Shown here piece by piece: positions 1 to 64,000 of a DNA stretch of 64,000 nucleotides (positions within the stretch are counted from its first letter, which is position 1; each line of letters opens with the position of its first letter). The position numbers were made by a program, and so were the translations under genes. Source of the stretch: Streptomyces sp. NBC_01498 (lineage in GTDB: Bacteria > Actinomycetota > Actinomycetes > Streptomycetales > Streptomycetaceae). Below the pieces are notes generated by a model. That model saw only the letters and a list, made by a program, of their open reading frames with translations, searched no databases and was not told the DNA's origin. The stretch spans positions 6,863,501 through 6,927,500 of the forward strand of contig NZ_CP109598.1 of NCBI RefSeq assembly GCF_036327775.1, written 5' to 3'.

Positions 1-1215
1 GGCGACAGCGAGTACGCGGCCTGGCAGGAGTTCTACGCCGCCACCGCCCGGGTCGCCGAGCGCGTCTTCCCGACGCTCACCGAACCCCTGCCCGCCCACG
101 ACGAGTTGCGCGCCCGGATCGACGACGAAGCCGCCTGGCGGATGCTCTTCGAGGAGCCGATCGGCGTCGCGATCGAGGAGCGGTTCCGTGACGACCTCGT
201 ACGGGGCGTCGTCCTCACCGACGCGCTGATCGGCACCTTCGCCGACGCCCACGACCCGTCCCTGCTCCAGAACCGCTGCTTCCTCTACCACGTGGTGGGC
301 GGCGGCACCGGCGACTGGGACGTGCCGGTGGGCGGCATGGGCGCGTTCACCGACGCGCTCGCCGGCGCGGCCCGCGCGGCCGGGGCGGAGATCGTCACCG
401 GCCACGAGGCGACCCGCGTCGAGACCGACGGCGCGCGCGCCGAGGTCACCTTCCGTACGGAGGACGGCGGCACCGGCACCGTCGCCGCGCGCCATGTGCT
501 GGTGAACGCGTCCCCGCAGGCGCTCGCCGCCCTGCTCGGCGCCACCCCGCCCGCGCCCCCGGCCGAGGGCGCCCAGCTGAAGGTCAACATGCTGCTGCGG
601 CGGCTGCCGAGGCTGCGGGACCGGGGCGTCGACCCGCGCGAGGCGTTCGCGGGGACGTTCCACATCGCCGAGGGGTACGGGCAGTTGGCGACGGCGTACG
701 AGGAGGCGGCCGGTGGCCGGCCGCCGTCGGCGCCCCCGTCCGAGATCTACTGCCACTCGCTGACGGACCCGTCGATCCTGGGCCCCGAGCTGGCCGGGGA
801 GGGCTACCAGACGCTCACCCTCTTCGGACTGCACACGCCCGCGCGGCTGTTCACGGAGGACAACGACGCCGCGCGCGACGCGCTGCTCAAGGCGACCCTG
901 AACCAGCTCGACGCGCACCTGGACGAGCCGATCGCCGACTGTCTCGCCGTGGACGCGGACGGGCGGCCCTGCATCGAGGCGAAGACGCCCCTGGATCTCG
1001 AACGCGACCTGCGGCTGCCCGGCGGCCACATCTTCCACCGGGATCTCGCCTTCCCCTACGCCACGCCGGACACCGGCCGGTGGGGCGTGGAGACGGCGCA
1101 CGCGAACGTACTGCTGTGCGGCGCGGGCGCCGTGCGCGGCGGCGGCGTCAGCGGCGTACCCGGGCACAACGCCGCGATGGCCGTGCTGGAGCGGGAGCGT
1201 ACGGCCGCGCGCTGA
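1..1215 (+). CDS. Phytoene-dehydrogenase-like FAD/NAD(P) oxidoreductase, 5' end outside window
   Basis: The frame is open from the first base, so the N-terminal Rossmann GxGxxG segment lies upstream of the window; 404 residues are visible. The C-terminal stretch GAGAVRGGGVSGVPGHNAA is the FAD-contacting signature of the phytoene desaturase-like amine oxidase superfamily (COG1233, human PYROXD2-like). The middle contains a GGGTGDWDVPVGGMGAFTDAL segment typical of that family, which lets one substrate-binding lobe follow the flavin domain. No crtB, crtE or other carotenoid genes lie nearby, so a carotenoid role is not supported and the substrate is unknown. The next gene, an MFS transporter, starts 184 bases downstream on the same strand. 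Confidence 0.85.
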   Translation, partial: GDSEYAAWQEFYAATARVAERVFPTLTEPLPAHDELRARIDDEAAWRMLFEEPIGVAIEERFRDDLVRGVVLTDALIGTFADAHDPSLLQNRCFLYHVVGGGTGDWDVPVGGMGAFTDALAGAARAAGAEIVTGHEATRVETDGARAEVTFRTEDGGTGTVAARHVLVNASPQALAALLGATPPAPPAEGAQLKVNMLLRRLPRLRDRGVDPREAFAGTFHIAEGYGQLATAYEEAAGGRPPSAPPSEIYCHSLTDPSILGPELAGEGYQTLTLFGLHTPARLFTEDNDAARDALLKATLNQLDAHLDEPIADCLAVDADGRPCIEAKTPLDLERDLRLPGGHIFHRDLAFPYATPDTGRWGVETAHANVLLCGAGAVRGGGVSGVPGHNAAMAVLERERTAAR

Positions 1216-1399
1216 CTCCCGGGGACCGCCGCCGGCCTCCCCGGCACCGGTTCCTGACGGGCCGGACGGCCGCCGTGCCGTCCGGCCCGATTGCCGCTCG
1301 GCCGTCCGGCCGGTGGCCCGTTTCCCCTCGAAGGCCGCCGGGTACACGGACCCGGCGTCAGCGGCGCGGAAGGCGCTGCCGCCAGCGAGGAGGCAGACC

Positions 1400-2854
1400 A
1401 TGAGTCCGAGCGGATCCCCCGTGACCGGGACCGTCACCACCCAGGTCCCGGCCAGGCTCGACCGGCTGCCGTGGGCCCGGTGGCACTGGATGATCGTGAT
1501 CGGCCTCGGCACCGTGTGGATCCTCGACGGGCTCGAAGTCACCGTCGTCGGCAACATCGCCAGCCGCCTCTCCGAGGACGGCAGCGGCCTGCCGATCACC
1601 GACGCCGAGGTCACCGGCCTGGCCGCCGCCCTCTATGTGGCGGGTGCCTGCTCGGGCGCGCTCTTCTTCGGCTGGCTCACCGATCGGTTCGGCCGCAAGA
1701 AGCTCTTCCTGATCACCCTCGCGGTGTATCTGGTCGCGACCGCGCTGACGGCGATCTCCTTCTCCGCGTGGTGGTTCTTCCTCTTCCGCTTCCTCACCGG
1801 ATTCGGTATCGGCGGCGAGTACGCGGCGATCAACTCCGCCATCGACGAACTCATCCCCAGCAAGTACCGGGGCCGGGTCGACCTCATCATCAACGGCAGC
1901 TTCTGGCTCGGCGCGATGGGCGGCGCACTGCTCTCCGTCCTCGCGCTCAACACGAACATCTTCCCCAAGGACGTCGGCTGGCGGCTGACGTTCGCGCTCG
2001 GCGTCGTCCTCGGCCTTGTCATCCTGCTGGTCCGCAGGCATGTCCCCGAGAGCCCCCGCTGGATGTTCATCCACGGGCAGGACGAGGGCGCCGAGGAGAT
2101 CGTGTCCGGGGCGGAACGCGAGATCGAGCGGGAGACCGGGAAGAAACTGCCGGAACCCGGCTCGTCCATCACCATCGAGCAGCGCAGGAGCATCGGCTTC
2201 CTGGAGATCGCCAAGACGCTGTTCCGTGTCTACCCCAAGCGATCCGTCCTCGGCTTCTCCCTCTTCATCGGCCAGGCGTTCCTCTACAACGCCATCACCT
2301 TCGGCTTCGGCACGATCCTGGTGAACTTCTTCGACGTGTCGAGCGGCTCCACCGGCTACTACTTCGCCGCCATCGCCTTCGGCAACTTCCTCGGCCCCCT
2401 GCTGCTCGGGCGGCTGTTCGACACGGTGGGCCGCCGGCCGATGATCGCGGGCACGTACATCATCTCGGGGCTGCTGCTCTTCCTCACCGCCTGGTTCTTC
2501 AGCAACGGCTGGCTCGACGCGACCACCATGACCCTCTGCTGGGCCGTGGTGCTCTTCTTCGCCTCCGCCGGGGCGAGTTCCGCCTATCTGACGGTCAGTG
2601 AGGTCTTCCCCATGGAGACCCGGGCCCTGGCGATCGCGTTCTTCTACGCCGTCGGTACGGCGGCGGGCGGCATCTCCGGGCCGCTGCTGTTCGCGAGCCT
2701 CACCAGCAGCGGGGTCGTCGGCGATGCCGTCATCGCGTTCTGCGTGGGCGCCTCGCTCATGGTGGCCGCAGGTGTGGTCGCCGTGCTCTTCGCCGTGGCC
2801 GCCGAGGGCAGGTCGCTGGAGGACATCGCGCGGCCCCTGTCGGCCCGCGACTGA
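1400..2854 (+). CDS. MFS transporter of the metabolite:H+ symporter / sugar porter type
   Basis: A 484-residue membrane protein. The ATG at 1400 is preferred over upstream in-frame starts because GAGGAGG lies 7-13 bases before it. After a cytoplasmic N-terminus, twelve hydrophobic segments are apparent. The loop-2 signature GWLTDRFGRKK and the mirrored GRLFDTVGRRP between helices 8 and 9 are classic MFS motifs, and RFLTGFGIGGEYAAINSAIDE in helix 4 resembles metabolite:proton symporters for aromatic or carboxylic acids. A long charged central loop around residues 225-265 (with EREIERETGKK) separates the two six-helix halves. Substrate cannot be told from sequence. The gene converges on the serine hydrolase at 2921. 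Confidence 0.88.
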   Translation: MSPSGSPVTGTVTTQVPARLDRLPWARWHWMIVIGLGTVWILDGLEVTVVGNIASRLSEDGSGLPITDAEVTGLAAALYVAGACSGALFFGWLTDRFGRKKLFLITLAVYLVATALTAISFSAWWFFLFRFLTGFGIGGEYAAINSAIDELIPSKYRGRVDLIINGSFWLGAMGGALLSVLALNTNIFPKDVGWRLTFALGVVLGLVILLVRRHVPESPRWMFIHGQDEGAEEIVSGAEREIERETGKKLPEPGSSITIEQRRSIGFLEIAKTLFRVYPKRSVLGFSLFIGQAFLYNAITFGFGTILVNFFDVSSGSTGYYFAAIAFGNFLGPLLLGRLFDTVGRRPMIAGTYIISGLLLFLTAWFFSNGWLDATTMTLCWAVVLFFASAGASSAYLTVSEVFPMETRALAIAFFYAVGTAAGGISGPLLFASLTSSGVVGDAVIAFCVGASLMVAAGVVAVLFAVAAEGRSLEDIARPLSARD

Positions 2855-2920
2855 GCCGGGCGGCCCGCCGGACGTGGCACGTCGGACGCGTGCGCCGGAC
2901 AAGGGACGCGGGGCGCGCGG

Positions 2921-4747
2921 TCAGTCGGCCGACACGCTCCAGCCGTCCGGCTCCACCCGGGCGGCGTCCCCGGGGCGGGCGTCGTCGAACACCGTACGGC
3001 CGCCGTCCTCGATCCGGGGCCCGTCCACGTAGACACCCCGGCCGACGTACGGGCCGTCGGTGGTGTACCGCCAGCGCAGCCTTACGTCATGCCCGCGCCG
3101 GCCGGTCAGCTCCGCGTCCAGCCGGTGCCAGACCCGGCCCGACCAGCCCGAGACGGAACCCTCGGGGTGCGGGGTGCCCGTCTCCGCACCGGCGTGGGTG
3201 GTGGTGAAGGGCACCGGCCGCCACTCGCCGTCCGCGCCGTACGCCTCCAGCGCCAGGACCCCCGTTCCGGGTTCGGTGTCCCACCACAGGTGGCAGCGCA
3301 TCCGCGCCCGGTCGGTGGCGAGGCGCAGCGCGGGCAGCGTGAGCGTGGCGGTGGTCCCGGCGGCCATGCCGGAGAACCAGGCGGTCCGGCCCCCTACCGG
3401 CGTGACCGGCACCGCGCGCGCCAGCAGGTCGCCGGCGGCCACCCGGGGCGCGCTGCCCGTCCGCCACCCGCGCACCGGATGAACGGAGTTGCCGAGCACC
3501 ACCAGGAACGAGTCGGTCGTCGGATCGAGCACGAGACTGGTCCCGGTGAAGCCGGTGTGCCCCGCCGTACGCGGAGTCGCCATCGCCCCCATGAACCAGT
3601 GCCGGCCGAGTGCGAAACCCAGCCCGTGGGGATCGCCGGGAAAGCCGGTGTCGAAGGCGGTGAACATCAGCTCCACCGACTCCGGACGCAGGACGCGCGC
3701 CCGCCCGTAGGCCCCGCCGTTCAGCAGTGTCCGGCACAGGACCGCCAGGTCCCACGCGCACGAGAAGACCCCCGCGTGACCGGCGACGCCGCCGAACGCG
3801 TACGCGTTCTCGTCGTGCACCTCGCCCCACACCAGGCCCCGGTCCAGCCCCGACCACGGCGGCCGTGCGTCCTCGGTGGCCGCGATCCCCGGCCGCCACG
3901 AGGCGGGCGGGTTGAAACGCGTACGGCGCATACCGAGCGGCCCGGTGATCTCCTCGCGCAGCAGGACGTCCAGCGTGCGGCCGGTGATCTCCTCCAGGAC
4001 GAGCTGGAGGGAGATCAGATTGAGGTCGGAGTACCGGTGGACGGTGCCCGGCGGGCTCGTGGGGGCCTGCGCCCACAGCCGGCGCAGCTTCCCCTCCCGG
4101 GTGGGCTCCTCGTAGAGCGGGATCCAGGCCGCGAGGCCCGAGGTGTGCGTGAGCAACTGCCGGACCGTGACGTCCTGCTTGCCCGCGCCGCCGAACTCGG
4201 GCAGATACGCGGCGACGCGCTCCCCCAGGGCCAGCGCCCCGCGTTCGGTCTCCCGCACGGCGAGGATCGAGGTGAACAGCTTGGAGACGGACGCCAGGTC
4301 GAAGACGGTGTCCTCGGCCATCGGGATCCGCCGCTCCGGCGGCAGTTCGACACCGGTGTCGGTCGTCTCGTCGTACGCCGCGTAGCGCACGGCCATGCCG
4401 AGGGGCCGGTGCAGGGCGACCGTGTCACCCCGCCCGGCCAGCAGGACGGCCCCCGCGTACCAGGGGTGCGCCGGGGACGGGTGAAGGAACCGCTCGGCCT
4501 CCGTGACCAGCCGCTCCAGCGGGCCCGCCAGCAGACCGGCCCGCGCCGGGGAGCCGCGCCGCAGCGTCGGGGCCGGGCGCCCGGAGCCTGCCGGGCCGGA
4601 GTCTGCCGGGCCGGACGCCTCCGGGCCCCGGGCCGTGGCGTTGCCGGCGAACGGGACCGGCGCCGGGGCGGGCGCGCCACCGGGCGGCGGAGTGCCGCCG
4701 CCCGGCCACCGCCGGCTCATTCCGCCGCCCACCGTGTCCCCGCTCAT
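2921..4747 (-). CDS. Beta-lactamase-fold serine hydrolase with C-terminal beta-sandwich
   Basis: A 608-residue class C beta-lactamase / D,D-peptidase / esterase-fold enzyme. The start at 4747 is set by an AGGAGG about 10 bases upstream; a longer open frame to 5461 would overlap the antiporter gene and reads as low-complexity shadow. The catalytic SVSK (S-x-x-K) is at residues 153-156, followed by a YSD motif (HRYSDLN) and a late HTGFTG segment in place of the KTG triad. The first 65 residues are Gly/Pro-rich. About 180 residues after the hydrolase domain form a predicted beta-rich module with VDGPRIEDGGRTVFDD, resembling jelly-roll domains of secreted peptidases. A clear signal peptide is not evident. 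Substrate is unknown: peptidoglycan peptide or ester. Confidence 0.85.
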   Translation of the reverse strand: MSGDTVGGGMSRRWPGGGTPPPGGAPAPAPVPFAGNATARGPEASGPADSGPAGSGRPAPTLRRGSPARAGLLAGPLERLVTEAERFLHPSPAHPWYAGAVLLAGRGDTVALHRPLGMAVRYAAYDETTDTGVELPPERRIPMAEDTVFDLASVSKLFTSILAVRETERGALALGERVAAYLPEFGGAGKQDVTVRQLLTHTSGLAAWIPLYEEPTREGKLRRLWAQAPTSPPGTVHRYSDLNLISLQLVLEEITGRTLDVLLREEITGPLGMRRTRFNPPASWRPGIAATEDARPPWSGLDRGLVWGEVHDENAYAFGGVAGHAGVFSCAWDLAVLCRTLLNGGAYGRARVLRPESVELMFTAFDTGFPGDPHGLGFALGRHWFMGAMATPRTAGHTGFTGTSLVLDPTTDSFLVVLGNSVHPVRGWRTGSAPRVAAGDLLARAVPVTPVGGRTAWFSGMAAGTTATLTLPALRLATDRARMRCHLWWDTEPGTGVLALEAYGADGEWRPVPFTTTHAGAETGTPHPEGSVSGWSGRVWHRLDAELTGRRGHDVRLRWRYTTDGPYVGRGVYVDGPRIEDGGRTVFDDARPGDAARVEPDGWSVSAD

Positions 4748-4898
4748 CCGGCACACCCCTCCTGACGCTCCGTCCGACCCGGCCCGCCGCCCGAGGCTAC
4801 TCGCCCGCTCACGCCCGGCCCGCGACCGCGGGACCGCGCGATTCCCGGCCGAACGGCTCACCGCGCGGGCCCCGGGCACCTCTGGCAGCGTGAGCCGT

Positions 4899-6005
4899 AT
4901 GACGACGCGCACCGGGACCCGAGCGCCGTGGTCCCGCTGGACGGTGGTCGTACCGCTGCTCGCCCTGCTGGCCCTGGTGTTCAGCTGGGGCCGCGACCTG
5001 CCGGGGTACGCGGTCGCCCTGGTGGCCCTGCTCCTCGCGGGCGCCGTCCTCGCCGCCGTCCACCACGCCGAGGTCGTCGCGCACCGGGTCGGCGAACCCT
5101 TCGGGTCCCTCGTCCTGGCGGTCGCCGTCACCGTCATCGAAGTGGCGCTGATCGTCACCCTGATGGTCGACGGCGGCGCCAAGAGCGCCACCCTCGCCCG
5201 GGACACCGTCTTCGCCGCCGTGATGATCACCTGCAACGGCATCGTCGGCGCCGCCCTGGTGGTCGGCGCCCTCCGGAGCCGGGTCGCCGTCTTCAACGCC
5301 GAGGGCTCGGGCGGCGCCCTGGCCACGGTCGCCACCCTCGCCACACTCAGCCTCGTGCTTCCCACCTTCACCACGAGCAGACCGGGACGCGAGTTCTCCC
5401 CGGCGCAGCTCACCTTCGCCGCGATCGCCTCCCTCGCCCTGTACGGCCTCTTCGTCGCCATGCAGACGGTCCGTCACCGCTCCTATTTCCTCCCCGTCAC
5501 CCAGCAGGGCGAGATCAAGGAGGAGGACGCGCACGCGCCCCTGCCCACCCGGCGCGCGACGGCCCTGAGCACGGTGCTGCTCGTCGTCGCACTGATCGCC
5601 GTCGTCGGCGACGCCAAGGCGGTGTCGCCCACCATCGAGTCCGGCGTGGAGTCGGCCGGGCTGCCGCACGCCGTGGTGGGCGTGATCATCGCCCTGCTCG
5701 TGCTGGCCCCCGAGACCCTGGCCGCCGTACGGGCGGCGCGCCGCGAACGGGTGCAGACCAGCCTCAATCTCGCGCTCGGCTCGGCCATGGCCAGCATCGG
5801 CCTGACGATCCCCGCCATCGCGCTCGCCGGCGTCTGGCTGTCCGGACCGCTCGTGCTCGGGCTGAACGCCACCCATATGGTGCTGCTCGCGCTCACCGTC
5901 GTCGTGGGCGCGCTGACGGTCGTCCCGGGCCGGGCGACCCTCCTCCAGGGCGGCGTCCACCTGGCGATCTTCGCGGCGTTCGTGTTCCTCGCGGTCAGCC
6001 CGTGA
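4899..6005 (+). CDS. CaCA-family calcium (cation)/proton antiporter
   Basis: A 368-residue integral membrane protein of the ChaA/Cax group. ATG at 4899 is taken as the start; an in-frame GTG at 4890 would add three residues. Two homologous blocks are visible: the c-1 repeat around GEPFGSLVLAVAVTVIEVAL and the c-2 repeat NLALGSAMASIGLTIPAIA, whose acidic and Ser/Asn residues line the ion path in this superfamily. A short acidic loop (QGEIKEEDAH) sits between the halves, as in other CaCA exchangers. It likely exports Ca2+ or Na+ in exchange for H+ at the plasma membrane. It is divergent from the serine hydrolase, with a 150-base shared upstream region, and converges on paaK with a 21-base gap. 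Confidence 0.85.
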   Translation: MTTRTGTRAPWSRWTVVVPLLALLALVFSWGRDLPGYAVALVALLLAGAVLAAVHHAEVVAHRVGEPFGSLVLAVAVTVIEVALIVTLMVDGGAKSATLARDTVFAAVMITCNGIVGAALVVGALRSRVAVFNAEGSGGALATVATLATLSLVLPTFTTSRPGREFSPAQLTFAAIASLALYGLFVAMQTVRHRSYFLPVTQQGEIKEEDAHAPLPTRRATALSTVLLVVALIAVVGDAKAVSPTIESGVESAGLPHAVVGVIIALLVLAPETLAAVRAARRERVQTSLNLALGSAMASIGLTIPAIALAGVWLSGPLVLGLNATHMVLLALTVVVGALTVVPGRATLLQGGVHLAIFAAFVFLAVSP

Positions 6006-6026
6006 CACCCGCGCCGCCGCCCCCGT

Positions 6027-7313
6027 TCACGGTGTCCTGAGGTCCTCGATCCGCCTGATCTTGCCCACCGACCGCTCCAGCGTCTCCGGGTCCACCACCT
6101 CGACCGCCACCGAGACCCCGATCCCGTCCTTCACGGCCGCCGCGATCGCGCGCGCGGCCTCCGCGCGCCGCTCCGGCGTCGCACCCGCCCGTGCCTCCGC
6201 CCGCACCGTCAGCGCGTCCATCCGCCCCTCGCGGGTCAGCCGCAGCTGGAAATGCGGGGCGACCCCCGCCGTACGCAGCACGATCTCCTCGATCTGGGTC
6301 GGGAAGAGATTGACCCCGCGCAGCACGACCATGTCGTCGCTGCGCCCGGTGATCTTCTCCATCCGCCGGAACACCCGTGCCGTGCCCGGCAGCAGCCGGG
6401 TGAGATCACGCGTGCGGTAGCGGATCACGGGCATCGCCTCCTTGGTGAGCGAGGTGAAGACCAGTTCGCCCTCCTCGCCCTCGGGCAGCACCTCGCCGGT
6501 GAGCGGGTCGACCACCTCGGGATAGAAGTGGTCCTCCCAGATGTGCGGGCCGTCCTTCGTCTCCACGCACTCCTGCGCCACACCGGGGCCCATGACCTCC
6601 GAGAGGCCGTATATGTCGACGGCGTCGATGGCGAACCGCTCCTCGATCTCCCGCCGCATCTCCTCCGTCCACGGCTCCGCCCCGAAGATGCCGACCTTCA
6701 GCGAGGTCGACCGGGGATCGACGCCCTGGCGCTCGAACTCGTCGAGCAGCGTCAGCATGTAGGAGGGGGTGACCATGATGATCTCCGGCCGGAAATCGGT
6801 GATCAGCCGGACCTGCCGGGCGGTCATGCCCCCCGACGCGGGGACCACGGTGCAGCCCAGCCGCTCCGCCCCGTAGTGCGCGCCCAGACCGCCGGTGAAC
6901 AGGCCGTATCCGTACGCCACATGGACCGTGTGGCCGGGCCGCCCGCCCGCCGCCCGGATCGACCGGGCGACGACGTCCGCCCAGGTGTCCAGATCGCGTT
7001 GGGTGTAACCGACGACGGTCGGGCGGCCCGTGGTGCCGCTGGACGCGTGGATACGGCGGACGTCGGCCCGGTCGACCGCGAACATCCCGAAGGGGTAGTT
7101 GTCCCGCAGGTCGGACTTGGCGGTGAAGGGGAAGCGGGCGAGATCGGCGAGCGAGCGGCAGTCGTCCGGCGACAGCCCCGCCGCGTCGAAGGAGCGGCGG
7201 TAGAACGGCACGTTGTCGTACGCCTGGCGCAGCGTCGCCCGCAACCGGGTGAGCTGCAACGCTTCGAGCGCGTCCCGGCCGAGCCGCTCCCCGTCGTCCA
7301 GCAGAACCGTCAT
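6027..7313 (-). CDS. paaK: Phenylacetate-CoA ligase
   Basis: A 428-residue adenylate-forming ligase matching the usual PaaK length. The nucleotide-binding P-loop SSGTTGRPTVVGYT lies near residue 90, and the later motifs YGLSEVMGPG (A5-like) and YRTRDLTRLLPG (A8 region) are all present in order. It would activate phenylacetate with ATP and CoA to phenylacetyl-CoA in the cytoplasm, the first step of aerobic phenylacetate catabolism. No epoxidase (paaABCDE) or ring-opening genes are in the window, so it is an orphan here and could also activate another aryl acid. An inverted repeat of PaaR type lies about 60 bases upstream, suggesting TetR-family repression relieved by phenylacetyl-CoA. Confidence 0.93.
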   Translation of the reverse strand: MTVLLDDGERLGRDALEALQLTRLRATLRQAYDNVPFYRRSFDAAGLSPDDCRSLADLARFPFTAKSDLRDNYPFGMFAVDRADVRRIHASSGTTGRPTVVGYTQRDLDTWADVVARSIRAAGGRPGHTVHVAYGYGLFTGGLGAHYGAERLGCTVVPASGGMTARQVRLITDFRPEIIMVTPSYMLTLLDEFERQGVDPRSTSLKVGIFGAEPWTEEMRREIEERFAIDAVDIYGLSEVMGPGVAQECVETKDGPHIWEDHFYPEVVDPLTGEVLPEGEEGELVFTSLTKEAMPVIRYRTRDLTRLLPGTARVFRRMEKITGRSDDMVVLRGVNLFPTQIEEIVLRTAGVAPHFQLRLTREGRMDALTVRAEARAGATPERRAEAARAIAAAVKDGIGVSVAVEVVDPETLERSVGKIRRIEDLRTP

Positions 7314-7372
7314 GGCTGATCTCCGACTCTTCCGTGGCCGCCCGCCGACCGCCCGACGGGCCGGCGGACGGG

Positions 7373-7390
7373 CGACCGATCATTCGGTCG
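7373..7390. promoter_or_regulatory. PaaR-like TetR operator upstream of paaK
   Basis: CGACCGATCATTCGGTCG: 7-bp arms CGACCGA and TCGGTCG around a 4-base centre, 60 bases upstream of the paaK start codon. The CCGACCG/CGGTCGG core resembles operators recognised by TetR-family PaaR proteins controlling phenylacetate genes. The regulator gene is not in the window. Confidence 0.5.
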
Positions 7391-7777
7391 ATCTTCGTTC
7401 CCGCTCAGTAATCCAGCCCTCCGCACGGGCGTCAAGGTCCGGAACGCGCCCCGGACCCGTGTCCCGGCGGCAGGCCGGTGGCGGGCCGGTGGGCCTCCCG
7501 CCGCCGGTCCCGGCCGTCGTTCCACCGGTGCCGCCCGTGGTCGTCGGGGCGGTCGTCCGTGCCGCGCCCCGGCGCGCGTACGCAGGCCGGAACGAGCCTG
7601 TACGGCCGCCGACCCGGCCGCTGCGTACGGGTGTTGAGGAGGGTCCGCGCAGCGGCCCGTCGGTGACCGGAAACGATCGCCGGTCCGGCCCCGGACGACG
7701 AACCGGAGGGAGCGGGACGTGGTCGGCGGCAGCACGTCCGGGCAGCCGCCGACGGGCCGGAACGAGCCGGAGCCGGA

Positions 7778-7843
7778 CCTGAGCCGGGCCTGAGCCGGGC
7801 CTGAGCCGGGCCTGAGCCGGGCCTGAGCCGGGCCTGAGCCGGG
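7778..7843. repeat. Six perfect 11-bp tandem repeats
   Basis: The unit CCTGAGCCGGG is repeated six times without mismatch. Eleven is not a multiple of three and a TGA occurs in every unit on the plus strand, so the array is not coding in that direction. It sits where the N-terminal half of the adjoining DUF397 frame would be expected. Confidence 0.95.
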
Positions 7844-7911
7844 CCGACCGGCGCTCGGGCAGTCGGGGCCGGGTAGCCGTCCGGATCGCCCTCGTCGAGG
7901 GATGCGTCGCC

Positions 7912-8166
7912 ATGCGCGACGGCGGCGGGCCGGAGAACCCCTCGCCGATCTTCGGCCCGGCGGAGTGGCGGGCCTTCGTACTCGACGCCCGCACGGGGGA
8001 GTTCGACCTCACCCGACCGTCTCCCGCGGCCCCCTCCCGGGCCCGGGGTCCCGGGTCGCCGGGGCCCCGGCGAGACGTACCATGGCGGCATGTCCTTCCT
8101 CCGCCGCCGCAGCGCCGCCACACCCGCGGGCCCGGACTTCGACGTCCTGGCCATGGACCCGGGTGA
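7912..8166 (+). pseudogene. DUF397 C-terminal remnant
   Basis: From 7879 this frame reads VRIALVEGCVAMRDGGGP then IFGPAEWRAFV and RTGEFD, which is the second half of the DUF397 domain found in Streptomyces proteins (normally with RDSKDP, FTPAEWRAFV and GEFD). The first half, with its WRKSSYS motif, is absent; the frame runs upstream into the 11-bp repeat and meets a stop at 7813. Only an internal ATG at 7912 is available and it has no ribosome-binding site. The frame then runs 77 bases into the next gene. DUF397 genes usually pair with an XRE-family regulator gene, and none is here. I read it as a decayed fragment; residual expression cannot be excluded. Confidence 0.6.
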
Positions 8167-8590
8167 CTGGCCCGGAAATCTGGGCGCCGGTCTGCTGCCC
8201 GCCCCCGACGGCAGCTGTCAGGGCGTCTTCCTGCGGTACGACCTGTTCGGCGGACGTGGCCCGGCGATGATCATCGGCAATCTGCCCGAGGGATCACCGG
8301 CCCGTGAGCTGGCGGACGGCCAGGTCCCGTTCGAGGTCGCGCAGCTGCTGATCGCGCTGGAGAACGAGGAACAGGTCGACGTCGTCGGTTCGGAGGACGT
8401 GCCGGTGATGCAGGGCGACAACCTGCTGATCGTGCGCCGGCTCAAGCTCTCCGAAACCCGTATCGCCTGCGTGCAGTTCGACCGCAGCGACAACGTCCTC
8501 GTCACCATCGCCAGCTGGGACCGGCCGATCACCGACGATCTCTACGCGCTGCTGAAGCCCCTGCCCGCCGAACTGTTCCAGCAGGGCTGA
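8090..8590 (+). CDS. Conserved actinobacterial protein of unknown function
   Basis: A 166-residue soluble protein starting [14 protein letters not shown]. No catalytic motif, signal peptide or membrane segment is visible. The composition is balanced and acidic, with an ordered alpha/beta pattern, for example [19 protein letters not shown] and [22 protein letters not shown], arguing for a real folded domain rather than a shadow frame. I have an impression that similar proteins are widespread in Streptomyces, but I cannot name a family. It stands alone: the fucosidase downstream has its own promoter at 8729-8758. Confidence 0.75.
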
Positions 8591-8599
8591 ACGGGCCGC

Positions 8600-8618
8600 G
8601 TCCGCGTCCGGCGCGGAC
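8600..8618 (+). terminator. Hairpin after the 166-aa protein gene
   Basis: Arms GTCCGCG (8600-8606) and CGCGGAC (8612-8618) around a five-base loop, ten bases after the stop codon. There is no T-run, as is usual in high-GC actinomycetes. Confidence 0.4.
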
Positions 8619-8728
8619 CGGCCGGCGCCCCTTCCCGCACTCCGTTCCCGCGCTCCCTCCCGGGCGGGTTCCGCACCCCCTCACCTCGCGGTGGCGAAAA
8701 TGGCTGCCGCGAGGTTTTGTCATGTGCC

Positions 8729-8758
8729 TTGCCAATTCAGTCATCGGACTTTTAACGT
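8729..8758 (+). promoter_or_regulatory. Promoter of the GH95 gene, predicted leaderless start
   Basis: TTGCCA (8729-8734) and TAACGT (8753-8758) are separated by 18 bases. A transcript starting about seven bases after the -10 box would begin at or within a base or two of the ATG at 8766, which fits the lack of any Shine-Dalgarno sequence. The local sequence is markedly less GC-rich than its surroundings. Confidence 0.5.
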
Positions 8759-8765
8759 CTGCCGC

Positions 8766-11126
8766 ATGACTCAGGGCATCACCCGCAGAACCACGATGAA
8801 GTCCGCCCTCGGCGTAACCAGTGCTCTGGCACTGGGTGTACCTGCTCTCGCCGGGAGAGCCGTAGCCGCCGACCCCTCCGATGAATTGACACTCTGGTAC
8901 GCCAAGCCCGCCGCCGACTGGGAGCGCGAGAGCCTCCCCATCGGCAGCGGCGCGCTCGGTGCCGGCATCTACGGAACGCTCGCCACCGAGCGGCTGGTCC
9001 TGAACGAGAAGACCCTGTGGACCGGCGGGCCCGGGTCGCCCGACTACGACCACGGCAACTGGACCAGCCCCCGCCCCGGCGTGCTGCGCGGAATCCAGGA
9101 CCGTATCGACGCCGAGGGGTCCATGACCCCGGAGGACGTCGTCGCCGAACTGGGCCAGCCCAAGCACAACTTCGGGTCCTACAACGTCTTCGGCGACCTG
9201 CTGATCGACGTCCCCGGAGCGCCCGCCGGCCCCGACGCCTCCTACCGGCGCGCCCTGGACATCGCGTCGGCCCTCGCCTCGGTCACCTACACCCACCAGG
9301 GCGCCGTCCACACCCGGGAGTTCTTCGCCTCCCACCCCGGCCGGGTGATCGCGGGCCGGTTCGCCGCCGACCAGCCCGGCAAGGTCGGCTTCACCCTCCG
9401 CTACACCTCCCCCCGCCAGGACTACACGGCCACCGCGAGCGGCGACCGGCTGACCATCCGCGGCAGGCTCCAGAACAACGGGCTGATCTTCGAGGGCCAG
9501 CTCCGGGTCCGTACCCAGGGCGGCACCGTCACCGCCGGGAACGGCACCCTCACCGTCACCGGCGCCGACAGCGCGTGGTTCGTCCTCGCGGCCGGCACCG
9601 ACTACGCCGACACCTACCCCGACTACCGCACCGACGACCCGCACACCCGGGTCACCGGGACCGTCGACCGGGCAGCCGCCCTCTCCTACGAGGACCTGCG
9701 CGCCGAGCATGTCGCCGACCACCGGGGCCTGTTCGACCGGGTCGCCCTCGACATCGGCCAGGCCCTGCCCGACCTGCCGACCGACCGGCTGCTCTCCGGT
9801 TACACGGGCGGCGCGAGCGCGGCGGACCGGGCGCTCGAAGCGCTCTACTTCCAGTACGGCCGGTATCTGCTCATCGCCTCGTCACGGGCCGGATCGCTGC
9901 CCGCCAACCTCCAGGGCGTGTGGAACAACGTCACCAACCCGCCCTGGGACGCCGACTACCACGTCAACATCAATCTCCAGATGAACTACTGGCTCGCCGA
10001 GGTCACCAACCTCGCCGAGACCACCGTGCCGTACGACGAGTACGTCGACTCGATGCGCGCGCCCGGCCGGGTCACGGCGCGGGAGATGTTCGAGACGGAC
10101 GGCTGGGTGGTGAACAACGAGACCAACCCGTACGGCTTCACGGGCCTGCACACCTGGCCGACCTCGTTCTGGTTCCCGGAGGCCGGTGCCTGGCTCACCC
10201 AGCAGATGTACGACCACTACCGGTTCAACCTCTCCGCGGACTATCTGCGGGCCACCGCCTTCCCGGTGATGAAGGAGACCGCCGAGTTCTGGCTCGGCTT
10301 CCTGCGGACCGACCCGCGCGACGGGAAGCTCGTCGTCAACCCCAGCTACTCGCCCGAGCAGGGCGACTTCACGGCCGGTGCCGCGATGTCGCAGCAGATC
10401 GTCCACGACCTGTTCACCAACACGCTCGAAGCCTCGCAGATCCTCGGCGACGACCCCCGGTTCCGCAGGCGGCTCCGGGAGGCGCTGCGCAAGCTCGATC
10501 CCGGACTGCGGGTCGGGTCCTGGGGGCAGCTCCAGGAGTGGAAGGAGGACCTGGACGACGAGAACAACGACCACCGGCACGTCTCCCACCTCTTCGCCCT
10601 GCACCCGGGCCGGCAGGTCGAGGTCGGCACCGAGTGGGCCGAGGCCGCGAAGGTCTCCCTCACCGCGCGCGGTGACGGCGGTACGGGCTGGAGCAAGGCC
10701 TGGAAGATCAACTTCTGGGCCCGGCTGCGGGACGGCGACCACGCGCACAAGATGCTCACCGAGCAGCTGAGGAGTTCCACGCTGCCGAACCTCTGGGACA
10801 CCCACCCGCCGTTCCAGATCGACGGCAACTTCGGCGCCTCCTCCGGCGTCGCGGAGATGCTGCTCCAGAGCCAGCACGGCCCGATCGAGGTCCTGCCCGC
10901 CCTGCCCGCGTCCTGGCCCGACGGCTCGGTCACCGGACTGCGGGCGCGCGGCGGCGCCACCCTGGACATCACCTGGGCCGGCGGCAGGGCGAGCCGGATC
11001 GTCCTCACGGCGAGCCGCACCGGAAGCCTGACCCTGCGCAGCACCCTGCTGCCCGGGGGCGAGGAGACGTTCCGCGCCCGCGCCGGTCAGGTCTACGAAT
11101 TCACAGCGGACCGCGGCCGGCACTGA
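8766..11126 (+). CDS. Secreted GH95 alpha-L-fucosidase
   Basis: A 786-residue enzyme. The N-terminus [20 protein letters not shown] is a twin-arginine-like signal, with cleavage expected near AVAAD. The mature protein begins [22 protein letters not shown], the start of the GH95 N-terminal beta-sandwich, followed by an (alpha/alpha)6 barrel and a C-terminal beta-domain. Counterparts of the Bifidobacterium AfcA catalytic residues are seen: NINLQMNYW gives Asn401/Asn403 (water activation), NPSYSPEQG gives Glu531 (acid), and QIDGNFG gives Asp686. It likely hydrolyses alpha-1,2-fucosyl (or galactosyl) linkages with inversion outside the cell. There is no ribosome-binding site at the ATG; a promoter is placed for a leaderless mRNA. 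Confidence 0.92.
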
Positions 11127-11326
11127 CGGCACGCGGTCACGAGGGGCCTCGTTCCCGGCAGCGGCGGCAGCCAGGGACGGGGCCCCGCCGCGTGCCCGGG
11201 ATCCGGGCCGCGCCCGGGGCCCGCGCCCCTGCGGATGTCGGCGCCGTCGCGCAGACTGGAAGCAGGTCCGGGGACTCCACGCCGGCCGCTCGCCGGCGCC
11301 GGATCTCCGCCGAGCGAAGGGGCAGC

Positions 11327-12442
11327 ATGGACAGTAACGATCTGACGCCCGAGGTCCTGCGGACACTGCGCGCACGGCGGCCCTACCCGGCGGTGTCCCT
11401 GACGATGCCCACCCACCGGCACGAGCCCCGGTACGACGGCGACCCGGTGCGGCTGCGCAACGGCCTCGCCGAGGCCGAGCGCCGGATGGAGGCCGACCCG
11501 GACGTCCCGAGGACGGCCCGGCTCGCCGTGCGGGCACAGCTCGACCGGGCCGCGGCCGAGGTGGACCCGCGCGACCGGCTCGACGGGCTCGTGATCCTCG
11601 CCGACGCCGACGAGCACCAGGTCTGGTACCTGCCGCGCGAGGCGCCCGAGTCGGTCGTCGTCAGCGACACCTACCTCACCCGGAACCTGGTCGCCGCCAC
11701 CGCGCAGACGCGCCCCTACTGGGTCCTGGCCGTGGCCGCCGACCGCGCGACGCTCTGGAGCGGTGTCGGCGGCTCGCTGCGCGAGCACCGCGCCGACGGT
11801 TTCCCGATGCGGGCGCCCGAGGAGGCGTGGGACACCGAGCGGGAGGAACGGATCGGCGACACCCCGAGCACCTTCACCGACGAGGAGACCCGCAAGTTCC
11901 TGCGGTCCGTGGACGACGCCCTGACGGCCGTCCTCGCCGCCCGCCCCCGGCCGGTCCATCTGGTGGGCGTGGCCCCGGCGCTCGCCCTGCTGGACGAGGC
12001 GGGCACCACCGCGCGCTCCGCCGACGGGCGGCTGGCCAAGGGCGGTCTGACGGACGGCCCGGCGCACGCGCTGGCCGCCGCGATCCGGCCGGTGGTGGCG
12101 GTGCACGCGCGCGGCGAGGCACGGAAGATCCTGGACCGGCTCGTGGCGGCCCGGGGCCGGCGTACCCTCGCCGCCGGTCTGGACGAGGTGTGGGAGGCGG
12201 TACGCGAACGGCGCGCCGGGCTCGTGGCGGTGGAGGAGCACTTCCAGCGCACCGCCCGGGTCGCCGGGGGACGGCTGATCCCGGTCGGCGGCGAGGACGG
12301 GGCGGCCCCCGGCCGTGAGGTCCAGGACGACATCGTCGACGAACTCGTCGAGGCGGCCCTGGACGGCGGCGCGGAGGTCGCGTTCCTGGACGACGACGCG
12401 CTCGCCGCCCACGGCCGGATCGCGGCGGAGCTGCGCTACTGA
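11327..12442 (+). CDS. baeRF-family (bacterial eRF1-like) protein
   Basis: A 371-residue soluble protein. The ATG at 11327 follows GAAGGGG by about six bases; upstream in-frame starts lead only into low-complexity sequence. The opening VLRTLRARRPYPAVSLTMPTHRHEPRYDGD, with PTHRxxP, is characteristic of the bacterial archaeo-eukaryotic release factor (baeRF) families, often misannotated as chemotaxis proteins. Central VHLVGVAPALALLDEAG and C-terminal EVAFLDDDALAAHGRIAAELRY complete the eRF1-domain-2-like fold. The family is proposed to act on stalled ribosomes or peptidyl-tRNA, but there is little direct proof. No translation genes adjoin it; the MITE-like element begins 34 bases after its stop. 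Confidence 0.72.
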   Translation: MDSNDLTPEVLRTLRARRPYPAVSLTMPTHRHEPRYDGDPVRLRNGLAEAERRMEADPDVPRTARLAVRAQLDRAAAEVDPRDRLDGLVILADADEHQVWYLPREAPESVVVSDTYLTRNLVAATAQTRPYWVLAVAADRATLWSGVGGSLREHRADGFPMRAPEEAWDTEREERIGDTPSTFTDEETRKFLRSVDDALTAVLAARPRPVHLVGVAPALALLDEAGTTARSADGRLAKGGLTDGPAHALAAAIRPVVAVHARGEARKILDRLVAARGRRTLAAGLDEVWEAVRERRAGLVAVEEHFQRTARVAGGRLIPVGGEDGAAPGREVQDDIVDELVEAALDGGAEVAFLDDDALAAHGRIAAELRY

Positions 12443-12476
12443 CGCGCCCGGCCGGGAGGGGCGGGCCGGACGCCCG

Positions 12477-12684
12477 GGGCCGTGTCCGACACCGGGTGTC
12501 GTCCACCCCCGGGGCGGGGCGTGCGCCCGTCGTGGAGCGGCTGATGTCCCCGCGGTGCGCGCGATCGCCCGGCGGAGGATCGGCGTCGTGAATGACCCGC
12601 GCGTACGCGGCCGACTCCGACTCCGACACCGCAGCGAGCGTGCCGGACGCCGCGCGCCGGGAAACCGTGTGTCGGACACGGCCC
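12477..12684. mobile_element. MITE-like element, copy A
   Basis: A 208-bp element bounded by perfect 16-bp terminal inverted repeats GGGCCGTGTCCGACAC (12477-12492 and, inverted, 12669-12684). Its interior matches the reverse complement of copy B at 22298-22549, including the shared segment around GAGCGGCTGATGT and the GGCGGAGGATCG block. No transposase is encoded; open frames in both copies give only decayed Arg/Ala-rich peptides. No convincing target-site duplication is visible. Between the baeRF and amidase genes, it fills most of a 319-base gap. Confidence 0.7.
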
Positions 12685-12702
12685 GGCGGCGGGAAGAACG
12701 AG

Positions 12703-12741
12703 CCGGGCGCCACCGGCCCCCCACAGACCGGTGGCGCCCGG
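12703..12741 (-). terminator. Terminator of the amidase gene
   Basis: A perfect 14-bp stem CCGGGCGCCACCGG (12703-12716) paired with 12728-12741 around an 11-base loop, about 20 bases beyond the amidase stop codon. Confidence 0.7.
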
Positions 12742-12761
12742 GGCCCTGCGAGAGCCGCGTG

Positions 12762-14780
12762 TCAGCGGCCCGAGGGCAGGACTCGGACGTCGGACGCCTT
12801 CACATAGGCGATCCGGTGCCCGAACTGGATCTCGTAGTACCGCTCCTGCCCGCTGACCACCCGGTGGCCCGTGGTGTCGAAGACCGGCGCGAAGTAGTAG
12901 GCGCCCGGCACCCGGTCACCGACCACGTACGTCTGGCCCGCGAGCAGCTTGTACGGGAACGGCGAGATCGCCTGGACGGGGATGCCGGCCGGGTACGCCG
13001 CCGCCTCCGGGTAGGCCCTGCCGTACACCGGTACCTCCGTGAGACCGGGCTTGGGCGTCAGCACCCGCCCGGTGGCACCGACGGCCGTGGGCGCCGAGGC
13101 CGGGTTGTGGAACCACGCCTTCTGGCCGAGGTACCAGATCGCCGTCCAGTCGCCCTCGCGTCCGGCCACGGCGTACTGCTGGCCCGTCGACGCCCGCGCG
13201 CCCAGGTCGTTGACGCCGGTCGTGGAGTCACCGCCGCCCGGCCGCAGACCGATGTCCTTGACCAGCGGCGAGGAGGCGTCCGGCGCGGTGTGCAGCCGTA
13301 CCGCGCCCGAGCCGCGCGGCGCGCACGCCTGACCGGCCGTCACGCACCCGGTGTAGACGGGCTGGTGGGACGCGTAGTCGGGACGGATCGTCACCATGCC
13401 CGGGTTGCGTCCGCCCGCCGCCTTGAACGGCTTGCCCAGCAGCTCGAAGTAGTGCGCCCAGTCCCAGTACGGGCCCGGGTCGGTGTGCATCCCGGCGATG
13501 GTCGAGGCGGTGGTGCCCGGCACGTTGTCGTGGCCGATGATGTGCTGCCGGTCGAGCGGGATGTCGTACCGGTCGGCGAGGTAGCGCACCAGCCGGGACG
13601 ACGTGCGGTACATCGCCTCGGTGTACCAGGCGTCCGGGGAGACCAGGAACCCCTCGTGCTCCAGGCCCACCGAGGTGGAGTTGACGTACCAGTTGCCCGC
13701 GTGCCAGCCGACGTCCTTCAGCGGGACGTGCTGCGCGATGTGGCCGTCGGAGGAGCGCAGCGAGTAGTGCCAGGAGACGTACGTGGGGTCCTGGACGAGC
13801 TGGAGCGTGGTGTCCCAGGTCGCCTCGGTGTCATGGATGACGATCGTGTCGATGGACGGGGACCCGGCCTCCGGCCGGCTCGCCTTGTCGTGGTTGCCGT
13901 AGTCGCCCTCGCCGAACTCCTCGTACGGGGCCGGGATCCACTCGCAGGCCACGGTGGGCGGGCACTCGGTGGCCCCGGTGTCCGCCGTGCGCAGCCCGAG
14001 CTTCTTCATCTGCGCGGGGTCGGGGGCGAGCCTCGGGGTGGCGGGCAGCGAGACCCGCTGCCCGCTGTCGGTCGTACGGCGCTGGCCGTCCCGGATCACG
14101 GCGAACACGTCGTTGGCGTACGTCGCGGCGGTGGCCGAGTCGTCGGCGCCGGAGAAGCGGGCGACGGCGCCGTACCAGTCGGCCGGGTCGGCGCTCAGCG
14201 GCTTGCCGAGCGCCCGCTGGGCGTCGGCGAGCAGGGCGGCGCCGCCCTGGATGTTGGCGGCGGGGTCCCGCCGGAGCTGTGCGGCGGGGCGGCCGGTGAG
14301 CTTCGCGGCGCGGTCCACGGTGCGCAGCCGCGCGGGGAGCGCGGAGTTCGCCGGGACGACGGCCTGCCGGACGGAGTCCGGTGCCCCGGTCCGCACCGGG
14401 CGGGAGGTGTCGCCGCGGGCGTCCTCCGAGCCGTGCGAGTGGTGCGGTGCCTCGGCGATCGCGGTCCGGGCGTCGGTGAGGTGCATGGGGCCGTAGCCGC
14501 CGGTGACGCTCGGCGCCCCGCTGTGGGTGTCCCACCGCGACTGGAGGTAGGAGACACCGAGCAGGATGCTCGACGGTACGTCGTACCGGTCCGCCGCCGC
14601 GGCGAAGTCCCGCTGGAGGGAGCCCTCGGCGGGCTGTTCGGCGGTGGCGGACGGGGAGGCCGACACCAGGGGCAGCAGCAGGGCCACCGAGGCGACGGCG
14701 CCCGCGGTGCGCAGCGCGCGGCCGCGGACGTTTCTGGCGGATGTGGGGGTCGAACCTGGCAAAACGGCCTCCGGAGACAT
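12762..14780 (-). CDS. Secreted N-acetylmuramoyl-L-alanine amidase (Amidase_2)
   Basis: A 672-residue peptidoglycan hydrolase. From the ATG at 14780 the protein has a basic stretch, a hydrophobic core AGAVASVALLLPLVSA and an Ala-rich cleavage site, so it is exported. An alpha-helical N-terminal region of about 270 residues resembles a lysozyme-like helper domain. The Amidase_2 domain follows with IDTIVIHDTEATWDTT (first zinc His), SWHYSLRSSDG, VGWHAGNWYVNSTSVGLEHEG and HIIGHDNVPGT (second zinc region). SH3-like repeats (VRLHTAPDASSPLV, VPVYGRAYPEAAAYP) end the protein and probably bind wall. The start is uncertain because no Shine-Dalgarno precedes it; a TTG at 14897 is the alternative. A related S. 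coelicolor type is common. Confidence 0.88.
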   Translation of the reverse strand: MSPEAVLPGSTPTSARNVRGRALRTAGAVASVALLLPLVSASPSATAEQPAEGSLQRDFAAAADRYDVPSSILLGVSYLQSRWDTHSGAPSVTGGYGPMHLTDARTAIAEAPHHSHGSEDARGDTSRPVRTGAPDSVRQAVVPANSALPARLRTVDRAAKLTGRPAAQLRRDPAANIQGGAALLADAQRALGKPLSADPADWYGAVARFSGADDSATAATYANDVFAVIRDGQRRTTDSGQRVSLPATPRLAPDPAQMKKLGLRTADTGATECPPTVACEWIPAPYEEFGEGDYGNHDKASRPEAGSPSIDTIVIHDTEATWDTTLQLVQDPTYVSWHYSLRSSDGHIAQHVPLKDVGWHAGNWYVNSTSVGLEHEGFLVSPDAWYTEAMYRTSSRLVRYLADRYDIPLDRQHIIGHDNVPGTTASTIAGMHTDPGPYWDWAHYFELLGKPFKAAGGRNPGMVTIRPDYASHQPVYTGCVTAGQACAPRGSGAVRLHTAPDASSPLVKDIGLRPGGGDSTTGVNDLGARASTGQQYAVAGREGDWTAIWYLGQKAWFHNPASAPTAVGATGRVLTPKPGLTEVPVYGRAYPEAAAYPAGIPVQAISPFPYKLLAGQTYVVGDRVPGAYYFAPVFDTTGHRVVSGQERYYEIQFGHRIAYVKASDVRVLPSGR

Positions 14781-15089
14781 GGTGCGCGAAGCGCCCGTGG
14801 GACCGTACTCGGCACCGGACCGGTGGTGCGGGACGAGGGAGGGGTGCGAAGTACAGGGCAGGGGTACAGGGGTATCGGCTCGGCGGCGATCCGTCAATCA
14901 TGTGTGAGGGCGCCGAGTTCGCACGTCAGGGCGTGTGTCGCGGCCGTTCCGGCCCTGGCGGGCCACGGGCCTGCGGCGCGTCAGTGGTGTGAACCAATGT
15001 CCGGACTCGCCCGGAACTGAACGATGTTGATCCCGCCGTGACGTTCACCGACGGCTGACAGCAGGTCGGGAAGCGGGACGGCGGCCGGT

Positions 15090-15110
15090 CGCCCCGGAGC
15101 CGCCGGGGCG
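15090..15110 (-). terminator. Terminator of the ROK regulator gene
   Basis: CGCCCCGG (15090-15097) and CCGGGGCG (15103-15110) form an 8-bp stem with a five-base loop directly after the ROK stop codon. Confidence 0.5.
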
Positions 15111-15112
15111 TC

Positions 15113-16318
15113 TCACGCCGGGATCCCGCCGGCCAGCCGCCGGTCCACCTGCGCCGGGGACAGCGCGTGCTCGATCGCCAGGATGCCCGCCCCGAGCGCC
15201 GCCGCGTTCTCGCCCGTACGGCTCGGCTCGATCCGCAGCACCCGTGTGGCGAGCGGATTCGACCGCCGGTACACCGCCTCCCGTACGCCCGCGAGCAACT
15301 GGTCGTGCACGGCGGCCAGCGCCCCGCCCAGCACCACCGTGTCCGGGTTGAAGAAGTTCACCAGCCCCGCCAGCACCTCGCCGACCGCGCGGCCCGCCTC
15401 GCGCACCATCCGCAGCGCGTCCCGGTTGCCCGACGTCACCAGCCGTACGACATCACGGCCGGACACGGCGTCGAGCCCGAGCGCCGCCAGCCGCCCCGCG
15501 ATCGCCGCGCCCCCGGCGACCGCCTCCAGACAGCCGAAGTTGCCGCACCGGCAGGCGTCCTCCCGCTCGCCGACCTTGATGTGCCCGATGTCGCCGGCGC
15601 TGCCCTGCGCGCCCCGGTGCAGCCTGCCGTCGGCGACGATGCCGCAGCCGATGCCCGTGCCGACCTTGATGTGGAGCAGGAAACGGGTCTCGGGGAAGGC
15701 CCGCCGCTGCTCGGCCAGCGCCATCACGTTCACGTCGTTGTCGACCAGCGCCCGCGCCCCGAAGCGGGAGGCGAAGAACTCGGGGATCGGGTACTGGTGC
15801 CAGCCGGGCATGATCGGCGGATCGACGGGACGCCCCGTCGAGAACTCGACCGGCCCCGGCACCCCCACCCCGATCGACCGCAGCGTGCGCGGATCACGCC
15901 CCGCCTCCTCCAGCAGCGCGCGCAGTGTGTGTTCCACATGGCGCAGGACCGGGTCGGGGCCGTCCCCGATCGACAGCGGGTCCTCCCGGGTGGCCAGGGT
16001 CGTCCCGCCGATGTCCATCAGCGCCACCCGGCAGTGCGAGGCGCCGAGGTCGACACCCGCCACCGCGTGCTCGCGGGTGCGCAGCCGCAGTCTGCGCGGC
16101 GGCCTGCCGCCCGTGGAGTCACCGGACTCGGGTCCCGACTCGTCCACGAAACCGTGCGCGATGAGCGCGTCCACCCGCTGGGCGACCGTGGAGCGCGCGA
16201 GACCCGTCATCCGGGCGAGATCCGCGCGGGTCGCCGCGGCGCCGGAACTGATCAGCGTGAGCACCTCGCCCGGCGTGTGGGAGACGGCGTGACCGCTGCG
16301 GTCCGGCGGTGCGGGCAT
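15113..16318 (-). CDS. ROK-family transcriptional regulator of the sugar ABC operon
   Basis: A 401-residue ROK (repressor, ORF, kinase) protein. An N-terminal winged helix-turn-helix (TRADLARMTGLARSTVAQRVDALIAHGFV) precedes the sugar-kinase-like fold: VAGVDLGASHCRVALMDIGG (phosphate 1), LVDNDVNVMALAE, and the zinc-binding signature GHIKVGEREDACRCGNFGCLEAVAGG with its His-Cys-Cys-Cys set. Such proteins bind a sugar or sugar phosphate and release operator DNA. It is divergent from the ABC transporter genes, and the 207-base intergenic region holds an inverted repeat at 16422-16433. I infer that it represses the operon in the absence of the transported sugar. Confidence 0.9.
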   Translation of the reverse strand: MPAPPDRSGHAVSHTPGEVLTLISSGAAATRADLARMTGLARSTVAQRVDALIAHGFVDESGPESGDSTGGRPPRRLRLRTREHAVAGVDLGASHCRVALMDIGGTTLATREDPLSIGDGPDPVLRHVEHTLRALLEEAGRDPRTLRSIGVGVPGPVEFSTGRPVDPPIMPGWHQYPIPEFFASRFGARALVDNDVNVMALAEQRRAFPETRFLLHIKVGTGIGCGIVADGRLHRGAQGSAGDIGHIKVGEREDACRCGNFGCLEAVAGGAAIAGRLAALGLDAVSGRDVVRLVTSGNRDALRMVREAGRAVGEVLAGLVNFFNPDTVVLGGALAAVHDQLLAGVREAVYRRSNPLATRVLRIEPSRTGENAAALGAGILAIEHALSPAQVDRRLAGGIPA

Positions 16319-16421
16319 GGCCTCACCCTAGGGACGACTTCCGCCGCTCACAAGACACCGTTGGTTCGCCGGGCGACCCAAGTCCCCGTCAACTCCGTTG
16401 AAAAGAAAGGCCCTTGAACCC

Positions 16422-16433
16422 TTGACAGGTCAA
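16422..16433. promoter_or_regulatory. Inverted repeat in the ROK/ABC intergenic region, candidate operator
   Basis: TTGACAGGTCAA: perfect 5-bp arms with a 2-base centre, 93 bases before the ABC ATPase start. It includes a -35-like TTGACA, so a protein bound there would block polymerase. Confidence 0.45.
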
Positions 16434-16525
16434 AGCCCCGTCACGACATTGCAGAGCAGACCGCGACCGAGGAGCCCGTCGAGAACCGTCGAAACCACCC
16501 CGTCGAAGCCGTCGAGGAGCACCGG

Positions 16526-18079
16526 ATGCTGACGATGCAGGGCGTGTCCAAGAGCTTTCTCGGCGTGCGGGTGCTCCACGACGTGGGGCTCGACCTGCGG
16601 CCCGGCGAGGTCCACGCCCTGGTGGGCGAGAACGGCGCCGGAAAGTCCACCCTGATGAAGATCCTGGCCGGCGAACACACCCCCGACACCGGCACCATCA
16701 CCCTGGACGGAACGGCGCACGCGTTCCGCCACCCCGGCCAGGCGCGGGCCGCCGGAATCGGCGTCATCCACCAGGAGTTCGCGCTCCTGCCCCACCGCAC
16801 CGTCGCCGAGAACGTGTTCCTCGGCAGCGAACCGACCCGCCGGGGCCTGGTCGACCGTACGGCCATGGAGCGGCGCACCGCCGAACTGCTCGCCGAACTG
16901 GACACGACGGGCATCACCCCGCGCACGCCCGTCAAGGACCTGTCCGTCGCCCGGCAGCAGACCGTCGAGATCGTCAAGGCGCTCGCCTCCGACGTCCGGG
17001 TGCTGGTCATGGACGAACCGACCGCCCCGCTCGCCGGGCACGAGGTCGCGCTCCTGTCGGCCCTGGTGCGCCGGCTCACCGCGCGCGGCCTCGGCATCCT
17101 CTACGTCTCGCACCGCCTCACCGAGGTCTTCGACCTCGCGGGGCGTGTCACCGTCCTCAAGGACGGCCGTCACGTCACCACCGTGCGCACCGCCGACACC
17201 ACCCCCGACGCCGTGGTGCGCGCGATGGTCGGCCGCGAACTGACCGCGTACTACCCGCCGCGTGCCCGGCCCGGCGAGATCGGCGGCGTACGCCTCACCG
17301 TCACCGGCGGCGGCAACGCGCGCGTCAGCGGCATCGATCTCACCCTGCGCGCGGGCGAGATCGTCGGCGTCGCGGGCCTCCAGGGGGCGGGACGTACGTC
17401 CCTGGCCCGCGCCCTCTTCGGCGCCGCGCCCTTCACCACCGGCACCATGACGGTCGACGGAGTACCGCTGCGGCCGTCGACCCCCCGCCGGGCGATCCGC
17501 GCCGGTGTCGCCCTGGTCACCGAGGACCGCAAGGCCGAGGGGCTGGTGCTCCACCAGTCGGTACGGGACAACACCCTGCTGGTCACCCGTGCCGTCGCCG
17601 TCCGGGGCAGACCCCCGGCCGGACCCGGGGTGAGCGCCCTCCTCGACCGGGTACGGCTCCGGTCCCGGGGCGAGGACCAGGAAGTCCGGTTCCTGTCCGG
17701 CGGCAACCAGCAGAAGGTCGTCATCGCCAAGTGGCTGGCGGCGGGCCCGCGGGTGCTGCTCTTCGACGAGCCCACGCGCGGCGTCGACGTCGGGGCCAAG
17801 GCGGCCGTCCACACCCTGGTGCGCGAACTCGCCCGCGAGGGACTCGCCGTACTGATCATCTCCTCCGAACTGCCGGAACTCATCGGGATGAGCGACCGGA
17901 TCCTGGTGATGTCCGGCGGGCGTCTCGTGGGCGAACTGCCCGCGGGAGCGACGGAGGAGAGCGTCATGCGCCTCGCCACGGCCGGGCGGCGGCCGGACGG
18001 CCCCGACGAGCGCGCGGCCCCCTCCGAGGCCCCGTCCGAGAACCCTTCCGCGAGTCCCCGACAGGAAGGCGCCGCGTGA
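16526..18079 (+). CDS. Sugar ABC transporter ATPase, RbsA/XylG type with two ATPase domains
   Basis: A 517-residue duplicated ATPase. Domain 1 has Walker A GENGAGKST near residue 35, a Q-loop HQEFALLPHRT, a degenerate signature LSVARQQTVEIVKAL and Walker B VLVMDEPTAPL. Domain 2 has an atypical Walker A GLQGAGRTS (the normal Lys is Arg, as is usual in the second half of RbsA-type proteins), the signature LSGGNQQKVVIAKWL and Walker B VLLFDEPTRGVDVG. This division of labour is characteristic of the carbohydrate-uptake transporter 2 (CUT2) family, which imports monosaccharides. It opens an operon in which all following genes overlap by four bases, and is divergent from the ROK regulator. Confidence 0.93.
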   Translation: MLTMQGVSKSFLGVRVLHDVGLDLRPGEVHALVGENGAGKSTLMKILAGEHTPDTGTITLDGTAHAFRHPGQARAAGIGVIHQEFALLPHRTVAENVFLGSEPTRRGLVDRTAMERRTAELLAELDTTGITPRTPVKDLSVARQQTVEIVKALASDVRVLVMDEPTAPLAGHEVALLSALVRRLTARGLGILYVSHRLTEVFDLAGRVTVLKDGRHVTTVRTADTTPDAVVRAMVGRELTAYYPPRARPGEIGGVRLTVTGGGNARVSGIDLTLRAGEIVGVAGLQGAGRTSLARALFGAAPFTTGTMTVDGVPLRPSTPRRAIRAGVALVTEDRKAEGLVLHQSVRDNTLLVTRAVAVRGRPPAGPGVSALLDRVRLRSRGEDQEVRFLSGGNQQKVVIAKWLAAGPRVLLFDEPTRGVDVGAKAAVHTLVRELAREGLAVLIISSELPELIGMSDRILVMSGGRLVGELPAGATEESVMRLATAGRRPDGPDERAAPSEAPSENPSASPRQEGAA

Positions 18080-19076
18080 CCACCACCGAGTCCGCTCCCG
18101 CCGCTCCCTCAAGGACCCCGTCGTCGGCGTCTGGCTCGCCGCGCTCGCCGTCACCGTCCTCGGCTGGATCGTCGTCACCGCCCAGGGCGGGACCTTCCTC
18201 ACCACCACCACGACCGTCGCGATCCTCCAGAACTGCGTCGCGCTCGGCCTGGTCGCCGTCGGCCAGTCCGTGGTCGTCCTCACCGGCTCCCTGGACCTGT
18301 CCGTCGCCTACCTCATCAGCCTCGGCACCCTCGTCGCCGCCGAGACGATGGCGAGCGGCGGTGTGGTGCTCGCGGTCCTCGCCGTCCTCGCGCTGTCCGC
18401 CGCCGTCGGGCTCGCCAACGGACTCGTCGTCACCGGGCTCAAGGTCAACGCCTTCATCGCGACCCTCGGCACGGCGTTCGTGCTGCGCGGCTGGATCGAG
18501 GACACCTACACCGGACCGGCGGGCGAGGTGCCCGCCTCCTTCCAGCGCCTCGGCTACGACCGCGTCGGCCCCGTCCCCGTCTCGGTGTTCCTGCTCGCCG
18601 CCGTCGCCGCCCTGATGTGGCTCATCACCCGGCGCACCCGCCCCGGCCACCACATGTACGCCACCGGCGGCGACGCACACGCCGCCCGGCTCTCCGGCGT
18701 ACGCACCGGACGCACCGTCGTCCTCGCCCACGTCCTGTGCTCGCTGTGCGTCGGCGCCGCCGCCCTCTTTCTCGCCGCGCGACTGGGCGCGGGCGCCCCC
18801 TGGGCCGGCACCGAGGCACGCTACGACCTGGAGTCGATCGCCGCCGTCGTCCTCGGCGGCACGGCCCTCGCCGGAGGACGCGGGGGAGTGGCGGGCACCC
18901 TCGGGGGCGTCCTCGTCCTCGCCGTACTCGACAGCGTGTTCAACCAGCTGTCCGTCGACCCGTTCTTCAAGAACGTCGTACGCGGCGTCGTCATCATCGC
19001 CGCCGTCGCCCTCTACGCCCGGCCCCGGCGGACCCCGAAGCCGTCCGCGGCACCGACGGAAGGGCGGACCGCGTGA
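18076..19076 (+). CDS. Sugar ABC transporter permease 1 with apparent frameshift near its start
   Basis: A CUT2-family permease (RbsC-like). The natural start is GTG at 18076, overlapping the ATPase stop by four bases, and it reads VTTTESAPAAP. The conserved body LKDPVVGVWLAALAVTVLGW and onward is one frame over, and that frame has no ATG or GTG before 18270. One extra C in GCTCCCTCAAG around 18103-18113 would restore a smooth junction, APAAPLKDPVV. The body shows about nine hydrophobic segments, VGQSVVVLTGSLDLSVAYLISLGT (the permease signature) and the EAA-like VLGGTALAGGRGGVAGTLGG. Either the sequence has a one-base error, or translation starts at GTG 18270 (268 residues, first helices lost), or the gene is broken. 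Confidence 0.75.
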
Positions 19077-20185
19077 ACACCCCCGGCACCACCGCGAGCG
19101 AGGCCGGGACCGGGCGCGGGAAGGCTTCGACGGCGGCCCTCGGAAGCCGGGTCGCCCGCGCCCTCGGCGCCGGTGCCCCCGTGTTCGCGCTGCTCGCCCT
19201 GCTGCTCCTCGCCCTCCTGATCACCGACCCGGGCTTCTACCGGCCCGACAGCTTCCTCTCCTTCGTCAAGCGCGCCGCGCCCCTGGTGATCCTGGCCGCC
19301 GGGCAGTATCTCGTCGTCGTCGGCGGCGAGTTCGACCTGTCCGTCGGCGCGGTCGTCACGGCGGGCGTGGTCGTGGCGGCCGAACTGTACGGCTCCTTCC
19401 CCGGCGCCCCCTGGCCGGTGGTCACCGGGGTCCTGCTCGCCGCCGGTGCGCTGGCCGGGCTGGTGAGCGGGCTGATCACGACGGTCCTGCGGGTGCCGTC
19501 GTTCATCACCACCCTCGGCATGATGCTGATCCTCGAAGGCGCGGTCTTCTTCTGGACCGGCGGCTCACCGCAGGGCGTCCTGCCCGACGCCTTCCGCGAG
19601 GCGGGCCGGGGCACCGCCTTCGGCGTCCTGCCCTGGGCGGTCGTCGCCTGTCTGCTGGCCGGGACCGCCGCCGTCCTGGTGACACGCTCCGACTTCGGGC
19701 GGACGCTCGTCGCGACGGGCGACAGCGACCGCGCCGCCGCGCTCGCCGGAGTCCGCGTGGCCCGGGTGCGGACCGTGGCCTTCGTCCTGTCCGGCACCGC
19801 CGCCGCGCTCGCCGCCGTCCTCGTCGGCGGCTTCTCCGGGGTCTCCGCGCAGGCGGGCCGGGGCTACGAGTTCGAGGCCATCACCGCCGTCGTCCTCGGC
19901 GGGGTGGCCCTCGGCGGCGGACGCGGCTCGGTGGTCGCCGCCATGGCCGGTGCCTTCTCCCTCCAGGCGCTGTTCACCCTGCTCAACCTGCACGGTGTCT
20001 CCGGGGCCCTGGAGTCCACCGTCCAGGGCGTCATCGTCATCGCCGCCGTCGGCCTCGGCGCGGCCGGCCGGCCCCGCCGCGCGGCTCGGGGCGCCGGCCC
20101 GCCCGGCAGTGCCCCGCCCGGCATTTCTCCACCCGGTGTCACCCCACCCACCGGTACGCACCCCTCGGGAGGAACAGCCTCATGA
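19073..20185 (+). CDS. Sugar ABC transporter permease 2
   Basis: A 370-residue CUT2 permease; the GTG start at 19073 overlaps the previous stop by four bases. A cytoplasmic N-terminus is followed by about ten hydrophobic segments. VILAAGQYLVVVGGEFDLSVGAV is the family signature near residue 80, and VVLGGVALGGGRGSVVAAMAG is the ATPase-contacting loop near residue 275. The C-terminal 45 residues form a Pro/Gly-rich tail (PPGSAPPGISPPGVTPP) that is not part of the transporter fold. Together with permease 1 it would make a heterodimeric channel, which is common in actinobacterial CUT2 systems. Confidence 0.9.
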   Translation: MNTPGTTASEAGTGRGKASTAALGSRVARALGAGAPVFALLALLLLALLITDPGFYRPDSFLSFVKRAAPLVILAAGQYLVVVGGEFDLSVGAVVTAGVVVAAELYGSFPGAPWPVVTGVLLAAGALAGLVSGLITTVLRVPSFITTLGMMLILEGAVFFWTGGSPQGVLPDAFREAGRGTAFGVLPWAVVACLLAGTAAVLVTRSDFGRTLVATGDSDRAAALAGVRVARVRTVAFVLSGTAAALAAVLVGGFSGVSAQAGRGYEFEAITAVVLGGVALGGGRGSVVAAMAGAFSLQALFTLLNLHGVSGALESTVQGVIVIAAVGLGAAGRPRRAARGAGPPGSAPPGISPPGVTPPTGTHPSGGTAS

Positions 20186-21402
20186 CCGTCCTACGCACCG
20201 CCCGCCGACGGGCGCTCGCCGCGGGCGCCGCCCTGCTCGGCGCCGTACTCGTCGCCTCCTGCACCAGCGACGCGCCCCCCGACCGGCCCCCGGCCGCCCC
20301 GGGCACCGGGAGTACCGCGGACGCGGGCACCGGGAAACAGTCCAGCTTCTTCGAACAGGCCGAGTACGAGCACCAGTTGGCCCTCGCCGACGAACGGCCG
20401 CACGGACCGGCGGACAAGCCCTGGGAGCAGATGCTCAGCCCGCAGATGGTGGACACCTCCCAGTACCGGACGGACGAGCCGGACGACATCGCCCTCTGCT
20501 TCTCCAACGCGGGCGTCTTCAACCCCTGGCGCCAGGTGGGCCTGAAGAACATGCGCGCCGAGGTCGAACTGCACCGGGAGATCACCGAGTTCACCGTCCT
20601 GGACGCCCAGGGCAAGGACGACAAACAGATCTCCGACATCCAGGAACTCTCCGGACGCGACTGCGACGCGCTGATCGTCTCGCCGAACACGACCGCCACC
20701 CTCACCCCCGCCGTCGAACAGGCCTGCGGGAAGCTGCCCGTCGTGGTCTTCGACCGGGGCGTCGAGACCGACTGCGCGGTCACCTTCGTCAATCCGATCG
20801 GCGGCTACGCGTACGGCGCGGTGGCGGCCGACTTCCTCGTCGAGAAGGTCGAGCCGAGGGGCAAGATCCTGGCACTGCGCATCTCACCCGGCGTGGACGT
20901 CCTGGAGACCCGCTGGTCGGCGGCGAAGGTCGCCTTCGACCGGAGCGAACTCGACGTCGTGGACGTGAAGTTCACCGACGGCGACCCGGCCAGGACCAAG
21001 GCGGTCGTGACCGACGCGCTCACCCGGCACGGCGACATCGACGGGGTGTGGATGGACTCCGGCGCCACCGCCGTCGCCGCCGTCGAGGCGTTCGAGGACG
21101 CCGGCAAGGACGTCCCGCCGATCACCGGGGAGGACCAGCAGGACTTCCTCCAGGCGTGGCGGGACAAGGACCTCACGGCGATCGCCCCCGCGTACCCGAC
21201 GTTCCAGTGGCGTACCGCCGTCATCGCCGCGCTGGACGTCCTCAAGGGCGAGGACGTGCCCAAGGAGTGGAAGCTGCCGCAGCCGACCGTCACGCAGGAG
21301 AACCTGGGCGACTACCTCAAGCCCGGCATGCCGCCGCTGCACTACGCGATGTGCGGCTGCGAGTCGATGCCCGGATTCCCGAAGGACTGGGGCGGCAGGT
21401 GA
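20182..21402 (+). CDS. Sugar ABC transporter substrate-binding lipoprotein
   Basis: A 406-residue periplasmic-binding-protein type 1 (Peripla_BP_4) lipoprotein. The lipobox LVAS|C places the lipidated cysteine at residue 27, after an RRRALAAGAALLGAV signal. The ATG at 20182 overlaps the permease stop (ATGA). The mature protein has the two-lobe pattern of ribose-binding proteins: DIALCFSNAGVFNPWRQVGLKN at the start of lobe 1, CDALIVSPNTTATLTPAVEQA, and GDIDGVWMDSGATAVAAVEAF in lobe 2. At its C-terminus (HYAMCGCESMPGFPKDW) it is Cys-rich, which is unusual. It delivers the sugar to the two permeases; ligand identity cannot be read. Confidence 0.9.
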   Translation: MTVLRTARRRALAAGAALLGAVLVASCTSDAPPDRPPAAPGTGSTADAGTGKQSSFFEQAEYEHQLALADERPHGPADKPWEQMLSPQMVDTSQYRTDEPDDIALCFSNAGVFNPWRQVGLKNMRAEVELHREITEFTVLDAQGKDDKQISDIQELSGRDCDALIVSPNTTATLTPAVEQACGKLPVVVFDRGVETDCAVTFVNPIGGYAYGAVAADFLVEKVEPRGKILALRISPGVDVLETRWSAAKVAFDRSELDVVDVKFTDGDPARTKAVVTDALTRHGDIDGVWMDSGATAVAAVEAFEDAGKDVPPITGEDQQDFLQAWRDKDLTAIAPAYPTFQWRTAVIAALDVLKGEDVPKEWKLPQPTVTQENLGDYLKPGMPPLHYAMCGCESMPGFPKDWGGR

Positions 21403-22298
21403 CCGGGCCGGCCGGGACCTCCCCGGCGCTCCCGCCCTTCGCGCTCGGCGCCAACCCCTGGATCTGGCACTCCCCGGTCGACGGGGCGGCCCTCGCGGAG
21501 ACGCTGCCGAAGCTGGCCGGCTGGGGCTTCGACTGCGTCGAACTCCCCCTGGAGCGGGCCGGCGACTGGGCGCCCGCCGCCACGGCGAAGCTGCTGGACG
21601 CCACCGGGCTCGCCCCGGCGGCCGTCGTCGCCGTCATGCCGCCCGGCCGTGACCTCGTGGCCACCGACGCGGCGACCGTGCGCGCCACCCAGGACTATCT
21701 GCGGCGCTGCGTCGACGCGGCCCACGCCCTCGGGGCGCCCGTCGTGGCCGGCCCGGTCTACACGGCCGTCGGACGCGCCTGGCGGATGACGGACGGTGAG
21801 CGCGCGGCGGCGTGGGCCGAGTGGCGCGAGCACCTCGCGCCCGTCGCCGCCCACGCGCGGGACGCGGGCGTGACGATCGCCGTCGAACCGCTGAACCGGT
21901 ACGAGACGAGTCTGCTGAACACCGTCGCCCAGTGCCTCACGGCGCTGGACGGCCTGGACCCGGCGGCCGTCGGCATCGCCCTCGACGTCTACCACCAGAA
22001 CATCGAGGAGCGCGGCCTGCCCGGCGCCGTACGCGAGGCGGGCGGCCGGATCGCCCACGTCCAGGTGTGCGCCAACGACCGCGGCGCGCCCGGCGCCGAC
22101 CACCTCGACTGGCCCGGCTTCCTCACGGCCCTCGCGGAGAGCGGCTACCGGGGGCCGCTGTGCGTCGAGTCGTTCACCGCGCACAACGACGCGATCGCCG
22201 TGGCCGCCTCCGTCTGGCGTCCCCTCGCCACCAGCCAGGACACGCTCGCCACCGACGGGCTGGCGTTCCTGCGCCGCACGCTCGCCGCCCTTCCGTAG
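21399..22298 (+). CDS. Sugar epimerase/isomerase, TIM-barrel (D-tagatose 3-epimerase-like)
   Basis: A 299-residue AP-endonuclease-2-superfamily TIM barrel, starting with GTG at 21399 (four-base overlap with the binding protein). The divalent-metal ligands of ketose 3-epimerases are recognisable: VTIAVEPLNRYETSL (Glu), GIALDVYHQNIEE (Asp), RIAHVQVCANDRGAPG (His) and YRGPLCVESF (Glu). The early NPWIWHSPVDGAALAETL segment matches this family's start. It would act in the cytoplasm on the sugar brought in by the operon's transporter. Some members of the superfamily instead cleave 3-keto-glycosides, and the ThuA-fused protein downstream makes that worth considering. Its stop codon abuts the MITE-like copy B. 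Confidence 0.85.
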   Translation: MTGPAGTSPALPPFALGANPWIWHSPVDGAALAETLPKLAGWGFDCVELPLERAGDWAPAATAKLLDATGLAPAAVVAVMPPGRDLVATDAATVRATQDYLRRCVDAAHALGAPVVAGPVYTAVGRAWRMTDGERAAAWAEWREHLAPVAAHARDAGVTIAVEPLNRYETSLLNTVAQCLTALDGLDPAAVGIALDVYHQNIEERGLPGAVREAGGRIAHVQVCANDRGAPGADHLDWPGFLTALAESGYRGPLCVESFTAHNDAIAVAASVWRPLATSQDTLATDGLAFLRRTLAALP

Positions 22299-22549
22299 AC
22301 CGTGTCCGACGCATATGACCGGGCGCGCGACGCCCGGCACGCACGCTCTCCCCCGTAGCCCCCGAGGGGGTTACGGGAGGTGCCCCCTGTGTTGTCGGAG
22401 TCGGCCACGTACGCCCGAGTACGCCGGGTCCGTCCACGACGACGATCCTCCGCCTTGCGGGCGCACGCACCGGCGGAGACATCAGCCGCTCCGCGACGGG
22501 CGCACGCCCCGCCCTGCGGGCGGACCACACCATGCGCCGGACACGGCCC
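22298..22549. mobile_element. MITE-like element, copy B
   Basis: About 252 bp, inverted relative to copy A at 12477. The ends ACCGTGTCCGACGCAT (22299-22314) and, inverted, GCCGTGTCCGGCGCAT (22532-22547) agree at 14 of 16 positions. It carries an extra palindromic stretch near 22350-22390 (CCCCCGAGGGGGTT) that copy A lacks. It begins at the last base of the epimerase stop codon and separates that gene from the ThuA-fusion gene. No transposase is encoded. Confidence 0.65.
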
Positions 22550-22637
22550 AGGCGCCCGCCGGGCGCGCGAGCGTCGGACCCGGCTCGCCACGCGCGGTAC
22601 CACCCGACCGATCCCGTCCCCCAGAGAGGACCGGCAG

Positions 22638-25600
22638 ATGAAATGGCATGTGCATGACTATATGCGGCGCGGGAGAGCGACCCGCAGAGCCCTCACCGCC
22701 GCCGTCGGCGCCCTGCTCCTCGCGCTGACCGCCCTGCCCACCGGCGCCGGAGCCGCCGAGAAGGAAGCCTCCTTCAAGGCGCTGATCTTCACCCGCGCCG
22801 TCGGCTACGTCCACGCCTCCATCCCGGACGGCGTCACCATGTTCGAGGAGGAGGCGGCCGACAACGGCTTCGAGATCGTCCGCAGCGACGACCCCGCCGT
22901 CTTCAGCGACGACAACCTCGCCCAGTACGACGCGATCGTCATGCTCCAGAACTCCGGCATGGTCTGGGACACCGAGGCCCAGCGCCGGGCCATGCAGACC
23001 TACCTGCGGAGCGGCAAGGGCGTCGTCGCCGTCCACAACACCCTCGACATGGGCGTCGAGGAGGCGTTCCCGTGGTGGGACGAGACCATCAACGGCGGCG
23101 CCCACATGCCCAGCCACTCGCCCGGCGTGCTCCCCGGCACCGCCAAGGTCGCCGACCGCGTCCACCCCTCCACGGCGCACCTGCCCGAGCGGTGGGAACG
23201 CCCCGAGGAGTGGTACAACTTCGACGCCGACCCCCGCGGTGACGTCCATGTCCTGGTCACCGCCGACGAGACCACGTACGACCCCGGCCCCGACGCCATG
23301 GGCGCCGACCACCCCATCTCCTGGTGCCGCAACACCGAGGGCGGCCGGGTCTGGGCCACCGCCATGGGCCACGACGCGCCCGCCTACGACGAGGAGGCGT
23401 TCCGCGACCATGTCGTCGGCGGCCTCCGGTGGGCGGCCGGCGACGCGCCCGGCGACTGCGGCGGCACCGACTGGGGCGCCTACGAGAAGGTCACCCTCGA
23501 CGACAACACCGCCGACCCGATGGAACTCGACGTCGCCGACGACGGCCGGGTGGTCTACGCCCAGCGCAACGGCGAACTGAAGGTCTTCGACCCCGCCTCC
23601 CACGCCACCGTCACCGCGGGCACCCTCGACGTCTACACCGGCGGCGAGGACGGCCTCGTCGGGATGGAACTCGACCCGGACTTCACCACCAACCACTGGA
23701 TCTACCTCTACTACGCCCCCGCCGGCGCCACCGAGGACATCAACCGGCTCTCCCGCTTCACCCTGCACGGCGACACCCTCGACCTCGCCAGCGAGAAGAA
23801 GCTCCTCGACGTCCCCGCCTACCGCTCCCGCACCTTCACCGAGCCCGGACACACCGGCGGCGCCGTCGAGTTCGGCCCGGACGGCACCCTGTACCTGGGC
23901 GTCGGCGACGACGTACCGCCCAACCTCGACCCCGACTGGCAGGGTTACGCGCCGATCGACTGGCGCGAGGGCAAGGAGATGCTCGACGCCGCGCGCACCG
24001 CGGGCAACACCAACGACCTGCGCGGCAAACTGCTGCGCATCACACCCACCGACGAGGGCGGCTACACCGTCCCGGAGGGCAACCTCTTCCCGCCGGGCGC
24101 CGAGAAGACCCGCCCCGAGATCTACGCGATGGGCTTCCGCAACCCGTTCCGCTTCACCGTCGACCAGCGGACCGGCAACGTCCACCTCGCCGACTACGGC
24201 CCCGACCGCGGCCTGCCCACCACCGACCGGGGCCCCGAGGGACTGGTCGAGTACAACGTCATCGAGGAGCCCGGGAACTTCGGCTGGCCGTTCTGCCACG
24301 GCGACAACCAGCCGTACGCGCCGTACGACCCGGACACCGGGGAGACCGGGCCCAAGTTCGACTGCGCCGACCCCGTCAACCCCTCGCCCAACAACACCGG
24401 ACTCACCGATCTGCCGCCCCTCCAGCAGCCCGAACTCTGGTACGGCTACGGCGTGTCCGGGCACTTCCCCGAGATGGGCGAGGGCGGCTCGGCCCCCATG
24501 GGCGGACCCGTCTACCGCTACGACCCCGACAACCCCTCCGAGACGAAGTTCCCCGAGTACTTCGACGGCGCCGGCTTCCTCTACGAGTGGTCCCGCAACA
24601 CGGTCAAGGAAGTCCGCCTCGACCAGGACGGGAACGTCCTCAAGATCAACGACTTTCTGGACACCGTGCCGTTCAAGAGCCCCATGGACATGACCTTCGG
24701 ACCCGACGGTTCGCTGTACGTCCTGGAGTGGGGCAGCCAGTTCGGCGGCGGCAACAACGACTCCGGCCTCTACCGCGTCGACTACGCCCAGGGCCGGCGC
24801 AGCCCCGTCGCCAAGGCCACCGCCTCCGTCACCGACGGACCGCTCCCGCTCGCCGTGGACTTCTCCGGCGCGGGCAGCACCGACCCGGACGGCGACCCGC
24901 TGACCTACGCGTGGGACTTCGACGGCGACGGCACCGTCGACTCCACCGACCGGGACGCCACCCACACCTACACCGAAGGAGGCGCGTTCAACGCCCAGTT
25001 GAAGGTCACCGACCCCGGCGGGAAGACCGGCTTCGCCAATGTGTCCGTCACCGCGGGCAACACCCGGCCCACGGTGACCGTCGACATCCCCGTCAACGGC
25101 ACCCTCATCGACTTCGGCGACACGGTCCCGTACCGGATCACCGTCACCGACCCCGAGGACGGCACCGTCGACTGCTCCGACGTCACCCTCAACCCGGCAC
25201 TCGGACACGACGCACACGAACACCCGACCAACGACATCGCCGGCTGCGAGGGCACCGTCGACACCGGTGACCTCGGCGGACACCCCGAGGGCGCCGACCT
25301 CACCTACGTCCTGAACGCGACCTACACCGACGGCGGCGGCGACGGGGCACCCGCCCTCACCGGTTACGGACGGGCCGTCCTGCAACCGAGGGTCAAGCAG
25401 GCCGAATACCACGACGACCAGTCGGGCACCCGCGTCATCGACCAGGCGGGCGCCGCCAACGGCAAACGCGTCGGGGACATCAGCGACGGCGACTGGCTGG
25501 CGTTCACACCGATGAGCGTGGAAGGCGTCGACACCGTGAGCTACCGCGTCTCCTCCCCGTACGGCGTCGGAGCGATCGAACTGCGCGCCGGATCACCGGA

Positions 25601-25772
25601 CGGCGAACTGCTCGCCACCACCCCGGTCCCCGACACCGGGGACTGGGACGTCTACCGGCCGACCGATCCCGTCCCGGTGAAGCCCCACGACGGCACCCAC
25701 ACGCTGTACCTCGTCTTCACGTCACCGCGGGACAACTCCTTCGACGTGGACACGGTCGAATTCGGACCGTAG
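22638..25772 (+). CDS. Secreted ThuA / sugar dehydrogenase / PKD / CBM multidomain protein
   Basis: A 1044-residue exported protein; the ATG at 22638 follows GAGAGGA. After a signal peptide (RRALTAAVGALLLALTALP) come: a ThuA-like amidotransferase-fold domain at about 46-270 (KALIFTRAVGYVHASIPDG, GKGVVAVHNTLD); a glucose/sorbosone dehydrogenase beta-propeller at about 280-715 (GLVGMELDPDF, YLYYAPAG, IYAMGFRNPFRFT, GEGGSAPMGGPVYRY); a PKD domain at about 723-805 (DPLTYAWDFDGDG); a second beta-domain; and a CBM6-like module at about 918-1044 (QAEYHDDQSG). Domain order matches secreted sugar-modifying proteins of Bacteroidetes and Streptomyces. It probably oxidises or binds polysaccharide-derived sugar outside the cell, upstream of the ABC importer. 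Confidence 0.88.
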   Translation: MKWHVHDYMRRGRATRRALTAAVGALLLALTALPTGAGAAEKEASFKALIFTRAVGYVHASIPDGVTMFEEEAADNGFEIVRSDDPAVFSDDNLAQYDAIVMLQNSGMVWDTEAQRRAMQTYLRSGKGVVAVHNTLDMGVEEAFPWWDETINGGAHMPSHSPGVLPGTAKVADRVHPSTAHLPERWERPEEWYNFDADPRGDVHVLVTADETTYDPGPDAMGADHPISWCRNTEGGRVWATAMGHDAPAYDEEAFRDHVVGGLRWAAGDAPGDCGGTDWGAYEKVTLDDNTADPMELDVADDGRVVYAQRNGELKVFDPASHATVTAGTLDVYTGGEDGLVGMELDPDFTTNHWIYLYYAPAGATEDINRLSRFTLHGDTLDLASEKKLLDVPAYRSRTFTEPGHTGGAVEFGPDGTLYLGVGDDVPPNLDPDWQGYAPIDWREGKEMLDAARTAGNTNDLRGKLLRITPTDEGGYTVPEGNLFPPGAEKTRPEIYAMGFRNPFRFTVDQRTGNVHLADYGPDRGLPTTDRGPEGLVEYNVIEEPGNFGWPFCHGDNQPYAPYDPDTGETGPKFDCADPVNPSPNNTGLTDLPPLQQPELWYGYGVSGHFPEMGEGGSAPMGGPVYRYDPDNPSETKFPEYFDGAGFLYEWSRNTVKEVRLDQDGNVLKINDFLDTVPFKSPMDMTFGPDGSLYVLEWGSQFGGGNNDSGLYRVDYAQGRRSPVAKATASVTDGPLPLAVDFSGAGSTDPDGDPLTYAWDFDGDGTVDSTDRDATHTYTEGGAFNAQLKVTDPGGKTGFANVSVTAGNTRPTVTVDIPVNGTLIDFGDTVPYRITVTDPEDGTVDCSDVTLNPALGHDAHEHPTNDIAGCEGTVDTGDLGGHPEGADLTYVLNATYTDGGGDGAPALTGYGRAVLQPRVKQAEYHDDQSGTRVIDQAGAANGKRVGDISDGDWLAFTPMSVEGVDTVSYRVSSPYGVGAIELRAGSPDGELLATTPVPDTGDWDVYRPTDPVPVKPHDGTHTLYLVFTSPRDNSFDVDTVEFGP

Positions 25773-25781
25773 CCCGCCCCC

Positions 25782-25827
25782 GGGGGGTGGCGCGCCCCGT
25801 GCCCCCACACCGGGCGCGCCACCCCCC
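25782..25827. terminator. Bidirectional terminator
   Basis: A perfect 16-bp stem GGGGGGTGGCGCGCCC (25782-25797) pairs with 25812-25827 around a 14-base loop, between the convergent ThuA-fusion and phosphotransferase genes. Confidence 0.85.
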
Positions 25828-25845
25828 ACCACCCACCCCGTCGGC

Positions 25846-26970
25846 TCAGCGCGTCCCCACCGCCGCGCGCACCGCACGGCGGGCCAGCGCGCAGTCGTCG
25901 TGCAACCGCCGCAGCAGCAGCCGCTGCTCCTCGCCGCTCGGCACCGTACCCGGCCGCGACACACTCGCCGCCCCGGCCGCAGGCGCGTCCCGCATGGTGC
26001 GCTGCACCTGCGTCTCGTACGTACGGATCTCCCCGGTCAGCACCAGCATCAGATTGACCAGGAAGGCGTCCCGGTCCGCCGTGCCGCTGGCCTGCGCGAG
26101 CTTGCTGATCTGCTGGCGCGCCACCGGGTTGTTGCCCAGCACCGTCCACAGCGTCGCCAGGTCGTACCCGGGCAGATACCAGCCCGCGTGCTCCCAGTCG
26201 AGCAGCACCGCCCCCGCGGGCCCCAGCAGCATGTTGGAGAGCAGCGCGTCACCGTGGCAGAACTGCCGCGTGCCCGGCCGCCCGAGACCGCGCAACAGCT
26301 TCTGGAGGTCACCCAGATCCCGGTCGGTGAACAGACCGAGCTCGTGGTAACGGGTGATCCGCGACGCGTAGTCAAGACCGGGGCCGAACAGGTCGCCCGG
26401 CGGACGCCAGGTGTTGAGCCGCGTCACCGCGCCCAGCACCGCCCGTACGTCGGCGCGCGGCGCCGCCTCGGCCGGATGGCGCGACAGGGCCGCGGCGCGC
26501 CCCGGCATCCGCTCCACGACCAGGGTGCAGTTGTCGGGATCGGCGGCGATCAGCCGCGGGGACCGGACCGGCGGCCGGTGCCGTACGAACGAGCGGTACG
26601 TCGCTATCTCGTGCCGGAAACTCTCCGCCCACGCCGGGGACGGGTCCAGTAAGCACTTCGCCACCGCCGTGGTCCGCCCCGTCGTCCCGACCAGCAGCAC
26701 CGACCGGCCGCTGCGCCGCAGCACCTGAACCGGGTGGAACTCCGGGCAGATCCGGTGCACCGAGGCGATGGCCATCCGCAGTTGCGCGCCCTGGGCGCCG
26801 GACAGGTCCAGCCTGCCGCCCAGCGGCCCGCCGGACGTCCCCGTCCAGCGCCGCGCCCGGCCGGCGTGGGTGGGGTCCAGATAGGGGCCGCCCCCCGCCG
26901 TCGGGGGCCGCTGCTGCCGGGGCGGAGCGGCCACGGAGGGCGATGCTGTGTACGACGACGCTGTGTACAT
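25846..26970 (-). CDS. Aminoglycoside phosphotransferase-like kinase (APH superfamily)
   Basis: A 374-residue protein from ATG 26970 ([14 protein letters not shown]); a longer version from 27036 is possible. The first 65 residues are disordered. The kinase fold shows [38 protein letters not shown], which contains the Brenner-type HGDxxxxN catalytic loop and the DWE metal-binding motif of APH/choline kinases. An N-lobe Lys candidate lies in [11 protein letters not shown]. The substrate is unknown, and antibiotic resistance should not be assumed. It is divergent from the NsdA-like regulator, with a 244-base shared upstream region. Confidence 0.8.
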
Positions 26971-27214
26971 GGGCCAACGAATCCCTTCGTGGTACCGACG
27001 AATTGCCCGCGCCTCCCGCCCCGGCGGCCCTTTCACATCCTGGGGAATGTGTCCGAACCGCCGGGCCGGGGTGGCGCGTTCCTACACGACACCCGGTCGC
27101 GGGTGGCACACCATGTGGCGGACCCTGGCGAAGCCTGGCGAATAGTCGCCAGGCATCCGATCGGTGGGTGACGGCCGGTTACTGTCAACTCAGCCGAGAA
27201 CCTGGGGGCTTGAC

Positions 27215-28705
27215 GTGACCGGAGTACCCAACACCCGTCTGTCGGACCTGTTCGGCCTCGCCGGCTGGTCCAAGGGCGAGCTCGCGCGGCTGGTGAACAG
27301 ACAGGCGGCGGCCCTGGGCCACCCCCAGCTGGCCACCGACACCTCGCGGGTCAGGCGCTGGATCGACATGGGGGAGACCCCCCGCGATCCGGTGCCGAGG
27401 GTGATGGCGACCCTGTTCACCGAGCGGCTCGGCCGTGTCGTGACCATCGAGGACCTCGGGTTCGTACGACACGGACGCGCGGGGAGACGACGGGACGCCG
27501 GGGAGACATCGAACCCCGACGGCCTGCCTTGGGCGCCCGACCGGACGGCTACGGTCCTCACCGAATTCACGGGAATGGACCTCATGCTCAACCGACGCGG
27601 CTTGGTGGGCGCGGGCGCCGTGCTCACCGCAGGCACCGCACTCACCAGTTCCATGTACGACTGGCTGCACACCGACCCCGCCCTGACCGCCGACGCTCCC
27701 CGGAGCGGCACCCCCCTGCACGCCGACCCCGCCGGGTACGACCGCTACGAGGCGGCCCCCGTCGGGGCGCAGGAGATCGACGCGCTGGAGCACTCCGTCG
27801 ACGTCTTCCGGGCCTGGGACGCCGCCCGGGGCGGCGGACTCCAGCGAAAAGCGGTCGTGGGCCAGCTCAACGAGGTGGGCGGCATGCTGTCGTACCGCCA
27901 CCCTCCCCATCTCCAGCGGCGCCTGTGGGGCGTCGCCGCCAACCTGGCGGTCCTCGCCGGCTGGATGTCGCACGACGTCGGCCTCGAACCCACCGCCCAG
28001 AAGTACTTCGTCATCGCCACGCACGCGGCGCGGGAGGGCGGCGACCGCCCGCGCGCCGGAGAGGCGCTCTCCCGGGCCGCCCGGCAGATGGTCCATCTGG
28101 GGCGACCGGACGAGGCGCTGGACCTGATGAAACTCGCCAAGTCCGGTTCCGGGGACGAGGTGCTGCCCCGCACCCGGGCGATGCTCTGCACGATCGAGGC
28201 ATGGGCGCAGGCGTCCCTGGGCCGGGGCCAGGCCATGCGCCGGACCCTGGGCGAGGCGGAGGAGTTGTTCGTCTCGGACAAGGGAGACGTGCCGCCGCCG
28301 AGTTGGATGCAGATGTTCGACGAGGCGGATCTGCACGGCATGGAGGCGCTGGCGTACCGTACGCTCGCCGATCACGACCCCTCGGCCGCGACCCTGGCGC
28401 AGCGGCACGCCGCACGGGCGATCGAGCTGCGCCAGGGCGGTCGCCAGCGGTCGATGATCTTCGACTATCTTTCGCTGGCCTCCGCCTGCTTCATCGCGGA
28501 CGATCCCGAACAGGCCGACCGGTACGCGCGGTTGGCGCTGGTGTCGATGGGGGAGACGTCCTCGCACCGCACCTGGGACCGGCTGCGGGAGATGTACCGG
28601 CTCACCGGGCAGTACGCGGCGCACTCCACGATCCGGGGGCTGCGCGAGGAGATCGACGCGGTCCTGCCGAACTCCGTCCACAAGCCGAGGAGTTCACCGA
28701 TCTAG
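27215..28705 (+). CDS. NsdA/NsdB-like HTH-TPR regulator
   Basis: A 496-residue protein; GTG 27215 follows a GGGGG ribosome-binding site. The N-terminus GWSKGELARLVNRQAAALG plus DTSRVRRWIDMGETPRDPVP is the XRE-like DNA-binding region seen in the S. coelicolor NsdA/NsdB family, then VVTIEDLGF. A central LNRRGLVGAGAVLTAG resembles a Tat signal but is internal, as it is in NsdA. The remainder is helical with TPR-like repeats (EALDLMKLAK, DPEQADRYARLALVSMGE). NsdA and NsdB are negative regulators of antibiotic production and differentiation; this paralogue may act similarly. It may share regulation with the divergent kinase. Confidence 0.8.
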   Translation: MTGVPNTRLSDLFGLAGWSKGELARLVNRQAAALGHPQLATDTSRVRRWIDMGETPRDPVPRVMATLFTERLGRVVTIEDLGFVRHGRAGRRRDAGETSNPDGLPWAPDRTATVLTEFTGMDLMLNRRGLVGAGAVLTAGTALTSSMYDWLHTDPALTADAPRSGTPLHADPAGYDRYEAAPVGAQEIDALEHSVDVFRAWDAARGGGLQRKAVVGQLNEVGGMLSYRHPPHLQRRLWGVAANLAVLAGWMSHDVGLEPTAQKYFVIATHAAREGGDRPRAGEALSRAARQMVHLGRPDEALDLMKLAKSGSGDEVLPRTRAMLCTIEAWAQASLGRGQAMRRTLGEAEELFVSDKGDVPPPSWMQMFDEADLHGMEALAYRTLADHDPSAATLAQRHAARAIELRQGGRQRSMIFDYLSLASACFIADDPEQADRYARLALVSMGETSSHRTWDRLREMYRLTGQYAAHSTIRGLREEIDAVLPNSVHKPRSSPI

Positions 28706-28860
28706 CCACCCACCGCCCACCCGGCACCTGACGATCGTCGTTCACCGATCCCGTTTCCACCGACCGTTGTTCACCGATCGTCGCCCACCGACCGTCGTCC
28801 GACTCGTCCATCTGTACGTCCTGACGGCGGCCTGTCTGTCCGGGGACCTCTCCGGGGCCG

Positions 28861-30273
28861 TCACGCCTCCGGGCCGTCGTGGCCGATCCGGGCCACCAGC
28901 ACACAGGCGTCGTCCTCGCGTCCGGTCCCGCCGAACTCCTCGACGACCGTCCTGACACTGTCCTGCGCGTCGCGCGCCCCGGACAGCCGGGGACCGAGCG
29001 CCAGTAACCGGTCCACGCCCGTCCGGTCCGTCAGCCTGCCGGTGTGCAGCACCAGCAGGTCGCCGGGCAGCAGGGTCGTCTCGGCCTGCTCGTACGCGGC
29101 GCCCGACGTCGCGCCGAGCAGGACACCGTCCAGGGGGGTCAGCGCGCGCCCCGTCCCGTCGCGGAACAGCAGCGGGGCGGGGTGGCCCGCCTGTGCCCAG
29201 AGGAGGCTTCGGGTCTCGGCGCGGTAGCGGCAGCAGACGGCGCTGCCGAGCGCGGGCCGGTCGGCGGTGTCGAGGAGCTGGTTGAGATGGCCCATCAGCC
29301 GGCCCGGCTCGACACCGGCCACGGCCATCCCGCGCAGGGCGCCCAGCAGCATGGCCATCGTGGAGGCCGCCGCGACCCCGTGACCCGTGAGGTCGCCGAC
29401 CGTCAACAGGGTGTCGCCGCCGGGGAGTTCCAGCGCGTCGAACCAGTCTGCCCCCACGGGCGTGCCGCCCGCCGGGGGCAGACAGCGGCCCGCCAGATCC
29501 AGGGCGCCCGGCGCGGACCGGAGGGGGCCCCGCCACGACGGCAGTACGGCCTTCTGCACCTCGGCCACCAGCCGCTGTTCGCTCCGGACGCCGCGCTCGC
29601 GGCGCCGGAGCGTGTCGCCGGACTCGTCGACGGCCCGCCGGCGGCGGCGTAACTCGCTGACGTCCCGCAGCACCGCCCACATGGAGGCCGTGAAGCCGTC
29701 GGCGTCGAGCACGGGCTCGGCCGTCATGTGCAGGGTGCGGATCCGCCGGTCGGCGCTGACGACACGGAACTCGCTGTCGATGGTCCGGCCGTCGACCAGA
29801 CAGTCCGTCACCACCGTCTGGAGCGGGCCCCGGTCCTCGGCGACCACCACCGACGGCAGCTCGTCCAGGGTCATCGGCCCCTTCTCGCGCGGGCGGCCGA
29901 AGATCTCGTACAGCTCCGGGGACCAGCTGACCTCGTCGGTCAGCAGATTCCACTCCGCGCTGCCCACCCGGCTCGGCGCCGACCGGATCCCCGCACCGGT
30001 CTCCCGCGCGGCGGGCGGCGCGACGGCCGTCTCCTGGGGCAGCCCGTTGCTCAACTGCCCGAGATGCGCGCCCAGATCGTCCAGCTGATGGACCGCCAGG
30101 TCGCACAGGGCGCGCTGCCAGCGCCGCCGGGAGTCGTGCTCGTCGGCCACGGTGTCCCTGCGCACGGCGTCCACATCCCCGCGCAGGCTGCGGGTGCGCG
30201 AGATGAGGGACTCCACCACGCGCCGCTCCGGTGGCTGCGGGGTGGGACGGTCCGCGGACAGGGGGGACGGCAT
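28861..30273 (-). CDS. PAS-domain SpoIIE-type PP2C phosphatase
   Basis: A 470-residue regulator. Start ATG 30273 has ACGGAG about 8 bases upstream. Order: a helical N-terminus (residues 20-80), a PAS domain at about 110-220 (WNLLTDEVSWSPELYEIFGRP, VLDADGFTASMWAVLRDVSE), a linker coil of charged residues, and a SpoIIE phosphatase domain with PVGADWFDALELPGGDTLLTVGDLTGHGVAAA (metal-binding Asp pair) and TGREDDACVLVARI. Such proteins dephosphorylate anti-anti-sigma factors in partner-switching networks. No anti-sigma or STAS gene adjoins it. A small-molecule or redox signal is probably sensed by PAS; a haem- or flavin-binding residue is not evident. Confidence 0.9.
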   Translation of the reverse strand: MPSPLSADRPTPQPPERRVVESLISRTRSLRGDVDAVRRDTVADEHDSRRRWQRALCDLAVHQLDDLGAHLGQLSNGLPQETAVAPPAARETGAGIRSAPSRVGSAEWNLLTDEVSWSPELYEIFGRPREKGPMTLDELPSVVVAEDRGPLQTVVTDCLVDGRTIDSEFRVVSADRRIRTLHMTAEPVLDADGFTASMWAVLRDVSELRRRRRAVDESGDTLRRRERGVRSEQRLVAEVQKAVLPSWRGPLRSAPGALDLAGRCLPPAGGTPVGADWFDALELPGGDTLLTVGDLTGHGVAAASTMAMLLGALRGMAVAGVEPGRLMGHLNQLLDTADRPALGSAVCCRYRAETRSLLWAQAGHPAPLLFRDGTGRALTPLDGVLLGATSGAAYEQAETTLLPGDLLVLHTGRLTDRTGVDRLLALGPRLSGARDAQDSVRTVVEEFGGTGREDDACVLVARIGHDGPEA

Positions 30274-30682
30274 CTCGAACTCCGTTACAGGCGTGGCACT
30301 GCCAGGTCTGAAGGGTGGACCCCCACGACTGTCGCACAGGCCGCCACGGCCCGTAAGCCGTTTGGCAACACTCGATCCGGTGGTGCTTGCGACATATGCC
30401 AACGGCGGGACGGGTGACTCACCGTCACGGGTGAGACCGACAAATGGAATTGACGCGGCCGTCCGCCCCTCCGGTCCGCCGCGCCGTCGTGCGCCCCGGC
30501 GTCCGCCGGGAGTGCGCCGGGGAGCGCGTCGGAACGCGCCGGAGCCCCCGGTCAGGGACTCGACGGTCCCCGACCGGGGGCTCCGGCCGGCGTTCCCCGC
30601 AGGGGCGCCGGGAGGCGGCGCCGCGCGCTCCGCCGGCCGGGACGCCCGGGTCGGGGGAGCGCACGCCGCGTCACCGCCGGAG
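30274..30682. other. Intergenic region upstream of the SpoIIE phosphatase gene
   Basis: 409 bases hold the ribosome-binding site of the phosphatase, its presumed minus-strand promoter and, near the far end, the terminator of the endonuclease gene. No gene is seen; open frames are Arg/Pro-rich. Confidence 0.6.
30541..30584 (-). terminator. Terminator of the endonuclease gene
   Basis: A 13-bp perfect stem (GGAGCCCCCGGTC at 30541-30553 with 30572-30584) continues after one mismatch into GGGAC/GTCCC with a six-base loop, about 100 bases beyond the endonuclease stop. Confidence 0.75.
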
Positions 30683-31531
30683 TCACCAGATGGACTCGAC
30701 CCACTCGGGGTGGTCGACGAACGGGTTGCGGTTGTGCTGGAACTGGTTGTATATCGCGTCGTTGCGGCGCTGCTCGAAGCTGTCCGGCGGGTCCTCGTCG
30801 CTCCACGCCTTCAGTACGGAGAGCCGGCCCATCAGGGGGGACGACCCGTTGTTGACCCGGTCGTTCGGTTCGAGGTTGGCGAACGAGTCGTTGCCCTCGT
30901 AGCGGACCGCCATGTAGAGGATCATGCGGGCGACATCGCCCTTGACCGCGTCGCGCGGCTCGAAGGAGTCGCTGTCGGTGAGGTTCCCCGGGGCACCGCT
31001 GACCGAGCTGCCGCCGTTGTCGAAGTCCTTGTTGCCGCGGATGCCGTTGACCTGGACGTCCTCCGGGCGCAGGTGGTGCAGGTCGGTGCCGGGGCCCTGC
31101 GAGGTGCCGAAGTCGCCGTGGGACTGGGCCCACACGTGCTCACGGTTCCAGTCGCCGACGTTGCCGCCGTTCTTCGACTTGGCGCGGGAGAGGCCGCTGT
31201 AGAGGAGCTTGACGTTGGCGGAGTTGGCCGGGTCCTGGTCGGTGACCTTGAGCGCTTCCCAGACGGCCGTGTACGAGAGCTTGGTCTGGTTTCTGATGAT
31301 GGTGTGGAGCGCGCTCTTGAGCGCGGGACCGGTCTTGCCCAGGGCGTTCTGGTAGTACGTGTCGTCCAGCGCGGCCAGCTTGTTGACGGCCGAGGTGCCG
31401 GTGACACCGGTTCCCGTTCCGGCCGCCGGGGGTGTGGCGGCCGGAGCGGCGTTCGCGCTGCCGACGAGCACCGCGGCGGCGGCGCACAGGGCCAGCACGG
31501 GCCGCACGGCGGGATGGTGACGACGGGACAT
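30683..31531 (-). CDS. Secreted endonuclease I family nuclease
   Basis: A 282-residue exported nuclease. ATG 31531 is chosen because GGAGAGGA lies 11-18 bases upstream, whereas the in-frame ATG at 31549 precedes that site. The signal peptide is RPVLALCAAAAVLVGSANAAPA. The His-Me-finger core is plain: DWNREHVWAQSHGDFG, then TDLHHLRPEDVQVNGIRGNKDF, the NREHVWP/DLHHLxPxxxxxNxxRxN pattern of Endonuclease I (PF04231), with a Mg2+-binding His and Asn. It probably degrades extracellular DNA for nutrient recovery. It is divergent from the GH16 gene, with a 370-base shared region and its own strong terminator. Confidence 0.9.
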   Translation of the reverse strand: MSRRHHPAVRPVLALCAAAAVLVGSANAAPAATPPAAGTGTGVTGTSAVNKLAALDDTYYQNALGKTGPALKSALHTIIRNQTKLSYTAVWEALKVTDQDPANSANVKLLYSGLSRAKSKNGGNVGDWNREHVWAQSHGDFGTSQGPGTDLHHLRPEDVQVNGIRGNKDFDNGGSSVSGAPGNLTDSDSFEPRDAVKGDVARMILYMAVRYEGNDSFANLEPNDRVNNGSSPLMGRLSVLKAWSDEDPPDSFEQRRNDAIYNQFQHNRNPFVDHPEWVESIW

Positions 31532-31774
31532 GTGGGGGCGTCCTCTCCTCATAGGAACACCGCGCGCACGGCCGTAGGGTGGGGCGGTGCACGCGGTGAT
31601 CATGCGTGGTGTGGCGTTTCCGCAGGAGCTTTCCACAGCGCCTGTGACGCTGGGGTGAATGTTCCGCATCCATCATGTGCAGGTCAAGAGGCCGGTCGGC
31701 GACGGGTGTTGGGGCGGCGGGACGCTCCTCATACCTGTTCACATGGATGGGCCGGAGTTACGCGGCTGAAGATT

Positions 31775-31786
31775 TGGTCCATACCA
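31775..31786. promoter_or_regulatory. Chitinase-promoter-like motif upstream of the glucanase
   Basis: TGGTCCATACCA lies directly upstream of the -35 box. It differs little from the 12-bp TGGTCCAGACC-type repeats known in Streptomyces chitinase promoters, and from DasR sites (TGGTCTAGACCA). It is the one clear element in the 370-base interval between the endonuclease and glucanase genes. Only one copy is seen. Confidence 0.45.
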
Positions 31787-31791
31787 GGTGC

Positions 31792-31820
31792 TTGACGGGC
31801 GCCCCGTGGCTGCCTTCAAT
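31792..31820 (+). promoter_or_regulatory. Promoter of the GH16 glucanase gene
   Basis: TTGACG (31792-31797), a 17-base spacer, and TTCAAT (31815-31820). The expected start is near 31827, giving a leader of about 75 bases if translation begins at 31902. The region is AT-rich compared with its flanks. Confidence 0.5.
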
Positions 31821-31901
31821 CAAGCAGTGAAAAAGGCGCCCCCAAGCGCTTTCTTCTCCGTGTTACCTGTCATGCGCATGCCCCCCACGCAAAGCGATGT
31901 G

Positions 31902-32771
31902 ATGACCGTGCATATGTCCTGGCGGCGCCGTACGGCGCTGTACGCCCTCGCACTTCTGTGCACCTCCGGAGCCGTGGCCGCCGTGCCCGCCGGAGCCTCC
32001 GCCGCGACCGGACCCCACTCCGGCGCGGCGCCCGCGGCCGTCAAGTTCGAGGAGAACTTCGACGGTCCGGCCGGATCGGGTGTCGACGGAAGCAAGTGGC
32101 AGATCGAGACCGGCGACAACGTCAACAACCACGAGCGGCAGTACTACACCTCCGGCAACAGCAACGCCCAGCTCGACGGGCAGGGCAATCTCGTGATCAC
32201 CGCCCGGAAGGAGAATCCGGGCAACTACCAGTGCTGGTACGGCACGTGCGAGTACACGTCCGCCCGGCTGAACACCTCGGGCAAGTTCGACTCCGCGTAC
32301 GGCCGGGTCGAGGCCCGGATGAAGATCCCGCGCGGCCAGGGCATCTGGCCCGCGTTCTGGATGCTGGGCAGCGACATGGGCCAGGTCGGCTGGCCCAACA
32401 GCGGCGAGATCGACATCATGGAGAACGTCGGCTTCGAGCCCGGCACCGTCCACGGCACGCTCCACGGCCCCGGCTACTCCGGTGCCGGCGGCATCGGCGC
32501 GGGCTACAACCTGCCGAACGGTGAGGCGTTCGCGGACAACTTCCACACCTTCGCGGTGGACTGGGCGCCCGACTCCATCACCTGGTCGGTGGACGGCAAC
32601 GTCTACCAGACCCGTACGCCCGCCGACGTCGGCGGCAACCCCTGGGTGTTCAACAAGCCGTTCTTCCTGATCCTCAACCTCGCGGTCGGCGGCTACTGGC
32701 CCGGCGACCCCGACGGAAGCACGGTGTTCCCGCAGCAACTGGTCGTCGACTACGTACGGGTCAGCGACTAG
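31902..32771 (+). CDS. Secreted GH16 endo-beta-1,3-glucanase (laminarinase-type)
   Basis: A 289-residue secreted glycosidase. The signal WRRRTALYALALLCTSGAVAAV ends at an Ala-rich site. The catalytic strand GEIDIMENVG includes the extra residue (E-I-D-I-M-E, the beta-bulge form) of laminarinases rather than lichenases; the first Glu is the nucleophile and the second the acid/base. Other GH16 hallmarks are QGIWPAFWMLGSDMG and FLILNLAVGGYWPG. No binding module follows. The start is uncertain: ATGs at 31872, 31878, 31902 and 31914 are in frame and none has a good ribosome-binding site. With the chitinase behind it, it suggests attack on fungal cell walls. Confidence 0.9.
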   Translation: MTVHMSWRRRTALYALALLCTSGAVAAVPAGASAATGPHSGAAPAAVKFEENFDGPAGSGVDGSKWQIETGDNVNNHERQYYTSGNSNAQLDGQGNLVITARKENPGNYQCWYGTCEYTSARLNTSGKFDSAYGRVEARMKIPRGQGIWPAFWMLGSDMGQVGWPNSGEIDIMENVGFEPGTVHGTLHGPGYSGAGGIGAGYNLPNGEAFADNFHTFAVDWAPDSITWSVDGNVYQTRTPADVGGNPWVFNKPFFLILNLAVGGYWPGDPDGSTVFPQQLVVDYVRVSD

Positions 32772-32783
32772 TACCCGTTTCCG

Positions 32784-32826
32784 CCCGTGGGTGCGGTACG
32801 GGCACGACCCGCCCCGCACCCACGGG
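32784..32826 (+). terminator. Terminator between glucanase and chitinase genes
   Basis: A perfect 13-bp stem, CCCGTGGGTGCGG (32784-32796) with 32814-32826, and a 17-base loop, 12 bases after the glucanase stop. Confidence 0.75.
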
Positions 32827-32880
32827 CCCACCGGTCCACCGGCCCCCGGTGGGCCTCCCCAGAAGTGGACGGTGACCCGC

Positions 32881-34275
32881 ATGACCGCCTCGTTCAAGCC
32901 CTGGAAGCACCTCAGACCGCTGGCCGTGCTGGCCATGCCGCTGGTGGCCGTGGCCTCGACCATGAGCGTGACGCCCGCGACCGCGGCCGTCGCGGCCGTC
33001 GGCACCGTCACCGGCATCGGCGGCAAGTGCGTGGACGTGGCGAGCGGGAGCACCGCCAACGGCGCCGCCGTCCAGCTCTACGACTGCAACGGCAGCGCCG
33101 CCCAGCAGTGGGACGTCGCCTCCGACGGCACGATCCGCGCGCTCGGCAAGTGCCTCGACGTCAAGGACGGCGGCACGGCCAACGGCTCCGTCCTCCAGCT
33201 CTGGTCGTGCACCGGCACCGCCAACCAGAAGTGGACCGTCTCGGCGGCCCGCGACATCGTCAACACCCAGGCCGACAAGTGCCTGGACGCCACCGGCAAC
33301 AGCTCGGCCAACGGCACCCGGCTCCAGCTGTGGACCTGCACCGGTGCCGCCAACCAGAAGTGGACCGCGCCCTCCGGCGGCGGCGGGAACCCCGACCCCG
33401 GCGGCGCGCCCATGGCCGTCGCGCCGTACATCTACAACGGCTGGGGCAGCCCGCCCAGCCCCACCACCGTGCAGAACGCGACCGGCGTCAAGTGGTTCAC
33501 TCTCGCCTTCGTCCTGAGCAACGGTTACTGCAATCCGCAGTGGGACGGCGGCCGGCCGCTGACCGGGGGCGTGGACCAGCAGACCGTCAACACCGTGCGC
33601 GCGGGCGGCGGTGACGTCATCCCGTCCTTCGGCGGATGGAGCGGCAACAAGCTGGAGAGTTCCTGCGGCAGCGCCGGCGAACTGGCCGCCGCGTACCAGA
33701 AGGTCATCAACGCGTACGGCCTCAAGGCGATCGACATCGACATCGAGGCCGCCGCCTACGACAGCCCCACCGTGCAGCAGCGCACCGTGGACGCGCTGAA
33801 GACGATCCGGGCGAACAACCCCGGCATCAAGATCTACATCACCTTCGGCACCGGCCAGAACGGCCCCGACACCAGCCTGATCAACCGCGCGGCCTCCTCC
33901 GGCCTCACCGTCGACAGCTGGACGATCATGCCGTTCAACTTCGGCGGCAACGGCCAGAACATGGGCACCCTGTCGGTCCGCGCGGCCGAGGGCCTGAAGA
34001 CCGCCGTCAAGAACGCCTACGGATACGGCGACGACGAGGCGTACCGCAAGACCGGCATCTCCTCCATGAACGGCGTCACGGACGTCGGCGAGACCATCAC
34101 CGTCGCCGACTTCCGCACGATCCTCGCCTACGCGCAGCAGCGCCACCTCGCCCGGCTGACCTTCTGGTCCGTCAACCGCGACCGGCCCTGCACGGGCGGC
34201 GGGGCCGACACCTGCTCCGGCGTGAGCCAGTCCGCGTGGGACTTCACCCGGGTCCTGGCGCAGTACCGGGGCTGA
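32881..34275 (+). CDS. Secreted CBM13 + GH18 chitinase-like glycosidase
   Basis: A 464-residue secreted protein. Signal: LRPLAVLAMPLVAVASTMSV. Residues about 38-162 form a ricin-B-type beta-trefoil (CBM13) with three QxW repeats (QQW, QKW, QKW) and paired Cys residues (GKCVDV, GKCLDV, DKCLDA). After a Gly-rich linker (SGGGGNPDPGG) comes a GH18 barrel: VIPSFGGWSG (the SxGG substrate motif) and AIDIDIEAAAYD, giving the DxDxE catalytic motif with Glu as proton donor. It is the chitinase-type actinobacterial enzyme in which a lectin precedes the barrel. It should act on chitin or related glycan outside the cell. ATG 32881 is preceded by a GGACGG ribosome-binding site. Confidence 0.88.
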   Translation: MTASFKPWKHLRPLAVLAMPLVAVASTMSVTPATAAVAAVGTVTGIGGKCVDVASGSTANGAAVQLYDCNGSAAQQWDVASDGTIRALGKCLDVKDGGTANGSVLQLWSCTGTANQKWTVSAARDIVNTQADKCLDATGNSSANGTRLQLWTCTGAANQKWTAPSGGGGNPDPGGAPMAVAPYIYNGWGSPPSPTTVQNATGVKWFTLAFVLSNGYCNPQWDGGRPLTGGVDQQTVNTVRAGGGDVIPSFGGWSGNKLESSCGSAGELAAAYQKVINAYGLKAIDIDIEAAAYDSPTVQQRTVDALKTIRANNPGIKIYITFGTGQNGPDTSLINRAASSGLTVDSWTIMPFNFGGNGQNMGTLSVRAAEGLKTAVKNAYGYGDDEAYRKTGISSMNGVTDVGETITVADFRTILAYAQQRHLARLTFWSVNRDRPCTGGGADTCSGVSQSAWDFTRVLAQYRG

Positions 34276-34318
34276 CCCGGCTGTCGCCGAACGCGGCGGA
34301 CAGCCCCGTGACGCACGA

Positions 34319-34355
34319 ATCGCCCCGGACACCGTGGAGAGGTGTCCGGGGCGAT
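34319..34355. terminator. Bidirectional terminator
   Basis: Perfect 15-bp arms ATCGCCCCGGACACC (34319-34333) and 34341-34355 with a seven-base loop, between the convergent chitinase and 166-aa protein genes. Confidence 0.85.
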
Positions 34356-34390
34356 CGGTGTGTACGGGTGCGGGGGCCGGTCGGCGCTGG

Positions 34391-34891
34391 TCAGGCCGGC
34401 TCCACTTCCAGGAAGCGCCGGCGGCGGGGACCCCGGTAGAGCAGCGCCTCCCAGCCCAGCCGGGTCAGGACGGCGGCGCACGCCGTCAGCTCACGCTCCT
34501 CCTCCCGCGCCGCGCCGCTTCCGTGCGGGCCGAGCCACTCCACCCGTACGGTGCCGGGCCGTTCGCCTGCGGCGACCCGGTACCCGGTGGCGGTGCGCCG
34601 CCCCTCCCCGTCGAGCGCGGAGGGTGCGACACCGGCGGCCTCCAGGGCCAGCGCCACGGCGCGGACCGGCTGGTTCCGCTCCCAGTCGGCCGGGACGGCG
34701 CCGGGATCCGCGGCGGCGGAGTTGGTGAGGCGGCGGATCTGCGACAGGCCCGCGAACGCGACTCGTACCTCGGCGGCGCGGACCTCCGGCGGGACGTGCG
34801 GCGGCGGGCCGTCGCCGGTCGCGGCGGCGAAACCGCCGGACCCTTCCGTACTCCCGCCCGCGTTCGTACCCGTGTTCCCCTCGGCCGTCAT
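34391..34891 (-). CDS. Conserved hypothetical protein
   Basis: A 166-residue protein starting MTAEGNTGTNAGGSTEG. The first 35 residues are low-complexity; from about residue 40 an ordered helical stretch (EVRVAFAGLSQIRRLTNSAAADPG) leads into a beta-rich part with RTATGYRVAAGERPGTVRVEWLGPHG and ends LEVEPA. The C-terminal YRGPRRRRFLEV is strongly basic. No catalytic motif, signal peptide or membrane segment is seen and I do not recognise the family. ATG 34891 is chosen because the upstream extension to 35002 is Pro/Arg-rich and lies in a 373-base intergenic region. Confidence 0.7.
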   Translation of the reverse strand: MTAEGNTGTNAGGSTEGSGGFAAATGDGPPPHVPPEVRAAEVRVAFAGLSQIRRLTNSAAADPGAVPADWERNQPVRAVALALEAAGVAPSALDGEGRRTATGYRVAAGERPGTVRVEWLGPHGSGAAREEERELTACAAVLTRLGWEALLYRGPRRRRFLEVEPA

Positions 34892-35160
34892 GCCCGCACA
34901 GTAGCCGTGACGCGCGGAGGGACCCCGACCGGACGGGGGAGACCGGCCGGGGCCGATTGAGTGGGGTGCGGGCGGCGGTCGCCTCGCGGCGATGCGCTCC
35001 ACAGGGCTTCAGCCGAACGATCGTCCCTGTGGGCTTTTCTTGATGGGGCCCGGGGACACTGTTCCGTCCACACCCACATACACCCGAACGGTTGCCCGGC
35101 GCGGAATGTTCCCGCCCGGTTCGGGCCGCGTTCCGCCGCGCGCGGGCGGGCGGACGCACG

Positions 35161-35175
35161 GCCACTGTCAGTGGC
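35161..35175. promoter_or_regulatory. Inverted repeat before the SRPBCC gene, candidate operator
   Basis: GCCACTGTCAGTGGC is a perfect 15-bp palindrome about one base pair, 90 bases before the start codon. It is the only distinct element in the 373-base gap between the divergent 34891 and 35265 starts; otherwise that gap shows only sparse, GC-moderate sequence with no gene. Confidence 0.4.
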
Positions 35176-35264
35176 GGGTGATAGACCGGTTCCCGTCAGG
35201 ACACCCGGCCGCACCGGTCCGGTCCGGACATCCCGTTCGCCGATCGCACGAGGAGACCTCCCCG

Positions 35265-35825
35265 ATGACCGCGACCCCGACTCCGCCGCCGACCCCGCCG
35301 CCGGTCCCGACCGGCAGGCTCCTGCGTACGCCCGACGGCGTCGACCTCGTCCTCCGCAGGACCCTCACCCTCCCGGTCGGCGAGGTGTGGGCGGCCGTCA
35401 CCGAGCCGGCGCGCACCGCCCGGTGGTTCGGCCCCTGGGAGGGCGACGGCACACCCGGCGGCACCGTGCGGGTGCGCATGGTCTTCGAGGACGAGGAGCC
35501 CTGGAGCGAGATGCGCGTCGACGCCTGCGAGGCGCCGCGCCGGCTGGCCGTCTCGACGGCGGACGAGGCGGGCGGCTGGCGCCTGGAGCTGAGACTGGCG
35601 GAGGCGGCGGACCTGCCGGACGGACCGCCCGGCGCCGAGACGGGCGGTACGGAGATCCAGTTGGTCCACCACCTCCGGACACGGGACGGGGTCGGCGAGA
35701 TCGGCCCCGGGTGGGAGTACTACCTGGACATGCTCCGGGTCTCCCTCGACAGCGCTCCGCGGCCGGTCTTCGACGACTACTACCCGGCGCAGAAGGCGTA
35801 CTTCGAGGAGTTGACGGCCGAGTAA
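35265..35825 (+). CDS. SRPBCC/AHSA1-family protein
   Basis: A 186-residue START/Bet v1-fold protein, ATG 35265 with AGGAG upstream. After a Pro-rich N-terminus (PTPPPTPPPVPTG) comes the AHSA1 pattern: VDLVLRRTLTLPVGEVWAAVTEPARTARWFGPWEG at residues 25-60, then EMRVDACEAPRRLAV and a C-terminal helix GWEYYLDMLRVSLDS. These proteins bind hydrophobic ligands or modulate Hsp90-like partners. They are often encoded beside an ArsR regulator, but none is present here. The function is unknown. Confidence 0.85.
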   Translation: MTATPTPPPTPPPVPTGRLLRTPDGVDLVLRRTLTLPVGEVWAAVTEPARTARWFGPWEGDGTPGGTVRVRMVFEDEEPWSEMRVDACEAPRRLAVSTADEAGGWRLELRLAEAADLPDGPPGAETGGTEIQLVHHLRTRDGVGEIGPGWEYYLDMLRVSLDSAPRPVFDDYYPAQKAYFEELTAE

Positions 35826-35874
35826 CCGGGCACGCGCGGCCACGGACCTCCGTCCGCCGCACGCCGTCGGCCGC

Positions 35875-36501
35875 TCACAGGGCCCAGTCCGCCGAGGCCG
35901 CCGCCGTCCGCGTACGGCCGAACTCCAGCCTGGTCAGCACCGCCTCCGCCGGCAGGTCGAAGACCAGCCACCCGCGCGCCGAGCGGCCAGCGGTGAGCGG
36001 CACCGGCCAGCTCAGCACCGGGCCCACGGTGAGGTCGGCCGCCGCGGGCAGCGGTCCGTACCGGCGGCCGGACCTGTCCACGGCCGTGAAGCTGTGCGCC
36101 ACGTCGTGCGGATACGGCAGCGCCCCCGCGTTGCTGACCTCGGCGAGGACGGCGACCCACTTCCTGCCGTCCGGGGCGCCGGTGCCCCGCGCCCCCGGCC
36201 GACCGGTGCCGGTGTCCGCGCTCCTCACGGCCAGGCGTGCCACCCGGGACGCCTCGTCCACGACGGCGGTCACCGCCAGGGCCAGCATGGCCTCGTCCTG
36301 CCCGCCGGGGTGGTTCACCAGCACGGTGTCGCCCAGCAGGACGGCGGTGCGGGCGGGCCGTACGGTCCGGGTGGACCGCCCGTCCTCGGAATCCGAGTCG
36401 TCCTGCGCCGGTACACAACCGGTGAGCGTGCACATGGCACTCAGTGCGACGGCGACCACCGTCGTCCGGCCGAGGGAGCGGTGCCTCGATGAGCGTGTCA
36501 T
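35875..36501 (-). CDS. Lipoprotein with DUF4352-like domain
   Basis: A 208-residue predicted lipoprotein: basic start, hydrophobic TTVVAVALSAMC, lipobox LTG|C with cysteine 29. The mature part has an Asp/Ser-rich linker, then a beta-sandwich resembling DUF4352 (immunoglobulin-like) with KWVAVLAEVSNAGALPYPHDVAHSFTAVDRSGRRYGPLPA and RGWLVFDLPAEAVLTRLEFG. Such proteins are surface lipoproteins of Gram-positive bacteria, role unknown. It is convergent with the SRPBCC gene and divergent from the VOC gene. Confidence 0.8.
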   Translation of the reverse strand: MTRSSRHRSLGRTTVVAVALSAMCTLTGCVPAQDDSDSEDGRSTRTVRPARTAVLLGDTVLVNHPGGQDEAMLALAVTAVVDEASRVARLAVRSADTGTGRPGARGTGAPDGRKWVAVLAEVSNAGALPYPHDVAHSFTAVDRSGRRYGPLPAAADLTVGPVLSWPVPLTAGRSARGWLVFDLPAEAVLTRLEFGRTRTAAASADWAL

Positions 36502-36555
36502 GACCGAATGATGGAGCGCCCGATCGCGTGGACACCGCTCATCCGCAGGTGTTTC

Positions 36556-36574
36556 CAGGACATCTTCTGTCCTG
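36556..36574. promoter_or_regulatory. Inverted repeat upstream of the VOC gene
   Basis: CAGGACATCTTCTGTCCTG: 7-bp arms CAGGACA/TGTCCTG with a 5-base centre, 54 bases before the ATG at 36628. It is close to the expected promoter and so may be an operator. It could also serve the divergent lipoprotein gene. Confidence 0.4.
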
Positions 36575-36627
36575 TATGCCCCCTACGTTGAGGTCATCGC
36601 GCCGACGCCCCACGAAGGAGCAGACCC

Positions 36628-37383
36628 ATGAGCGTTCTCAGCGGCAACCAGCCCGAAGGCACCCCCACCTGGATCGACCTCAGGACCCCCGACCGGACGG
36701 GCGCGCTCGCCTTCTACCGGGAACTGTTCGGCTGGGAGTACGAGCCGTACCCGACCGGCGACGACGACGGCACCCTGTGTCTGCTGCGCGGGCGCCCGGT
36801 CGCCGGAATCGTCCCCGACCCGGGGCGGACCACCGCCGCGTGGACGATGTACTTCGCCACCGACGACTGCGACGACACGGCCCGGCGGGCCACGGAGGCG
36901 GGCGGGCGGCTGGTCGAGGAGCCCGCCGATCTCGCCGACCACGCCCGTACGGCGGTCGCGGTGGACGCGGTCGGCGCCCGTTTCGGGCTGTGGCAGGGGC
37001 GCACCCGCCTCGGCAGCGAGATCGTCAACGAGCCCGACTCACTGGTCCGCAACGACCTGATCACCCCCGACCCCGGCCCCGCCCGCGCCTTCTACACGGC
37101 ACTGTTCGGCTTCACACTCGACGGCAACGACGAGGTCCCGGAGCTGGACTTCACCTTCCTCCGCCGCCCCGACGGCCACGAGATCGGCGGGATCGTCGGC
37201 AGCGCCGACGTACCCACCTCCGCCTGGGGGACGCTGTTCGCCGTGGCCGACGCCGATGCGGTGGCGGGCCGCGCCAACGCCTCCGGCGGCTCGGCCACCG
37301 AGCCCGAGAACACCCCGTACGCCCGGATGTCCGCCGTCACCGACCCCTCGGGCGCGGTCTTCTCGGTGGGCACGGCCCACTGA
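36628..37383 (+). CDS. Two-domain VOC (glyoxalase-fold) protein
   Basis: A 251-residue protein with two vicinal-oxygen-chelate repeats. GAAGGAG precedes ATG 36628. Repeat 1: TPTWIDLRTPDRTGALAFYRELFGWEYEPY; repeat 2 begins DLITPDPGPARAFYTALFGFTLDG. Internal duplication and length match the CFP32-like actinobacterial proteins (Mycobacterium tuberculosis Rv0577 group), which bind small molecules and are reported in S-adenosyl- or methylglyoxal-related roles. The metal-ligand His/Glu positions are only partly conserved (repeat 1 lacks an obvious His), so a non-catalytic binding role is possible. Confidence 0.85.
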   Translation: MSVLSGNQPEGTPTWIDLRTPDRTGALAFYRELFGWEYEPYPTGDDDGTLCLLRGRPVAGIVPDPGRTTAAWTMYFATDDCDDTARRATEAGGRLVEEPADLADHARTAVAVDAVGARFGLWQGRTRLGSEIVNEPDSLVRNDLITPDPGPARAFYTALFGFTLDGNDEVPELDFTFLRRPDGHEIGGIVGSADVPTSAWGTLFAVADADAVAGRANASGGSATEPENTPYARMSAVTDPSGAVFSVGTAH

Positions 37384-37729
37384 CACCGGCCGCCGACGCC
37401 GCTGCCCGCCCGCCTCCGCCGGCGGTCTCCGGTGCCAACGGGAGGGAAGGCGGCGGCCGATGTTCCGGATCGGCCTGCTCACGGCGGCCGATTCTGAGAC
37501 TCTCATGATGCTCGCCCCTCCAGGGGACGAGTCCCTCGGACCGGCCGCCAGGACCAGGGGGTCGACCTGCGCGGGGACCGACCGCGGGCGGGGCGCGATC
37601 CGCCCTGCCGCGTCGTCACGCCGGGGGAGCCCGGGGGCCGGGGCGTCCGGGGGCGCGTTCCGGAGCGGGCCGGGGCCGGTGGCTCGTCGGGGGCCGGACG
37701 GCGGAGAGACGATCACAGGGGTGGGGCGG
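37384..37729. other. Intergenic region before the SARP gene
   Basis: 346 bases between the VOC and SARP genes; nothing distinctive apart from presumed promoter sequence. Upstream in-frame extension of the SARP frame to 37256 gives Arg/Pro-rich sequence and overlaps the VOC gene, so it is not used. Confidence 0.55.
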
Positions 37730-40555
37730 GTGGCTGTCCGGTTCGGGGTGCTGGGTGTCATCGAGGCGTGGCGGGACGGGAGAGCGCTGGACGTGGGGCA
37801 CGCGCGGCAGCGGTGGGTACTCGCGGCGCTGCTCGCGGACGCCGGTCAGGTGGTGCGGGCGGACGCGCTCGTCGAGCGGGTGTGGGGGGAGCGGATGCCC
37901 CGACGGGGCCGGGAGGCGCTGTACGGGTACGTGTCCCGGTTACGCCGGGCGCTGCCCGCACCCGAGGTCGACATCGTGCGCGAACAGGGCGGCTACCGGC
38001 TCTCGGTGCACGGCGGGAGCACGGACACCGGGACGATCGATCTGCGCCGGTTCCGCGAGCTGACGCACCGGGCGCGGGCGACGGACCCGGGCGAGCGGGC
38101 GGCCGTGCTCTGGGAGGAGGCGCTGGGACTCTGGCGGGGGGACGCGTTCGCCGGGGCGGACACCCCCTGGTTCAACGCGCAGCGCTCGCTGCTCGACGCG
38201 GAACGGCTGGCCGCCCGGCTCGATCTGGCCGAGACACGGCTGCGCCTGGGGCAGCACGCCGGGATGGCGGCCGAGCTGGCCGCCCGCGCCGAACGGCATC
38301 CGCTGGACGAGCGGGTGGCGGGGCAGTTGATGCTCGCCCTGTACCGCTGCGGTCGCCAGGCCGAGGCGCTGGAACGGTACGAGCGGATCCGGCGGCTGCT
38401 GGCCGAGGAGATGGGTGTCGATCCGGGCGGGCCGCTGCGGCGGCTGTACCACCGCATCCTCACCGCGGACCCGGCGCTCGCCGTCTCCCCGTCACAGCCC
38501 GCCGAGGTGCCCGCCGTCAGGCGGCCCCGGCCGGTGCCGAGGCAACTTCCGCCGCCGCCCGTCGCCTTCACCGGACGCGGCCGTGAACTCGCCGCGCTCG
38601 AAGGACTGTTGAAGCGGTCCGTCGGCGCGGACCGGGGGCCGGTGATCTCGGCGGTCGGCGGCGCGGGCGGCGTGGGCAAGACCTGGCTGGCACTGCACTG
38701 GGCCCATGAGAATCTCGACCTGTTCCCGGACGGGCAGCTGTATGTGAACCTGCGTGGATTCGACCCGTCCGCCGACCCGTTGACCGCCCCGGCGGCGGTA
38801 CGCGGCTTTCTCGACGCGCTCGGCACCGATCCGCAGCAGATGCCCGCCGACCCGGAGTCCCAGGCCGGGCTGTACCGGTCCCTGGTCGCCGGGCGCCGCA
38901 TGCTGATCGTGCTGGACAACGCCCGTGACACCGACCAGGTCCGCCCGCTGCTGCCCGGCGGCGGCAACTGCGTGGTCGTGGTCACCAGCCGCAGCCACCT
39001 CGGCGGACTGACCGCGACCCACGGCTCCCAGTACCTCGCCCTCGGCACCCTTCCCGACGACGACGCCCGCCAGGTCTTCAGCCACGCGCTCGGCCACGAC
39101 CGGATGGCGGCCGAGCCCGGCGCCGTGGCCGTCCTGCTCCGGCGGTGCGCGGGGCTGCCGCTGGCCCTGGGCATCACCGCCGCACGGGCCGCCGCCCGCC
39201 CCGACTTCCCGCTCGCCGCGCTGGCCGACGAACTCGACGACGCGCCCACCCGACTGGACGCCCTGCACGCCGGAGACCTGGCCACCGACCTCAGAGGGGT
39301 CTTCGAGACGTCCCTCCGCGCCCTCGACACGCAGAGCGCGCGGTTCTTCCCGCTGCTCGGACTGGCGCCCGGACCGGACATCGGTGCGGCCGCCGCCGCC
39401 CGGCTGGCGGACCTCCCGCTCCCGGCGACCCGGCGGGTGCTCCGGGTCCTGGAGGCGGCCCATCTGGTCGGACAGCACTGTCCCGGCCGCTACCGGATGC
39501 ACGACCTGGTCCGCCTCCACGCGATCGAACGGGGCCGGGAGCAGCCCGCCGACGTCCGGGACGCCGCCCTGGGCCGGCTGGTCGACTTCTACCTGTGCGG
39601 TGCCCGCGCGGGTGACCGCTTCCTGGCCCCGCACCGTACGCCCCTCGCCCCACCGGAGCCCGACCCGGCGCCGGTCGCCGCCGACGTCCGGGACGCCGGG
39701 ACGGCGATGACCTGGTTCGAGGCCGAACACGTCTGTCTGCTCGCCGCGCACCGGTCGGCCCTGACCCACGGCTGGCACGGCCGGGCCTGGCAACTCGCCT
39801 GGGCACTCGACACCTTCCACTGGCGGCGGGGTCTGCTGTCCGACCGGGTCGGCACCCTGCGGGACACCCTCCCCGCCCTCGCGTCGCCTCCGGACCGGGC
39901 CGCGCTCGCCCTGGCGCACCGGCTGCTCGGCCGCGCCCACGTCCCGCTCGGCGAGCACGACCGGGCGGTGGAACATCTTGAACGGGCACTGGCCCTCTTC
40001 GAGGAGGCCGGTGAGGCGGCGGGCCGGGCGCAGACCCATCTGAACTTCGCCCTCGCCTGGGAACAACGGGGCGACGACGCCCAGGCGTTGGAACACGCCG
40101 TGCGGAACCTGCGCCTGCGCGAGACGCTGGACAGTCCGCCGCGGGAGGCCGAGGCCCTCAACGCGGTGGGCTGGTACCACGCCCGCCTCGGAGATCATCG
40201 GCAGGCGCGCGAGTACTGCGAGCGGGCCCTCGCGCTGTGCCGTCGGCACGGCTTCCGGGAGGGCGAGGCGTTCACCCTGGACAGCCTCGGCTACATCGCA
40301 CACCAGGGAGGCCGCTACCCGCTGGCCCTGGAGCACTACGGCCGGGCGCTCACCCTGCGCCGCGAACTGGGCGACCACTACGAGGAAGCCGACACGCTGG
40401 CCCGGCTGGGCGACGCGTACGGGGCGCTGGACCGTCCCGCCGAGGCCCGCCGCGCGTGGAGCGGGGCGCTCGCCCTCTACCGCGACCAGCGGCGCACCGC
40501 CGAAGCCGAGGGCGTCCACGAGCGGCTGGCCGCGCTCGGGCCGGCCGGAGGCTGA
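37730..40555 (+). CDS. SARP-family regulator: BTAD / NB-ARC / TPR
   Basis: A 941-residue AfsR-like regulator. GTG 37730 is the best start (GTG 37721 adds three residues). Domains in order: OmpR-type winged-helix (RFGVLGVIEAWRDGRALDVG, residues 1-95), bacterial transcriptional activation domain with helical repeats (about 96-245), NB-ARC ATPase from about 280 with Walker A GGAGGVGKTWLAL near 313 and Walker B LIVLDN, then winged-helix and TPR tail (about 700-930; EAGRAQTHLNFALAWEQRGDDAQALEHAVRN and similar). It would activate promoters carrying heptameric repeats. It is far from any obvious biosynthetic set in this part of the window. Its stop codon lies within the first 79-bp repeat. Confidence 0.9.
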   Translation: MAVRFGVLGVIEAWRDGRALDVGHARQRWVLAALLADAGQVVRADALVERVWGERMPRRGREALYGYVSRLRRALPAPEVDIVREQGGYRLSVHGGSTDTGTIDLRRFRELTHRARATDPGERAAVLWEEALGLWRGDAFAGADTPWFNAQRSLLDAERLAARLDLAETRLRLGQHAGMAAELAARAERHPLDERVAGQLMLALYRCGRQAEALERYERIRRLLAEEMGVDPGGPLRRLYHRILTADPALAVSPSQPAEVPAVRRPRPVPRQLPPPPVAFTGRGRELAALEGLLKRSVGADRGPVISAVGGAGGVGKTWLALHWAHENLDLFPDGQLYVNLRGFDPSADPLTAPAAVRGFLDALGTDPQQMPADPESQAGLYRSLVAGRRMLIVLDNARDTDQVRPLLPGGGNCVVVVTSRSHLGGLTATHGSQYLALGTLPDDDARQVFSHALGHDRMAAEPGAVAVLLRRCAGLPLALGITAARAAARPDFPLAALADELDDAPTRLDALHAGDLATDLRGVFETSLRALDTQSARFFPLLGLAPGPDIGAAAAARLADLPLPATRRVLRVLEAAHLVGQHCPGRYRMHDLVRLHAIERGREQPADVRDAALGRLVDFYLCGARAGDRFLAPHRTPLAPPEPDPAPVAADVRDAGTAMTWFEAEHVCLLAAHRSALTHGWHGRAWQLAWALDTFHWRRGLLSDRVGTLRDTLPALASPPDRAALALAHRLLGRAHVPLGEHDRAVEHLERALALFEEAGEAAGRAQTHLNFALAWEQRGDDAQALEHAVRNLRLRETLDSPPREAEALNAVGWYHARLGDHRQAREYCERALALCRRHGFREGEAFTLDSLGYIAHQGGRYPLALEHYGRALTLRRELGDHYEEADTLARLGDAYGALDRPAEARRAWSGALALYRDQRRTAEAEGVHERLAALGPAGG

Positions 40556-40937
40556 TCGGTGTCCGGCGTCGCGGCCCTTCGCGCCGTCCGCTCGCCGGGT
40601 GGTTCTGGGGGGTACGCCGCCGGCCGGAGGCTGATCGGTGTCCGGCGTCGCGGCCCTTCGCGCCGTCCGCTCGCCGGGTGGTTCTGGGGGGTACGCCGCC
40701 GGCCGGAGGCTGATCGGTGTCCGGCGTCGCGGCCCTTCGCGCCGTCCGCTCGCCGGGTGGTTCTGGGGGGTACGCCGCCGGCCGGAGGCTGATCGGTGTC
40801 CGGCGTCGCGGCCCTTCGCGCCGTCCGCTCGCCGGGTGGTTCTGGGGGGTACGCCGCCGGCCGGAGGCTGATCGGTGTCCGGCGTCGCGGCCCTTCGCGC
40901 CGTCCGCTCGCCGGGTGGTTCTGGGGGGTACGCCGCC
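40543..40937. repeat. Five identical 79-bp tandem repeats
   Basis: The unit begins GGCCGGAGGCTGATCGGTG and repeats exactly every 79 bases at 40543, 40622, 40701, 40780 and 40859, with a decayed sixth copy from 40938. The TGA of the SARP gene lies in the first unit. There are no intervening spacers. As 79 is not a multiple of three, successive copies change frame, so the frames it opens are artefacts. The identical copies suggest recent expansion. Confidence 0.95.
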
Positions 40938-41624
40938 GGCCGGAGAAGGACCGGCGTCCGGCGTCCGCCGTCGCGCCCTGCCGCGCCGTCCGCGTCGTCC
41001 GCCGGCCGGGGGCGCTTCGGGCGGCGGGCCCGGAATCCGCAGGCCGACAGCCTGCGGATTCCGCCCTCCGTGCGCCCGTCCTCCGTGCGCCCGTCCCCCG
41101 TGCGGGCGCTCCCCGGTCCGGACACTCCCCCGACTGGTTCGGTTATCGGCGGGGCTCCCTCCACGCACCCCCTCCGCGGGCCCCGCACCGGACTGACGTC
41201 GGTTCACTCACCCCGGCGAACGAGCGATCCGCCGGGGCACGACAAGCGGACGGGATTCGGTGGTCGGTCCGAAGGTCCGCTCTTGGTCGCGTCGCATTGG
41301 CCACACTGCCGGGGCGCCCGTCGGGAAACCTTCGGAAAACCTGCAATCCACCAGGGACCGGCTGTCCGGCCGTGCCGCCTTCCTCCGGACAGCGTCCCGC
41401 GATCGCGCGTACCCCGCCCTCCGGAGAGAATCGGCGCGGGCGCGTCGACCGATGAGTCTCGGGCCCGCCGCCGGTCACAGGAGCGGGACCGGTCACGGGC
41501 CCGCCGCTCCGGCCGCGAGATCGAGAAGCCGAGAAGCCGGAGAACCTGGCAGCCGGGAAAGCCGGGAAACCTCCGGACCGGGCAGCACGGAGCCGGGAGC
41601 GAACGCACCAGAAGGAGAAACACC
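40938..41624. other. Long non-coding interval after the repeat array
   Basis: Contains the decayed sixth repeat copy, a strong hairpin (41031-41063), two direct copies of CTCCGTGCGCCCGTC near 41066-41096, and the upstream region of the small VOC gene. Nothing with domain content is readable in any frame. Confidence 0.6.
41031..41063 (+). terminator. Strong hairpin downstream of the SARP gene and repeats
   Basis: CGGAATCCGCAGGC (41031-41044) pairs perfectly with 41050-41063 around a five-base loop; 14 bp. It is placed as the terminator for transcripts that cross the repeat array. Confidence 0.7.
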
Positions 41625-41990
41625 ATGACCGCCAGCACCGTCCAGCCGATCGTCGTCACGCCCGGGATCGAGCGGCTGCTCGCCTTCTACCAGGGGCTCC
41701 TCCGCGCCGTGGAGACCGCGCGCACGCCCGACGAGGGCCCGCCGTTCTTCGTCAACCTGCGGATCGGTGAATCCGATCTCGGCCTCGTCTCGGACACGGA
41801 CGTCGAACTCGGCGCGCCCCAGCGGATGCTGCTGAGCGTCGCCGTCACGGACGTGGACGGTCTGCTCGGGCAGGTCGAAGGGCTGGGCGGGCAGGTACTC
41901 GGCCCTCCCAACGACATGCCGTGGGGCCAGCGGGTGGCCCACATCAAGGACCCGGACGGCAACGCCGTCAATCTCACCCAGCAGCTCTGA
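41625..41990 (+). CDS. Small single-domain VOC family protein
   Basis: A 121-residue glyoxalase-fold protein with GAAGGAG before ATG 41625. The sequence VTPGIERLLAFYQGLLRAVETAR, GESDLGLVSDTD and the C-terminal HIKDPDGNAVNLTQQL match the VOC fold, which dimerises to make one metal site. The usual first-strand His is missing (PIVVTPG), so it may bind rather than transform its ligand. It stands alone in front of the aldo/keto reductase gene. Confidence 0.85.
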   Translation: MTASTVQPIVVTPGIERLLAFYQGLLRAVETARTPDEGPPFFVNLRIGESDLGLVSDTDVELGAPQRMLLSVAVTDVDGLLGQVEGLGGQVLGPPNDMPWGQRVAHIKDPDGNAVNLTQQL

Positions 41991-42069
41991 ACCGGTCCCG
42001 GCGGACCGGTCGTCCCCAGCTGTCCGACCCGCCCACCCGGCCCCCGCCGGTCCACGTAGCATCACCCGT

Positions 42070-43053
42070 ATGGAGAAGCGCGTACTGGGCAGGACCGGCC
42101 GTGAGGCATCCGTCGTCGGACTGGGCACGTGGCAGTTGGGGGCCGACTGGGGGGACGTCGCCGAGGCCGACGCCTTCGCCGTTCTCGACACGGCACTCGA
42201 ATCGGGGGTGACCTTCTTCGACACGGCGGACGTGTACGGCGACGGCCGCAGCGAACAGCTCATCGGCCGGTTCCTGAAGAACCGCCCCGACGCCGACGTG
42301 TTCGTCGCGACGAAGATGGGCCGCCGCGCCGAGCAGCGCCCCGAGAACTACCGGCTGGACAACTTCCGGGCCTGGAACGACCGTTCACGCGCCAACCTCG
42401 GCGTGGACACCCTCGACCTGGTCCAGCTCCACTGCCCGCCGTCGGACGTCTACTCCTCCGACGCCGTCTTCGACGCGCTCGACACCCTGGTCGCCGAGAA
42501 GCGGACGGCCGCCTACGCGGTGAGCGTCGAGACCTGCGCCGAGGCACTGGCCGCCATCGCCAGGCCGGGCGTCGCCTCCGTGCAGATCATCCTCAACCCC
42601 TTCCGGCTCAAGCCCCTCGAAGAGGTGCTGCCCGCCGCCCGTGAGGCGGGCGTCGGCATCATCGCCCGTGTCCCGCTCGCCTCCGGCCTGCTGACCGGCA
42701 AGTACACCGAGGACACCGTCTTCGCCGCCGACGACCACCGGAACTACAACCGGCACGGCGAGGCGTTCGACCAGGGCGAGACCTTCTCCGGCATCGACTA
42801 CGGCACGGGCCTCGCCGCCGCCGCCGAGTTCTCCGGGCTGGCCCCCGAGGGCGCCACGCCCGCCGCGACCGCGCTGCGCTGGATCATCCAGCAGCCCGGG
42901 GTCAGCACCGTGATCCCCGGCGCCCGTTCCGTCGAACAGGTGCGGGCCAACGCCTCCGCTGCCGCGCTCGCCCCCCTGCCGGACGCCACCCTGGACGCCG
43001 TCCGGGAGCTGTACGACCGCCGTATCCGTGCGGAGGTCCACCACCGCTGGTGA
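42070..43053 (+). CDS. Aldo/keto reductase
   Basis: A 327-residue (beta/alpha)8 NAD(P)H-dependent reductase. ATG 42070. The catalytic tetrad members are visible: Asp and Tyr in FFDTADVYGDGRSEQ, Lys in DVFVATKMGRR, and His in LDLVQLHCPPSD. The C-terminal coenzyme region QQPGVSTVIPGARSVEQVRANA fits the AKR family 11/12 (YajO-like) group that reduces carbonyls or sugars. The gene leads an apparent two-gene unit with the flavin-binding protein 46 bases downstream. Confidence 0.92.
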   Translation: MEKRVLGRTGREASVVGLGTWQLGADWGDVAEADAFAVLDTALESGVTFFDTADVYGDGRSEQLIGRFLKNRPDADVFVATKMGRRAEQRPENYRLDNFRAWNDRSRANLGVDTLDLVQLHCPPSDVYSSDAVFDALDTLVAEKRTAAYAVSVETCAEALAAIARPGVASVQIILNPFRLKPLEEVLPAAREAGVGIIARVPLASGLLTGKYTEDTVFAADDHRNYNRHGEAFDQGETFSGIDYGTGLAAAAEFSGLAPEGATPAATALRWIIQQPGVSTVIPGARSVEQVRANASAAALAPLPDATLDAVRELYDRRIRAEVHHRW

Positions 43054-43077
43054 GGATGAACGGGATGAATTCCCTCA

Positions 43078-43089
43078 CTTCGTACGAAG
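43078..43089. promoter_or_regulatory. 12-bp palindrome overlapping the PNPOx ribosome-binding site
   Basis: CTTCGTACGAAG is self-complementary. Its last bases lead into AAGGGGA, the ribosome-binding site for GTG 43100, so a protein or RNA structure here could control translation or transcription. A chance palindrome cannot be excluded. Confidence 0.35.
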
Positions 43090-43099
43090 GGGACTTCCC

Positions 43100-43528
43100 G
43101 TGGCGCTCAGTACCGACGAACGCGAGCGGTTCCTCGCCGAGCCGCACATCGGATCCCTCGCCGTCGACTCCGGCGAGCCGGACCGGGCGCCGCTCGTCGT
43201 CCCCATCCGGTACCAGTACGTGCCCGGCGGGGACCTCTGGATCCTGACCGGGGCCGACTCGCGCAAAGCCAGGCTGATCACGGCGGCGGGCCGGTTCTCG
43301 CTGCTGGCCGAGCGGGTCAGCCCGACGGTCCGGTACGTCTCCGCCGAGGGCCCGGTGACGGAGCGGATCCCCGGCACCCGGGACCACCTCGTGGAGATGG
43401 CCGGCCGCTATCTGCCCGCCGACAAGGTCGACGCGTACGTCACCATGGCGAGCTCCGGCTACGGTGAGCAGGTCGTCATCCGGATGCGGCCCCAGCGGTG
43501 GCTGTCGACGGACCTCGGCGGACTCTGA
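43100..43528 (+). CDS. PNPOx-like FMN/F420-binding split-barrel protein
   Basis: A 142-residue pyridoxamine-phosphate-oxidase-like protein. GTG 43100 has AAGGGGA eight bases upstream; upstream residues from 43028 overlap the AKR gene end and lack a domain. It begins LSTDERERFLAEPHIGSLAV and continues VPIRYQYVPGGDLWILTGADSRKARLI, the split-barrel core that binds FMN or deazaflavin F420 as a dimer. Members are small oxidoreductases or flavin sinks; substrate unknown. The context with an AKR suggests a carbonyl-handling pair, which is only inference. Confidence 0.82.
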   Translation: MALSTDERERFLAEPHIGSLAVDSGEPDRAPLVVPIRYQYVPGGDLWILTGADSRKARLITAAGRFSLLAERVSPTVRYVSAEGPVTERIPGTRDHLVEMAGRYLPADKVDAYVTMASSGYGEQVVIRMRPQRWLSTDLGGL

Positions 43529-43552
43529 ACCGGGCACCGTGAGGTGGGCCGA

Positions 43553-43578
43553 CGCCCCGGGCGAAGCCGCCCGGGGCG
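43553..43578 (+). terminator. Terminator after the PNPOx-like gene
   Basis: An 11-bp stem CGCCCCGGGCG (43553-43563) with 43568-43578 around AAGC, 25 bases after the stop codon. Confidence 0.75.
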
Positions 43579-43650
43579 CGGGCCCGCCGACTGTCATCAG
43601 CCGTACCGTCGCGCGCGACGGCGTGACGGCGCGTACGTCCTGAGGAATCC

Positions 43651-44643
43651 ATGACCCGAAACCTGCGGTTGCACCGGGCGAACCAGACCAAGATGCTCCG
43701 GCGCGACGCCCGGTCCCGCTGCAAGTTCTGCGGAACCCCGATCGAGTTCTTCGACCGGTACGACGGGACACGCATCCCGCTGACCCCGGAGTTCCCCGCG
43801 CGCGCCGTGCCGAAGCACCTGCACTGGCACATCAACCGCGGCGTGGCGTACCCCGGGAGCGACACGGCCTTCTGCCGTATCCCGCACCCGGCCGTCTGCC
43901 CGGCGGTGGAGCACCCGGACCTGCCCGGCGAACTCGCCGACGTCGTCCGGGTCCTGGCCCGCCGGATGCACCAGGCCGTCCAGGACGGGGAGTTCACCCC
44001 GTACGAGGAACCCGTCGGCGAGGAGAGCGTCGCGCACCCCGAGCCCGAACGGGTCGGACGGTTCCGTCACATCGTGGCGTACTACGGCGATCTGCGCCTC
44101 GGCCCGTGCGCCATCGAGGACCTGCGCTGTGTCGCGGAGGAACACCGCACCGGCGTGCGCTGCGAGAGCGGGGTGTACAACGCGGGCGAGGGAGAGTGGG
44201 CCCGGGTCGACATCGACGTCCGGCAGGCGAAGGGCCGGCAGGGACAGCTCGTCCTCGACGTCACCGGCGGCCAGGTCTGGGCCTGGCACCTGGTCGACTT
44301 CCATGTCGTCCGACGGTGGTGGGCGCAACGCTGCGAGGACCACTTCATGTCCTCGCGGCCCGACGCCGTCCGGAACGAGTTCGTGCCGTTCCACCCCGTA
44401 CGCCACGACGCCTTCATCCTCACCGAACGGCCGACCGGCTACGACGTGGCGAAGACCGACGAGGGCATCGTCGTCCACGAGGGCCCCCGCGAACGCCACA
44501 AGTGCGCCCACTGCTCGAACTGCACGGTCGAGTCGGTGCCCGAGGGCTGGCTCTGCTGGCAGTGCGAACCGGAGCTGCGCCGCCGCGCACGCGTGCACCG
44601 GCGATGGGTGGGACCCGGGGCACCGGGACCACGGACCGACTGA
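43651..44643 (+). CDS. DUF6083-like zinc-ribbon protein
   Basis: A 330-residue protein with a Streptomyces-typical N-terminus: SRCKFCGTPIEFFDRYDGTRIPLTPEFPARAVP, then HWHINRGVAYPGSDTAFCRIPHPAVCPAVEHP. The CxxC pair and the CxxxxxxxC pattern suggest a zinc ribbon. A middle region FRHIVAYYGDLRLGPCAIEDLRC and a C-terminal HKCAHCSNCTVESVPEGWLCWQCEPELRRRA give a second four-Cys cluster. The pattern matches what I know as DUF6083, unassigned in function; a nucleic-acid role is conceivable. It stands alone, with a short 13-bp repeat downstream. Confidence 0.7.
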   Translation: MTRNLRLHRANQTKMLRRDARSRCKFCGTPIEFFDRYDGTRIPLTPEFPARAVPKHLHWHINRGVAYPGSDTAFCRIPHPAVCPAVEHPDLPGELADVVRVLARRMHQAVQDGEFTPYEEPVGEESVAHPEPERVGRFRHIVAYYGDLRLGPCAIEDLRCVAEEHRTGVRCESGVYNAGEGEWARVDIDVRQAKGRQGQLVLDVTGGQVWAWHLVDFHVVRRWWAQRCEDHFMSSRPDAVRNEFVPFHPVRHDAFILTERPTGYDVAKTDEGIVVHEGPRERHKCAHCSNCTVESVPEGWLCWQCEPELRRRARVHRRWVGPGAPGPRTD

Positions 44644-44650
44644 CCTCGCG

Positions 44651-44712
44651 GTACGCGAACCCCGGCTGTCGCACGAATCCCGACGTACGCGAACCCCACG
44701 TACGCGAACCCC
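44651..44712. repeat. Three copies of GTACGCGAACCCC
   Basis: The 13-mer occurs at 44651-44663, 44685-44697 and 44700-44712, in the 142-base gap between the DUF6083-like gene and convergent apbE. Spacing is 34 and 15 bases, without dyad symmetry. It might be a site of slippage or a protein-binding array. Confidence 0.55.
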
Positions 44713-44785
44713 GGCCCTCGCGAGGAGATCCCGGCGCGCCGACGCCTCGGCTTCCGCCCTGAACCCGCCCCCGCCCACGTCGTGT

Positions 44786-45559
44786 TCAGGCGTGCACCTC
44801 GGCCGTGTGCCGGTGGAATCCGCCGGTCGTCCAGGTGGCGCCGTCGGCGGTGACGGCGAAGCCCTCGGTGTCCGGCAGGGCCTCCAGCCAGTCCCGGGCC
44901 CGCTCGCCCATCGCGTACGCGGCCGTCGCCCGGGTATCGGCGACGGTGAGCCCCGCCGGGCAGACCACCGTGATCGACGCGAGGCCGCCGACCGGGGCCT
45001 CCCCGGTGCGGGGGTCGATGACATGGCACCCGCGCTCGGCCGGGCCCGACGTGGCCACCCCCAGATCGTCCCGGGCCTCGACCACCAGGGCCAGCGCGCC
45101 CGGACTCAGCGGGTCGGCGATCCCCACCCGCCAGGGCCCGCCCAGCAGTTGGACGTCGCCGCCGCCGTTGAGACAGACCCGGCCGGCACCGGCGGCGGCG
45201 ATCGTACGGGCCGCGCGTTCCACCGCCCAGCCCTTCACCAGCCCCGTCGGGTCCAGCCCGCCCGCGTAGCGGGTGGTGAACCAGCCCTCGCTCTCCCGTT
45301 CCGCCGCCGCGCACAGCTCCAGGACCTCGGCCACCTCCGGCGCGCAGTCGGCACGGTCCAGCTCGCCCCGCCCCAGCCGCATGAGCTGGCTGCCGGGGCG
45401 GTACGTCGAGAACAACTCGTCCGCGCGGTGCAGCGAGGCCACCGCCGCCCCGAGGGCGGCCCCGACCCGGGCCCCGTCGCCGATGTCACGGACGTCGAAC
45501 GAGAAGACCGTGCCCATCGACTCCTCGACGTGGCGCAGCCGTTCGGTGCGGTCCGCCAC
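44786..45559 (-). CDS. apbE: FAD:protein FMN transferase
   Basis: A 257-residue ApbE-family flavin transferase, GTG 45559 directly abutting the stop of the FMN-binding protein gene. Signatures: ESMGTVFSFDVRD near the start, LDPTGLVKGWAVERAA, CLNGGGDVQLLG and ATSGPAERGCHVIDPRTGE, with the family's Asp/Thr metal site. It splits FAD and covalently attaches FMN to a Thr/Ser of a partner FMN-binding domain using Mg2+. The natural partner is the protein encoded immediately upstream. No signal peptide or lipobox is evident at this start, so whether it acts inside or outside is open; the usual secreted ApbE is a lipoprotein. Confidence 0.93.
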   Translation of the reverse strand: MADRTERLRHVEESMGTVFSFDVRDIGDGARVGAALGAAVASLHRADELFSTYRPGSQLMRLGRGELDRADCAPEVAEVLELCAAAERESEGWFTTRYAGGLDPTGLVKGWAVERAARTIAAAGAGRVCLNGGGDVQLLGGPWRVGIADPLSPGALALVVEARDDLGVATSGPAERGCHVIDPRTGEAPVGGLASITVVCPAGLTVADTRATAAYAMGERARDWLEALPDTEGFAVTADGATWTTGGFHRHTAEVHA

Positions 45560-46147
45560 TCAGACCCCCGCCTTGTCGAGGGCGCTCTGGAGCGAGTCCT
45601 GATAGCCCTTGCTGGTGTAACTGGCACCGGAGACCGCGTCGATCCCCGCGCCCTGCGCGCTGACCGCCGCCTGGTTGAGCTTCGGTACGGCGTTCGCGGT
45701 GACCGACTTGCTCTGCGCGTCGGAGCCGGGCGCCTGACGTGCCTCCGCCTTGACGATCCGCCCGCCGCTGAGGGTGAGCTGCACCTGCACGGGGCCGTAC
45801 TGGGTGTCCACCGCGTCACCGAGCACCGTGCGCGGCGCCGGCGGGGCCTCGGCCGCCGGGGGCTCGTTCGCGGGAGGTGCCTCGTCCGCCGGAGCCTCGT
45901 CGACCGGGTCCCCGGCCGGGGGTGCCTCGCCCGCCGGGGCGTCCGGCGGCGGCACCTCGCCCGTGTCCGGGGCGGCGCCCGTATCCCCGGCCGGAGGCGC
46001 CGAGACCACCACCCCGCCGGGGGGCGGCGCGGCCACCCCCGCCACCGACGACCCGCCGGGCTGCTTCAGTGCGAGCAGCAGGACGACCCCCGCCGCGGTC
46101 GCGGCGGCACCGATCATGATCCGCCGGAGCGGACGGTTCCTCTTCAT
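45560..46147 (-). CDS. Membrane-anchored FMN-binding domain protein
   Basis: A 195-residue protein: MKRNRPLRRIMIG, one membrane segment (IMIGAAATAAGVVLLLAL), a Pro/Glu/Ala-rich spacer of about 80 residues rich in PP and PAGE-like units, and a C-terminal FMN-bind domain (about 100-195) related to RnfG/NqrC. The ApbE modification motif Dxx(S/T)GA(T/S) reads DAVSGAS, with Ser176 as the expected covalent FMN acceptor instead of the usual Thr. It is therefore probably an extracellular flavoprotein tethered to the membrane by its N-terminus. The ferric-reductase-like gene ends ten bases upstream, and apbE follows without a gap, making a three-gene operon. Confidence 0.88.
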   Translation of the reverse strand: MKRNRPLRRIMIGAAATAAGVVLLLALKQPGGSSVAGVAAPPPGGVVVSAPPAGDTGAAPDTGEVPPPDAPAGEAPPAGDPVDEAPADEAPPANEPPAAEAPPAPRTVLGDAVDTQYGPVQVQLTLSGGRIVKAEARQAPGSDAQSKSVTANAVPKLNQAAVSAQGAGIDAVSGASYTSKGYQDSLQSALDKAGV

Positions 46148-46157
46148 CGGCTGCCTC

Positions 46158-47525
46158 TCACATCTCGAAGGATTCGTGGTGAATACGGCGGGCGGGCACG
46201 CCCGCCTCGCGCAGTGCCTCGTACGACTGACGGGCCAGCCCGGTCGGCCCGCACACATAGACGTCGTGGTCGTCGATGTCCGGCAGCAGTTCGCGCAGCC
46301 GACGGGGAGTGATCTCCGGCCGGACCCCGTCCGGCCCGTTGACCGCGTACAGCAGCCGCGCGCCGCGCGCCTCCGCGATCTGCCGCAGCTCACCCCACAG
46401 CGCCAGGTCCTCGGTCTTGCTGGCCCGGTAGAGCAGGGTCAGATCGCCCGGTTCACCGGGCAGCGTCTCGAACAGGGCCCGCATCGGGGTGATTCCGGCA
46501 CCGCCCGCGATCATCAGCACCTTCTCCTGGCTGCGGCGGGCCGCCGTCATCGCCCCGTACGGCCCCTCCGCCCAGACCCGGGTGCCGGGCGCGAGCCGCG
46601 CCACGGCCTCGCTGTGCTCACCGTTCGCCTTGACGGTGATCCGCAGCAGATCGGGGCGCGGCGCCGCCGACAGCGAGTACGGGTTGGAGCTCCAGCGCAG
46701 CCCGTCCGTGAGGAACCGCCAGCGGAAGAACTGGCCGGGCTGCGCGCCGAGCCGGTGCAGCCGGCGCCCGGTGATCAGGACGGAGACCACGCCCGGTGAC
46801 TCCTGCACCGTCCGCTCGACCCGCATCCGATGGCGCCGGTTCAGCCGGACCGGCGCCAGCACCCGGTACCAGAGCAGCAGCAGACCGGCCACGCCGTACA
46901 GGGCGTACCAGAGGGAGCGTGCCGTCGGGTTCGCGACGAACTCGGCGCCCGCGGCCAGCTGGTGCCAGAAGGACAGATAGACCGCGACGTAGGTCAGCAG
47001 ATGGAGGTAGTACCAGATCTCGTAACGCATCCTGCGGCGCACCGCCCGCGCCGAGACGAAGCCGATCAGCAGCAGGAGTGCCGTGCCGACGGTCGCCTCG
47101 ACCATCCGGGGGAAGTCGAGGACGATGATCAGCGTCTGCTCCACCAGACCGGTGTTCGCCTGGACCGCGTAGCCGCCGATGGTCAGCAGGAGATGGGCGA
47201 GCACCAGACTGACGGCGAAACGGCCGCTCATCGCGTGCCAGCGCGCCACCCGGTCGGAGCCCACCCGCCGTTCCAGCGCCGGGACCCGGGCCATCAGCAG
47301 GATCACGACCGCGATCGTGTAACCGGCGAGCAGCCCGGTGAGGCGGCCCGATCCGATCAGCCACTCGGCCAGGTCGACGTGGACGACCGGGGTGTTCTGC
47401 CACCACAGGGCCATGACGCCGGTCGCGCCCGCCCACCACATCGCCAACAGCGGTCGTGCGCCCTGCCGTTGCGGGCGGATCGCGCGCATGGTCTGCCGTC
47501 TGGCGGCTCGGCCGTTGTGCATCAT
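46158..47525 (-). CDS. Ferric-reductase-like membrane flavoprotein
   Basis: A 455-residue protein. ATG 47525 has GAGGAGCAG about 13 bases upstream. The N-terminal half has six hydrophobic segments including RWHAMSGRFAVSLVLAHLLLTIGGY and RYEIWYYLHLLTYVAVYLSFWHQL, with paired histidines for two haem groups as in ferric reductases (FRE/NOX family). The C-terminal half is a ferredoxin-NADP reductase fold: RWSSNPYSLSAAP (FAD), KVLMIAGGAGITPMRALFE (NAD(P)H) and DVYVCGPTGLARQSYEAL. It should pass electrons from cytoplasmic NAD(P)H across the membrane to the FMN-binding protein next to it. It is first in the operon. Confidence 0.9.
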   Translation of the reverse strand: MMHNGRAARRQTMRAIRPQRQGARPLLAMWWAGATGVMALWWQNTPVVHVDLAEWLIGSGRLTGLLAGYTIAVVILLMARVPALERRVGSDRVARWHAMSGRFAVSLVLAHLLLTIGGYAVQANTGLVEQTLIIVLDFPRMVEATVGTALLLLIGFVSARAVRRRMRYEIWYYLHLLTYVAVYLSFWHQLAAGAEFVANPTARSLWYALYGVAGLLLLWYRVLAPVRLNRRHRMRVERTVQESPGVVSVLITGRRLHRLGAQPGQFFRWRFLTDGLRWSSNPYSLSAAPRPDLLRITVKANGEHSEAVARLAPGTRVWAEGPYGAMTAARRSQEKVLMIAGGAGITPMRALFETLPGEPGDLTLLYRASKTEDLALWGELRQIAEARGARLLYAVNGPDGVRPEITPRRLRELLPDIDDHDVYVCGPTGLARQSYEALREAGVPARRIHHESFEM

Positions 47526-47799
47526 CGCCAAGGGACTGCTCCTCGATTCTCCTCGGTGTCCGCCCATACGGATGGGAGAGGGGCCCAGTTCAATCACCGG
47601 GGCGGGCAGATGGGACGAGTTCGGGGCGCGGCCGTCGGACGGCCGATTTTCGCGGTGATGCGGGACATATGTCCGTACGGTGTCCGGGGCCGGTCGCCCA
47701 CGAAGGGGGCCGGAGCCCCGGCCGCCGCGAGTCTTCCGGCGGGGCCGACCGGGGGAGCGAATGCGTGTTCCGGCCCGGCGGCTGCATAGGGTGTGTCCC

Positions 47800-48210
47800 G
47801 TGCCTGGTGAGACTGACCTGCGAAGACTTCTGATCGACATGCGGCCGGAGCTGAATCCGGGGCGCTACGTGTTCACCACGGTGGCCGGCGGCGTTCCCCC
47901 CGGGGTCTCCCCGGTCGTCATGGTGGCCGAACGCGAGGGCCTCACCCTGGTGTTGAGCCAGGAGGACGCCGAAGCGGCGGGACTGGGATACGACTACGTG
48001 GCCGGCTGGCTGGTCCTGCGGGTGCACTCCGCGCTGGAGGCGGTCGGCCTGACGGCCGCCGTCGCCCACGAACTCGCCAGGGGCGGGGTCAGCTGCAACG
48101 TGGTGGCCGGGTTCCACCACGACCATCTCTTCGTGCCGTACGAGGCGGCGGACCGTGCCATGGACCTGCTCGACGGGCTCTCCCGTAGATCAGCGGCCGG
48201 TCGCTCGTAG
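47800..48210 (+). CDS. ACT-domain protein (COG3602-like)
   Basis: A 136-residue protein, GTG 47800, starting VPGETDLRRLLIDMRPELNPGRYVFTT. This region with ...GVSPVVMVAEREGLTLVLSQEDAEAAGL matches the tandem ACT-like small proteins of COG3602, and LEAVGLTAAVAHELARGGVSCNVVAGFHHDHLFVPYEAADRAMDLLDGL is the second, ligand-binding ACT fold. Such domains bind amino acids. It is a single gene, divergent from the ferric-reductase operon. An ATG at 47839 is a possible shorter start. Confidence 0.82.
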   Translation: MPGETDLRRLLIDMRPELNPGRYVFTTVAGGVPPGVSPVVMVAEREGLTLVLSQEDAEAAGLGYDYVAGWLVLRVHSALEAVGLTAAVAHELARGGVSCNVVAGFHHDHLFVPYEAADRAMDLLDGLSRRSAAGRS

Positions 48211-48328
48211 TAACATAAGTGGTTTGTCCGGGAAGGGTTTTCGGGGTGTTCGGGACGAGAGGCCGGGCCGTTTCCGGGTACTCCGGGCACGTACGTTCCC
48301 TTCCCGCCGTCGGGAGAGGACTGAACGA

Positions 48329-50821
48329 ATGACAGCATCCGCGCACAACGTCGAGACCATCGAGGTGGTGGGCGCGCGCACCAACAACCTCCGTGATGTC
48401 ACCGTGAGCATCCCCAAGGGACAGGTGGTCGCCTTCACCGGGGTCAGCGGCAGCGGCAAGACCTCGTTAGCGATCGACACCCTGCACAGCGAGGCTCAAC
48501 TCCGCTATCTGGAGGGGCTGTCACCGTTCGTCCGGCAGTACATCACCCAGCGCAACCGCCCCAAGGTGGACCGCATCCTCGGTCTCGGCGCGACCCTCGC
48601 CGTCGATCAGCGCCGGCTCAACCGCAACCCCCGGTCCACCGTCGCCACCATCACCGGCATCGACGGCCACCTCGGACTGCTGTACTCCCGGCTGCCCGGC
48701 ATCGGCCCCGACACCGTTCCCGGCGACGGACACCTCTCCACGGCCCACTTCGACCGGCACACCCCCGAGGGAAGCTGCGCCGACTGTCACGGCGTCGGTG
48801 GCCGCTGGCAGGCACGCGAAGAACTCATCATCACCCAACCGGAGTTGCCCCTCTTCGAAGGAGCCTCCCCCTGGTACGCGAAGTGGCGGTCCGGAGAGCA
48901 CGCGTTCATCCCCGCCCTCGCCGAGAAACGCGGTGTGGACCTCGCCCGGCCCTGGCAGTCGCTGCCCGAGGGCTTCCGGCACAACGTGCTGTACGGCACG
49001 GGTGACGAGAAGATCGAGGCCACCGTCGACATGCCGAACAAGAACGAGACCTCCTCCTGGACGTACACCTCCAGCGAGCCGCTGCGCGGCGCGCTCGCCG
49101 AGGTGGAACGGGTCTTCGCCAAGGCCGCGACGCCCAGCGCCAAGGAGCGCTACCTGCCGTACATGCGCAAGATGCCCTGCACCACCTGCGGCGGCACCGG
49201 CTACGACGCCATCGCCCGGTCGGTACGGCTCGGCGGGCTCGCCTACCCCGAGCTGCTGGAGGTCGACGTCCGCGAGGTGCGCGCCTGGGGGGAGCGCGTC
49301 ACCGCCGGACTCGGCACCGGACAGCGCGCGGTGGGCGAGCCCCTGCTCCAGGACCTGGCCCGCAGACTCCGGGTGCTGGACCGCCTCGGCCTGGCCCACC
49401 TCCAGCTCTCCCGGGGCGCGGCCACCCTGTCCGGCGGCGAACTCCAGCGCACCCGGCTCGCCGCGCAGCTCAGCACCGAACTCAGCGACATCATCTTCGT
49501 CCTCGACGAACCGGGCACCGGCCTGCACCCGGCGGACAAGGCGCATCTGCTGGACATCGCGCTGGAACTGCGCGCGGCCGGGAACACCGTGCTGCTGGTC
49601 GAGCACGACCCGGAACTCATCGCCCGCGCCGACTGGGTGATCGACATGGGGCCGGGCGCCGGGCGGCTCGGCGGCGAGGTCCTCGTCTCCGGCACCCCCG
49701 ACGACGTCGCCGCGCACCCGACATCGCTGACCGGGCACTACCTCGCGGGGAAGGGGCCGCGCCTGCGCCGCTCCCGGCGGCCGGTTGGGGACCGTACCGC
49801 CTGGGTCGAGCTGCACGGGCTGTCCGCGCACAACGTGACCGCGGACCTGGTCCGCTTCCCCATGGGCCGGCTGACCTGTCTGACCGGGGTCAGCGGCAGC
49901 GGCAAGAGCAGCCTGCTCGGCGCGCTCGGCGCCGGGATGGAGGCGGTCCTGAACGGCACGGCGGCCGACACCGTGCGCCGGGTCACCGGAGGCGACCGCT
50001 TCAGCTGGGTCGCCGTGGTCGACCAGGAGCCGATCGGCCGGACCCCCCGGTCCAACCCCGCCACGTACAGCAAGGCCTTCGACATCGTCCGCAAGCTGTT
50101 CGCGGAGACCGACGAGGCGCGCAAGCGCGGCGTCAACGCCTCCTGGTTCTCATTCAACACGGCGAACGGCGGACGCTGCGAGACGTGTACCGGGTACGGC
50201 CGCAAGCTGGTCAACATGCACTTCCTGCCGGACGTGTGGGTGGTCTGCGACGCCTGCGAGGGCCGCCGCTACACACCGGAGGCCCTGGAGATCACCTACC
50301 AGGGGCTGGCCATCGACGGGGTGCTGGAGCTGACCGTCGCCGAGGCCGTGGAACGCCTCACGAAACCACGGCAGTTGGCGGAGGCGCTGGAGGCGCTGGA
50401 CCGGGTCGGCCTCGGCTATCTGCAACTCGGCCAGAACGCGACGGAACTCTCCGGCGGCGAGGCGCAGCGGCTGAAACTGGCCTCGGCGATCCAGCGGGGC
50501 GCGGCCGGGCGCAAGGCCGGACTGGTCGTTCTCGACGAGCCGGTCTCCGGGCTGCACCCTTCGGACATCCAGCGCATGGTGGACGCCTTCGACCTGCTGC
50601 TGGACTCGGGCAACACGGTGGTCGTCGCCGAGCACGACATCCCGGTCGCCGCCTCCGCGGACTGGGTGATCGACCTGGGGCCGGGCGCGGGCCCGGACGG
50701 CGGGGCGGTCGTCGCGGCGGGCACCCCCGAGGACGTCGCGGACGCGGACACCCCGACGGCGGGCTTCTTCCGCCGGTACGCGGCGGGCCTGCCGCTGCTG
50801 GGGGAGCCCGGCGAGAGCTGA
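48329..50821 (+). CDS. UvrA-like ATPase, drug self-resistance type
   Basis: An 830-residue duplicated ABC ATPase, shorter than housekeeping UvrA (about 940-1000 residues). ATG 48329 after GGGAGAGGA. Walker [10 protein letters not shown] near residue 38 and GVSGSGKSS near 520; signatures [12 protein letters not shown] (about 370) and [12 protein letters not shown] (about 707); DEPGTGLHP and DEPVSGLHP Walker B/D-loops. Zinc modules remain: [17 protein letters not shown] and CETCTGYG. It lacks an obvious UvrB-binding insertion, as do class IIb UvrA-like proteins (for example DrrC). Such genes give resistance to DNA-damaging antibiotics made by the same organism. Codon use is like the neighbours. 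Confidence 0.85.
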
Positions 50822-50878
50822 GTCCGGTGTCGCGGTGGATCCCCGGAGGCCACCGCCGCCGGTCGGCCCGACGAGGCC

Positions 50879-51200
50879 CGAAGTCGCTCTCGGCCAGCGG
50901 CTGTTGAGCGCGCGGGTCGAGTCGGGTCGACCGGGGGGTGTTGAGCGCCTGGGCCGAAGTCGCTCTCGGCCAGCGGCTGTTGAGAGCGCGGGTCGAGTCG
51001 GGTCGACCGGAGGGCGTTGAGTACGCGAAGTCGTCCTTGGCCAGCAGCTGTTGATCTCGCCGGTCGAAGTCACCCATGAACGGAGGTCGTTGGCGCAGTC
51101 GGTTGACCGACGGGGTCGAAGTCGTCCACGACCCTGGGGGTGTTGACCTCATCGTCCGAAGTCGACCGCGATCGGGGGCAGTTGGCGGGTGAAGCCCCGC
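50879..51200. repeat. Degenerate direct repeats with CGAAGTCG...GTTGA
   Basis: Two near-identical copies start at 50879 and 50955 (period 76, a few differences) and a third, more diverged copy at 51026. Shorter units carrying GTCGAAGTC and GTTGA continue to about 51190. There are no spacers and the frame shifts between copies. It fills most of the 401-base gap between the convergent uvrA-like and phosphoesterase genes. Confidence 0.8.
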
Positions 51201-51222
51201 GTCCGGCCGCGACGGTGCGCGG

Positions 51223-52488
51223 TCAGGCGCGGGGTGACGCCAGTTCCACGACCGTGATGTCCGGGTCGGCGCCCAGCCGGACCGGCGGGCCCCAGAAGCC
51301 GGTGCCCCGGGTCACGTAGAGCAGCGTGTCCCCGTGCCGGCTCAGTCCGGCCACGGACGGGTTGGCCAGGCGCGAGAGGTGCGTGAAGGGCCACAGCTGG
51401 CCGCCGTGGGTGTGGCCGGAGAGCTGGAGGTCCACCCCGTACCGGGCGGCCTCCTCGACCTGTACGGGCTGGTGGGCGAGCAGGACGACGGCCCGGTCCC
51501 GGTCGCGTCCGCCGAGCGCGGCCTCGTAGTCCGGGCCCTCGCCGACGTCGGCGCCGCTCGCGTCGTCGACCCCGGCCAGGTCGAAGCCGGGCAGGGCGAC
51601 CCGCTCGTTGCGCAGGGTGCGCAGCCCGAGTCCCCGCACGAACCGGACCCACTGGTCGGCGCCCGAGTAGAACTCGTGGTTGCCGGTGACGTAGAACGCG
51701 CCGTGCGGGGCCCGGAGATCCGCGAGGGGTTCGGCGGCCCGTCCCTGGTCGGCCACGTCGGCGTCCTCCACCAGATCGCCGACGAGGGCCACCAGGTCCG
51801 CCCCGGTGTCGTTGAGGAGGTCCACCAGCTGCCGGGTGCGGGACCGCCCCACCAGTACGTTCAGATGGATGTCGCTGATCAGGGCGATCCGGAAGCCGTG
51901 GGCCGCCGGGTCGAGCCGGGCGAGCGGCACGGTGAGGTGCTTGATCCGGGGAGGGCCGAGCGCGGTGTACGCGCCGTACCCCACGGTCGCGGTGGCGGCG
52001 GCCCCCGACACCAGGGCGACGGTCCGGCCGACGAACAGCCGCCGGGAGAGCGGGAGAACGGCCGCGGGAGCGGGGGCGGGCTCCGGGGAGTCCGTGCCGG
52101 ACACGGAGTCCGTACGGGTCGCGGGCTCCGCACCGGCCGCGGAGTCACCGGGACGTCCGGGCCCGGCGTTCGCGGCCCTGCGCCGTTCCGCCCGCAGCAG
52201 GAACAGCCGGAGCACCTCGCCGGCCAGCAGCGCCAGGGTCAGATAGAGGATCCCGGCCATCCACACGAAACCCGGCCAGCCGACCACCGCGTTGAGCGGC
52301 ACGGGAAGCCCCCGCTCGCCGGGCGGCGCGGCCACCAGCAGCAGGCCCAGCACGACGATCAGCGCGGTACCGCCCCGGCGCCACCAGGAGCCGGGAGTCG
52401 TGGTGTCGCGGACCGTGCGCCGCCACACGTAGTAGTGGACGGCGGCCAGCAGCGGCAGGACGAGCGCGACGAACAGCGCGGAGGACAC
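51223..52488 (-). CDS. Membrane-anchored calcineurin-like metallophosphoesterase
   Basis: A 421-residue protein. The N-terminal 150 residues hold three or four hydrophobic segments (LFVALVLPLLAAVHYYV, ALIVVLGLLLVAA, FVWMAGILYLTLALLA), then a Pro/Ala/Ser-rich linker and a TAT-like FVGRTVALVSGAA segment. The phosphoesterase domain has all five blocks: SDIHLN, GDLVED, GNHE, H of LLAHQP and GHTHGGQ. Its position outside the membrane is inferred from topology. The substrate (phospholipid head, nucleotide or lipid pyrophosphate) is not known; the YkuE-like family acts on UDP- or lipid-linked groups. It starts 12 bases after the FAD monooxygenase gene, in one operon. Confidence 0.88.
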   Translation of the reverse strand: MSSALFVALVLPLLAAVHYYVWRRTVRDTTTPGSWWRRGGTALIVVLGLLLVAAPPGERGLPVPLNAVVGWPGFVWMAGILYLTLALLAGEVLRLFLLRAERRRAANAGPGRPGDSAAGAEPATRTDSVSGTDSPEPAPAPAAVLPLSRRLFVGRTVALVSGAAATATVGYGAYTALGPPRIKHLTVPLARLDPAAHGFRIALISDIHLNVLVGRSRTRQLVDLLNDTGADLVALVGDLVEDADVADQGRAAEPLADLRAPHGAFYVTGNHEFYSGADQWVRFVRGLGLRTLRNERVALPGFDLAGVDDASGADVGEGPDYEAALGGRDRDRAVVLLAHQPVQVEEAARYGVDLQLSGHTHGGQLWPFTHLSRLANPSVAGLSRHGDTLLYVTRGTGFWGPPVRLGADPDITVVELASPRA

Positions 52489-52500
52489 CGGACCCCCGGA

Positions 52501-53979
52501 TCAGCCGGCGATCGGCTGCGGGTCGCCGCACCAGCGCCGCAGGGCCCTGGTCAGCCCCCGGCCGGGCTCGGCGCCCGCCCACGCCACGTATCCGTCGGGC
52601 CGGATCAGCACATGCGCGGGCCACGGGTCGCCGAGGGGTTCGGCGAGCACCCCGGTACGCAGCCGGGCCTCCCAGCCCTCGGCGGCGGGCGGGCAGCCCT
52701 TGGTGCCCGTCAGGACGAAACCGCCGCCCCTGAAGAGTTCGTACAGCCGCTCCGGGCCGCCGGGAGCCGCCACCAGTGGCCGGTCGGGCACCCGCCGGCC
52801 GACCCACCGGTCGCCCCCGCCCGCCGGGTAGCGCAGGGTCAGCCCCGACAGGTGCCGCACGTTCAGCCGGTGGACCGGCTTGATACGCATCGACCACATC
52901 GCGGCCTTCCGCATCAGCCGGGCGGGCAGACTGTCGGAGGTCTCGAACCGGAACGACAGGTCGGTCTTGCGGAGGGTCTCCGCCGCGATCGGGTACCGCT
53001 CGGCCTCGTAACTGTCCAGCAGATCCTCCGGCGCCCACCCGTCGAGCACCGCCCGCAGTTTCCAGCCCAGGTTGAACGCGTCCTGGATACCGGTCTGGAG
53101 GCCCTGCCCGCCGGACGGGATGTGGGTGTGCGCGGCGTCCCCGGCGAGCAGCACCCGGCCGACCCGGTACCGCTTGGCGTGCCGCTGCGAGCTGCGGAAC
53201 CGCGACAGCCACAGCGGGTCGTGGATGCCGATGTCCAGCCCCAGGATGTCGGCGCAGCTCTCGCTGAGGTCCTCCAGGGTCAGCGGCTCGTCCGCGGGTA
53301 CGGTGAACTTCCGCCGGTCCAGGACGATGACCCGGTACGTGCCGTCCCGGAACGGGAACAGGGCCGCCATGCCGCGCCGGTTGATCCGGGCGTACTCGGC
53401 GGGTCCCGGCGGACTGCTCAGCCGGGCGTCGCCCATCATCAGTGACTGGTCGTAGTTCCAGCCGTCGAACTTCACCCCGAGGGCCTCGCGCACGGTGCTG
53501 TTCACGCCGTCACAGCCGACGACGTACCGGGCCCGGACCGTGGTCGGGCCCTCCGGGCCGGTCAGTTCGACCACGACGCCCTCGTCGTCCTGCGACAGCC
53601 CGGTCATCTGCGTGCCGTACACCAGCACCGCGCCCGCCTTCTCGGCGGCGATCTGCAACGCGTCCTCGGTCTTCGCCTGCGGGATGGACAGGCTGAACGG
53701 GAAGCCGGTGTCGAGCAGTCCGTAGTCGAGGAAGCCGTCCTCGTTGCCGAGCGGCGGGTGCGGGCACTCCAGGCCCCAGGCCAGCAGATCGTCCACCCGG
53801 CCCCGCATGTCGAGCAGTTCCATGGTGCGGGGCTCGACCGTACAGGCCCGGGACAGCCGGCTGCGCCCGTCGCGCTTGTCCACGACCTGGCAGGAGATGC
53901 CGAAACCGGCCAGTTCCGCCGCGAGCGCGAGTCCGGCGGGCCCGGCGCCGACGATGAGCACCTGTGGGGACGGCGGCAT
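52501..53979 (-). CDS. FAD-dependent aromatic monooxygenase (PheA/TfdB type)
   Basis: A 492-residue flavoprotein hydroxylase. AAGGAG lies nine bases before ATG 53979. It shows VLIVGAGPAGLALAAELA (GxGxxG, residues 7-24), DGVNSTVREALG (DG motif around 165), RVLLAGDAAHTHIPSGGQGLQTGIQDAFNLGWKL (GD motif around 290) and a C-terminal thioredoxin-like region (VLIRPDGYVAWAG). These are the three fingerprints of class A flavin monooxygenases that hydroxylate phenols or polyketide aromatics with NAD(P)H and O2. It is divergent from the E1-alpha gene and is followed by the phosphoesterase gene. A tailoring role for the adjacent biosynthetic cassette is likely but inferred. Confidence 0.9.
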   Translation of the reverse strand: MPPSPQVLIVGAGPAGLALAAELAGFGISCQVVDKRDGRSRLSRACTVEPRTMELLDMRGRVDDLLAWGLECPHPPLGNEDGFLDYGLLDTGFPFSLSIPQAKTEDALQIAAEKAGAVLVYGTQMTGLSQDDEGVVVELTGPEGPTTVRARYVVGCDGVNSTVREALGVKFDGWNYDQSLMMGDARLSSPPGPAEYARINRRGMAALFPFRDGTYRVIVLDRRKFTVPADEPLTLEDLSESCADILGLDIGIHDPLWLSRFRSSQRHAKRYRVGRVLLAGDAAHTHIPSGGQGLQTGIQDAFNLGWKLRAVLDGWAPEDLLDSYEAERYPIAAETLRKTDLSFRFETSDSLPARLMRKAAMWSMRIKPVHRLNVRHLSGLTLRYPAGGGDRWVGRRVPDRPLVAAPGGPERLYELFRGGGFVLTGTKGCPPAAEGWEARLRTGVLAEPLGDPWPAHVLIRPDGYVAWAGAEPGRGLTRALRRWCGDPQPIAG

Positions 53980-54137
53980 CTGCTGACTCCTTCGGATCGG
54001 CTGGTCCCGCCGCACGGGGAGGGTGCGGGGCGCGCGAGGCGCGGGGCGGCCAGGGCGGCCGGACGAGGGCCGCGGAGCCGCACCCCGCCGTGACGCCAGC
54101 CAGTTAAGGGGCGGTCCTCGGCGGGGCGCAACAGGGC

Positions 54138-54165
54138 TGAGAACGAGGTGAGAGGCGGTGGAGAG
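54138..54165 (+). promoter_or_regulatory. Direct heptad repeats upstream of the E1-alpha gene, SARP-box-like
   Basis: TGAGAAC (54138), TGAGAGG (54149) and TGGAGAG (54159) occur at 11- and 10-base steps about 110-140 bases before the E1-alpha ATG, in the region shared with the divergent monooxygenase. SARP regulators bind heptads spaced by 11 bases near the -35 region. Two SARP genes are in the window, one at 61853. The site remains a candidate, since the consensus is loose. Confidence 0.4.
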
Positions 54166-54278
54166 CGGGAGCCTCCGGATGAGACCGGTTCGAGAACCAG
54201 GTTGAGATCAGGGGGACCTAGCGTGGCGGACGATCAGGTGGTGTCCATGCTGTCCAGCCCGCAGGGGGGCGTCCCGCC

Positions 54279-55298
54279 ATGACCGCGCATCCGCCGGAAC
54301 CGCTTCGCGCACCGGCCGCCCCGGAGCCGCCTGCCCCGCCGGAGCCGCCCGCCTCCCCGGAACCCCCGTCCGCCACGACGTCACCGGCCGTCCCGGACCC
54401 GGACGACCTGGAATCCCTGCTGAGCATCCGCCACTTCGAGAACCTGCTGCTGCGGATGTTCGCCGAGGGCAGGCTCAACGGCACCACCCACACCTGTCTG
54501 GGACAGGAGTACGTGCCGGTGGCGCTGGCCCCGCTGCTGGCGGGCGACCACGTCCTCAGCAACCACCGGGGCCACGGCCACTACCTGGCCCTGTTCCGGG
54601 ACCCCGCCGGACTGCTCGCGGAGATCATGGGCCGGGCCGGCGCGGTGTGTTCGGGCGTCGGCGGCAGCCAGCACATCCGCCGCGAGGGCTACCTCTCCAC
54701 CGGCGTCCAGGGCCAGAGCCTGCCGCTGGCCGTCGGCATCGGTCTGCGCTGCAAGCGCGTCGGGTCCGGCCGGATCGCCGCCGCGTTCGTCGGTGACGGC
54801 ACCTGGGGCGAGGGAGCGGTGTACGAGGCGCTCAACATGGCCGCGCTGTGGCGGTCGCCGGTCCTGGTGGTCGTCGAGCACAACGGGGTCGCCCAGTCCA
54901 CCCCGTCGCACCTCCAGATGGCCGGTTCGATCGCGGACCGGGCCGCCGCCTTCGGCATCGACTTCCTGGAGATAACCGGCCATCAGGTGCCGGAGATCCG
55001 GGAGCGGCTGGCCCCCGTGGTCCGCCGGGTCCGCGAGGAACACCGCCCGGCCGTCGTGCAGTTCACCACCCACCGGCTCGGGCCGCACAGCAAGGGCGAC
55101 GACACCCGCCCCCGGGAGGAGGTGGACCGCCTCTGGGACGACGACTGGCACCGGGAGCTGACCGAACGGCTGGGCGAGCCGTTCCGGGAGCTCGACGCGC
55201 GGATCCGCGCCGACATGGAAGAGCTGGCCCGGGAGGTGGAGGCACGGCCGCCCGCCGCGTGGACGGGGTCCGGTCTCCCGGACACGAGGATGGAGTAG
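54279..55298 (+). CDS. Thiamine-diphosphate dehydrogenase E1-alpha-like subunit
   Basis: A 339-residue PDH/BCKDH E1-alpha-type protein. AGGGGGG precedes ATG 54279. The first 40 residues are Pro/Glu-rich. The ThDP motif starts at Gly172: GDGTWGEGAVYEALNMAALW, ending EHNGVAQSTPS (the conserved Asn and Ser). The early HFENLLLRMFAEGRLNG and TCLGQEYVPVALA (substrate-entry helix) match the family. Its partner, E1-beta, is fused to E2 in the gene two positions downstream. An ACP gene lies between. This layout is that of NapB/NapD and QncN/QncL, in which a ketose phosphate supplies a two-carbon hydroxyacyl unit; pyruvate use is not excluded. Confidence 0.88.
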   Translation: MTAHPPEPLRAPAAPEPPAPPEPPASPEPPSATTSPAVPDPDDLESLLSIRHFENLLLRMFAEGRLNGTTHTCLGQEYVPVALAPLLAGDHVLSNHRGHGHYLALFRDPAGLLAEIMGRAGAVCSGVGGSQHIRREGYLSTGVQGQSLPLAVGIGLRCKRVGSGRIAAAFVGDGTWGEGAVYEALNMAALWRSPVLVVVEHNGVAQSTPSHLQMAGSIADRAAAFGIDFLEITGHQVPEIRERLAPVVRRVREEHRPAVVQFTTHRLGPHSKGDDTRPREEVDRLWDDDWHRELTERLGEPFRELDARIRADMEELAREVEARPPAAWTGSGLPDTRME

Positions 55299-55300
55299 CC

Positions 55301-55558
55301 ATGGCCGAACCGAGCGAGAGCACGGAACCGACCGGACTGACGGACCTGGTGGCCGACGTGCTCCAGGTCGCCGCCGCCGAGGTGACCGACGACACCGGGC
55401 CCGCCACCTCGGCGGCCTGGACCAGCCTGCGGCACGTCCAGATCGTCGCCCGGGTCGAGAAGACCTACGGCATACGGCTCACCGCCCGTGAGGTACGCGG
55501 CTGCCGGAGCGTCGGCGCCCTGCGCGGGGTGCTGGCGGAGAAGCGGGAGACACCGTGA
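55301..55558 (+). CDS. Discrete acyl carrier protein
   Basis: An 85-residue carrier protein, starting two bases after the E1-alpha stop and overlapping the next gene's GTG by four bases. The 4'-phosphopantetheine site is Ser42 in AWTSLRHVQIVARVEKTYG; the usual DSL is TSL, with a preceding Trp. Helix II and the loop GIRLTAREVRGCRSVGALRGVLAE are as in ACPs. The position between E1-alpha and E1-beta/E2 suggests that it, not CoA, accepts the acyl group from the lipoyl arm. A separate phosphopantetheinyl transferase is not in the window. Confidence 0.85.
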   Translation: MAEPSESTEPTGLTDLVADVLQVAAAEVTDDTGPATSAAWTSLRHVQIVARVEKTYGIRLTAREVRGCRSVGALRGVLAEKRETP

Positions 55559-57723
55559 GCGGGCCCGCACCCCGGGTGGTGGAGACCCTCAACGGCGCCC
55601 TGGTCCGGCTGTTCGACGAACGGCCCTCGCTGCACCTGCTCGGGGAGGACGTACTCGACCCGTACGGCGGCGCCTTCAAGGTGACCCGCGGCCTGTCCAC
55701 CCGCCACCCCGACCGGGTGCTCGGCACCCCGATCAGCGAGGCGGGCATCACCGGCGTGGCCGGCGGTCTGGCCCTCGCCGGTGACCAGGCGATCGTCGAG
55801 GTGATGTTCGGCGACTTCGCCGCGCTCGCCTTCGACCAGGTGCTCAACCTGATCTCCAAGTCGGTGACCATGTACGGGGACCGGGTGCCGATGCCGGTCG
55901 TGGTGCGCTGCCCGGTCGGCGGCAACCGGGGGTACGGCCCCACCCACAGCCAGAGCCTCCAGAAGCACTTCGTGGGCATTCCCAACCTGGCGCTGTACGA
56001 GACGAGCCCGTTCCACGACCCGTACGCGCAGCTCGCCGAGGGCCTCGACCACGGGCCCGCGATCCTCTTCGAGGACAAGGTCCTCTACACCCGGCGGATG
56101 TACCGGGACGGGACGGTGGACGAGCACCACCGGTACGAGCTGCTCGGCGGCCCGACCGGCTGGGCGCACGTCACCCCCGTGGACGCGGCCCCCGCCGACG
56201 TGGTGCTGATCTGCCCCGGCGGGACCGCGCACCGGGCGCTCGAAGCCGCCCGGCTGCTGCGCGACCGGGGACTGACCGCACACGTACTGGTACCGGCCCG
56301 GCTCTACCCGCCCGACCTGGAACCCGTGCTGCCGCTGCTGGCGGGCGCCCGGCTCGTCGCGGTCGCGGAGGAGAGCACCGCGGGCGGCACCTGGGGCGCC
56401 GAGATCGCCGCCCGGGTGCACGCGCGGATCTGGGCGGAACTGCGCGCGCCCGTGCTGCTGTTGTCGTCGGCGGACTCGGTGGTGCCGACCGCCCCGCACC
56501 TGGAGGCGGAGGTACTGCTGGGGGCCGGGCGGATCGCCCAGGAGATCGAGGCCGCCGCCGCCCGCACGCTGCCGGCCCGCGCGCCGGCCGCGCCCGCGGG
56601 GCCCGTCGCCGCCGCCGGGCCCCTGGTGGACCCCGGCTCGCACGCGTCCGCGCCGGCCGCCGCAGCCCCGGACACCGTCGCGCCGGAAGGCGTCGAGCCC
56701 GTGGCCGGGGTGCCGGTCAGCATGCCCAAGCTCAACAACAACGACACCGACTACCTGGTGCTCCAGTGGCTCGCCGAGGACGGCGCGGAGGTCGCCGAGG
56801 GCGACCCGCTGGTCGAGGTGGAGACCTCCAAGGCGGTCGAGGAGATCGCCGCCCCGGCCGCCGGGCACCTGCGCGTGCACGCCGCCGAAGGCACCGAGAT
56901 CGGCGTCGGGAAGCTCCTCGCCGAACTGTTCGCCGAACCGCCCACGACCCCGTCCGCCCCTCCGGCCGCCACCTCCCCGGGCGCCACGGCCGCGGCCGTG
57001 CCCGAACCGCCCGCCGCCGCCCCGCCCGGACCCGACGCCCGCACCCATGTGCTCGACCGGGCCCAGCAGGGCACCGCCGCCGTCGTCACCCGCGCCCACC
57101 AGGAGGTGCCCGCCGCCTTCGCCGCCGTCGAGGTCGAGGTGGACGCGGTACTGGCCCGGCTGCGGACGCTGTCCGACGACACCGGCGCCGAGGTCGGCCT
57201 CCCGGAGGCGGTGGTGAAGGCCGTGGCCGCCGCCCACCCCGCGTTCCCGCACCTGTTCGGCACCCTCCTGGACGAGCGGACCGTACGACTCGCCGACACC
57301 GTGGACATCGGAGTCACCGTGGACGCCGGGAACGGCCTCTACATCCCCGTGCTCCGCGACTGCGCCGCCCGTTCCCTCACCGACCTCTCCGACGACCTCA
57401 TGGAGTTCCGGATGAAGGCGTTCCGCGGTGAGTTCACCGCGGGCGAGCTGTCCGGCGGCTCCCTGAGCGTGTCCCTGAACACGGAGCCCGGCGTCCTGGT
57501 CGTCCAGCCGATCGTCATGTGGCCGCAGCTGTGCATGGTCTCGGTCGGCGGCCCGCTCACCCGCCTCGTCCTCACCGAGGGGACACCCACCCCCGCCACC
57601 GCGGTCACCCTCGGTCTCGCCTACGACCACCGGGTCGTCAACGGCCGGGAGGCGGTCGCGTTCCTGCGCGTCGTCGCGGACGCCCTCCACGACCCGGAAC
57701 AGCTCGACAAACTCATCGACTGA
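55555..57723 (+). CDS. Fused E1-beta / lipoyl / E2 acyltransferase
   Basis: A 722-residue fusion from GTG 55555. Residues 1-330 are E1-beta-like (GEDVLDPYGGAFKVTRGL, ISEAGITGVAGGLALAGDQ, FGDFAALAFDQ, CPVGGNRGYGPTHSQS). After an Ala/Pro linker comes a lipoyl domain (388-460) with acceptor Lys426 in VETSKAVEE. A second Pro/Ala linker leads to the acyltransferase (495-722), ending YDHRVVNGREAVAFLR. The E2 HxxxDG catalytic motif reads His692-Arg-Val-Val-Asn-Gly: Asp is Asn. No peripheral-subunit-binding (E3) domain is seen, so lipoamide reoxidation is not obviously built in, which fits a non-oxidative transfer of a ketose-derived two-carbon unit to the ACP. Pathway assignment is inferred. Confidence 0.88.
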   Translation: MSGPAPRVVETLNGALVRLFDERPSLHLLGEDVLDPYGGAFKVTRGLSTRHPDRVLGTPISEAGITGVAGGLALAGDQAIVEVMFGDFAALAFDQVLNLISKSVTMYGDRVPMPVVVRCPVGGNRGYGPTHSQSLQKHFVGIPNLALYETSPFHDPYAQLAEGLDHGPAILFEDKVLYTRRMYRDGTVDEHHRYELLGGPTGWAHVTPVDAAPADVVLICPGGTAHRALEAARLLRDRGLTAHVLVPARLYPPDLEPVLPLLAGARLVAVAEESTAGGTWGAEIAARVHARIWAELRAPVLLLSSADSVVPTAPHLEAEVLLGAGRIAQEIEAAAARTLPARAPAAPAGPVAAAGPLVDPGSHASAPAAAAPDTVAPEGVEPVAGVPVSMPKLNNNDTDYLVLQWLAEDGAEVAEGDPLVEVETSKAVEEIAAPAAGHLRVHAAEGTEIGVGKLLAELFAEPPTTPSAPPAATSPGATAAAVPEPPAAAPPGPDARTHVLDRAQQGTAAVVTRAHQEVPAAFAAVEVEVDAVLARLRTLSDDTGAEVGLPEAVVKAVAAAHPAFPHLFGTLLDERTVRLADTVDIGVTVDAGNGLYIPVLRDCAARSLTDLSDDLMEFRMKAFRGEFTAGELSGGSLSVSLNTEPGVLVVQPIVMWPQLCMVSVGGPLTRLVLTEGTPTPATAVTLGLAYDHRVVNGREAVAFLRVVADALHDPEQLDKLID

Positions 57724-57742
57724 CCCTGAGGAGTGAGCGCCA

Positions 57743-58747
57743 GTGGAGTACGGGTTGACCGCCTTCGGTGTGGCCCTGGGCGAAGAGGCCGCCGTCAAGG
57801 ACGTCGTGGCCGAGTACACCGAGGACGTCGAGCGCGTCCTCGGATACGGCTACGAGTACATCCACCGGGCCCCGCCCGACGTGAGCGTCACCGACCTCGC
57901 CGTCGACGCGGGCCGGCGGGCCCTCGCGTCGGTGAACCCGCGCGAGGTCGACCTGCTCGTCCTCGCCCTCACCGACCTCGCCGACCACCTCTACTGGGAC
58001 GCGGCGGCCCAGGTCCAGTGGGCCCTCGGACTCAGCCACGCCGAGGCGGTGCTCGTCGACCAGGGCTGCGTGGGCGGAGTCACCGCGTTCGACACCGTCG
58101 CGGGCCGGTTCGCCACCCACCCCGGCTACCGGACGGCGCTGGTCATCGGCGCCAACCGGACCGTGGAGGCGTACTGGAACAGGCTGGACACCCACTCGCT
58201 GCTCTTCTCGGACGGGGCCGCCGCCGCCGTCGCCGTACGCGACGCGCCCACGCTGCGCTGGCGGTCCTCCTACGCGGAGACCGACGGCCGGTACGCCGAC
58301 TTCTTCCGGATGGACGTCGGCGGCGCCCGGCAGCCCTTCGTACCCGGCACCGGAACACCCGCCGTACGCGACGCCTGGGACGTGGTCGAGCGCTTCGACC
58401 ACGACGCCGAACGGCTGGCCGCCTACGCCGAGGAGATCGACGAGCGCACCGCGCGCGCCGTCCACCGGGCCTGCCGCCAGGCCGACTGCGACGAGGAGAG
58501 CCTGGCCCGGCTGCTCCTGCTCAACGACAACGCCCGGGTACTGGCGGCGCAGGCCGAACTGATCGGGGTGCCGCTGGAGCGGACCAACGCCCGACTGGCC
58601 GCCCGGAACGGGCACTTCGGTGCCGCCGACCACCTGTTCGCCCTCGCCCGGCTGGAGGAGGACGGGGAGCTGGCGCCCGGGGACCTCGTGGCCCTCGCGG
58701 CCAACGGCCGGGGCATGCACTGGGCGTGCGCGGTCCTCCAGTGCTGA
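57743..58747 (+). CDS. KAS III-like condensing or acyltransferase enzyme with altered active site
   Basis: A 334-residue thiolase-fold protein (GTG 57743 after GGAG). The nucleophile is Cys109 in VDQGCVGGVTAFD. By alignment to FabH, the His of the PHQAN motif corresponds to Asn261 (LLLNDNARVL), and the Asn of HGNTSAAS corresponds to His291 (RNGHFGAAD), so His and Asn appear exchanged. The C-terminal GDLVALAANGRGMHWACAVL is the usual GG(F)xW end. The changed triad suggests acyl transfer or an unusual condensation instead of standard decarboxylative chain initiation. As the last gene of the E1/ACP/E2 operon (19 bases after the E2 stop), it likely uses the ACP-bound unit. Partner unknown. Confidence 0.85.
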   Translation: MEYGLTAFGVALGEEAAVKDVVAEYTEDVERVLGYGYEYIHRAPPDVSVTDLAVDAGRRALASVNPREVDLLVLALTDLADHLYWDAAAQVQWALGLSHAEAVLVDQGCVGGVTAFDTVAGRFATHPGYRTALVIGANRTVEAYWNRLDTHSLLFSDGAAAAVAVRDAPTLRWRSSYAETDGRYADFFRMDVGGARQPFVPGTGTPAVRDAWDVVERFDHDAERLAAYAEEIDERTARAVHRACRQADCDEESLARLLLLNDNARVLAAQAELIGVPLERTNARLAARNGHFGAADHLFALARLEEDGELAPGDLVALAANGRGMHWACAVLQC

Positions 58748-58820
58748 CCGTGTCGCCGGCCGCCCGCTCGGCCGTCCGGGGAGTCTCCTCCCACCACCGA
58801 ACAGATCGGAGTAAAACGCT

Positions 58821-59327
58821 ATGAGTCGTCACCCCGCCCGGCGCGCCCTGATGGCCGCCGCGCTGGTCTGCGCGGGCCTGGGCCTGGTGTCCTGCGCGTC
58901 CACGCCCGACCCGGACGCCCAGTCCGCCGGCTCCGCAGACACCCCCGCCTGCCGGATGTTCAAACCGGTCTCCGTCGACCTCGGTCTCGGTGAACCCTCG
59001 GTGAGCCAGATGGCCGGCGACGGCTGCACCGCCCACACCCACGAGTTCGGCACCCTCACCCTCACCCTGCGGGACCGTCCCTACGAGGCGGTGGCCACCG
59101 GGGACGGCAAGCGGAGCACGATGAAGTTCGGCGAGTACGACGCCGTGATGCTGATGGGTTCCCTGAACGGTGTCTGCAAGATCTTCCTGGACACCGGGGA
59201 GAAGGACAGCGTGGAACTGCGGCTCGGCCGGACCACGGCGATGACCCCGCAGGTGTGCACCTCCCTGAAGAAGGCGGCGGGGAAGCTCGCGGCCTCGCTT
59301 CCCGCCCCGACCGCAGCCGCCGGCTGA
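58821..59327 (+). CDS. DUF3558-like lipoprotein
   Basis: A 168-residue predicted lipoprotein: MSRHPARRALMAAALVCAGLGLVSC with cysteine 25 in LVS|C, then an Asp/Ala/Ser linker. The body ACRMFKPVSVDLGLGEPSVSQMAGDGCTAHTHEFGTLTLTLRDRPYEA contains a Cys pair and pattern like DUF3558 of actinobacteria. Its function is unknown. The ATG has GGAG upstream. Position 74 bases after the KAS III-like gene, on the same strand, suggests co-expression, but a role in the pathway is not evident. Confidence 0.8.
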   Translation: MSRHPARRALMAAALVCAGLGLVSCASTPDPDAQSAGSADTPACRMFKPVSVDLGLGEPSVSQMAGDGCTAHTHEFGTLTLTLRDRPYEAVATGDGKRSTMKFGEYDAVMLMGSLNGVCKIFLDTGEKDSVELRLGRTTAMTPQVCTSLKKAAGKLAASLPAPTAAAG

Positions 59328-59339
59328 CCCTTCCCCGTA

Positions 59340-59391
59340 CCCCTGGTGCCGGGGCCCGCCACCGTACGGTGGCGGGCCCCGGCACCAGGGG
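59340..59391. terminator. Perfect 52-bp palindrome, bidirectional terminator
   Basis: 26-bp perfect arms meet with no loop at CCGT|ACGG (59340-59365 and 59366-59391), between the convergent lipoprotein and M28 peptidase genes. As RNA it folds into a very stable hairpin from either strand. It begins 12 bases after one stop codon and ends nine before the other. Confidence 0.9.
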
Positions 59392-59400
59392 TTTCGCCGC

Positions 59401-61872
59401 TCACCCCAGGGTGCGGGTGGTGGCGGCCAGGGTCGCCTCCCCGACGGACGCGACCCCGAGAGCGGGCGCCCGGGTGTCGCCCGGCCCGTCGGCCGCCGGG
59501 CCCGGCAGCCCCGGGGTGCGGTCGATGACCCGGACCGTCGCCGGTCCCGCCGCCAGTTCCAGTTCCAGCTCCGCTCCCCGCGCGGGCACCTGACGGACCC
59601 ACAGTTCCCACGCCGCGTCCCCGTCCGGGTCGTCGGCGAACCTGCCCGGCACCCCGGACAGGGACCAGCCCCGGACGGCCGCCCCGCTGACGACGATCAC
59701 CAGCTCGTCGGCGCCGCGCCCGGAGACCGCCGTCAGCCGCACCCGCCGCCCCCCGTCCGCCGAGTCCCCGACCACCGTGCTGGTGACCCGGGGACCGGGC
59801 AGCGGGAACGCGTCGGCCGGGCCGCGCCGTACCGGCACCCGCCAGCCGGGCCAGAGGTCGGCCACCGAACCGCGCTCGGCGTCCGCAGGCAGGAACCGGT
59901 CGCTCCAGTCGTCCGACGGTGCCCTGCCGATCCAGTGGGCCGTACGCCGGTCCGCGTCCCACAGGTACAGCAGGTCGGACCGGACCGGCTGTTCGCGCTC
60001 CGGAGGCAGCAGGGCGGTGCCCGCCAGCACCGCCGTCGCCACCACGGCGGCGGTCACCGGCAGCAGACGCGGCAGGCGCGGCAGCACCCCCGGCAGCAGG
60101 GCCGTGAGCAGTGACGCCACGGCCACCGGCGCGGCCACCAGACCGAGGCCCAGGGCGTTCGTGAGCAGCGGCAGCAGCGGGAACACCAGCAGGGCGCACG
60201 GCACCGTGCCCAGCGCGGCGGCCAGCACCTGGCCGCGTACGGTCGTCCCGGCCCGGGAGGTGAGCACGGCGACCGCCGCGAGCAGCCCCAGCGTCGGCCA
60301 GACGAAGACGTGGCTGCCGCCGGGCAGCAGCACCGCCGTCACGAGGGACAGCAGGATCCACAGCAGCGCCGCGCCCGCCACCTGCGCCCCGGGACGGGCC
60401 CACCGCCGGGCGAGCAGAGCCAGCGCGCTGCCGACGGCCAGGGCGAACACCAGGAACCCGGCGAGCGCCGTCCCGTGCCCGCCGATGTCGTAGTAGTGGG
60501 GGAACTCGGCGTGCCCGGACGCCGTCAGCGGGGCCAGGAAGAACGCCGCCCCGGCGGCGAGCAGCAGCTGGCCGAGGGCGACGAGGAACCCCCGGCAGAC
60601 GTCGCCCACGGTGAGCGCGCCCCGGGCGCGCAGCCGCAGCAGCAGCGCCAGGCCGAGCCCGGCCACGACCAGCGCGGCGGGCAGGGCCGCGCCCAGCGGA
60701 TAGGAGACGAACAGTCCACCGGCCCGGAAGTACGCGGAGTTCCCGGCCGGGGTGTGCGCCAGGTCGGCGGAGCCGAGCGCGCGGGCCAGCCCGAGGGCCT
60801 GGTCGCCCTGGTGCTGGACGGTGGCCGGATCCACCTGGTCCGGGGTGTCGGTGGCCCCGTGGTAGTGGGTGTAGCCGTCCAGGTAGGCCAGGTTCAGCCC
60901 CTGGTGCCCGGCCTCCTGGAACACCGTGAAGTCGGTCAGGTTGGGCATGTAGCCGTACGCGGCGTCGAGCAGCGAGTCGGCCCGCGCGCCCGGCACCTTT
61001 CCGGCGAGGGTGTCCACCAGCCACGCGGCGTCCGGCCCGGTCTCGAACATCAGGCTCGGCCCGCGGCTGCCCCGGGCCTCGAAGTTCAGGACCACCGCGT
61101 CGGGCGGCAGCGCGCCCGGGGCGTCCACCAGGGCCTGCGCGCCGAGGAGACCGCTCTCCTCGGCGTCGGTGAACACGAGCAGGACGTCGTTGCGCGGGGG
61201 CGGTCCGGTACGGAGCGCGCGGGCCGTCTCCAGCAGCACCGACACCGGGACCCCGGCGTCGTTGGCGCCGGGCCCGGCCTCGGTGGAGTCGTAGTGGGTG
61301 ACCAGCGCGACGGGCCGGGTGCTCGCGGTGCCGGGGATGCGGGCGACCACGTTCTCCAGCCGGAGCCCGGCGTACCGGGAGTCGGCGGCGGTGGGGGAGA
61401 GGTCGGGGCGGTGGGCTGCGGCGGCCCCGGTGTGCACTTGGGCGTCGATGCCCAGCGCGGTGAGGGTACGGACGATGTACTCACGGGCCCGGGTGTGCGC
61501 GGGCGAGCCGCTGGGCCGGGGGGCGTCGGCGATCTCCCGTACGTGAGCGCCGGCGCGGGCGGCCGAGAAGGCGTCGGCGGGAGCGTCCGGGCCCCGGGCG
61601 GCGGGCATCCGGGCGTCCTGGACCACCAGCGCCAGACACAGCGCGGCGAAGACGGCGACCGCCGCCGGGAACACCCGGCGTCTCCCGGCCGTACGGCCCG
61701 TTCCCGGCGGCTCGTCACCGGCGCCGTGCCGGTCGGTGCCGTGCTCCCCGGGGCTGTCGCGTGCCCGCCCGTCGGGGCGTGGATCCTCCGGGCCCTCGGG
61801 GTCGGGCGCGGACCGGTCGGAACCACCGGGCGGGGTGCGGCCCGCCCCGGTGTCATACCGCCTGAGTGCCAT
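59401..61872 (-). CDS. Polytopic M28-family zinc aminopeptidase
   Basis: An 823-residue membrane peptidase. The N-terminus is disordered, followed by one membrane segment (VFPAAVAVFAALCLALVV, about 67-84). The extracytoplasmic M28 domain (about 100-370) has zinc ligands THYDST (His193, Asp195 region), GANDAGVP (Asp205), TDAEESG (Glu238/239) and a later YTHYHGATDTPD (His). About nine hydrophobic segments then follow, and a C-terminal beta-domain. The layout matches ER-aminopeptidase (Fxna)-like M28 proteins. It overlaps the SARP gene by 20 bases, so is co-regulated. A pro-drug maturation role, as in saframycin-type systems, is inferred and not proved. Confidence 0.88.
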   Translation of the reverse strand: MALRRYDTGAGRTPPGGSDRSAPDPEGPEDPRPDGRARDSPGEHGTDRHGAGDEPPGTGRTAGRRRVFPAAVAVFAALCLALVVQDARMPAARGPDAPADAFSAARAGAHVREIADAPRPSGSPAHTRAREYIVRTLTALGIDAQVHTGAAAAHRPDLSPTAADSRYAGLRLENVVARIPGTASTRPVALVTHYDSTEAGPGANDAGVPVSVLLETARALRTGPPPRNDVLLVFTDAEESGLLGAQALVDAPGALPPDAVVLNFEARGSRGPSLMFETGPDAAWLVDTLAGKVPGARADSLLDAAYGYMPNLTDFTVFQEAGHQGLNLAYLDGYTHYHGATDTPDQVDPATVQHQGDQALGLARALGSADLAHTPAGNSAYFRAGGLFVSYPLGAALPAALVVAGLGLALLLRLRARGALTVGDVCRGFLVALGQLLLAAGAAFFLAPLTASGHAEFPHYYDIGGHGTALAGFLVFALAVGSALALLARRWARPGAQVAGAALLWILLSLVTAVLLPGGSHVFVWPTLGLLAAVAVLTSRAGTTVRGQVLAAALGTVPCALLVFPLLPLLTNALGLGLVAAPVAVASLLTALLPGVLPRLPRLLPVTAAVVATAVLAGTALLPPEREQPVRSDLLYLWDADRRTAHWIGRAPSDDWSDRFLPADAERGSVADLWPGWRVPVRRGPADAFPLPGPRVTSTVVGDSADGGRRVRLTAVSGRGADELVIVVSGAAVRGWSLSGVPGRFADDPDGDAAWELWVRQVPARGAELELELAAGPATVRVIDRTPGLPGPAADGPGDTRAPALGVASVGEATLAATTRTLG

Positions 61873-63844
61873 AGACCGTGGACCCCTCGCTCGGCAGGTA
61901 TCCGCCGTGCACTCCGGCGGTGCTCTCCCGCCCGCGCAGGGCGCGCGCGATGCGGTCGATCACGTCCCGCCCGGCGACCGGGCCGAGTTCCGCGGCGGCG
62001 CGCTGCCGGGCGTGGTCGCGGACCAGCGGGTTGAACGTGTAGGTGGGGCCGCCCGACACCTCGTCCGGGGCGACCGCCAGCAGATGCAGGTTGACCAGGG
62101 CGTCCAGCAGCCGCTGGGTGTCGTCGCCGGGCCGGTCGGAGACGGCGGAGACCATCCACTCGGGGACGTACTCCAGGTCGCACAGGCTGAGCCGGAGCCA
62201 CAGCCGGTACCCGGCAGGCGGCAGCTGGTCGAGGGAGGACGCGAGCCGCGCTCCCATGTCCAGGCAGCCGATGGAGAGTTCGGCGATACGATTCTGCTGG
62301 GTCGACAGGCGGTCGGTGAAGCTGCGCAACGTGCAGCGGGGGCGGGCCCGCAGCCGGGCTCCGGCGGCCCGGATGGCCAGCGGCAGATGACCGCAGAGCC
62401 GGGCGATCCGCCGGGCGCTGTCCACCTCGGCGAAGACCCGTTCCACGCCCACCAGGGAGGCGAGCAGATCCAGTGCCTCGTCGGTGGGCAGCCCGTCGAC
62501 GCGGTACTCGGTCAGACCGGGGATCTTCAGCAGACTGGACCGGCCCGTGCACAGGACCGCGCTGTCGCCGCTCGGCAGCAGGGCCTCGTACCGTGTGCAC
62601 TCGGCCACGTCGTCGAGCACGATGAGCAGCCGCTTGGTGGCGGTGACGCTGCGGAACAGCGCGGCCCGTGCGGCGAGGCCCGCCGGGATGCGCTGTTCGG
62701 GCACCCCGAGCGCGTCGAGGAACCCGTGCAGCACCTCCTGCGGGGGTGCCGGGTCGGTCTGCCCGCGCAGGTCGGCGTAGAGCCGGCCGTCCGGGAAGTG
62801 CTGTTGCAGGCTGTGCCCGGCGTGGAGGGCGAGCGCGGTCTTGCCGGTGCCGCCGCACCCCGCCAGCGCCACCACACGGGGCCCGCTGTCCCCGCGCAGG
62901 TCCGAGGTGACGCGGTGGAGCAGCTCGCGCCGGCCGGTGAAGTCCTTGATCTGGGGTGGTAACTGGGCGGGCACCTTGGCGGGCGGCCAGGTCCGTTGCG
63001 GTACGGCGGGCGGTGGCGCGATCGGCTCGCCGGAGAGGATCTTCTGGTGCAGTTCCTGGAGTCCGGCGCCCGGCTCCAGGCCGAGATTGTTGATCTGGGT
63101 GAGACGGTTGTTGCGGTAGACGGTGAGCGCCTCCGCCCGGCGCTGGGACAGGTGCAGGGCGGTCATCAGCTGGGCGCACAGCCGCTCACGCATGGGGTAC
63201 TCGGCGACCAGCGGCTTGAGTTCGCTGATGAGTTCGGCGTGCCGGCCGAGGGTCAGGCCCACGTCGAGCCACTCCTCCAGAACTGAGAAGCGGCGTTCCT
63301 CCCAGTGGGCGGCCACCGCGTAGGTGAGCGGTCCCGAGAGGTCGGCGAGCGGCTGCCCGCGGAAGAGGGCCAGGGCGCTGCGGTACTCGGCGGTGGCCGG
63401 CTCCAGTTCGCCGACGGCCACCAGGTCCCGGGCCCGGCGTACCGCCTTCTCGAACGCGTGGGCGTCGAGGTCCTCGTCGTCGAGCCGGATCCGGTAGCCG
63501 CCCTGCTCGGTCTCGATGAGGTCGACCGGCGCGCCGGCCGCGGCGAAGGCGTTCCGCAGGCGCCAGACGCAGGTCTGGATCTGCTTGTCCGCGGTTGCGG
63601 GCGGCGCGGAGCGCCACACGGCGTCGATCAGTGAATTCACCGGGACGATTCGGTTGGTATGGAGCAGAAGGGCCGCCAGCACGGTCAGCTGGCGATTCCT
63701 CCCCAGGCGAATTGGCTTGCCGTGAATGATTACCTGTAATGGCCCGAGGATGCGAAAGAAGATTTCCCGGCCATTGTCGTCCAGTTCTTCTTGGGAGTGA
63801 CCTGTATTGAGAGATGAATATCCATTGTGGAGCGGCAAGATCAT
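61853..63844 (-). CDS. SARP-family regulator (BTAD, NB-ARC) of the right-hand cluster
   Basis: A 663-residue activator. The DNA-binding OmpR-type domain (FRILGPLQVIIHGKPIRLGRNRQLTVLAALL, about 28-110) is followed by BTAD (DLDAHAFEKAVRRARDLV... MRERLCAQLMTALHLSQRRAEALTVYR, 115-270) and an NB-ARC ATPase (FTGRRELLHRV, Walker A GCGGTGKTALALH, Walker B RLLIVLDDV) up to about 600; no TPR tail. ATG 63844 directly abuts GGGAGG, so TTG 63838 (better spacing) might be the true start. Its 3' end overlaps the M28 peptidase start, and it is the natural candidate regulator for the cassette at 54-59 kb. Upstream DNA is AT-rich and contains GTGCACAGTGCAC. Confidence 0.9.
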   Translation of the reverse strand: MILPLHNGYSSLNTGHSQEELDDNGREIFFRILGPLQVIIHGKPIRLGRNRQLTVLAALLLHTNRIVPVNSLIDAVWRSAPPATADKQIQTCVWRLRNAFAAAGAPVDLIETEQGGYRIRLDDEDLDAHAFEKAVRRARDLVAVGELEPATAEYRSALALFRGQPLADLSGPLTYAVAAHWEERRFSVLEEWLDVGLTLGRHAELISELKPLVAEYPMRERLCAQLMTALHLSQRRAEALTVYRNNRLTQINNLGLEPGAGLQELHQKILSGEPIAPPPAVPQRTWPPAKVPAQLPPQIKDFTGRRELLHRVTSDLRGDSGPRVVALAGCGGTGKTALALHAGHSLQQHFPDGRLYADLRGQTDPAPPQEVLHGFLDALGVPEQRIPAGLAARAALFRSVTATKRLLIVLDDVAECTRYEALLPSGDSAVLCTGRSSLLKIPGLTEYRVDGLPTDEALDLLASLVGVERVFAEVDSARRIARLCGHLPLAIRAAGARLRARPRCTLRSFTDRLSTQQNRIAELSIGCLDMGARLASSLDQLPPAGYRLWLRLSLCDLEYVPEWMVSAVSDRPGDDTQRLLDALVNLHLLAVAPDEVSGGPTYTFNPLVRDHARQRAAAELGPVAGRDVIDRIARALRGRESTAGVHGGYLPSEGSTVYGTQAV

Positions 63845-63985
63845 CCTCCCGGTGCCCGAAGCAATTTACGGCCAGCAGGGAATGCTAGGAGAGCATCGGG
63901 TGTCATGTCCATACCCAGGTTGGGCGGCGACAACGGATTTGGTCGGCTGATCTTTTCCTGTGCGGAGTTTCTTGCACTTCGCATT

Positions 63986-63998
63986 GTGCACAGTGCAC
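63986..63998. promoter_or_regulatory. GTGCACAGTGCAC repeat upstream of the SARP gene
   Basis: Two GTGCAC hexamers flank a single A, and each is itself palindromic, about 140 bases before the SARP start in an AT-rich stretch at the edge of the window. It may be an operator for the SARP gene or for a divergent gene outside the window. Confidence 0.35.
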
Positions 63999-64000
63999 GA

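Follow-up and report, generated by a model that had tools for sequence, protein, structure and literature searches.

Four adjacent genes of Streptomyces sp. NBC_01498 very probably constitute the napB-C-D-E block of a naphthyridinomycin-type tetrahydroisoquinoline (THIQ) NRPS cluster, and this reading, including the mechanism proposed below, is the best explanation of the locus as a whole. The window, i.e. the whole stretch of 64,000 nt that was analysed, covers bases 6863501-6927500 of the 7.27-Mb single-contig genome, and the cluster spans roughly 48.3 to 101 kb in window coordinates, its far end lying past the window. Its gene content suggests another Streptomyces locus likely for a DNA-alkylating THIQ antibiotic, with probable self-resistance genes. 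The locus also appears to hold a glycolyl route to an NRPS module that is seemingly unable to activate this unit, a route testable with a handful of proteins.

The four-gene block and its cluster

The block consists of the following genes.

54279..55298, + strand: NapB-type E1-alpha, ThDP-binding half (ATG start, 339 aa; Pfam E1_dh 5.6e-37; GDG at 172)
55301..55558, + strand: NapC-type acyl carrier protein, ACP (ATG start, 85 aa; PP-binding 4.6e-07; Ser42 within AAWTSLRH)
55555..57723, + strand: NapD-type fusion of E1-beta, lipoyl domain (Lys426) and E2 acyltransferase (His692, Asn696) (GTG start, 722 aa)
57743..58747, + strand: NapE/DinQ-type KAS III-like protein (GTG start, 334 aa; ACP_syn_III_C 1.1e-13, ACP_syn_III 2.5e-06)

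A sequence-only reading had described these four genes in this order, and all were confirmed on the + strand, with each domain found by Pfam (in the fusion Transket_pyr, Transketolase_C, Biotin_lipoyl and 2-oxoacid_dh, the last at 2.4e-38). The residues it had singled out, GDG at 172, Ser42 and Lys426, lie where it placed them, and its terminal thiolase-fold enzyme is the protein with the two ACP_syn_III matches. The spacing of 2 to 20 bases that it gave holds for the 2-base gap between E1-alpha and ACP and for the 19-base gap between fusion and KAS III, its sole miss being the ACP and fusion genes, which overlap by 4 bases (GTGA).

A search of genome contigs with the KAS III-like protein retrieved 13 loci from Streptomyces, Umezawaea, Saccharothrix, Microbispora, Lentzea and Actinosynnema. 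Because 12 of these loci have the B-C-D-E genes on one strand and in the order seen here, the arrangement is no chance effect; in the 13th (L045) the contig starts inside the fusion gene, just upstream of KAS III. All 14 matched locus copies of the ACP carry the motif W[TS]S[LM].

The sequence-only reading knew of no characterised system in which such a set occurs together with a KAS III-like enzyme. That statement does not stand, since Table 1 of PMC7570522, on dnacin, places NapE and DinQ beside NapB, NapC and NapD. The pairing is thus an already published annotation, and the locus represents a further copy of a system already known. As homologues for dnacin the table gives NapR1 (UV repair), NapA (monooxygenase), NapB, NapC, NapD, NapE (3-oxoacyl-synthase III), NapG (peptidase), NapR3, NapH, NapI, NapK (MbtH), NapJ (C-A-PCP-RE), NapL, NapM, NapN (AL-PCP), NapO (three modules) and NapU. 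All 17 Nap types are matched here in kind, NapW alone having been compared by sequence. The R1, A, B, C, D, E, G and R3 types lie inside the window, and the H to O and U types, together with a NapW-like short-chain dehydrogenase (SDR), lie beyond it. Between the KAS III-like protein and Actinosynnema P0017 (336 aa), identity is 72.5% and similarity 80.6%; the same table gives 72/80 for DinQ (336 aa) against NapE. The genes around the block inside the window are as follows.

48329..50821, + strand: UvrA-like protein, NapR1/DinR8 type (piece 48326-50818 matches UvrA_DNA-bind at 1.7e-13, and also ABC_tran)
51223..52488, - strand: calcineurin-like phosphoesterase (Metallophos 2.1e-13; 77-82% in L039, L041, L042, L044)
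52501..54015, - strand: FAD-dependent monooxygenase, NapA/DinX type (FAD_binding_3 4.1e-83)
58821..59327, + strand: small lipoprotein-like protein between KAS III and the M28 peptidase (59-78% in L039-L045)
59401..61872, - strand: M28 peptidase, NapG/DinC type (Peptidase_M28 7e-39; 64-85% in L039-L045, L047)
61853..63844, - strand: SARP/AfsR-like regulator, NapR3/DinR3 type (BTAD 1.2e-37, NB-ARC 1.1e-12; 63-91% in L039-L045, L047)

The UvrA-like frame is open from 48155 with a probable start at 48329, and its product, 78-94% identical to relatives in L039, L041, L042, L044 and L047, is a likely self-resistance protein. The monooxygenase has relatives of 60-91% in 10 of the 13 loci L039-L051. 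The phosphoesterase occupies the same place, between UvrA and monooxygenase, in four Streptomyces relatives, and the dnacin table (PMC7570522) names no counterpart. The lipoprotein-like protein matched neither Pfam nor NCBIfam at E 0.01; it is kept in the Streptomyces relatives and weaker in Umezawaea beigongshangensis (38% in L047).

NRPS genes beyond 64 kb, which the sequence-only reading had set as a check, were found directly past the window end. Genes there were called by codon-position G+C, and window coordinates are continued.

64092-66692: adenylation protein, NapH type (AMP-binding)
66779-67783: TauD-type non-heme iron oxygenase, NapI type (Pfam)
67854-72305: C-A-PCP-reductase NRPS, NapJ type (Pfam, NAD_binding_4)
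72339-72539: MbtH protein, NapK type (Pfam)
72586-75687: NapL-like protein with C and PCP domains (Pfam C 9.1e-92, PCP 1.6e-16)
75684-76469: thioesterase, NapM type
76774-78756: ligase-PCP, NapN type (AMP-binding, PP-binding)
78800-88150: NRPS frame, NapO type (3116 aa; three A3, three HHxxxDG and three PCP motifs)
88993-90060: hydroxylase matching the 3-methyl-L-tyrosine peroxygenase 6vdp (1.3e-106; no Pfam match)
95291-96904: berberine-bridge FAD oxidase, NapU-like
100227-101162: SDR, NapW type (311 aa, 936 bp with stop; matches NapW 7bsx at 3e-152)

The features of a THIQ cluster are thus present (NapJ-type C-A-PCP-reductase NRPS, NapI-type non-heme iron oxygenase, MbtH), as are those of a fatty-acyl leader (NapN ligase-PCP, three-module NapO, NapG peptidase and NapU secreted oxidase types) and both self-resistance gene types, UvrA-like and NapW-type. 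Downstream of the peroxygenase-like hydroxylase, whose match 6vdp we take to be SfmD, lie two Methyltransf_2 proteins (Pfam), and a methylated tyrosine unit is therefore indicated; a further methyltransferase and a transporter are found between the NapU-like oxidase and the SDR. Such putative genes for tyrosine modification favour naphthyridinomycin-like compounds over dnacin.

The E1, lipoyl and E2 components

The assignment to proteins of the NapB/NapD (QncN/QncL) type, first made in the sequence-only reading, is supported by the E1-alpha. It shares 67-93% identity with 14 E1-alphas from other cassettes, against no more than 27-33% with three E1-alphas of its own genome that adjoin ordinary E2 genes. 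Identity is 22% to a long frame of the same genome that matches E1_dh and 2-oxoacid_dh (1399 aa, 1239 of them in the locus). The E2 motif of the fusion differs likewise. It reads HxxxNG (Asn being residue 696) in 134 of 134 cassette fusions, whereas three of the five other own-genome E2-type matches have DHRLVDG, DHRPVDG and DHRVCDG, i.e. HxxxDG. The own-genome long fused frame has DHRVIQG at this site, and in another E2-type match of the genome (L086) the frames read contain no DHR. On the E1-alpha identities and the E2 motif, an ordinary pyruvate or branched-chain complex was rejected. As a guess from the motif, the change to HxxxNG may mark a switch from CoA to ACP.

The lipoyl Lys is present in every one of the 134 aligned fusions, a set made up of 120 listed of 622 database matches plus 14 locus copies, partly the same sequences. 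A loss of the lipoyl arm, both in L056 and in those relatives for which precomputed Pfam gives no PF00364, was considered and ruled out, as the Lys column is K throughout.

For the Nap and Qnc systems, the E1/E2/ACP set has been published to derive a glycolyl unit from ketose phosphate, and the earlier suggestion that the cassette makes glycolyl-ACP fits the present data by analogy. That it would instead make another short acyl-ACP, such as acetyl-ACP from pyruvate, appears highly improbable. E1 and E2 proteins of this fold normally use 2-oxoacids, and the pyruvate E1 model TIGR03182 gives the E1-alpha 173.3 bits, but this is far under the cut-off of 393.85; moreover, the low identity to the own-genome E1-alphas, the HxxxNG motif and the likeness in kind of the whole cluster to nap and din all argue against such a product. 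Glycolyl-ACP formation would accordingly follow the course published for Nap/Qnc. The NapB-like protein and the E1-beta of the NapD-like fusion would together act as E1, taking a C2 unit from ketose phosphate onto ThDP and passing it to the lipoyl arm, from which the E2 domain would hand it to the NapC-like ACP to give glycolyl-S-ACP. By analogy, there is little doubt about these two steps.

Active site and possible role of the KAS III-like protein

The decarboxylating KAS III FabH has a Cys-His-Asn triad. In a HMMER alignment with Aquifex FabH, the KAS III-like protein keeps the Cys (C109), but the FabH His corresponds to Leu260 and the FabH Asn to His291, so that the FabH-type triad is absent. 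A Cys-His-Asp triad as in ChlB3 and CerJ is found instead, formed by C109, H291 and D296, each of which is conserved in 120/120 copies and also in 21/21 more distant ones of the genus. ChlB3 is described as moving 6MSA from ChlB1 to the ACP ChlB2 through Cys113, His296 and Asp301, and its His and Asp are five residues apart, as are H291 and D296. The new content of this analysis is this residue-level case, which suggests transfer over condensation. No published test of NapE or DinQ function was found in the open-licence library searched; Peng et al. 2012 and the NapU paper may already say it.

A true condensing enzyme joining glycolyl-ACP and malonyl-ACP would be consistent with the KAS III fold and Pfam membership, and DpsC is reported to condense with the same GHxGxxD motif. 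Nevertheless, the replacement of the FabH His and Asn by Leu260 and His291, the nearest triad being that of ChlB3 and CerJ, and the published outlines of THIQ pathways, which name no malonyl unit, make condensation quite improbable.

A recipient for transferred glycolyl is suggested by the NapL-like module. No AMP-binding domain was detected between its C and PCP domains (Pfam, E 1e-5), and the A3 pattern, present in NapJ, NapH and NapN and three times in NapO, is absent. Where NapJ, NapH and NapO (three times) have [NG]GKxD, NapL-like has GGGPD and has lost a Lys that we take to be catalytic. The absence of the stricter pattern [NG]GK[VLI]D was discarded as evidence against a NapL A domain, as NapO and NapN also do not have it. 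Although the stretch between C and PCP still aligns at ~30% with the NapO A domains, its adenylation domain is read as decayed, and the module seems unable to activate glycolyl. The dnacin authors consider the DinL A domain inactive (PMC7570522), and a review on SF-1739 describes the template Cya15 as likely to carry the glycol unit from the ACP. Since a module of this kind cannot load itself, a loader is needed, and the KAS III-like protein is the obvious candidate.

As a third step, the NapE-like protein would thus act as a ChlB3/CerJ-type acyltransferase that forms no C-C bond: it would take glycolyl from the ACP onto Cys109 and then pass it to the PCP of the NapL-like module (72586-75687). 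On the residue pattern, we consider this transfer moderately likely. In the fourth step, as proposed for dnacin, the NapL C domain would join the N-acyl leader peptide to the glycolyl unit; joining through the glycolyl hydroxyl, as an ester, is the somewhat favoured form. Finally, the NapJ reductase domain would release an aldehyde for the Pictet-Spengler reaction.

The protein could also work one step earlier and load the NapC-type ACP with the C2 acyl, whether this came from the lipoyl arm or from a different donor. The dnacin authors suggested such a role for DinQ (PMC7570522, section 2.3), and a Cys-His-Asp triad is compatible with any thioester transfer. However, an E2 acyltransferase domain (2-oxoacid_dh) is already present in the fusion, which makes ACP loading by KAS III the less likely option. 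In addition, the scleric acid cluster, whose table contains no KAS III, is proposed to load its ACP, and the NapL-like module would be left without a known loader. We therefore regard this role as unlikely and retain transfer from ACP to PCP as the preferred reading.

Distribution and known systems

A KAS III match at 1e-40 or better was found in 29 of 392 genus genomes, and one of 87% identity or more in 6 of the 392, own genome included. At 1e-85, matches occur in 6/297 family genomes and 4/394 class genomes, draws that count the own genome and have some genomes in common; the two matches outside the family are 70% identical. In 25 further stretches around KAS III matches (20 + 5), with flanks mostly of about 10 kb or less per side, the block is complete and in the same order in four (L056, L057, L091, L095). 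NapB, NapC and NapD were not found in L060 (truncated KAS III), L092 and L093, with KAS III at 56-58%, nor in 18/18 loci at 53% or less (L058, L059, L061-L075, L094), indicating that the KAS III family extends beyond the cassette. L092 and L093 (G577) are from one assembly and perhaps one place twice; their KAS III-like protein is 58% identical, with NapB/C/D not found within about 19 kb. No common acyl donor for the distant KAS III relatives emerged among the neighbour proteins scanned.

In another Streptomyces (L056/L089; G294, C6:364500-391900) the E1/ACP/fusion/KAS III cassette adjoins genes for an MbtH protein, an ornithine/lysine N-monooxygenase, an adenylation protein, a thioesterase, a B12 radical SAM protein and an SHMT. 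No UvrA, NapJ or NapN match was found within the stretches examined, and this is probably a non-THIQ use of the cassette. In L091 (Streptomyces G545, C8:12300-32200) it adjoins an NRPS, an MbtH match, thioesterases and a P450, with no UvrA or NapJ match within the 20 kb examined. For NapE-type KAS III proteins in general, the balance is even on whether they are carrier-to-carrier glycolyl shuttles for NRPS modules with dead A domains, enabling the C domain to insert an ester into the peptide. They would then be present where glycolyl has to be the acceptor and missing where it serves solely as donor (scleric acid), and would work as shuttles also in non-THIQ pathways such as that of L056/L089.

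Among known systems, the gene set is alike in kind to nap of Streptomyces lusitanus NRRL 8034 (NapB, NapC, NapD, NapE). The entries 7BTM and 7BSX are NapW and NapW-NADP (PMC8648761). The SDR of this locus has, at 936 bp with stop, the length of the in-frame region reported as deleted in napW, and aligns with 7bsx without gaps across all 257 searched residues, 219 of which are identical (85%; 38 differences, counted by hand). The locus is thereby ruled out as the S. lusitanus cluster itself, and an orthologous cluster in another strain is indicated. Aclidinomycins are reported from a Streptomyces niveus, and the fusion of this locus shares 86% identity with two that carry the name S. niveus. 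With din (dnacin B1, Actinosynnema; DinU, DinT, DinS, DinQ), as described, the locus has in common the cassette, UvrA, peptidase, SARP and C-A-PCP-RE as well as a module with an inactive A domain (module 4 of din), but dnacin has a p-aminophenylalanine unit, whereas a tyrosine-derived unit is indicated here.

The E1/E2/ACP sets of quinocarcin (QncN, QncL, QncM) and SF-1739 (Cya) are reported to make the glycolyl unit of a nonribosomal peptide. For scleric acid (SclQ1-4), homologues of QncN/QncL/QncM are proposed to supply a glycolic acid unit; unlike here, E1-beta and E2 are separate genes, KAS III is absent from the gene table, and glycolyl-ACP is proposed to feed a C domain directly, with glycolyl as the acyl donor instead of the acceptor. 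Further literature bearing on these systems is found in PMC6335953, PMC9268379, PMC9573744, PMC9570651, PMC5384830 and PMC11837247. ChlB3 (chlorothricin) and CerJ (cervimycin), with 6-methylsalicyl and malonyl as their reported substrates, are only 21-23% identical to the KAS III-like protein.
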